From positions 1-24,738 of the IMG/VR virus record IMGVR_UViG_3300042924_004093: a DNA stretch of 24,738 nt. One strand, given 5' to 3'. How positions within the stretch are numbered: position 1 is the first letter of the stretch; each line of letters begins with the position of its first letter. The DNA comes from a virus. Shown piece by piece: positions 1 to 24,738 of the stretch. The notes below the pieces were generated by a model. It made no database searches and was not told where the DNA came from. It saw only the letters and a program-made list of their open reading frames with translations. A program made the position numbers and the translations under genes.

Positions 1-393
1 AATACCCATAAGATTCTTTGGTTTCAAAGTTTGGACACTTGTCTTCTTGAATGTTCCAGTTGTAGTTCCTTTACTACCAGCTTGAATCTTTGACTTCTCT
101 GATAATCTAACTACACCATCTCCGTAAGCACCCTTGCCACTTCCAGCATATGAATCACCAAGATTCAACCAAAGAGTTCCGTCATCACGAAGAATACGAC
201 GAACTTCTGCAAACACTTCAACCATCTTATCAATGTATTGTTGTGGTGTTTCTTCTTGACCAATCTGACCATCTTCTCCGTAATCACGAAGACCATAGTA
301 AGGTGGTGAAGTAACGCAGGTGTTGATAAAAGCATCCGGCAACTTCTTCATTGATTCAATACAGTCGCCTTCTAAAATGATATTTGTTTCCAT
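1..393 (-). CDS. DNA methyltransferase, N4/N6 type (3' end outside window)
   Basis: This is the N-terminal 131 residues of a DNA methylase; the reading frame stays open to the window edge, so the gene is cut there. The start METNIILEGDCIESMKKLP is typical of N4-cytosine/N6-adenine methylases. Residues about 28-36 contain the catalytic motif TSPPYYGLRDYG. That motif lies before any SAM-binding motif, which fits the beta-class order, and TSPPY is more often seen in N4-cytosine enzymes. LWLNLGDSYAGSGKG follows at about residue 75. The gene lies directly downstream of the polymerase. It probably modifies phage DNA for protection against host restriction; the target is unknown. Confidence 0.85.
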   Translation of the reverse strand, partial: METNIILEGDCIESMKKLPDAFINTCVTSPPYYGLRDYGEDGQIGQEETPQQYIDKMVEVFAEVRRILRDDGTLWLNLGDSYAGSGKGAYGDGVVRLSEKSKIQAGSKGTTTGTFKKTSVQTLKPKNLMGI

Positions 394-422
394 AACATCT
401 CTGTTTGTTTTACTAATGTTCT

Positions 423-451
423 AATATACGAAATCTTTTAGAAAGAAAAAA
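423..451 (-). promoter_or_regulatory. Weak promoter candidate before the methylase gene
   Basis: On the minus strand a TATATT hexamer (423-428) is preceded by TTCG, as in the better promoters of this window. The position 17 bp upstream holds only a T run at the end of the polymerase gene, so the -35 part is poor. Confidence 0.3.
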
Positions 452-2954
452 ACTTTTGTGCATTCTTTTTATGTTCCGATGGAAATTCCCATTTGAGTGC
501 ATCATAGAAAGCACGAAGCTTACCATCGAGTTCAGAGTTGAACAACTCGTGTGCATCAAAGTGTTCCTTTACGAATTGGATAATTTCATCAGGGTCAGAG
601 TCTCCACGAAATGCTAACTCTTCCAAACCAAATCTGTTGTTCTTTAGATACGCAACCTTCACCTTATCACCGTTTTTGATTGGTGGATATTTAGCAGGAC
701 ACTTGAACATCTTCAACAACTTGTTGTAGTTGATTGCGGCTTTGACGTGTGATGGTGTTCCCTTTGCGAATGCACCAAGAACAGAATCCTTGACTGGTTC
801 TTCATACTTCTTGATGTCTTTGATAGAAGAGTTCTTAGCAACTTCTGCAAACAGAACTTCACCCAACTGACGTTTGAATGTTAGAATGTTCTCATCAATC
901 TCATCTTTATTCTTTGACTTTAGAATGTCAACGAGAACTTCCTTCATGAACTTTTGGAATGACTTCGGGAATGAAGAACGAACAACGTCCAGTCCTTTCA
1001 CTTCCAACTTGTCCATCGGAACACCGTTGTCCGAGATAATCCAAAGAGCATACCTCTTCTTCTTTACCCAAAAGCCGGTACGTCCAATCATTTCCTGTTT
1101 GATTTCAAGTCGGTGTTTCTCTGTGTTGAATACCTTTTTAGCAAACACATCATAGAAGTGGTTAACGTAATTTTGAACTTCGGTGGCAATCTCGTAAATC
1201 TTACCCGTCATCAACTCAACGTCGTTGGTATCAATATCAGGAAAACGATTCTTCACGAGTGGTAAACACGAAACAAACACAGAGTCAGTATCAACGTATT
1301 GAACATAGTCAAGGTCATCTGTTTTCAATTCTTTGTTGTACTTCATATTGATTGCAGCTTCGGTCTTCTTGATAACGGTTTGACCTGAAAGAGTTACGGC
1401 TTCGGCATTATCAATATCGTAGAAACGAAACGCTGGTAGACCTAACACACCGTACAGAGAGTTCAGAAGAATCTTTTGAACCAACTGACGCTTCTTATAG
1501 AACTCATACTTTTCATTGTCTCCTTCTTTACCCCACTTCTTCATCGCGTCTTTGTATTCAACACGTTTGTCAAACCATTCGTTTAGGATAGCTGGGATAA
1601 GACCAACAATGTCTGTGTTATACATCACACCATTAGATGCAACGGTGTACTTATACTTTTCCAAGAACTTTACCAACTTTTCTTTACTTACCGTCTCACC
1701 ATTTACAATGTACTCATCCTTTTGACCACGAATAAATTCATCAGCATCCCAATCCATAATCTTTGCCACCTTTGTTTCAGGTGAGATGTTCAAGGTCATA
1801 ATGATAGACGGGTACAGAGATGTCAAGTCCAAGTCGTACATCCATTCATACTTACCAGGTATCGGGTCTTTCACGAAAGCTCCGATGAAACCTTGTTCAC
1901 CCGATTCCTTCAACTCTTCCATCTTCTCACGTCGGTCAGCTGGTTTGTTTGGAGCAACAATGTTTCCTGCTCGTTTGAGATACGTTAGAAGAGCACCTTC
2001 AAGATACTTTGATGAATATACGAAGTCCTCATACGGAACGTGACCAACGTGGCAAATAGCTCGAAGTAGGTCAATGTACTGTAACTTCTTATCCAATTCA
2101 AGGATAAGTTCAACGTCGGTAATGTTATATTCAATGAAGGTTTCAATATCGTTTTCCATCAAAGCATCAAGATTTCCTTCATACTCAATCTTACCACGTC
2201 CTAATTCTTTCATAGAGATTGCATTCAAAGCATACGATGGAAGTTCACCATAGAAGAACTTTTTGTACACAACCATGTAATCCAACATAGAAGTACCAGC
2301 GATAGAGTATCGGTTTCTGTATGGAGAGTAATACATCTCACCAATAGTTGAAAGTTGGTTTGCCACTTTCTTACCCAACACCCTCTTGATACGATTGTAA
2401 AGATACGGAACGTCGAAGTTGTCAACGTTCCAACCTGTCATGACGTGTGGACGGATTGTCTGAATTGCATCAATAAACTTTAGAAGAAGGTCTTTCTCAT
2501 TCTGACAAGAAACAATATGACGGTTACCGATTGTCTTGCTCTCTACCCTCTTTCTTTTGTCGAGGATGAGAACCGTATATTCACTTGTAGCAGAGTCATG
2601 ATACGCAATAGAAGTAACTTCATTGTTTCCTAACTGCGGGTCAGGAGTTCCCGTAATCATCTCAACCTCAATGTCAAACGCCATCGTTACGATACCTTCA
2701 GACGGCATATCCGAGTCACCATACATATCAACAAGAATACGAGTTGTCTCAGGAACATCGGACTCAAATAGATTCGGGTCATTCTTTACAAACGATGTCA
2801 CACGAGAAAGTTTATCACCGTGAAGTGATTGATACTTTCCGTTCGGGTCTTTCTTGTACGCATAAGGTGTATAGTTGAAGTGAGTGAGACCCTTCTTGTC
2901 ATCCCACACCCATGCTTCATTCGTCGTTGTCTTTACGAAAATATTTTGATACAT
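438..2954 (-). CDS. Family B DNA polymerase (replicative, T4 gp43-like)
   Basis: The 838-residue product is the phage replicative DNA polymerase with 3'-5' proofreading. Exonuclease motifs are visible: Exo I FDIEVE (D94, E96), Exo II GWNVDNFD (about 174-181) and Exo III YNITD (276-280). The polymerase palm follows: motif A DLTSLYPSI (376-384), motif B KILLNSLYG (494-502) and motif C YVDTDS (553-558), then a KKKRYA motif near 650 that contacts primer-template. All catalytic residues are present. The length is close to T4 gp43 (about 900), and there is no intein or split. The start has a good ribosome site (AAGGAAG) and its own promoter, whose -35 lies in the end of the ClpP-like gene. Confidence 0.97.
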   Translation of the reverse strand: MYQNIFVKTTTNEAWVWDDKKGLTHFNYTPYAYKKDPNGKYQSLHGDKLSRVTSFVKNDPNLFESDVPETTRILVDMYGDSDMPSEGIVTMAFDIEVEMITGTPDPQLGNNEVTSIAYHDSATSEYTVLILDKRKRVESKTIGNRHIVSCQNEKDLLLKFIDAIQTIRPHVMTGWNVDNFDVPYLYNRIKRVLGKKVANQLSTIGEMYYSPYRNRYSIAGTSMLDYMVVYKKFFYGELPSYALNAISMKELGRGKIEYEGNLDALMENDIETFIEYNITDVELILELDKKLQYIDLLRAICHVGHVPYEDFVYSSKYLEGALLTYLKRAGNIVAPNKPADRREKMEELKESGEQGFIGAFVKDPIPGKYEWMYDLDLTSLYPSIIMTLNISPETKVAKIMDWDADEFIRGQKDEYIVNGETVSKEKLVKFLEKYKYTVASNGVMYNTDIVGLIPAILNEWFDKRVEYKDAMKKWGKEGDNEKYEFYKKRQLVQKILLNSLYGVLGLPAFRFYDIDNAEAVTLSGQTVIKKTEAAINMKYNKELKTDDLDYVQYVDTDSVFVSCLPLVKNRFPDIDTNDVELMTGKIYEIATEVQNYVNHFYDVFAKKVFNTEKHRLEIKQEMIGRTGFWVKKKRYALWIISDNGVPMDKLEVKGLDVVRSSFPKSFQKFMKEVLVDILKSKNKDEIDENILTFKRQLGEVLFAEVAKNSSIKDIKKYEEPVKDSVLGAFAKGTPSHVKAAINYNKLLKMFKCPAKYPPIKNGDKVKVAYLKNNRFGLEELAFRGDSDPDEIIQFVKEHFDAHELFNSELDGKLRAFYDALKWEFPSEHKKNAQKFFSF

Positions 2955-2977
2955 AACTTCCTTTTATAGTTCCTTTC

Positions 2978-3007
2978 AATATAAGAAGAATCTTACTTAT
3001 ATCCAAA
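2978..3007 (-). promoter_or_regulatory. Class 1 promoter for the polymerase gene
   Basis: On the minus strand TTTGGAT (3001-3007) is followed after exactly 17 bp by TATATTG (TATATT at 2978-2983). The -35 part overlaps the last codons and stop of the ClpP-like gene. The same spacing and -35 word recur at eight other sites in the window. Confidence 0.65.
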
Positions 3008-3607
3008 ATGTGTGTCAATAGAAAACGTAAATTGTGGAATACCAATCTTCGTCGCTACCTTTGATTCAATCGCCTCATCTCCATTCAAATACCAATCCGA
3101 AAAGTTATTCTTCTTCAACTGTTCAAACAACCATCCCTTTGGTTTTCCAATATTCTTTGAGACTTCTTCAAAGATAAACTTCTCTAACCGTTCAGATTCT
3201 TTTGCATCGGTTTTCATATCATCGGGATTTCCAAATGACCCAGCCGAAACACGATGAAACATAATACGAGACCTCTTACCAACGAATCTCTTATCTCCCA
3301 TTCCAAAAAGAAGAGCCCCACAGGACATTGCCTTACCACAAGCAATTGTTACAATCTCTACCCCGTTGTCTCTAAACGATTGAAAGTAATCTAACATTCC
3401 AACAAGAGAGTCAACATACCCACCATATGAGTCAATGAAGATAGGAAGTATTTTCTGTCCTGTTGTCAAAGCCCTATCACAGTCGGCATAAAGTGACTTC
3501 GCGGACTCTTCGTTGAACTCACCAATAACCTTTACAATTACAGGAAGAGTAATGTTGTTTTCTAAATCTTTTTGTCTAATATGTGGGGAGTTTATTTCAA
3601 TCCTCAT
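2993..3607 (-). CDS. ClpP-like serine protease
   Basis: The 204-residue product has the ClpP/crotonase fold signature. SYGGYVDSLVGMLD matches the ClpP oxyanion region, AMSCGALL holds the nucleophile Ser (about S95), RIMFHRVSAG the His (about H118) and FSDWYLNGDEAIESK the Asp (about D171), so the triad is intact. Three ATGs lie close together (3619, 3613, 3607). I choose 3607 because GAGGA sits five bases before it, while 3619 has no ribosome site. The gene overlaps the end of the upstream methylase by 11 bp. ClpP-like enzymes in phages can act as prohead proteases, but here the setting next to polymerase does not show that, and no ClpX partner is seen. The role is undecided. Confidence 0.85.
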   Translation of the reverse strand: MRIEINSPHIRQKDLENNITLPVIVKVIGEFNEESAKSLYADCDRALTTGQKILPIFIDSYGGYVDSLVGMLDYFQSFRDNGVEIVTIACGKAMSCGALLFGMGDKRFVGKRSRIMFHRVSAGSFGNPDDMKTDAKESERLEKFIFEEVSKNIGKPKGWLFEQLKKNNFSDWYLNGDEAIESKVATKIGIPQFTFSIDTHFGYK

Positions 3608-4481
3608 GTTCATCCTCATAATCTAAAAAAACTAATGTTGTTTCGTGTGTCTTACAAAGAAACTTGTAATCCCAATTGCGACGGAACGTGAATCCCGCCC
3701 CAGGTGCCCGATTGACCGTAATCAATTTATCGTGAAGTGTAAAACCGCAATTCCCTGCCATACCTTGAAAGAAAGAATCCATATCGAGTAGACCCCTCTC
3801 TCCACGTCTAACTGTTCCTACCGTGAAGATAATGGGATGAAATCTTTTTTCCTTGTAGTTTGATTTCTTTACCATACCCTTTAGGTTTTGAAACATTTCT
3901 CCGATACGGTCTTCAAATTGAATGTCAGAGAGGTGTGAGAGGTCGCCATCACCCCCCGAATATTTTTCTATGTTGTAATACGGAGGACACGTAAAAATCG
4001 CATCAAACGTTTGATTGGGGAAGACTTCGTGGGGACGAGTTCCGTCTCCAACTTTGATTTCCCATTTTTGGTTTCCGAAATTCTTTTCTTCAATCTTGCG
4101 GATATTGTCCTGTACCGTGCCGATGCAAACATCAATCCCATAATAATTCCTTCCTAAACGAAGAGACATAAGTGAACGGGTGCCTCGTCCCGCGAATGGG
4201 TCTAGAATATCTTGACCTTCTTCTGTGTAGTATTTCAAAATGAATTCTGCTTGTGTTGGGTTGTAGATTGAGTATCTCATGTTTTTTGCGTACCCACCAC
4301 CACGAGGGGTTGCTGTTCCGCCGTTTACGATTCCTACGGAGTCGGTATCGTCGATAAAGTCCATGAGTTCGGGGGATTTATCGAATTGCATGACAGAGGT
4401 CGGTATGCCACCAAAATATTTCTTGAAAAAGATTTCTTCTTTCTCTTCTTCAGTTAAATCAAAAAACTTATTTAGAGACAT
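3597..4481 (-). CDS. DNA methyltransferase, N4/N6 type (second copy of the fold)
   Basis: The 294-residue product has the SAM-binding motif ILDPFAGRGTRSLMSLRLG at about 92-110, followed by YYGID and then the catalytic motif TCPPYYNIEKYSGG at about 170. Motif I before motif IV is the opposite order from the methylase at 1-393, so these are not recent duplicates. The N-terminal 60 residues (including NGGTATPRGGGYAKNMRYSIYNP) resemble phage methylases that are sometimes fused to or paired with ParB-like proteins, but no ParB domain is present. It is complete and ends by overlapping the ClpP-like start. It probably gives anti-restriction methylation; base and site cannot be told. Confidence 0.88.
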   Translation of the reverse strand: MSLNKFFDLTEEEKEEIFFKKYFGGIPTSVMQFDKSPELMDFIDDTDSVGIVNGGTATPRGGGYAKNMRYSIYNPTQAEFILKYYTEEGQDILDPFAGRGTRSLMSLRLGRNYYGIDVCIGTVQDNIRKIEEKNFGNQKWEIKVGDGTRPHEVFPNQTFDAIFTCPPYYNIEKYSGGDGDLSHLSDIQFEDRIGEMFQNLKGMVKKSNYKEKRFHPIIFTVGTVRRGERGLLDMDSFFQGMAGNCGFTLHDKLITVNRAPGAGFTFRRNWDYKFLCKTHETTLVFLDYEDEHED

Positions 4482-4484
4482 ATA

Positions 4485-4781
4485 TCAATCTTCAGCCATG
4501 AATGAATATCCACTTTGACGGTAATTCGGTAGAGTATTGAACGTTTCAATGAAATTTGTTTGAGTGTATGGCGTGAAGTTACTTCCGTCAATGACGACAT
4601 AGTTTCCCGCGTACACTCGTTTGTTGTTTGGTAATGTTATTGAAAACTTTTCTTTGTCCATAAAATCCGTCTGATAATGTAAACCAAACTTCCTACAAAA
4701 TTCTTTGGCGGATTGTTCACTACCATCAAATAGATAAGCAAAGAACTTTGTTTTCTTTAGTTCTACTTGTATAAGTTCCAT
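4485..4781 (-). CDS. Small phage protein of unknown function
   Basis: The 98-residue product starts at an ATG with AAAGGAG seven bases upstream; an in-frame GTG two codons earlier is too close to that site to be used. The C-terminal half reads RVYAGNYVVIDGSNFTPYTQTNFIETF, which recalls small phage proteins with a pattern like G-D/N-Y-x-V...P...F...F, but I cannot name the family with certainty. The N-terminal half has mixed charge and no membrane segment. It sits 3 bp before the methylase start, so the two genes are probably translated together. Confidence 0.75.
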   Translation of the reverse strand: MELIQVELKKTKFFAYLFDGSEQSAKEFCRKFGLHYQTDFMDKEKFSITLPNNKRVYAGNYVVIDGSNFTPYTQTNFIETFNTLPNYRQSGYSFMAED

Positions 4782-4793
4782 TGGCACACTCCT

Positions 4794-5069
4794 TTATTTA
4801 CCCATAACTTGTCTAATTCTTTCAATGTTATTCTTTATCCATTGACCGAGATAACGTTTACCGTCCTTCGGCCATACCCACGGTCCATAACCGACTTCCT
4901 TTTCATTTGGAATAGTCATGTCTTCTAACAAATCGACATCGTTATGTGTGGATTTTAGAATTTGTTTTGTTTTGTTACGAACCTTTTTGTGCCAAATCTT
5001 TTTACCTGGCTTATCCGAATCTGCACTCGTGTTTCCTGATACTGGTGTTTTCTTATAACTTCTACTCAT
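4794..5069 (-). CDS. Small basic phage protein (MSRSYKKTP family)
   Basis: The 91-residue product begins MSRSYKKTPVSGNTSADSDK, a start seen in many short phage and bacterial proteins of unknown role. It is rich in Lys and Arg (KKIWHKKVRNKTKQILK), which suggests nucleic acid binding. The start is set by GGAGG five bases before ATG; an in-frame ATG four codons upstream lies before that site and is rejected. The central YGPWVWPKDGKRYLGQW looks like a folded aromatic patch. It is the first gene of a minus-strand run that diverges from the MBL-fold gene. Confidence 0.8.
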   Translation of the reverse strand: MSRSYKKTPVSGNTSADSDKPGKKIWHKKVRNKTKQILKSTHNDVDLLEDMTIPNEKEVGYGPWVWPKDGKRYLGQWIKNNIERIRQVMGK

Positions 5070-5151
5070 ATAAACCTCCATGTAAAGAAATGGTAATTCA
5101 AAACTGACTACCTCTAATCATAATTATTGTTGAACACTTGGGAGACCTCTG
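5070..5151. promoter_or_regulatory. Divergent intergenic region
   Basis: This 82-bp AT-rich gap separates the only plus-strand gene from the minus-strand genes below it, so it must hold start signals for at least the plus-strand gene. GGGAG at 5140-5144 is the ribosome site of the plus gene. I see no site with the window's usual class 1 promoter pattern in either direction. Confidence 0.4.
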
Positions 5152-6039
5152 TTGAATAGAAGAAACTTCTTGGGACTATCTATCATGGCGTGTGGTTCCG
5201 TTATATTCGCCAACAATTTACTTGGTAATATACTCAATTCTACCGATACTTCCAAACCATTTTTTACTGCAACTTGGATAGGTCACTCCACAGTTTTGTT
5301 GAATATAGATGGGACAACTATACTCACCGACCCAGTTATGTTCAATCGAATTGGAGTATACGTTCTCGGAACTACAATCGGAATACCAAGATATACCAAA
5401 CCAGCAATTCCAATTGAACAACTACCAAAGATTGACATTGTTCTCATATCTCATGCCCACATAGACCACATGGATTTAGAAACTCTAAATTGGCTAACGG
5501 AACATAATCCAAAAGGAATTCATTGTATCACTGCAAAGAATACATCAGACATAATCAATGACTTGGAATGGAAGTCTCTAACAGAGTTAGATTGGAATGA
5601 CTCAATCTGTATAAACAATGTAACCATAACAGGAAAACAAGTTCTTCACAATGGTTGGAGATTACCGGGTGAGAAATGTAGACGAGATGGTCATATAAAA
5701 ACGGGTAGAAGTTATAACGGATATGTCATAGAACGAAATGGTTTGAAGATTGCATTTGGTGGAGATACCGCATACACAAAATCATTTCAGGAATTTGGAA
5801 ATACAGATGTGTCAATTATGCCAATCGGTGCATATCAAGGTTATTCGGATAATCATTGTACACCAGAAGAAGCACTTCAAATGACAAAGATGATGAAGTC
5901 ACCAGTCATTTTACCGATTCATTTTGGAACATTCCATCAAAGTTCAGAACCAATATGGGAACCAATACATCGTTTGATGAAGTACACCGATGGTATTGAA
6001 ATAGTTGGAACGAAGATAGGTTATAGATTCAAAATCTAA
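5152..6039 (+). CDS. MBL-fold hydrolase, NAPE-PLD/UlaG-like, with export signal
   Basis: The 295-residue product is a metallo-beta-lactamase-fold hydrolase of the Lactamase_B_2 type. It shows WIGHSTVLL (42-50), LTDPV (58-62), the metal motif SHAHIDH (H101, H103, D105, H106), a further His near 166, GGDTAY (D205), MPIGAYQGYSDNHCTPEEAL and PIHFGTF (H257). The order and the GAY...H.xPEEA...H.GTF block match N-acylphosphatidylethanolamine phospholipase D relatives. The start MNRRNFLGLSIMACG looks like a twin-arginine signal (RRxFLG) with a hydrophobic stretch, so export is likely; IMAC is a poor lipobox. The start codon is TTG with GGGAG seven bases upstream and a stop just above it. It is the only gene on this strand and overlaps the next gene tail-to-tail by 4 bp, which suggests an independently acquired cargo gene. 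Confidence 0.88.
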   Translation: MNRRNFLGLSIMACGSVIFANNLLGNILNSTDTSKPFFTATWIGHSTVLLNIDGTTILTDPVMFNRIGVYVLGTTIGIPRYTKPAIPIEQLPKIDIVLISHAHIDHMDLETLNWLTEHNPKGIHCITAKNTSDIINDLEWKSLTELDWNDSICINNVTITGKQVLHNGWRLPGEKCRRDGHIKTGRSYNGYVIERNGLKIAFGGDTAYTKSFQEFGNTDVSIMPIGAYQGYSDNHCTPEEALQMTKMMKSPVILPIHFGTFHQSSEPIWEPIHRLMKYTDGIEIVGTKIGYRFKI

Positions 6040-6446
6040 ACTTGAATCTCTCTCCAATCAGAATTGGCAATATGAGTCATTGCCCACTTACCATTTATGT
6101 TTGCCACTTCATAATAGTTTTGAATGTCTTTTTCTTTTGACTTCAATTCATTTAGTTCAATATACGAAAAAACTCGGTCAATACCAATACCACCTTTAGG
6201 AATAAATTGGATTGTTTGTTGTTCGTATTCTCGTGACCACCTTGATAAGTCATATCCAAGTTTACCCGTTTCCTTCAAATCAACAACGAAGAACTTATCA
6301 TATCCACTGCTTGAAAGGACTACGAAACCGTATCTGTTTATTTCGATTCTTGCTTGAAGTTGTTTGTTTCGTTGTTTGTTTTCGTGTGGTGTATACTTGT
6401 GATTATATGCAGTAATCAATCCACATTCATGTTCATAACTTTTCAT
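6036..6446 (-). CDS. DUF3293-like protein
   Basis: The 136-residue product has the N-terminal pattern GLITAYNHKYTPHENKQRN, like DUF3293 proteins, which begin I-T-A-x-N followed by an N-xx-RN-xxL helix. The residues KQRNKQLQARIE then lead into a beta strand with FVVLSSSG. A C-terminal half rich in aromatic residues follows. No function is known for the family. A longer relative with the same helix pattern is encoded at 14328-14927. It ends the operon that begins with the metallophosphatase and overlaps the tail of the plus-strand MBL gene by 4 bp. Confidence 0.72.
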   Translation of the reverse strand: MKSYEHECGLITAYNHKYTPHENKQRNKQLQARIEINRYGFVVLSSSGYDKFFVVDLKETGKLGYDLSRWSREYEQQTIQFIPKGGIGIDRVFSYIELNELKSKEKDIQNYYEVANINGKWAMTHIANSDWREIQV

Positions 6447-6585
6447 TCTCTCTAAACCTTTCCCATATTCCTTTTAGAATAGCTGATAGAAAGTACCAAC
6501 CCGTCCAAATACCTACGATAAGGGAGATGGTGGCTCCTCCTAACGAAAATATAAGGACGGGTAACGGCAAAACTTCTATTGACAT
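6433..6585 (-). CDS. Small single-span membrane protein
   Basis: The 50-residue product (MSIEVLPLPVLIFSLGG...) has a single hydrophobic stretch from about residue 5 to 37, containing WTGWYFL, and a charged tail KGIWERFRENEKL. It lies 8 bp after the exported nuclease gene and overlaps the DUF3293-like start by 14 bp, so tight packing supports it being real. No clear ribosome site precedes the ATG; it may rely on coupling to the gene upstream. It could be a holin-like, immunity or envelope protein, but nothing in the sequence decides this. Confidence 0.6.
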   Translation of the reverse strand: MSIEVLPLPVLIFSLGGATISLIVGIWTGWYFLSAILKGIWERFRENEKL

Positions 6586-6593
6586 TCTGTTAT

Positions 6594-7325
6594 TTAGAAA
6601 CCACCAAAGAACGTATATCCAGTGACTTCCTCAACCTTTTGAAGTGGAACAACATACGACTTCCAATCTAACTTACGAATACCGTTGATATTTGGCATAA
6701 GAACCGCAATCTTTTCTAACTTACCATCAGGTTTCTTTACCAACATAACTTTGAACACCCATTGTGGAACAGGAAACATTTTTGTTTTCTTGTTCAGATA
6801 TTCTACCTTATCCTTTTCATATACAGGACCAACTACAATCCAAAACTCATAAGTTGAATCCTTACACATCTTTTCAACCCATCTTTCACAATCCAACCAC
6901 GGCCCACGATTCAATTCAGGTCTTTGTGGAAAGACGTTTGACATAACGAATGTTTGACGGTTAGCCTCATTCGTACAAGTTCTTTCTTCCGAACGAACCG
7001 CGTGTCCTTTATCAAATCCTGAATTTTCAAAATCAGTATTTGTTGGACGTGGTAAATCTATCGGAAGGAGTGAGTCCTTGAAAAATGGTCCATGAAATCT
7101 TGGAACTGGTCCGAAGTCATCTTTACCAAGTCGATGTAAAACCCAGTTTGCAAATCCTGTGGTTCTGTTGAATGAGTAAACAAACTCGGAACGTTTGATG
7201 ATGATTGCACTTTCAAACTTTGCCGGTTGTCCATATTTCTCGTGAGAGCCTCGTTGTGCATACGATGAGACAAAAGATAATGTAAATAGTAACGAAACTA
7301 ATCCTGTTCTGAAAACTCTAATCAT
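6594..7325 (-). CDS. Exported DNA/RNA non-specific endonuclease (NUC1/NucA type)
   Basis: The 243-residue product starts with a classical signal peptide (MIRVFRTGLVSLLFTLSFVS, then SYA|QRG), so it should leave the cytoplasm. The mature part is a beta-beta-alpha-metal nuclease. GFDKGHAVRSEERT gives the DxGH motif with catalytic His about 108, and MSNVFPQRPELNRGPW gives the metal-binding Asn residues (N130, N139) with a downstream Glu in CERW. Such enzymes cut DNA and RNA without sequence preference. The start is the ATG preceded by GGAG; an in-frame TTG above it lies in the ribosome site. It follows dUTPase by 18 bp. An exported nuclease is unusual in a phage. Confidence 0.9.
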   Translation of the reverse strand: MIRVFRTGLVSLLFTLSFVSSYAQRGSHEKYGQPAKFESAIIIKRSEFVYSFNRTTGFANWVLHRLGKDDFGPVPRFHGPFFKDSLLPIDLPRPTNTDFENSGFDKGHAVRSEERTCTNEANRQTFVMSNVFPQRPELNRGPWLDCERWVEKMCKDSTYEFWIVVGPVYEKDKVEYLNKKTKMFPVPQWVFKVMLVKKPDGKLEKIAVLMPNINGIRKLDWKSYVVPLQKVEEVTGYTFFGGF

Positions 7326-7343
7326 TCGATTCTCCAATTGTGG

Positions 7344-7832
7344 TTAGATACCTGTTGAACCGAAACCTCCCTCATTCCTATCTGTTACTGAGAGCTCTTC
7401 TACTTCTTCCAAATAAATAGTTGGATATGGAATAATAATGAGTTGACCAATCTTATCACCGACCTTATAAAAGCTAAATGACTTATTGAATCTCAACATC
7501 AATTCTCCCCTATATCCAGAATCAATAACACCGACTGCATTCTTTAGGTAGAAGTTTTCTAACTTTGAAACAGAAGAACGTGGGAAGATAAGACCAACAT
7601 AACCTTTTGGAATTTCAACCGCAATACCGGTTCCGTATTCAATATATGGAACACCAAGATTTTCAGTCACGGTTATAGCAGTTAAATCTAAACCAGCATC
7701 ACCATCCTTTGCATACGTTGGAGTAACGGCATCGGGATGCAACTTCTTGAATCTTACTTTTAGTCTGTTATCGGATTCACCGACTTCAAACTTTACACCA
7801 TCGGGGGTTGTCCATACGTTAGATGAGTTCAT
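7344..7832 (-). CDS. dut: dUTPase (dUTP pyrophosphatase)
   Basis: The 162-residue product hydrolyses dUTP to dUMP, lowering uracil in DNA and feeding dTMP synthesis. All five trimeric dUTPase motifs are visible: DAGLDLTA, PRSSVSK, GVIDSGYRGEL (with catalytic Asp and Tyr), KIGQLIIIPYP and the C-terminal RNEGGFGSTG that closes over the substrate. An N-terminal extension of about 40 residues precedes motif 1. I choose the ATG at 7832, with GAGGT four bases before it; the longer ATG at 7859 lies inside the thioredoxin gene and has no site. It sits 7 bp after thioredoxin. Confidence 0.97.
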   Translation of the reverse strand: MNSSNVWTTPDGVKFEVGESDNRLKVRFKKLHPDAVTPTYAKDGDAGLDLTAITVTENLGVPYIEYGTGIAVEIPKGYVGLIFPRSSVSKLENFYLKNAVGVIDSGYRGELMLRFNKSFSFYKVGDKIGQLIIIPYPTIYLEEVEELSVTDRNEGGFGSTGI

Positions 7833-7839
7833 ACTTACC

Positions 7840-8091
7840 TCACTTGATTGCTTGTTCATAGACTGCCTTTGATTGAATACCGACGAAACGTGATGTTTCT
7901 ACTCCGTTCTTTTGAACGATAACTACCGGAATGGAACGAATACCATTCGCCTGAGCATCGGCTGGATTTGAATCAACGTCAACGATTTGATAGTTGACTC
8001 CCGGATTTTGTGCAGCAATTTCTTGCATGATTGGTTTGAGTGCTCGGCATGGACCACACCAAGCGGCTGTATAATGTTTGATTGTTGTCAT
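7840..8091 (-). CDS. Thioredoxin-like protein
   Basis: The 83-residue product is a short thioredoxin with active site WCGPC (residues 11-15) and the cis-proline in SIPVVIV (P55). It is shorter than E. coli thioredoxin (108), lacking the first strand and helix, which is common in phage and archaeal forms. It could reduce disulfides, including those formed in the C-terminal Cys pair of the ribonucleotide reductase at 20440-22296. Its ATG overlaps the stop of the metallophosphatase (ATGA) and has AAGGAAG upstream. Confidence 0.95.
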   Translation of the reverse strand: MTTIKHYTAAWCGPCRALKPIMQEIAAQNPGVNYQIVDVDSNPADAQANGIRSIPVVIVQKNGVETSRFVGIQSKAVYEQAIK

Positions 8092-8789
8092 CGTACTTCC
8101 TTGAATTCTAGTTCTGAAAGAGAGTGAGTTATTTGTTCTTCATTATTTGTTACGTGTGATTCATGGTAGTGACCGTGATACCACGTAAAGTTTGGATTCG
8201 TTTTTAGTACGTCTTCGTAAAGTGATTTCATCACAAATTGACTATGGTATAAATCTTCAATCAGATATTCATCCACATCTGCAAAGTAATTTACCGTGTT
8301 TGAATTTGTGATACTATAAGGTGAACAAGGATGATAAACATCGTGGGTAAACAAAATATCAATCTTATTTACTATGTACCGAACTGGTTTTGGTTCGTAT
8401 GTTTCACCACACCAATAATCAATACCTTGACGGCGACGTGTTCGGTCAACAGAAATTGCACCACCTGCAAAATAACAAACCTTATCTTCAATGATTCGGA
8501 TATAATCATTGGGAACAAAATCTATGTTTGAGAAGTGGAAACTTGTTCCCCAATCCCAAAATGCAGGATTATCGTGATTACCACGAATAACATACAACAT
8601 AGAGTCTGTTTTTTTCAGGAGTTCATTGATGGGTTCAAGTTTTTTCCAGTCTTGAAATGGCTGGTCAAATCCGAGACCAAAGTCACCGACTTGAACAAAG
8701 TTTACACCCGTGTTCCCTTCCAAGATTTCTTGTATCTTGGAAATGAGTTGGTCAAATTTTCCGTGAACATCACCGATGGCGATAATCAT
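8088..8789 (-). CDS. Calcineurin-like metallophosphatase
   Basis: The 233-residue product shows the complete metallophosphoesterase signature: GDVHG (6-10), GDFG (35-38), GNHD (70-73), FTHD (147-150) and GHYH (206-209). These residues hold two metal ions and cleave phosphomono- or diesters. The substrate is unknown; relatives include protein phosphatases and nucleotide or RNA end phosphatases. It is the first gene of a run with thioredoxin, dUTPase and the exported nuclease, and a class 1 promoter lies just upstream. The start has AAAGG eight bases before ATG. Confidence 0.92.
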   Translation of the reverse strand: MIIAIGDVHGKFDQLISKIQEILEGNTGVNFVQVGDFGLGFDQPFQDWKKLEPINELLKKTDSMLYVIRGNHDNPAFWDWGTSFHFSNIDFVPNDYIRIIEDKVCYFAGGAISVDRTRRRQGIDYWCGETYEPKPVRYIVNKIDILFTHDVYHPCSPYSITNSNTVNYFADVDEYLIEDLYHSQFVMKSLYEDVLKTNPNFTWYHGHYHESHVTNNEEQITHSLSELEFKEVR

Positions 8790-8818
8790 TTTCGTAACCT
8801 TTTATTTTCTGATTCTGT

Positions 8819-8848
8819 AATATACGAATAAGTTAGACCATATACAAA
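8819..8848 (-). promoter_or_regulatory. Class 1 promoter for the metallophosphatase-thioredoxin-dut operon
   Basis: TTTGTAT on the minus strand (8842-8848) lies 17 bp before TATATT (8819-8824), which is preceded by TTCG as at other class 1 sites. The -35 differs from the usual TTTGGAA at two positions. Confidence 0.55.
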
Positions 8849-9336
8849 TATGGTTTCCACTTTTCGTGGAGTTTTGTTTCTTCTGTTAGAAAGATAAGAT
8901 GGTTAGGTTGTTTTGGTTGTGTCTTCAATTTCAAACCAACATCCTCTGGCATCTTGTTATCCTTTTTATTGTTACATGAGTGACAGGCAGTCACTACGTT
9001 ATCCCATGTTGTTTTACCACCACGAGAACGAGGAATAACATGGTCAACGGTTAGGTTTTCTTTTGAACCACAATATACACAAGTGTTCTTATCACGTTTG
9101 AAAAGATTTCGTCTGTTCAATTCAACACGTCTGAACGGATTGTACCTTACGTTATTCTTCAATCTGATAACTACGGGCATTGGGTATTGTGTACTTGGAG
9201 AATGAAGAACTTGGTCACTAACTTCAACCATCTCAACTTTATTACGCCATGTAAGAGTTACCGCTTTTTTGACTGTGGTAACTGTAATTGGTTGGTATGA
9301 TTGATTTAGAACTAGAACCTTTTTGTTTGACTTCAT
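8833..9336 (-). CDS. HNH endonuclease family protein
   Basis: The 167-residue product has an N-terminal domain KVLVLNQSYQPITVTTVKKA, typical of a bacterial HNH family that is common in Bacteroidota and cyanobacteria. The HNH domain follows: zinc Cys pair CVYCG (C86, C89), DHVIPRSRGG (D98, H99), TTWDNVVTACHSCNNKK (N113, C118, C121). The motif is intact, so nuclease activity is plausible. It is a stand-alone gene, not inserted in another. The ATG is set by GGAG six bases upstream. A class 2 promoter element and a hairpin lie upstream, which suggests late expression; packaging-associated HNH enzymes are expressed at that stage in other phages. Confidence 0.9.
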   Translation of the reverse strand: MKSNKKVLVLNQSYQPITVTTVKKAVTLTWRNKVEMVEVSDQVLHSPSTQYPMPVVIRLKNNVRYNPFRRVELNRRNLFKRDKNTCVYCGSKENLTVDHVIPRSRGGKTTWDNVVTACHSCNNKKDNKMPEDVGLKLKTQPKQPNHLIFLTEETKLHEKWKPYLYMV

Positions 9337-9367
9337 GAAACTCTCCAAATAAGATATAGGACTTTAC

Positions 9368-9377
9368 GATAAATATA
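9368..9377 (-). promoter_or_regulatory. Class 2 (putative late) promoter element for the HNH gene
   Basis: The minus strand reads TATATTTATC here, 32 bp before the HNH start. It matches the element found before other putative late genes at 14962, 18786, 19063, 19637 and 24306, and it directly follows a hairpin that ends the gene upstream. Confidence 0.5.
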
Positions 9378-9379
9378 GA

Positions 9380-9410
9380 GTGGGGAGAATACCGTCAGCA
9401 TCCTCCCCAC
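9380..9410 (-). terminator. Hairpin after the AbrB-like gene
   Basis: GTGGGGAG at one end and CTCCCCAC at the other form an 8-bp GC-rich stem, extendable by one G-U and two A-U pairs, around a short loop. There is no clean T run after it, so it may be a weak terminator or an RNA 3'-end stabiliser. It separates the strongly biased AbrB-like gene from the HNH gene. Confidence 0.6.
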
Positions 9411-9440
9411 CATTACCAAGAGCTATCGTTCGTGTAACTA

Positions 9441-9728
9441 TTACATAGTGACGACGATACTTCCCTTCTGAACATCAGCTGACATATTCTTCCGCTTCGA
9501 CTTCACACCGAGTTCACGGACAGCCGTCTTTGCAACACGGATGCGACCATCGAGTTCCACCGAATAACGAGCGGAGTCAACAGACTTCGCAGTCTTTGCG
9601 GCAGACTGAATACGGAACGAATTTTGTCCTTCAGCAACAACAGCAATCTTTTGACCAGGACGGAATCCTGCACCACGAGAAGCTTCACGAGAAAGACGAA
9701 TACGACCAGCAGCATCAACAGTAATCAT
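9441..9728 (-). CDS. Tandem-repeat AbrB-like small protein, probably highly expressed
   Basis: The 95-residue product contains two similar halves: ITVDAAGRIRLSREA (2-16) and YSVELDGRIRVAKTAV (55-70), each followed by a short strand-rich stretch ending in FRI or SIVVT. The V-D-x-x-GRIR-[LV]-x-x-x-A pattern resembles SpoVT/AbrB swapped-hairpin DNA-binding domains, here fused as an internal dimer. Its composition (Ala, Arg, Ser, Val) and codon choice are richer in G+C than the neighbours, as in strongly expressed genes. A T-rich leader and TAGGTG ribosome site precede it. It may be a DNA-binding or capsid-associated protein; the fold call is by pattern only. Confidence 0.75.
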   Translation of the reverse strand: MITVDAAGRIRLSREASRGAGFRPGQKIAVVAEGQNSFRIQSAAKTAKSVDSARYSVELDGRIRVAKTAVRELGVKSKRKNMSADVQKGSIVVTM

Positions 9729-9769
9729 AAAAACACCTACAAAAAATAAAAATAAATTGGGTTATAGAA

Positions 9770-9786
9770 AATCGGTTTATCCGATT
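9770..9786 (-). terminator. Short hairpin after the small membrane gene
   Basis: On the minus strand AATCGG-ATAAA-CCGATT is followed by TTC. The 6-bp stem overlaps the stop codon of the membrane gene at 9785. It could be a weak intrinsic terminator before the AbrB-like gene. Confidence 0.4.
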
Positions 9787-9985
9787 AGTTTAGTTTGTTT
9801 GTCCAAACGATGTAGACGACGTAATAGATGAGAGCAGATAGGATATACGAAGCAATAGAAGCTACGTGTGTCCATCCAAAGTTAGAGACCATCGTAACCC
9901 AAACCGCAGTTTGCATAGCGGTTGCGATAATCAAAAATAGTTGGCGGACAAAAGAATCTTTATCACGCATCTTGTTCATCAACAT
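9785..9985 (-). CDS. Small membrane protein, two predicted spans
   Basis: The product of up to 66 residues has two hydrophobic stretches, LFLIIATAMQTAVWVTMV (about 17-34) and ASIASYILSALIYYVVYIVW (about 42-61), with a charged N-terminus (NKMRDKDSFVRQ) and a short tail NKLN. In-frame ATGs lie at 9985, 9979 and 9970. None has a strong ribosome site, and 9970 would start across the stop of the upstream small gene, so the true start may be MRDKDSF. No function is recognised. Confidence 0.65.
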   Translation of the reverse strand: MLMNKMRDKDSFVRQLFLIIATAMQTAVWVTMVSNFGWTHVASIASYILSALIYYVVYIVWTNKLN

Positions 9986-10118
9986 AATCTTGTTCCAAAA
10001 GTTGTTTTACCTTACGATACGATACCGACTTCACTTTCCTAATATCGGCATTGTTGTCCTCAATCCACTTGTCAATAGGGTCGATGTAATCTTCGTCGAA
10101 CATATCCAAGTAATCCAT
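9963..10118 (-). CDS. Small acidic protein
   Basis: The 51-residue product begins MDYLDMFDEDYIDPIDKWIED and has a basic middle (RKVKSVSYRKVKQ) and an acidic end (EQDYVDEQDA). AAGGA lies six bases before the ATG and a class 1 promoter is about 30 bp upstream, which supports it as the first gene of the unit. Its end overlaps the start of the membrane gene. The strongly acidic N-terminus could mimic DNA or bind a host protein, as many small early phage proteins do, but no family is recognised. Confidence 0.7.
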   Translation of the reverse strand: MDYLDMFDEDYIDPIDKWIEDNNADIRKVKSVSYRKVKQLLEQDYVDEQDA

Positions 10119-10147
10119 TGTTTTTCCTTTTGTGTTTTGAAGTAATA

Positions 10148-10179
10148 CTAACTTACGAAATTATTTTGACAATTCCAAA
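10148..10179 (-). promoter_or_regulatory. Class 1 promoter before the small acidic gene
   Basis: TTTGGAA (10173-10179 on the minus strand) lies 17 bp before TAAGTT (10150-10155, extended TAAGTTAG). The stretch from the T run through TTTGGAATTGTCAAAA is nearly identical to the promoter at 13080-13111. Confidence 0.65.
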
Positions 10180-10187
10180 TACTTTTT

Positions 10188-10526
10188 TTAGAAAGTTCGG
10201 ATAGTTTCAAGACGGGTGGTATACTTTGCCTGCTCTCCAAGAGTTTCATTCACAATATCGTGAATGGCTTGAACAGACTTTGTATCACGTCCACCAATGT
10301 GCCAGTCCGTAACATCACCGATAGGTTGACGTTCCTTCCAATCGTAGATTGTAAACACCGTACCGTCTGATGTCTTACCTTCCCATTCCGCACGAGTCTT
10401 GTAGCCATCACCACCAATCGGTTCACCGAACACCTCACAAAGTGTATCGTAGGAACAAGTAATAAATCCCTGAAGAGAAGTTCCGTTTACGTCTACGTTC
10501 TTTGATGTGAATGTTGTCTTCGTCAT
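10188..10526 (-). CDS. Conserved phage protein with TIYDWKE and WHIGG motifs
   Basis: The 112-residue product has the layout LCEVFGEPIGGDGYKTRAEW, then GTVFTIYDWKE and DWHIGGRDTKS, a pattern found in many unrelated tailed phages as a small protein of unknown function. The pattern suggests a compact alpha/beta fold with a conserved acidic and aromatic patch. The start is the ATG preceded by GAGG nine bases upstream; an in-frame TTG five codons earlier is part of that site. It follows the small basic gene by 4 bp. Confidence 0.8.
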   Translation of the reverse strand: MTKTTFTSKNVDVNGTSLQGFITCSYDTLCEVFGEPIGGDGYKTRAEWEGKTSDGTVFTIYDWKERQPIGDVTDWHIGGRDTKSVQAIHDIVNETLGEQAKYTTRLETIRTF

Positions 10527-10530
10527 TATG

Positions 10531-10689
10531 TTAGTCCTCAATTTTTGTTTGTTTGAATTTACGGCAAATAATTCTTGCCACCTTCTTCTTCTTGTCTTCT
10601 ACCACCTTCGTCTTGTACCGACCGTCATAAACACCAGCTTCTACTTGTGCCTGACGTTTTCGGGATTCGGTAGTCCCTGCATCTGTCAT
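10531..10689 (-). CDS. Small basic protein
   Basis: The 52-residue product MTDAGTTESRKRQAQVEAGV... carries YDGRYKTKVVEDKKKKVARIICRKFKQTK, a Lys/Arg-rich stretch that may bind nucleic acid. Its ATG overlaps the stop of the SWIM gene (ATGA), and its own stop lies 4 bp before the next start, so it sits in a tightly packed operon. GGAG eight or nine bases before ATG serves as ribosome site. No family is recognised. Confidence 0.7.
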   Translation of the reverse strand: MTDAGTTESRKRQAQVEAGVYDGRYKTKVVEDKKKKVARIICRKFKQTKIED

Positions 10690-11030
10690 GAGTTTTTCTC
10701 CTTGATTTCTCTGATGTGTCTACATTCTTTGTTTCTATGATAAGTATTGGCAGGACAAGAACATCCCCAATACCCATTGTTGAAACGAACCGTGTAAAAC
10801 GAACCCTTCTTTGAAGATTCAACTTGCCAAGACTTATCTTGGATTGATTCATTGAGAGGTTGTCCATTTGGTGTCCACTTTTCCCATCGAGCGACTGCAT
10901 CTTCCAATGTGAAGTCTTCGTCAACTTGAAACCAACCTGAACCTGAATAGACTGCGAATCTTGTTCCGTCTGAACAATTGATTACCGTTGGTGGATAAAG
11001 TGAAACGATTTTTTCGGGAAGTTCATTCAT
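10686..11030 (-). CDS. SWIM zinc-finger protein
   Basis: The 114-residue product ends with YWGCSCPANTYHRNKECRHI, a CxC...CxH pattern with nine residues between, as in SWIM zinc fingers, which bind DNA or proteins. The N-terminal part (PPTVINCSDGTRFAVYSGSGWF, then WEKWTPNGQPL) looks like two beta-rich stretches. The start is ATG at 11030, with TTGGAG seven bases upstream; the frame is open further but would run through the end of the preceding gene. It lies in the operon started at 11538. A regulatory or DNA-binding role is inferred. Confidence 0.78.
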   Translation of the reverse strand: MNELPEKIVSLYPPTVINCSDGTRFAVYSGSGWFQVDEDFTLEDAVARWEKWTPNGQPLNESIQDKSWQVESSKKGSFYTVRFNNGYWGCSCPANTYHRNKECRHIREIKEKNS

Positions 11031-11043
11031 TCTTTTACTCCAA

Positions 11044-11538
11044 TTACCAAGATGAAGAATAATAATAGTCAACCCATGAGTCGGGATTCTTTGCATCCTC
11101 GTCCATCTCTGTAAGAACATCGGAAACAATTTGTTTTGTCAATTCCAAATCTTCCCAATACCAAGAATCAATGTTGGTTGAACCAAAAAAGAAACCTTCT
11201 GTTGGTTGAAGATTCTCTTCAATTACCGAAGATTCTTCGGGAGTTCCCTTTGCATTTAGAACAAGGTTTATAGTTTCGAGAAGATTCTCAAAGTCCTGAC
11301 GTGAGACACTATATTCTCTACAATCATCTTCACCGTTCTGAACATTATCAACAAACCAATTATGAATTTGGTTTGCCTTACGCCAATAACCTACGTGTTC
11401 TGAAATTGAACGTACTCGGTTAAAATTGATATTGACAGGTGAACCCTTGATTGTAATATCAATCTTACCAGATACACCACGATGTTCGTAATTCGCACCA
11501 ATATATGTCTTTTTGGTGAGATACATATCGAGACCCAT
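11044..11538 (-). CDS. Conserved phage protein (MGLDMYL family)
   Basis: The 164-residue product begins MGLDMYLTKKTYIG and contains YWRKANQIHNWF in the middle, the two hallmarks of a protein family found in many phages and some bacteria, with no established function. A strand-rich insert (GKIDITIKGSPVNINFNRV) lies between them. The acidic C-terminus WVDYYYSSSW closes the protein. The start has AAGGAC before ATG. A class 1 promoter (11574-11605) and the hairpin/DnaA-box block lie upstream; SWIM, basic and TIYDWKE genes follow in the same unit. Confidence 0.85.
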   Translation of the reverse strand: MGLDMYLTKKTYIGANYEHRGVSGKIDITIKGSPVNINFNRVRSISEHVGYWRKANQIHNWFVDNVQNGEDDCREYSVSRQDFENLLETINLVLNAKGTPEESSVIEENLQPTEGFFFGSTNIDSWYWEDLELTKQIVSDVLTEMDEDAKNPDSWVDYYYSSSW

Positions 11539-11573
11539 TGTCTTGTCCTTGAAGTGTTAGAAAACTTGATATA

Positions 11574-11605
11574 CAAAACTACGGAGGTTTGAGGACATTT
11601 CCAAA
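11574..11605 (-). promoter_or_regulatory. Class 1 promoter for the MGLDMYL operon
   Basis: TTTGGAA (11599-11605) is followed after 17 bp by TAGTTTTG (11574-11581), an exact match to the Bacteroidota -7 consensus TAnnTTTG. A DnaA-box 9-mer lies 13 bp upstream of the -33 element. Confidence 0.75.
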
Positions 11606-11618
11606 CAAAAAATGTAGG

Positions 11619-11627
11619 TGTGGATAA
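11619..11627 (-). promoter_or_regulatory. Perfect DnaA-box 9-mer (TTATCCACA), copy 1
   Basis: The minus strand reads TTATCCACA. It lies between the stem-loop at 11633-11657 and the class 1 promoter. The preceding AAAAAG and the stem-loop are shared with copy 2 at 14292-14300, so a whole module is repeated. It could bind DnaA or another factor. Confidence 0.5.
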
Positions 11628-11632
11628 CTTTT

Positions 11633-11657
11633 TAAGTCCTTATAAATCAAGGACTTA
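11633..11657 (-). repeat. Stem-loop repeat, copy 3 (next to DnaA box)
   Basis: On the minus strand TAAGTCCTT-GATTTAT-AAGGACTTA forms a perfect 9-bp stem with a 7-nt loop. It is followed by AAAAG and TTATCCACA. Confidence 0.85.
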
Positions 11658-11682
11658 CGAAGGGTGGGAGTTTCTGTCTCCG

Positions 11683-11707
11683 TAAGTCCTTGAAAATAAA
11701 GGAGTTA
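11683..11707 (-). repeat. Stem-loop repeat, copy 2
   Basis: On the minus strand TAACTCCTT-TATTTTC-AAGGACTTA; one stem position is mismatched. The loop TATTTTC is identical to that of copy 4 at 14306-14330. Confidence 0.8.
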
Positions 11708-11708
11708 G

Positions 11709-11733
11709 TAAGTCGTTGATTTATAAGGACTTA
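11709..11733 (-). repeat. Stem-loop repeat, copy 1
   Basis: On the minus strand TAAGTCCTT-ATAAATC-AACGACTTA; one stem position is mismatched. It starts 8 bp after the 3' end of tRNA-Ser and one base separates it from copy 2. Together copies 1-3 probably end or process the tRNA transcript. Confidence 0.8.
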
Positions 11734-11741
11734 CGTTGATG

Positions 11742-11826
11742 CGGAGGGTGACAGAGTTGAACTGCCTCGTGTTTGACCACGGCTACGGTTTAGCAAACCG
11801 ACCCCTTACCGTTCGGGCAACCCTCC
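11742..11826 (-). tRNA. tRNA-Ser (anticodon GCT)
   Basis: An 85-nt tRNA with acceptor GGAGGGT pairing with ACCCTCC, discriminator G, anticodon loop TTGCTAA, a long variable arm and the T-loop GTTCAACTC. It reads AGC and AGT codons. CCA is not encoded. It is the last gene of the unit that begins at 13054. Confidence 0.92.
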
Positions 11827-11855
11827 AATGTGTTATCGTTCTTCTGTTTAGTTTA

Positions 11856-12221
11856 TCAATCGTTTAGTAATTCTTTTTGAAGTTTCTTTACTCGTCCTGA
11901 AATGGCTTCATCATCTCTTGTTGTACCCAATCTTTCTCGTTCCAATCGGTCAAGACGGTAAATCAACTTATCAAGACGGGAATCGAGGTTGGAATTCAAT
12001 GCCCGAATTTCACGCCAAAGTGTTTCGTTCTCCATTGTTGCAATCGTCTTGTTTTCTTCAATCGTTCTGTATGAATTTTCAAAATTCAAATTGAAAGAAC
12101 CATTGATTTCTTGTATTTCTTTGTTCATTTTGTACACCCTGAATAAATTGTAAACGGTAACCGCAAGCATCCCCACGACCACCACAAACGAAATACCCAG
12201 ACTGAATGATGTTATATCCAT
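11856..12221 (-). CDS. Membrane-anchored coiled-coil protein
   Basis: The 121-residue product has one membrane span at the N-terminus (about 7-28, LGISFVVVVGMLAVTVYNLF). A charged, heptad-like segment follows, with NSNLDSRLDKLIYRLDRLERE as part of the coiled coil, and ends SGRVKKLQKELLND. AAGGAG before ATG sets the start. It sits between the tRNA cluster and tRNA-Ser on one transcript. Such an anchored coiled coil could act at the membrane (exclusion, spanin-like or host takeover), but no known motif such as a lipobox is present and no function is assigned. Confidence 0.78.
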   Translation of the reverse strand: MDITSFSLGISFVVVVGMLAVTVYNLFRVYKMNKEIQEINGSFNLNFENSYRTIEENKTIATMENETLWREIRALNSNLDSRLDKLIYRLDRLERERLGTTRDDEAISGRVKKLQKELLND

Positions 12222-12258
12222 AATAGTCTCCTTATTTCAAAGAACGATAACACGTAAG

Positions 12259-12332
12259 CACACCCGATTGGATTTGAACCAATGGCCCACAGATTAGAAG
12301 TCTGTTGCTCTATCCAACTGAGCTACGGGTGC
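12259..12332 (-). tRNA. tRNA-Arg (anticodon TCT)
   Basis: Acceptor GCACCCG pairs with CGGGTGT (one G-U), discriminator G; anticodon stem ACAGA/TCTGT around loop CTTCTAA. It reads AGA and AGG. CCA is not encoded. Confidence 0.93.
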
Positions 12333-12343
12333 GTTTGATTTTG

Positions 12344-12417
12344 TATGGTGGGTAGGATTTGAACCTACATAAGACGGCATATAAGACCGTTGCCTTGACC
12401 AGTCGAGCCACCACCAC
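12344..12417 (-). tRNA. tRNA-Ile (anticodon TAT)
   Basis: Acceptor GTGGTGG pairs with CCACCAT, discriminator A; anticodon loop CTTATAT within ACGGT/GCCGT; T arm GTAGG-TTCAAAT-CCTAC. The D stem is short. The TAT anticodon reads ATA directly, avoiding the usual lysidine-modified CAT tRNA. Confidence 0.88.
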
Positions 12418-12426
12418 ATTTGATTG

Positions 12427-12509
12427 TACCACCGGTGGGACTCGAACCCACACACCCATACGGATAAAGCATTTTAAGTGCTTTGCGTCTGCCATTTCGC
12501 CACGGCGGC
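12427..12509 (-). tRNA. tRNA-Leu (anticodon TAA)
   Basis: An 83-nt tRNA with long variable arm; acceptor GCCGCCG with CGGTGGT, discriminator A; anticodon loop CTTAAAA within AAGCA/TGCTT. It reads TTA and TTG. CCA is not encoded. Confidence 0.93.
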
Positions 12510-12514
12510 AATTG

Positions 12515-12587
12515 TGATTTCGGTGGGGCTCGAACCCACGACCCACAGATTAAAAGTCTGTTGCTCTACCGACTGAGCTACGAAATC
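12515..12587 (-). tRNA. tRNA-Lys (anticodon TTT)
   Basis: Acceptor GATTTCG pairs with CGAAATC, discriminator A; anticodon loop CTTTTAA within ACAGA/TCTGT. CCA is not encoded. The anticodon arm is nearly the same as in the neighbouring tRNA-Arg, which suggests a shared origin. Confidence 0.95.
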
Positions 12588-12602
12588 GTTGTTTTGTTTT
12601 AG

Positions 12603-12675
12603 TGGGCCTCCCCGGACTTGAACCGAGAACCTACGCATTATGAGTGCGGTGCTCTAACCATTGAGCTAGAAGCCC
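12603..12675 (-). tRNA. tRNA with CAT anticodon, probably Met (elongator)
   Basis: Acceptor GGGCTTC pairs with GAGGCCC, discriminator A; anticodon loop CTCATAA. A CAT tRNA may be elongator Met or lysidine-modified Ile; because a tRNA-Ile(TAT) is already in the cluster, Met is preferred. It is not an initiator, since position 1 pairs. Confidence 0.88.
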
Positions 12676-12694
12676 ATTCATATTACCAATCGTC

Positions 12695-13054
12695 TTACCT
12701 CATCCAATCATCGTCAACTTCTTGAATACCGTGTGCAGATTCCCATCGTTCCCACTCATCGTAATCAACTTCTTCTTGGGCTTCAATTTCTGCCTTTAGG
12801 ACTTCTTCGGGGTCATCAAAGATGAACATCGTATTCATAAATCCCTCGGCATCATCAGTCACCAAACTCGGTTCACCATTTGCATCTGCAATAGAACCCG
12901 TGAAGTCTGTGAGAACAGAGTAAACCTTGTGGTCAAAGATGAGAAGATTCTCTACACCACCATTCGACTCTTGTTCACCAGTGAAAGGATTTTGGTCAAT
13001 CGTATAATGTTGAACCAACTTGCCCTGTTCAAAAACTTGTTTGTTTGTAATCAT
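12695..13054 (-). CDS. Acidic phage protein of unknown function
   Basis: The roughly 119-residue product begins MITNKQVFEQGKLVQHYTIDQ and becomes very acidic at the end (DDPEEVLKAEIEAQEEVDYDEWERWES, read across 96-119 in part). I place the start at 13054, seven bases after GGAA; an ATG two codons earlier is too close to that site. The frame extends further upstream but would cover the promoter at 13080-13111. It is the first gene of the transcript that carries the five-tRNA cluster. No known fold is recognised. Confidence 0.75.
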   Translation of the reverse strand: MITNKQVFEQGKLVQHYTIDQNPFTGEQESNGGVENLLIFDHKVYSVLTDFTGSIADANGEPSLVTDDAEGFMNTMFIFDDPEEVLKAEIEAQEEVDYDEWERWESAHGIQEVDDDWMR

Positions 13055-13079
13055 GTTCATGTTCCGTGATTGTGTTATA

Positions 13080-13111
13080 CAATAATACGAAAAATTTTTG
13101 ACAATTCCAAA
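13080..13111 (-). promoter_or_regulatory. Class 1 promoter for the five-tRNA transcript
   Basis: TTTGGAA (13105-13111) is followed after 17 bp by TATTATTG (13080-13087). The stretch around the -33 element is almost identical to the promoter at 10148-10179. Confidence 0.72.
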
Positions 13112-13131
13112 TACTTTTTTAGATACCACGT

Positions 13132-14220
13132 TTATTCATATGATTCACGGTCGATTTGGATAGCCACACCGAATCGTGGAATACCATCGGGAGTTTCTTG
13201 GAAATACTTGATAGTAGCCGTCTTACCAATCAACTTCTTACGGTTCTCCAATACCGAACGAACCCATTGACGTGAACCACGAAGTGTTGCACCGAATGTA
13301 CGACCATCACCAAGTTCAAGAATCAAATTACCAGCAGTACCTGCACGGTTTCCCTTACCTTCTTCAACATCAACAATAGTAAACTCACCATCGTAAAAGT
13401 CCTTCTTCTTCAAAAGTTGCTTTGAACGTTTGTTCTCATACGGTGCAATATCTACACGAATGATTGAACCTTCGTAACCTTCTTCGAGGAATTGTTCGTG
13501 GTACTTTTGGATGTCTTCTTCTGAATGAACTTGGTATGTAGGTACAACCTTTATCATCTTGTTCTTCAAGGACTTTACCACCTTCTTCAATTCAGCATAC
13601 CGTTCAGAGAATACACCATCGTGTTCAGGTAAATCGTATGCCCAAAACTCCATAATAGATTGACATTCTTCAATATCTTCTTCCGTTGGTTTTGTCTTCT
13701 TCACGAGTGAAACAATCTTGTTGAAGTCATCACTATAATCGTGTGCGTACAATTCACCGTCGAGAATCGTAACATCTTGTGTCAAGTGGTCAACCGTAAC
13801 AAACGGCTTACCATTACGTGACATCATCGTACCATCAGAATTGATACAACGGAGACCGTCCAACTTTGGTTGAATAAAGGTAGGATTGACAAAACATAGG
13901 TCTGAATACTTCTCATACTTTTGTGCCAACATTGGTTCAAAAAACTTCTTTGTCTTTGTGAGTTTCTCATTGTAACCCTTGTCTAACTTCTTTTGGAATT
14001 TTGATTGTGCTTCACGGAGAGCTTGTTCGGATGCGGTTGTTTCATTAGAACGACCGATGTTCTTACCGATACAAACCGTTGGTTCCGACTTTGTTAGTTT
14101 ACCACCCTTGACACCTTCGATAGTCCAAAACTTGTTGTTATGAACTTCGATAGTCCACTCTTGAACAAGACCACGAGAATCGTACTTGTAAACCGTTGGG
14201 AATGTTGTTTTGTTAGCCAC
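13132..14220 (-). CDS. ATP-dependent DNA ligase
   Basis: The 362-residue product seals nicks in DNA using ATP. The nucleotidyltransferase core shows motif I QPKLDGLR with catalytic Lys about 119, motif III ILDGEL (about 152-157), motif IV GYEGSIIR (about 248-255) and motif V LLKKKDF (about 269-275). The OB domain after it ends in KTATIKYFQETPDGIPRFG. An N-terminal domain of about 90 residues (EWTIEVHNNKFWTIEGVKGG) resembles the WGR-type region seen in some phage ligases. The start is the GTG at 14220 with CAAGG seven bases upstream. The open frame runs up to 14259 but there it overlaps the -10 element, so those residues are not translated. Confidence 0.95.
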   Translation of the reverse strand: MANKTTFPTVYKYDSRGLVQEWTIEVHNNKFWTIEGVKGGKLTKSEPTVCIGKNIGRSNETTASEQALREAQSKFQKKLDKGYNEKLTKTKKFFEPMLAQKYEKYSDLCFVNPTFIQPKLDGLRCINSDGTMMSRNGKPFVTVDHLTQDVTILDGELYAHDYSDDFNKIVSLVKKTKPTEEDIEECQSIMEFWAYDLPEHDGVFSERYAELKKVVKSLKNKMIKVVPTYQVHSEEDIQKYHEQFLEEGYEGSIIRVDIAPYENKRSKQLLKKKDFYDGEFTIVDVEEGKGNRAGTAGNLILELGDGRTFGATLRGSRQWVRSVLENRKKLIGKTATIKYFQETPDGIPRFGVAIQIDRESYE

Positions 14221-14256
14221 GACGAAACCTTGATGTATGTGAATTTTCAGACAATA

Positions 14257-14288
14257 CAAACCTACGGAATTTTTCTGTAATTTCCAAA
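14257..14288 (-). promoter_or_regulatory. Class 1 promoter for DNA ligase
   Basis: TTTGGAA (14282-14288) is followed after 17 bp by TAGGTTTG (14257-14264), again an exact TAnnTTTG. A DnaA-box 9-mer lies 3 bp upstream of the -33 element. Confidence 0.75.
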
Positions 14289-14291
14289 CGA

Positions 14292-14300
14292 TGTGGATAA
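14292..14300 (-). promoter_or_regulatory. Perfect DnaA-box 9-mer (TTATCCACA), copy 2
   Basis: Same arrangement as copy 1: stem-loop, AAAAAG, TTATCCACA, class 1 promoter. The distance to the -33 element is 3 bp here and 13 bp at copy 1, a difference of 10 bp or one helical turn. Confidence 0.5.
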
Positions 14301-14305
14301 CTTTT

Positions 14306-14330
14306 TAAGTCCTTGAAAATAAAGGACTTA
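14306..14330 (-). repeat. Stem-loop repeat, copy 4
   Basis: On the minus strand TAAGTCCTT-TATTTTC-AAGGACTTA, a perfect 9-bp stem. Its first three bases are the stop codon of the gene at 14328-14927, so it marks the end of that transcript. Confidence 0.85.
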
Positions 14331-14927
14331 CTTCTTGTAGAGAATGTTGTTTATGGAAAAAGCCATACGTCCAAAGTTAGTTTCTGGGATAAGAGACCCT
14401 TCAAACATGAATGGAGTTGGATTACCACCACGAAGATTTGAGTATGCTTGAGCAATCTTGCCGATTGAGAAGTCTGTTCCAATCTTTGTTGAATCACCGT
14501 TCTTGAAGTAAAGATGAACACCTTCACCTTGAAGTCCGATAATTACGGCATCTTGATTGAACTTCTTTGCAATATCTACACACATCTTTGTAAACTCTTC
14601 ACGAGGAGTTGATTCAGGACGAACAAAAAGAACACTTTCTTCTGTAATATCTTGGAGTTGTTCAGGACTTGCATCCTTCCAATCTGTTCCATCAGGAGCT
14701 TCTTGCCAATGTCCTACCAACATATAACCGCCCATTTTCTTACCTTGTAACATATTGAATAGTTCCTTGTTACGTTGGCGATTTTGCTTCTTTGTGAAAT
14801 TTGAGCGGAACGCGGTAGCAATACAAAAATCCTTGTTTTGCACCATTGATACAAGACGTGATAAACTGGCTTCACTAATTGTTCCGAACTCTGTTAGAGA
14901 TTCTGATACTATATCCTTCAACTTCAT
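14328..14927 (-). CDS. DUF3293-like protein with capsid-targeting-like leader
   Basis: The 199-residue product starts MKLKDIVSESLTEFGTISEAS, with two L/I/V-x-E-[S/A] sites (VSE|S at 7-10, ISE|A at 18-21). These resemble the sites cut by T4-type prohead protease in packaged internal proteins. The body, IATAFRSNFTKKQNRQRNKE, then YMLVGHWQEAPDG and SVLFVRPESTPREEF..AKKFNQDAVIIG, follows the DUF3293 pattern. The relative at 6036-6446 lacks the leader. The ATG is set by ACGGAG six bases upstream. Both promoter classes overlap upstream. Function of the body is unknown. Confidence 0.8.
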   Translation of the reverse strand: MKLKDIVSESLTEFGTISEASLSRLVSMVQNKDFCIATAFRSNFTKKQNRQRNKELFNMLQGKKMGGYMLVGHWQEAPDGTDWKDASPEQLQDITEESVLFVRPESTPREEFTKMCVDIAKKFNQDAVIIGLQGEGVHLYFKNGDSTKIGTDFSIGKIAQAYSNLRGGNPTPFMFEGSLIPETNFGRMAFSINNILYKK

Positions 14928-14961
14928 TTTGGGCTCCGTAATTGTTGTAGATTCACTCTAC

Positions 14962-14995
14962 TATAAATATAAGAAAAAATTATTGTAATTCCAAC
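14962..14995 (-). promoter_or_regulatory. Overlapping class 1 and class 2 promoter elements
   Basis: On the minus strand TTGGAA (14989-14994, within the end of the epimerase gene) lies 17 bp before TATATT, which continues as TATATTTATAG (down to 14961). The site could therefore serve both early and late transcription of the DUF3293-like gene. Confidence 0.55.
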
Positions 14996-15873
14996 CACTT
15001 TCTTAAATCTACCGTTGGTTTCCAATGTAGATGAGTTTGAATCTTGGTTACATCAGCAAGAGTTTCCCAAGCTTCACCTTCTCGTTTAGAGACAAATGTA
15101 ATATCATTACCAATCATTCTTGCCAATTCAATTACAGAATGATTTGTACCCGTTCCAACATTTATTATCTCACCGACGATTTTCGTATTCTCTAAATCGG
15201 AAGCGAGAATATTTGCCTGAACTATGTCTGATACGTGTGTGAAGTCTCTTCTTTGTTCACCCGTCCCAACAACAGTCATAGATTCTCCATTCCTAACTTG
15301 TTTCAGGAATCTACCAACAACAGGAGCATATTGTCCTTTTGTTGGTTCACGTTCACCGTAAACATTGAAGTATCTAAAGATTATCGTTTCTAATCCCCAC
15401 ATAGTATAATATAACTTACAGAGGTCTTCACCTGATTTCTTTGAAGCACAATATGAATTCAAACAATCTGTTGTCATATCTTCACGAAGTGGTGGTGTAT
15501 TTTTTAGACCATAAGTAGAAGATGTAGAAGAATAAATAACACGTTTGATATTGTGTGTTCGTGAAGCTTCAAGAACATTACACGTACCGAGAACGTTTAC
15601 TTCCACGGCCAGTCTTGGGTTGTTTATAATTGGTTGTATTCTAGCTTCTGCCGCAAGATGATATACAATGTAGACACCTTCAAAAAGTGGAAGTATAGAT
15701 TGAAAATCTCGGATGTCAATATGATGATAGGTTGCTTTATCGTTGAAGTAAAATTGTTCATTTGATTCAGCCGATAAATTATCTATGACAATAACTTCAT
15801 GTCCTTCATCAATAAGACGGTCAACCAAATTACTCCCAATAAAACCACAACCACCTGTAACCAAATATCTCAT
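14980..15873 (-). CDS. NAD-dependent nucleotide-sugar epimerase/dehydratase
   Basis: The 297-residue product is an extended short-chain dehydrogenase. [14 protein letters not shown] (5-18) is the NAD-binding GxxGxxG, VIDNL (29-33) binds the adenosine ribose, SSTSSTYG (115-122) holds the catalytic Ser/Thr, and YCASK (141-145) is YxxxK. RYFNVYG and [15 protein letters not shown] are typical of UDP-glucose/UDP-N-acetylglucosamine 4-epimerases. The substrate cannot be fixed from sequence. It may modify host surface sugars or supply a sugar for phage DNA or proteins. AGGAG before ATG; it follows tRNA-Glu on the same strand. Confidence 0.93.
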
Positions 15874-15894
15874 AACTTCTCCTATATTAGATTG

Positions 15895-15966
15895 TACAGC
15901 ATACGGGAATCGAACCCGTGTTACCGCCGTGAAAGGGCGGTGTCCTAACCGCTAGACGAATGCTGC
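15895..15966 (-). tRNA. tRNA-Glu (anticodon TTC)
   Basis: Acceptor GCAGCAT pairs with ATGCTGT, discriminator A; anticodon loop CTTTCAC within CCGCC/GGCGG. CCA is not encoded. Confidence 0.95.
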
Positions 15967-15970
15967 GTTA

Positions 15971-16204
15971 TTACTTTTTCTTCCAACCATTCTTATTAGC
16001 ATACTTCGATATTATACTCGATGCCATTTTCTTCGATAAATGCTGGATAAGTTCCTGTTGGTACATATTATATTTACGAATAACTCTCTTTTGTGCCTTT
16101 GTTGCTTTTACAAAAGTGTTTTTTACTTCTTTCCACCGTTCGATGTCTCGTTGAGAACGAGCCCTATCTTTTAGATTTTGTTTTTCATAATCCATCTTTG
16201 CCAT
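15971..16204 (-). CDS. Small basic helical protein between tRNA genes
   Basis: The 77-residue product (MAKMDYEKQNLKDRARSQRD...) is very rich in Lys and Arg and predicted mostly helical, ending KYANKNGWKKK. ACGGAG five bases before ATG gives a strong start. It lies between tRNA-Glu and tRNA-Gly, 5 bp from the former. The charge suggests RNA or DNA binding; no family is recognised. Confidence 0.75.
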   Translation of the reverse strand: MAKMDYEKQNLKDRARSQRDIERWKEVKNTFVKATKAQKRVIRKYNMYQQELIQHLSKKMASSIISKYANKNGWKKK

Positions 16205-16224
16205 AAAAACTCCGTATTAATTGG

Positions 16225-16296
16225 AGCGGAAGACGAGGCTCGAACTCGCAACCAACAGCTTGGAAGGCTGTGACTCTACCATTGAGTTACTTCCGC
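16225..16296 (-). tRNA. tRNA-Gly (anticodon TCC)
   Basis: Acceptor GCGGAAG pairs with CTTCCGC, discriminator T; anticodon loop CTTCCAA within ACAGC/GCTGT. CCA is not encoded. Confidence 0.95.
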
Positions 16297-16300
16297 AATG

Positions 16301-16382
16301 TACCCGAAGAGGGACTTGAACCCCCATGCCTTACGGCACCGCATCCTAAGTGCGGCGTGACTGCCAATTCCACCATTCGGGC
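16301..16382 (-). tRNA. tRNA-Leu (anticodon TAG)
   Basis: An 82-nt tRNA with long variable arm; acceptor GCCCGAA with TTCGGGT, discriminator A; anticodon loop CTTAGGA within CCGCA/TGCGG. It reads CTA and CTG. Confidence 0.95.
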
Positions 16383-16385
16383 ATT

Positions 16386-16470
16386 TGGCGGAAGAAGAGG
16401 GACTCGAACCCCCACAACCTTTCGGTCGGCTGTTTTCAAGACAGCTGCAATACCATTATGCGATTCTTCC
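16386..16470 (-). tRNA. tRNA-Ser (anticodon TGA), CCA encoded
   Basis: Acceptor GGAAGAA pairs with TTCTTCC, discriminator G, then CCA in the DNA, the only one of the 12 with this. Anticodon loop CTTGAAA; long variable arm GACCGAAAGGTTG. It reads TCA and TCG/TCT. Confidence 0.95.
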
Positions 16471-16483
16471 GTTTTTTACTCTG

Positions 16484-16556
16484 TTGTGGAGACAGGGCTC
16501 GAACCTGTACTTTTCTCGTTCAAAGCGAGATGCCTTACCAATTTGGCCACTCCACA
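16484..16556 (-). tRNA. tRNA-Gln (anticodon TTG)
   Basis: Acceptor TGTGGAG pairs with CTCCACA, discriminator A; anticodon loop CTTTGAA within TCTCG/CGAGA. The first base T1 paired to A72 is typical of bacterial tRNA-Gln. Confidence 0.95.
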
Positions 16557-16561
16557 ATGTG

Positions 16562-16635
16562 TAGGGGATGCGGGATTTGAACCCACGACCTCTCGCTCCC
16601 AAAGCGAGCGCTATACCGGACTAAGCCAATCCCCT
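16562..16635 (-). tRNA. tRNA-Pro (anticodon TGG)
   Basis: Acceptor AGGGGAT pairs with ATCCCCT, discriminator A; anticodon loop TTTGGGA within CTCGC/GCGAG. It lies 7 bp after the stop of the gene at 16643-16942 on the same transcript. Confidence 0.93.
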
Positions 16636-16642
16636 ATAACCG

Positions 16643-16942
16643 TCATCTTACAAACCCATCAATCTTATCATACATCTTCTTTGTTTTCCAACCGTAGTTG
16701 AATACAAACCAACCTGCAACTTCCTTTGCAATATACTTTGGTTCACGGAACGTCTTTACATATTCGTCAATAAACCACTTTGTAAATGCAACATCCTCTT
16801 CAAGAGTCCATTCACGCTTAGTAAACCAATAAGGTTGTTGTGCAAACTCTTCATCATATCCTTCAAATCCAACACGACGGAACATTTCGTCAAGTGCTTT
16901 CATTTGAAATTCATCAAGTTTCTTTTGTTTTCTTGGTGTCAT
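16643..16942 (-). CDS. Conserved small phage protein
   Basis: The 99-residue product MTPRKQKKLDEFQMKALDEMF... contains WFTKREWTLEEDVAFTKWF and AGWFVFNYGWKT, many aromatic residues and mixed charge, with no membrane span. It has the look of a small conserved phage protein but I cannot name it. It is the first gene of the six-tRNA transcript, with a very good class 1 promoter about 30 bp upstream. The ribosome site before ATG is weak (AGATAGAAAAA). Confidence 0.78.
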   Translation of the reverse strand: MTPRKQKKLDEFQMKALDEMFRRVGFEGYDEEFAQQPYWFTKREWTLEEDVAFTKWFIDEYVKTFREPKYIAKEVAGWFVFNYGWKTKKMYDKIDGFVR

Positions 16943-16970
16943 TTTTTCTATCTGTTGAATTGATTGAGTA

Positions 16971-17002
16971 CAAGTATACGAAAAAAATCTGACATTTCCA
17001 AA
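16971..17002 (-). promoter_or_regulatory. Class 1 promoter for the six-tRNA transcript
   Basis: TTTGGAA (16996-17002) is followed after 17 bp by TATACTTG (16971-16978). It starts directly after the terminator of the preceding unit. Confidence 0.75.
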
Positions 17003-17004
17003 TA

Positions 17005-17039
17005 AAAAAGTCTCACACCAAGAAAATGTGAGACTTTTT
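17005..17039 (-). terminator. Intrinsic terminator after the capsid-internal-protein unit
   Basis: On the minus strand AAAAAGTCTCACA, a 9-nt loop and TGTGAGACTTTTT form a 13-bp stem followed by more T. It closes the unit that ends with the gene at 17059-17406. Confidence 0.9.
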
Positions 17040-17058
17040 GAACTGGTGTGTAATTTTC

Positions 17059-17406
17059 TTAAAGTGCCGAATAAATAGCGGCATATTCTTTCACATTGAA
17101 TCTTTGTTTTGCCTTGGCTAACATCTCTGTCATCAATTCATTTTCATACTGTTGAATACCATAAGGCATTGTTCCAGCAATCTTTCTGATTTCAGCAGTG
17201 TGGTCAAGTATCTTTGAATACTTTTGTTCTGCTAGAAGTTTAGCGAGTTCAAATAAAGCCTCTGAACGATTTGCTTTCTTTGTGGCTTCTCTCATTCTCT
17301 TCACAGAGTTTTCAACCTTTTGGCTAATCTTTTCTTCGGCTTCCCGAAGTGATTGAAGTGTTTGAGATGCCTCACTAAGTAATTGTTTTCTTGATGATAG
17401 TTTCAT
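17059..17406 (-). CDS. Putative capsid-internal protein with leader (coiled coil)
   Basis: The 115-residue product starts MKLSSRKQLLSEASQTLQSL. LLSE|A at residues 9-13 matches the L-x-E|A site of T4-type prohead protease, so removal of a 12-residue leader would free the mature protein. The first 13 residues are identical to those of the next gene upstream except one, although the bodies differ. The body is helical and charged (EEKISQKVENSVKRMREATKK), with no known fold. It ends the unit closed by the terminator at 17005-17039. Packaging is inferred from the leader alone. Confidence 0.75.
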   Translation of the reverse strand: MKLSSRKQLLSEASQTLQSLREAEEKISQKVENSVKRMREATKKANRSEALFELAKLLAEQKYSKILDHTAEIRKIAGTMPYGIQQYENELMTEMLAKAKQRFNVKEYAAIYSAL

Positions 17407-17432
17407 ATTGTTTACCTAATTCATTTTCAAAT

Positions 17433-18251
17433 TTAGTCTTCTAACCAATCTGCATATTTTGCGAATATACGTTTCCAATTTTTATTCAAAGCCGGTTTAC
17501 TTGAAATAGTTGATTTTACAACAGCAATAATAAAGTTTTTCTTTGCAATAGAAGACCAAGTTTTTCTACGAATCAAAAGAAGAGGAGCAACTTCTGGGTA
17601 TTCTTGTCTCAACAATTCAATAACTGATTCATTCAGCGCCCACTCTAAAATGTCTCCACCATCTGCTCTTGAATAAAGAAACACAATATCTTTACCACCT
17701 TGTCTTACTCTTGGAATACCATTCAAATCGGATGGTTTCTTTAGATAAAGTTCTGATATTCGTGGATAATGTTTTTTCACACTTGCATTATACATATCAA
17801 AAATCTTCTTTAGATTTGCAGTATCAGTTATGAAAATTGATTCCAAGAAATCCGCAATATGTTGAGCCGTGATTTGTTTTCCTTCTAATGACTTTTCGCC
17901 GGCTGAAATAGAAGAAGCATTTGAAGAGAATTCTTGAAGTTGTTTCTTTACAAGTTTAGCCAACACCATTAGTTTGTTTGCATATTGAACATTCTTTTCA
18001 CAGTCAATCAATGCTTGTTTCAATTCATCTTCAGATAGGTTTGTAGGACGAGAATCCATTATTCTATCCCAATCCTTTGAAATATTGAACGAACTAAAAT
18101 TACCCAAATTACTAAGTCTCCAACGAGTTATTTTATCAATAATTGAAAAGTCCACTGCTTCATTCAAAGATTTTTTCTTCTTTGAGTCACGCAGAGACTC
18201 CAACATCGTTGATGCTTCTTTGAGTAATTGTTTTCTTGATGATAACTTCAT
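17433..18251 (-). CDS. Putative capsid-internal protein with leader (large body)
   Basis: The 272-residue product starts MKLSSRKQLLKEASTMLESL, with LLKE|A at 9-13 as likely leader cleavage site. A second site, SLNE|A, follows near residue 28-32. The body has helical N-terminal parts and a strand-rich part (GGKDIVFLYSRADGGDILEW), then a basic C-terminus (KKNFIIAVVKSTISSKPALNKNWKRIF). The size and basic end suggest an enzyme or DNA-bound protein, but no catalytic motif is recognised. GGGGTG four bases before ATG. It follows the gene at 18269 by 17 bp. Confidence 0.75.
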   Translation of the reverse strand: MKLSSRKQLLKEASTMLESLRDSKKKKSLNEAVDFSIIDKITRWRLSNLGNFSSFNISKDWDRIMDSRPTNLSEDELKQALIDCEKNVQYANKLMVLAKLVKKQLQEFSSNASSISAGEKSLEGKQITAQHIADFLESIFITDTANLKKIFDMYNASVKKHYPRISELYLKKPSDLNGIPRVRQGGKDIVFLYSRADGGDILEWALNESVIELLRQEYPEVAPLLLIRRKTWSSIAKKNFIIAVVKSTISSKPALNKNWKRIFAKYADWLED

Positions 18252-18268
18252 TCTACACCCCGTTTATA

Positions 18269-18751
18269 TTAGTCCCACCAAACACGGAATGTGCCGTCTG
18301 ACTCTTTTGATATTTCGTCTGCCTTTAGAGCTGACTTACTTGGCTTTGTTCCCTTGACATAAATACAAGGACTATACTCTCTAGCAAATTGAATTTGAGC
18401 ATCATCTGGAAGCTTTGCGAGAACTTCTGCATTGAACTCATTATATCCTTCTGGCATACCAGCTTTTACAAGTTTGACTGCATCTGCCTTCTTGACAAAG
18501 TTTGTTTCTCTCCAGAACATTTGTGAACCACCATAAGCAGACTTCAACTTCTTTGGGTCATTACCAATACCGATTGGCTTTGGTGCCGGCATACCCATGT
18601 AATCCCACTTCGTTGGTTTTCTACCTGCTGCATATGCGGCATTTATAAATTTTGATGCTCTCTTCCAAGAATCTTCTGATGGTGCCTCATTCATTTGTTG
18701 GACACCTTCTGATAGAAGTCCTGCTAATTTTTTCATTCTAATTGAATCCAT
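18269..18751 (-). CDS. Putative capsid-internal protein with leader
   Basis: The 160-residue product starts MDSIRMKKLAGLLSEGVQQM; LLSE|G at 12-16 fits the L-x-E|G form of the prohead protease site, and MNE|A follows. The body begins EDSWKRASKFINAAYAAGRK and ends in a strand-rich part SPCIYVKGTKPSKSALKADE with a final FRVWWD; no known fold is recognised. The ATG at 18751 has GGAG six bases upstream; an in-frame TTG above it is part of that site. A class 2 promoter element lies about 35 bp upstream, and the gene leads the unit of three leader-bearing proteins. Confidence 0.75.
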   Translation of the reverse strand: MDSIRMKKLAGLLSEGVQQMNEAPSEDSWKRASKFINAAYAAGRKPTKWDYMGMPAPKPIGIGNDPKKLKSAYGGSQMFWRETNFVKKADAVKLVKAGMPEGYNEFNAEVLAKLPDDAQIQFAREYSPCIYVKGTKPSKSALKADEISKESDGTFRVWWD

Positions 18752-18785
18752 CGTATACTCCAAAAAAAAATAGTATGGTTATATC

Positions 18786-18796
18786 CTATAAATATG
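18786..18796 (-). promoter_or_regulatory. Class 2 (putative late) promoter element
   Basis: The minus strand reads CATATTTATAG, whose last three bases are the stop codon of the gene at 18786-19013. It is identical over 11 bp to the element at 19063-19073. Confidence 0.6.
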
Positions 18797-19013
18797 GTTC
18801 AGGTTTTGTTTTCTTACGGGAAAGTAAGAAATAAAATCCAAAAAATAACAGCGCAACCCCATAGAAGATAACGTCTGTAATGAAGTAACTTCCTGTAAGT
18901 TTTGTAGTGAAAGCAAAGGCCGCATCGAATCCAAGAGGATTGAAGAATGTTCCTAAAACCAAACAAGTTTTTGCGAGGTTGTCTCGTAGTTTTTGTCTTT
19001 TTACTATTGCCAT
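18786..19013 (-). CDS. Small membrane protein
   Basis: The 75-residue product (MAIVKRQKLRDNLAKTCLVL...) has a basic N-terminus, a hydrophobic stretch near 16-34 and a strong span YFITDVIFYGVALLFFGFYF (about 43-62), then SRKKTKPEPYL. Two spans or one span with an amphipathic helix are possible. Its last two codons and stop (Tyr-Leu-stop) form part of the class 2 promoter of the next gene. GGGAAG lies upstream of ATG. It is carried behind its own class 2 element at 19063-19073, so it is probably late; a role in lysis or assembly is possible. Confidence 0.75.
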   Translation of the reverse strand: MAIVKRQKLRDNLAKTCLVLGTFFNPLGFDAAFAFTTKLTGSYFITDVIFYGVALLFFGFYFLLSRKKTKPEPYL

Positions 19014-19062
19014 CCGAACTTCCCATGTATTTACCTTGTTGTGGGCAATCTGTTATTTACAA

Positions 19063-19073
19063 CTATAAATATG
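19063..19073 (-). promoter_or_regulatory. Class 2 (putative late) promoter element
   Basis: Minus strand CATATTTATAG, overlapping the stop codon of the gene at 19063-19272 and about 50-60 bp before the membrane gene start. Confidence 0.6.
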
Positions 19074-19272
19074 AGACAACTGGTAACTTCGTCCAACCAT
19101 CCATTTGAGTAATGTCCATCGTTATCCCCCAATAACGAACGAAACAATGTTCAGCTATAACAATGACTTCTGAAATGAGTACCTCATCTCCACGTCTAAA
19201 AATAATCTTCTTACCCTTCAGATGTTTCGGTTGAACTATCTTCGGGTCTACCTCGTTCTCTAATCGCAACAT
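19063..19272 (-). CDS. Small strand-rich protein
   Basis: The 69-residue product starts MLRLENEVDPKIVQPKHLKG and looks like a small beta barrel (KGKKIIFRRGDEVLISEVIVI, read about 20-40, then FVRYWGITMD). I start it at ATG 19272 with AGGGGA seven bases upstream. The frame is open to 19386 and would add a membrane-like stretch, but that region encodes the DUF5522-like gene in another frame. It overlaps that gene by 62 bp. No function is recognised. Confidence 0.65.
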   Translation of the reverse strand: MLRLENEVDPKIVQPKHLKGKKIIFRRGDEVLISEVIVIAEHCFVRYWGITMDITQMDGWTKLPVVSYL

Positions 19273-19411
19273 TCTTATTTCCCCTCTCGTGTTTAGGTTC
19301 AAAAACACAGTGTTTGCAACCACTGCCACAACAAAAACCACGGCGAAGGTGATACGATTCTGTAAACACCTTCTTACCGTGGTCATTTATGTAATAATCT
19401 TCCTCTTTCAT
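19211..19411 (-). CDS. DUF5522-like cysteine-rich small protein
   Basis: The 66-residue product carries VFTESYHLRRGFCCGSGCKH (15-34) then C35, the F-T-x-x-x-H-L-x-R-G-x-C-C-G-x-G-C-x-H-C pattern of DUF5522, a short protein mostly known from Bacteroidota. Four Cys and one His could hold zinc or an iron-sulfur centre. The last 30 residues are charged and not part of the family pattern. Its start lies 5 bp after the stop of the Hc1-like gene; the ribosome site is weak (AAGTAAAGCAA), so coupling is likely. A function is not known. Confidence 0.75.
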   Translation of the reverse strand: MKEEDYYINDHGKKVFTESYHLRRGFCCGSGCKHCVFEPKHERGNKNVAIRERGRPEDSSTETSEG

Positions 19412-19416
19412 TTGCT

Positions 19417-19593
19417 TTACTTGGATTCTTTGCCTTCAGACACAGATGCCTTGTTGTAAGGTGTAATCAACTTCTTAATTGCACCCAACGCCTTACGAGC
19501 GTCTCCTGCACCTTTCTTGAACTTTGAATTGTGTCCGACGGTAAACTCATTGAACAGATTTGTAATTTGTTCGTATAGTTCTTGCTTTGTCAT
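19417..19593 (-). CDS. Small Hc1-like histone-type protein
   Basis: The 58-residue product (MTKQELYEQITNLFNEF...) includes GDARKALGAIKKLITPYNKA and ends SVSEGKESK. The R-K-A-L-x-x-I-K-K-L core matches small Hc1-like histone proteins that are common in Bacteroidota and their phages. Such proteins bind and compact DNA. CAGGAG five or six bases before ATG gives a clear start. A class 2 element lies about 45 bp upstream, which fits expression when new genomes are packed. Confidence 0.78.
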   Translation of the reverse strand: MTKQELYEQITNLFNEFTVGHNSKFKKGAGDARKALGAIKKLITPYNKASVSEGKESK

Positions 19594-19636
19594 AACGTTC
19601 TCCTGTTTGTATAATAGTCGGGATTAGTTCCCTGTT

Positions 19637-19647
19637 AGATAAATAGG
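19637..19647 (-). promoter_or_regulatory. Class 2-like promoter element before the Hc1-like gene
   Basis: Minus strand CCTATTTATCT, directly after the stop codon of the GIY-YIG gene. It differs from the core at the first positions, so it is a weaker match. Confidence 0.4.
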
Positions 19648-20433
19648 TTATGATTGTATTTCATGTTCCCATTTGAAAAAATTTCCTTCGATTCCGTTTT
19701 TGTATTGTTTACCATAAAGATGTAGTCTGAATCCACTAGGGTCTATGTTGAATATTTTCCCCCATTCTGTTGCGGTTTTTCTTTGTCCAATATATTCACC
19801 AATAATACATATGGCATACCCTTTGAATTTTGGATTTTTTTCCCCCACACATACACCACGTTCTTTACGAGTTTGATTCGCCTTTTCAATACTTTCTCGT
19901 GATACTTTTTTGCCTTTGTGCTTCTCGCCTATTTTTCTTTTAGTGTCTTCCGTGTGTTTCCGACCAAATGCAGCATGGTTTTTACCCGTTTTACCAAACC
20001 AATAATTATTTTCACCAGACTTTTTTCCAATGTTATTTTCTGATATTTTTCTACGAGTTTCCGGTGAATGTTGTTTTCCCCACATGACATTACCTTCACC
20101 ACTTCTGGATTCACTCATTTTTTTTCTACTCATTTCACTATGATTTCTTCCAGAAAATAGCGCACCACCAGTTGAAAAATTATTTGCATTGTAGAATATT
20201 GGATCATTACCAGCATCATAATAATTTAACCAATATTCTTCTCTTTCTATCAATTCTTCTTTGGATGAACACGATTCAATTATTTTCTTCTCGAAATTAT
20301 GTTTACCATATTTTCTGATTGCTCGCTTCAAGAAAAGTCCAGATCCAAGATATTTTGGATTATTTTTACTATCTCTACCAATATACTTCTTACCATTGAT
20401 GAGATTCGTAGTCATATAAATAACCATAACCAT
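19648..20433 (-). CDS. GIY-YIG homing endonuclease with NUMOD3 repeats
   Basis: The 261-residue product begins with a GIY-YIG nuclease domain: VIYMTTNLINGKKYIGR (4-20, the first motif reads VIY), then a catalytic Glu in EREEYWL (about 66). Three NUMOD3 DNA-binding repeats follow: GRNHSEMSRKKMSE, GKQHSPETRRKISE and GRKHTEDTKRKIGE. A C-terminal KTATEWGKIFNIDPSGFRLH looks like a helix-turn-helix (NUMOD1/IENR-like). It is more A+T-rich than its neighbours, which fits recent arrival. It sits 6 bp after ribonucleotide reductase with its own AAGGA site and is free-standing, not in an intron. It probably cuts RNR-region DNA of rival phages. Confidence 0.93.
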   Translation of the reverse strand: MVMVIYMTTNLINGKKYIGRDSKNNPKYLGSGLFLKRAIRKYGKHNFEKKIIESCSSKEELIEREEYWLNYYDAGNDPIFYNANNFSTGGALFSGRNHSEMSRKKMSESRSGEGNVMWGKQHSPETRRKISENNIGKKSGENNYWFGKTGKNHAAFGRKHTEDTKRKIGEKHKGKKVSRESIEKANQTRKERGVCVGEKNPKFKGYAICIIGEYIGQRKTATEWGKIFNIDPSGFRLHLYGKQYKNGIEGNFFKWEHEIQS

Positions 20434-20439
20434 TTGTCC

Positions 20440-22296
20440 TTATTTTATTTCACAAGCACCACCTGCACAGGCAAGTTCACCCGTTAGGTCGGTGTTGTCA
20501 TCAAGTTCAACAACCTTTGATAAATCAACATCGTGTAGAGTTTGCATTAGTTGGTCATACTTTTCTTTTGTGATGTCTTCAAATGGAGCCTGAATATATG
20601 TTCCACCATCATAAGGAAGAACTGAAAGTCCATTGAAGTGTTCTTTATTTTCCCACATCCAATTACCGACCGCATCCCATTCGTGTTCACGGATAGATAC
20701 CGTTGCCGAAATGTTGTGTGTGTTCATTCCATTCTTGTGACCTGGTTTTATCCAATTTTGATTGAACCACTTTACACGTTCAAGAAGTTGGAGTGGTGAT
20801 TCTGTTCGCATAATCGCGTTAGATGGTGCCTTTTGTGGGACACCGATAACTGCGGTATCGTGTGGACGGAAGTATTCGTCTTCAACCAATTCAGGGTGGT
20901 TGATTGCAAGGTGAGTATAGATTGCCTCGTTCTTACCAACACGAACACGGCGGAGGTAATAGTCATTGTGCCAAGCGTGAATACCTGATGAACAACCAAG
21001 TGTTAGTGATGAAGTTCCAGCTGGCTTGATTGTTGTGATACGGGCAGCTTTGTTGATACCGAGGATTCCAGCCAATCTTTCGTTTTCTTCCTTTGCAACT
21101 TTTGTTGCGGCCTTTACATCCAACTTCTGAACAACACCTGAACCAATACCTGTCATACCAACTCCAAGAAGAGCATCCTTCTCTGTTGTTCTTTGCCAGA
21201 TTGGACGGAGGTAATGAAAATCTGTATATCCCGCCTGTAAAGTTCCGATGAATGTTGCTGCACGAACTCGGTCTTCCAAATCTTGTTGGTCTACTACGTC
21301 TGAAACATTTACTTCACAAAGATTACAGAATTGGAATGGACGAAGTGCAATTTCACAACAAGGGTTTGTTCCCCAATCCTTATCGTTTGAAAGATAGATT
21401 CCTGGTTCACCCGCATTTGAAAGTTCAATCTTCTTCCACAATTCTTTGAAGAACTCTTCACTTACTTTACTACGGAGTAATACCGCCGAGTTATTTGCAC
21501 GTCCACGTTGAGGATTCAATTCCCACCAAGCACCAAACTTACAGGAAATCATCTCATCGTCATCGGCAGAGAAAAGTGAGATAAGAGCTGCACGACGAAT
21601 ACCACCGGCAAGAACTGCATCTGCAATATGACAAACAATATCGTGAACTTCAATTGGTGATAACTTGTCTCCGTCTTTCTTGAGGTCAAGGATAGAACGA
21701 ATTTTCTCAACACAGATACGAAGTGGTTCTGCACCAGGAGCTTTACCGCCCGATGTTATAAGACGAGCACCCTTTGGACGGATGTCTGAATAATCAAAAC
21801 GAAGTGATGAACCACTCGTGAAGTATGACTTTACAAGGGCTTTGATTGCATCAGCCCAACCTTCAATAGAGTCTGACACAAGGTATCTTCTTTCGCGGTC
21901 TGACTTTGGTTTCCGAATTTCAGGGAGTTTCTCAACGTGATGTTTCTGAACAGAATAACCTACACCTGTTCCACCGAGAAGAAGGAACATCACTTCACCG
22001 AAAGCACGCCAGTCATCAATAGGTAGATACGCACAGTTGTAGATACGGTTCGGTGAAATTTCAATTGGCTTACCGCCGAATTGAAGTGAACGCATTGAAG
22101 GAAGAACTTTCTTATCATAGACAAACTTATAGACATTTTCAATCTCGTCTTTTAGTTGTGGGTATTTCTTTTGGTGCATTTCTTTATTTCGTGTCACCAA
22201 CTCTTCCCAAGTTTCCCGACGATTGAGTTCAGGTATGAAACGAGAATACTTCATATAAACCGTAATATCCGAAAGGATTCGGTTGCTAATATCCAT
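20440..22296 (-). CDS. nrdJ: Ribonucleotide reductase, class II (adenosylcobalamin-dependent)
   Basis: The 618-residue product makes deoxyribonucleotides and needs vitamin B12 coenzyme, so it works with or without oxygen. RIYNCAYL holds one active-site Cys (C88), NPCCEIAL the radical Cys and Glu (C313, E315), and FCNLCEVN the partner Cys (C324); GGTGVGYSVQ (about 108-117) and KPAGTSS are also typical. The C-terminus ACAGGACEIK gives the CxxxxC pair reduced by thioredoxin. The length is that of the short monomeric form, without an ATP-cone. CGGAG precedes ATG. The thioredoxin at 7840-8091 may recycle it; the host or medium must supply B12. Confidence 0.95.
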   Translation of the reverse strand: MDISNRILSDITVYMKYSRFIPELNRRETWEELVTRNKEMHQKKYPQLKDEIENVYKFVYDKKVLPSMRSLQFGGKPIEISPNRIYNCAYLPIDDWRAFGEVMFLLLGGTGVGYSVQKHHVEKLPEIRKPKSDRERRYLVSDSIEGWADAIKALVKSYFTSGSSLRFDYSDIRPKGARLITSGGKAPGAEPLRICVEKIRSILDLKKDGDKLSPIEVHDIVCHIADAVLAGGIRRAALISLFSADDDEMISCKFGAWWELNPQRGRANNSAVLLRSKVSEEFFKELWKKIELSNAGEPGIYLSNDKDWGTNPCCEIALRPFQFCNLCEVNVSDVVDQQDLEDRVRAATFIGTLQAGYTDFHYLRPIWQRTTEKDALLGVGMTGIGSGVVQKLDVKAATKVAKEENERLAGILGINKAARITTIKPAGTSSLTLGCSSGIHAWHNDYYLRRVRVGKNEAIYTHLAINHPELVEDEYFRPHDTAVIGVPQKAPSNAIMRTESPLQLLERVKWFNQNWIKPGHKNGMNTHNISATVSIREHEWDAVGNWMWENKEHFNGLSVLPYDGGTYIQAPFEDITKEKYDQLMQTLHDVDLSKVVELDDNTDLTGELACAGGACEIK

Positions 22297-22316
22297 AGTT
22301 GTCTCCGATTATTTTT

Positions 22317-22346
22317 TTTCTAAAAACGTTTATTTTTGATTCCAAA
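22317..22346 (-). promoter_or_regulatory. Class 1 promoter candidate for ribonucleotide reductase
   Basis: TTTGGAA (22340-22346) lies 17 bp before TAGAAA (22317-22322). The -33 element and spacing are right, but the -10 match is poor. Confidence 0.45.
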
Positions 22347-22384
22347 GTTGAATCGTATAGAGATAAGTATGAAGTTTGAAAGAA

Positions 22385-22399
22385 AAAATCGGTGATTTT
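22385..22399 (-). terminator. Short A+T-rich hairpin with T run
   Basis: On the minus strand AAAATC-ACC-GATTTT is followed by TTC, a weak intrinsic terminator just after the gene at 22405-22980 and before the RNR promoter. Confidence 0.4.
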
Positions 22400-22404
22400 C
22401 TGAA

Positions 22405-22980
22405 TTATTTTTTTACCCATTTTTCCCCATCCCACCATTCAAAGTTAGGATAGTTTGCCTTGAAATTGAACTGTTCATACCATTCACTAATATACAAATA
22501 AGGGTATGAATGTCCAAGTAATTTATGGATGAAGTAATAACAAGTTAGTGGTGTTATTCCATTTTTCTTCATTCTACCACCGACTACGGTTGAGAAGAAT
22601 GGAATATCATCAAACCAATTTAGAACCGCAAACACAGAGTCATCAAAGTAATAAATCTCATGGTTGAATGAAAGGCAAGTTCTAATGTAATCTTCCTGAA
22701 AGTTTGGGTATAAATGCTTTGTCTCTCCAAATATATTTTCCCAATCACCCTCATTTGATACGTTCAACTTTCTCACTTCATACCGACGAGTTCCTGACAA
22801 CTCATCTATCTTTACACGAGAAGAACGGGATTGATACCATTCTCCATTTTTTGTTGGTAGCCATCCTGTTTCAAAAAGTTCTTTGTAGGTTTCACCATCG
22901 GGTGTCCCAAACACTTCACAGAGGTCTGCCCCTGTGTTATCATTATACTTTCCGTTTAGATGGCTTATCCGTATTTTCAT
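22405..22980 (-). CDS. Possible arginyl/leucyl-tRNA-protein transferase-like protein
   Basis: The 191-residue product resembles the ATE/Bpt aminoacyl-tRNA-protein transferases in layout. An N-terminal LFETGWLPTKNGEWYQSRSS followed by RVKIDELSGTRR parallels their GWR...YRP...R...RR region. The C-terminal YPYLYISEWYEQFNFKANYP then NFEWWDGEKWV parallels the YLGYWI...KMAYK..Y.P.E.L..G.W block of the GNAT-like catalytic part. The Cys cluster of ATE is missing. If real it would add an amino acid to protein N-termini, marking them for degradation. It is about 50 residues shorter than bacterial Bpt. The match is by pattern only. It overlaps the next gene upstream by 38 bp. Confidence 0.55.
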   Translation of the reverse strand: MKIRISHLNGKYNDNTGADLCEVFGTPDGETYKELFETGWLPTKNGEWYQSRSSRVKIDELSGTRRYEVRKLNVSNEGDWENIFGETKHLYPNFQEDYIRTCLSFNHEIYYFDDSVFAVLNWFDDIPFFSTVVGGRMKKNGITPLTCYYFIHKLLGHSYPYLYISEWYEQFNFKANYPNFEWWDGEKWVKK

Positions 22981-23665
22981 TTAGTTTCTCATCATACTCT
23001 TTTGACCTTTTTTCATTTGACTCACCAGCTTCTAAATCGGTGTGGTCATACTGCATATTATCCGTTTCAGGAGTTACCCATCTTGGATTTCTTTCAGCAG
23101 TCCAAAGAGTGTTATTATACATTCTGTTTATCACCACGTCTTCTTTTGTTGTGAATGAAGGGTCGTGGAGTAAAAGACGATTGTTTGGTTGTATCGCAAA
23201 GTTTCCATTGTCCATCGCAAGAACGTGGCCACACTTATGTTGAGACGGGTATTCAGAGAATAAAAAGTCTGTATCACCTGAATCTGTTGATGCACCCCAA
23301 TCTAATGTGAACAAGTATCTTCCCTTGTATTTTTCTCTCCGACGGGAAATGAATGTCATATTCCTATTTTTGAGATAAGGGAATTGAGTTGCAGAAACGT
23401 GATACGAGAACGAGTCCCATAAGACTAACTCATCAAGTGGTTGTTCTATTGCGTCTTCTTTCCAAGAGAAAGCGTGTATTGGCATCCTCCACCAAAGTCC
23501 ACCGTCTTGCATAACAAAGTGAAAGAGTGGGGCTTGTGCTGGAATTGATGCCATTCCAAAAATAATACAAGGGAACTTCTTATCGTGTGAGTCCCGTTGG
23601 TCTCGTAAGAAATTCCCACGTACCATTGCGTCTATTGGTGGGATTGGTATATTTAGGTAGGACAT
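22943..23665 (-). CDS. Conserved phage protein of unknown function
   Basis: The 240-residue product begins MSYLNIPIPPIDAMVRGNFL and has PCIIFGMASIPAQAPLFHF, then MQDGGLWWRMPIHAFSW, a pattern I associate with a conserved protein of T4-like phages of marine and other bacteria. Later parts read LVLWDSFSYHVSATQFPYL and GRYLFTLDWG. The last 40 residues are charged and probably disordered (NEKRSKEYDEKLNENTDK). It is not a known enzyme. AAAGGAA lies upstream of ATG and a strong terminator precedes the gene. Confidence 0.82.
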   Translation of the reverse strand: MSYLNIPIPPIDAMVRGNFLRDQRDSHDKKFPCIIFGMASIPAQAPLFHFVMQDGGLWWRMPIHAFSWKEDAIEQPLDELVLWDSFSYHVSATQFPYLKNRNMTFISRRREKYKGRYLFTLDWGASTDSGDTDFLFSEYPSQHKCGHVLAMDNGNFAIQPNNRLLLHDPSFTTKEDVVINRMYNNTLWTAERNPRWVTPETDNMQYDHTDLEAGESNEKRSKEYDEKLNENTDKPSKRKV

Positions 23666-23681
23666 AACTTTTCCTTTTATG

Positions 23682-23707
23682 AAAAAGGGAACCGAAGTTC
23701 CCTTTTA
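23682..23707 (-). terminator. Strong intrinsic terminator with TTCG loop
   Basis: On the minus strand AAAAGGGAAC-TTCG-GTTCCCTTTT followed by T and C: a 10-bp stem with the very stable UUCG tetraloop and a T run. It ends the unit of the gene at 23724-24272. Confidence 0.95.
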
Positions 23708-23723
23708 TACTTTACATTGTCTA

Positions 23724-24272
23724 TTAGAAAATATTTGAACTCTTTACTGATTGAGAAGTTTGTTTGCCAGAGGAATCAGTTGATACAGATTTTGTATCAA
23801 CTTTAGCCAATCTCATAAACAAGTATTCTACATAATCAGTCGTATTATCTAATGAATGAAGGAAAATATCCCCAGGATTCAGGGCTCCGACTATTTGTTT
23901 AGTTTGCCATTTTTTCGGGTCACTTATAACAGGTCCAGTATATTTTGCTAACTGAAAATAATTTACTGCCTTTTCTATTGTAGCCTTTTGTTTTACACTC
24001 CCAACAAGATATAATTCCTGTGCATCATTTGAAGAATTGAAACTTATAAGAACATTATCAGGTTCAGTTTTCAATCTTTCTTTCAACGGCTCTACAGCGG
24101 CATAAGCACTATTATTTTTTGGAGGAAACACGCGAGGAATGAGTTTCAGGTCTTTCAATCTTTTTTCAAGATCCTTTCCAAATGCAGTTATATCTTTATT
24201 CAATGCCTCTGATAATACACGCTTCTTGAAAAGTTGTTGAATATTTCTTCCTTCTTCTAGTAAGTCTCTCAT
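23724..24272 (-). CDS. Putative capsid-internal protein with leader
   Basis: The 182-residue product starts MRDLLEEGRNIQQLFKKRVL; LLEE|G at 4-8 fits the L-x-E|G prohead protease site and VLSE|A follows at about 19-23. The body has an alpha/beta look (DNVLISFNSSNDAQELYLVG and ALNPGDIFLHSLDN) and a Ser/Thr/Gln-rich tail (SVSTDSSGKQTSQSVKSSN). The start is ATG at 24272 with GGAG eight bases upstream; the GTG before it is too close. A class 2 element lies about 35 bp upstream and a strong terminator follows, so it forms a separate late unit. Function is unknown. Confidence 0.75.
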   Translation of the reverse strand: MRDLLEEGRNIQQLFKKRVLSEALNKDITAFGKDLEKRLKDLKLIPRVFPPKNNSAYAAVEPLKERLKTEPDNVLISFNSSNDAQELYLVGSVKQKATIEKAVNYFQLAKYTGPVISDPKKWQTKQIVGALNPGDIFLHSLDNTTDYVEYLFMRLAKVDTKSVSTDSSGKQTSQSVKSSNIF

Positions 24273-24305
24273 CACATTATCTCCAAATAATAGTTGTGGT
24301 TATAG

Positions 24306-24318
24306 ATATAAATATAAT
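24306..24318 (-). promoter_or_regulatory. Class 2 (putative late) promoter element
   Basis: Minus strand ATTATATTTATAT, lying in the short gap after the helicase stop. It drives the single-gene unit at 23724-24272. Confidence 0.55.
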
Positions 24319-24325
24319 GAGAATA

Positions 24326-24738
24326 TCAAAATCCTTCAAGTTCCTTGAACTTTTGAGCAAGAGCCTTCTTTACCATAGTCTCACCCTTCATAGAATCTGA
24401 AACAGATTTACCGATGTCAGAGTTAGGTTCAAAGATTTCAATATGTCCCGTCATTGTATTTATCTTACTTGGGAATGTCATACCATCAGGACCGAATCGG
24501 TTCTTGATAATGTGCCATCTTCCTGTTCCGCCAATCTTGTCATTCAACTTACGGGAAAGAGACATAATGAAGTCACACACCATAACTTTATTATAAGATT
24601 CTGAAACCTTATTACCTTCAATCACATCTTCTTCTGTGGCAGAACGATTGGCTTGTGATGCAGTCCAAATTGGAATATCATACTCACCAGCAACACCACG
24701 AAGGTCTTCGTAGATGTCATTCAATTCCAATCTCTTAT
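24326..24738 (-). CDS. Replicative DNA helicase, DnaB/gp41 type (C-terminal part)
   Basis: The frame is open to the window edge; the last 137 residues are seen. PIWTASQANRS matches the motif H4 region of DnaB-family helicases (the SQ-x-NR sensor), VMVCDFIMSLSRK the next strand, and GGTGRWHIIKNRFGPDG the arginine-finger/KNR-x-G block at the end of the RecA-like core. The enzyme unwinds DNA ahead of the polymerase. A 40-residue tail ending KALAQKFKELEGF follows. The Walker A part is outside the window. Confidence 0.88.
   Translation of the reverse strand, partial: KRLELNDIYEDLRGVAGEYDIPIWTASQANRSATEEDVIEGNKVSESYNKVMVCDFIMSLSRKLNDKIGGTGRWHIIKNRFGPDGMTFPSKINTMTGHIEIFEPNSDIGKSVSDSMKGETMVKKALAQKFKELEGF

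Follow-up and report, generated by a model that had tools for sequence, protein, structure and literature searches.

T4-type phages reportedly carry mobile regulatory cassettes, known as PeMob or PeSL (promoter early stem-loop). They are compared here through a citing paper (PMC4503421). The block at 11574-11733 of our window, the whole stretch of 24,738 nucleotides of viral DNA that was analysed, resembles them: it is a short gene-junction cassette in a T4-like phage, it combines a stem-loop-like repeat with a predicted promoter, it is repeated in one genome, and several phages have it in common although the genes next to it differ. It differs from those cassettes in having a Bacteroidota-type promoter and a fixed DnaA-type box, and in a palindrome that is conserved by sequence, lacks a U-tract on the sense strand and does not have the make-up of a terminator stem-loop. 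We read the cassette as functioning in the way that PeMob/PeSL elements do in T4-type phages.

The cassette has a recurring anatomy and fixed registers, occurs repeatedly and is shared among phages with differing neighbour genes. The block is probably a regulatory cassette that a T4-like phage carries at gene junctions and that is portable, passing between phages beside different genes. This would be a promoter-carrying exchange cassette in a phage other than the enterobacterial T4 phages, and its box, of the host-initiator type, has a fixed register; such a box would couple the expression of exchanged phage genes to a host replication protein.

Two cassettes and their registers

An earlier note on the window had placed three stem-loop repeats, an exact DnaA 9-mer and a promoter after a tRNA-Ser gene. 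The palindromes, the box and the promoter were all found there, on the minus strand, the promoter beginning within the interval the note had given and finishing outside it. Read along that strand, tRNA-Ser(GCT) (11741-11826) lies 7 nt from the outer palindrome, palindrome 3 (11709-11733, TAAGTCCTT-ATAAATC-AACGACTTA), which is set 1 nt from palindrome 2 (11683-11707, TAACTCCTT-TATTTTC-AAGGACTTA), a step of 26 nt. A 25-nt spacer (11658-11682) separates palindromes 2 and 1, giving a 50-nt step that is kept in relatives, and palindrome 1 occupies 11633-11657 (TAAGTCCTT-GATTTAT-AAGGACTTA). All three have 9-bp arms and 7-nt centres, so the repeats stand as 9-7-9 palindromes, but only the copy at 11633-11657 has perfect arms, the other two carrying one arm mismatch each. 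Three such palindromes in 135 nt stand well above chance, since simulated sequence gave 0.01. After a gap of 5 nt, AAAAG, comes the DnaA-type box, an exact TTATCCACA at 11619-11627 on the minus strand, centred about -54 from the predicted start, and 13 nt further on the -33 element of a promoter, TTTG-N20-TAGTTTTG (11605-11574, minus strand), with a predicted start near 11569. The next gene is an ORF of 164 aa (phrog_7971, 11044-11538, minus strand), a region that is not alike in the relative G036.

The window holds a second complete cassette at 14257-14330, absent from the earlier note, with one palindrome and its own box and promoter, again on the minus strand. Its palindrome (14306-14330) is a perfect 9-7-9 and opens with the triplet TAA (14330-14328), where the upstream ORF stops; this ORF is of the S-adenosylmethionine lyase family (14328-14927, minus strand). 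The same 5-nt AAAAG gap leads to an exact TTATCCACA at 14292-14300, centred at about -44, and after 3 nt to the promoter TTTG-N20-TAGGTTTG (14257-14288), with a predicted start near 14252. Downstream lies an ATP-dependent DNA ligase (13132-14220, minus strand). The ligase ORF is listed from a TTG at 14259, a position within the cassette promoter, and translation more likely begins at the GTG at 14220. The two exact boxes of the window, against 0.38 in simulated sequence, stand in the identical register to their palindromes. Elsewhere in the window, a metallo-beta-lactamase-fold ORF (5152-6039) lies on the plus strand, opposite to nearly all other genes. A GIY-YIG/NUMOD3 endonuclease ORF (19648-20433) adjoins a ribonucleotide reductase ORF (20440-22296) and is possibly a homing gene.

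The registers are kept in relatives. Among the contigs bearing palindrome, box and promoter, drawn from two viral scans, 14 pairs showed an offset of 30 nt from palindrome start to exact box and two showed 31 nt; the few remaining distances were mostly those of outer palindromes within these arrays, and the opposite orientation did not occur. Alignment of 12 copies left TAAGTCCTT, TAAAAAGTT(A/T)TCCACA and TA..TTTGT invariant, while the loop, the linker from box to promoter and the outer flanks varied, and a match to the promoter consensus was kept in all 12 as a predicted promoter. The gap from box to -33 element falls into two classes, 3-4 or 12-15 nt, which lie 10 nt, or one helical turn, apart and put the box centre at -44 or -54 from the predicted start; two further copies (L422 and L423) have a gap of 13 nt. 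Exact boxes lie within the module in 13 of 16 cases in 186 kb of family contigs, and other contigs contain 17 in 571 kb. Steps of 26 and 50 nt are seen again in the arrays of G036 (twice) and G051, and in G036, in G035 and in one copy of G051 the first triplet of the palindrome also closes a long open frame. One module, in G037 (from 8554), is inverted relative to the nearby promoter, which counts against the proposed cassette.

In a second contig family (L317-L347), which lacks the palindrome, AGTTATCCACA precedes a TTTG-N21-TACCTTTG promoter by 13 nt; the phage collection gave no match to it. Another locus, L316 of G055, carries four exact copies of TTATCCACA inside about 140 nt.

Neighbouring genes and proposed exchange

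The module is found beside unlike genes. The 30-kb contig G034, which carries several copies, has alignments with the window that total 423 nt, and those listed are the cassettes. The homology of G036 and G051 to the window ends at 11733/11734, the outer edge of palindrome 3, and between array and tRNA-Ser both have long open frames, of 484 and 556 codons, that do not align to each other; a promoter-like sequence follows tRNA-Ser ahead of this slot gene. At the locus of cassette 2, the relative G048 retains a promoter but has no intact palindrome and box. The module is absent from polymerase relatives of up to 177 kb, and named phages and plasmids gave no full match to the composite cassette or to the second contig family with box and promoter.

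In the arrangement that we propose, the upstream gene has one or three 25-bp palindromes at its 3′ end, followed by the 5-nt gap, the box and a promoter that would drive the next gene. The palindromes, which are probably bound by a protein, would mark the gene junction and insulate it, and another protein, sitting on the box at -54 or -44 and so on a single helix face, would aid RNA polymerase. Cassettes may spread through ordinary phage homologous recombination between the conserved short stretches, so that genes could be swapped, each keeping its own promoter.

Termination, the box and the promoter

The earlier note had suggested that the block might end the tRNA transcript. A terminator of the tRNA-Ser transcript or of the upstream gene would suit a position immediately past the 3′ ends of both tRNA-Ser and the SAM lyase ORF, an array stretch of 151 nt that folds at -43.7 kcal/mol (z -6.9), and the U-tract seen at 28 of 41 distinct bacterial sites 3′ of tRNA genes. 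However, single stems are weak and partly broken (-9.8, -3.0, -2.7 and -8.8 kcal/mol). None of the copies in the window is followed by a U-tract on the sense strand, and the GC-rich stem with U-tract of an intrinsic terminator was not found on that strand; the only terminator-like match of the scan in the cassettes, at 14306-14330, is on the plus strand, against the gene direction. In G036 and G051, moreover, tRNA-Ser and the array lie on either side of a gene that has a promoter-like sequence of its own, and termination of the tRNA transcript thus loses ground; a terminator is unlikely here. A comparison with known RNA families gave nothing but tRNAs above the gathering score.

Stems had also been described as kept while loops vary, and this was taken as selection on the folded form. 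The loops do vary, but among the 12 module copies no pair shows a compensatory change, a further point against a terminator, and departures are mostly unpaired. With one of three stems perfect, selection on the fold is not borne out. Hairpin selection was likewise rejected in the wider viral set, from a pattern search confined to one arm consensus, where the variable bases of the arms are identical in 5 of 143 cases against 23 expected, which is below chance. Judged from these comparisons, arm sequence, rather than pairing, is conserved.

An operator array, which the earlier note had also proposed, would account for such arms. A phage or host dimeric regulator would bind the 9-7-9 arms, leave the 7-bp centre free and control the adjacent promoter, and the box would belong to the same regulator complex. 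The strict centre length of 7, arms conserved in sequence and not in pairing, and the retention of the 26- and 50-nt steps in relatives are consistent with this, as is the finding in other phages of outward sigma-70-like promoters within 150 nt of 118/331 sites, compared with 165/1655 controls. On the other hand, no candidate regulator was identified, the orthologous promoter in G048 persists without the palindrome, and the same site is found 3′ of bacterial tRNA genes. We regard an operator array as possible but somewhat doubtful, and prefer the junction cassette.

The exact DnaA 9-mer of the earlier note is confirmed, and its exact match, its conservation and its phasing with the promoter support a bound factor. 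Host DnaA is the simplest candidate for that factor, plausible from the sequence. The cassette resembles DnaA-regulated promoters in having an exact DnaA box, here a putative DnaA site, upstream of a promoter with helical phasing, and differs from them in that its box adjoins a palindrome.

T4-type origins are known to use promoters. The block had also been proposed as a phage origin, at which the box would recruit DnaA and the nearby promoter open or prime the duplex; an exact DnaA-type 9-mer, whose register is also occupied by the variants TTTTCCACA and TTATCCCCA, fits that idea. Against it, the box is present in two copies in 24.7 kb and the module in several in G034, which does not suit a unique origin; each copy has a single exact box, and no DnaA-box cluster was found at either locus in the window. 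GC skew, for which the note had suggested a check over the whole genome, is mostly negative across this genome fragment and has no turn at 11.6 kb. The polymerase relatives of up to 177 kb that lack the module count against an origin as well. We consider this explanation very unlikely.

The consensus of Bacteroidota -33/-7 promoters is TTTG/TANNTTTG (PMC6847099), and both promoters of the window fit the Bacteroidota sigma-ABfr pattern, with TTTG and TANNTTTG about 19-21 nt apart. The class 1 promoter of the earlier note is present as a prediction, but its type is Bacteroidota -33/-7 (TTTG-N20-TANNTTTG) and not sigma-70. The -7 elements in the window have a G after TA, which is unusual and almost absent in Flavobacterium promoters (PMC6847099). 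Promoter type by itself suggests a Bacteroidota host, in which the cassette promoter would be active. Against such a host, the named phage closest in DNA polymerase (65%) is Microcystis phage Mel-JY01, whose listed host is a cyanobacterium, although it too carries some TTTG-N20-TANNTTTG sites.

The palindrome in other phages and in bacteria

The exact 9-7-9 pattern occurs in 69 viral stretches and 102 genome stretches. Chance palindromes were rejected as a source, as one shuffled-arm control gave 1 viral stretch and a 6-nt centre gave 0. The palindrome is a very specific site, spread over unrelated phages. Most of the other phages that bear it lack the box, so palindrome and box may have separate roles. 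In many phages two sites are set 50-53 nt apart around a GC-rich spacer, and such pairs are grouped in local arrays. In L061, L234, L236, L244, L194, L088 and others the pair reads TAAACCCTT-N7-AAGGACTTA, a 28-nt GC-rich spacer and TAAGTGCTT-N7-AACGACTTA, and these pairs form local arrays that lie among the small genes of large phages, with the upstream partner exactly 53 nt away in 108 of about 170 cases.

In bacteria, 59 sites were counted on the 3′ side of a tRNA gene, in almost every case no more than 40 nt away, and none on the 5′ side; the count includes some loci repeating the same site. Loci with the palindrome just past the 3′ end of a tRNA gene (L074-L175) come from Spirochaetota, Planctomycetota, Alphaproteobacteria and others, often with a tyrosine integrase gene alongside. 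An integrase lies near 17 of 48 bacterial sites, a count weighted by one Spirochaetaceae tRNA-Asp lineage, with Pfam confirmation in four.

These neighbourhoods recall tyrosine integrase att cores and integron attC sites, which the palindrome resembles in its inverted arms and fixed 7-nt centre, in the tRNA and integrase setting of the bacterial copies and in the paired sites of phage arrays; the phages examined had no integrase, and the likeness is one of geometry and neighbourhood. A site-specific recombination site with 9-bp arms and a 7-bp overlap, moving gene cassettes, would explain that arm-spacer-arm geometry, the bacterial copies that often lie between a tRNA gene and an integrase gene, the local arrays of other phages and the break in homology at the palindrome edge. 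Yet a PF00589 integrase was found in 0 of 26 site-bearing viral records, weak evidence because many of these records, indeed most, are fragments. The centres differ between copies within one phage, and the sharing is explained by ordinary homologous recombination. Site-specific recombination is very unlikely as the way in which the cassettes move.

A wider role, in which the palindrome, single or paired at 50-53 nt, would be a candidate protein site with which many unrelated phages assemble arrays of exchangeable single-gene cassettes, and which also serves integrative elements at bacterial tRNA genes, seems to us decidedly unlikely. The palindrome is nevertheless a defined, searchable motif with strict spacing, and its occurrence in unrelated phages and beside tRNA genes makes seeking its reader protein a direct experiment. 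A literature search on the arm sequences returned unrelated papers only.

Two further candidates were rejected. A general tie to TAA stop codons showed no enrichment in the viral set (4.4% against 4.8% of control TAA triplets), and a dispersed bacterial repeat does not match the one to five loose copies of most bacterial genomes tested. Palindrome copies in Calothrix are part of a longer repeat. At viral loci including L029, L058, L061 and L193, a sigma-54-like TGGCA-N6-TTGC lies near the palindromes, directed outward in 16 and inward in 37 of 331 sites, compared with 12 and 17 of 1655 controls.
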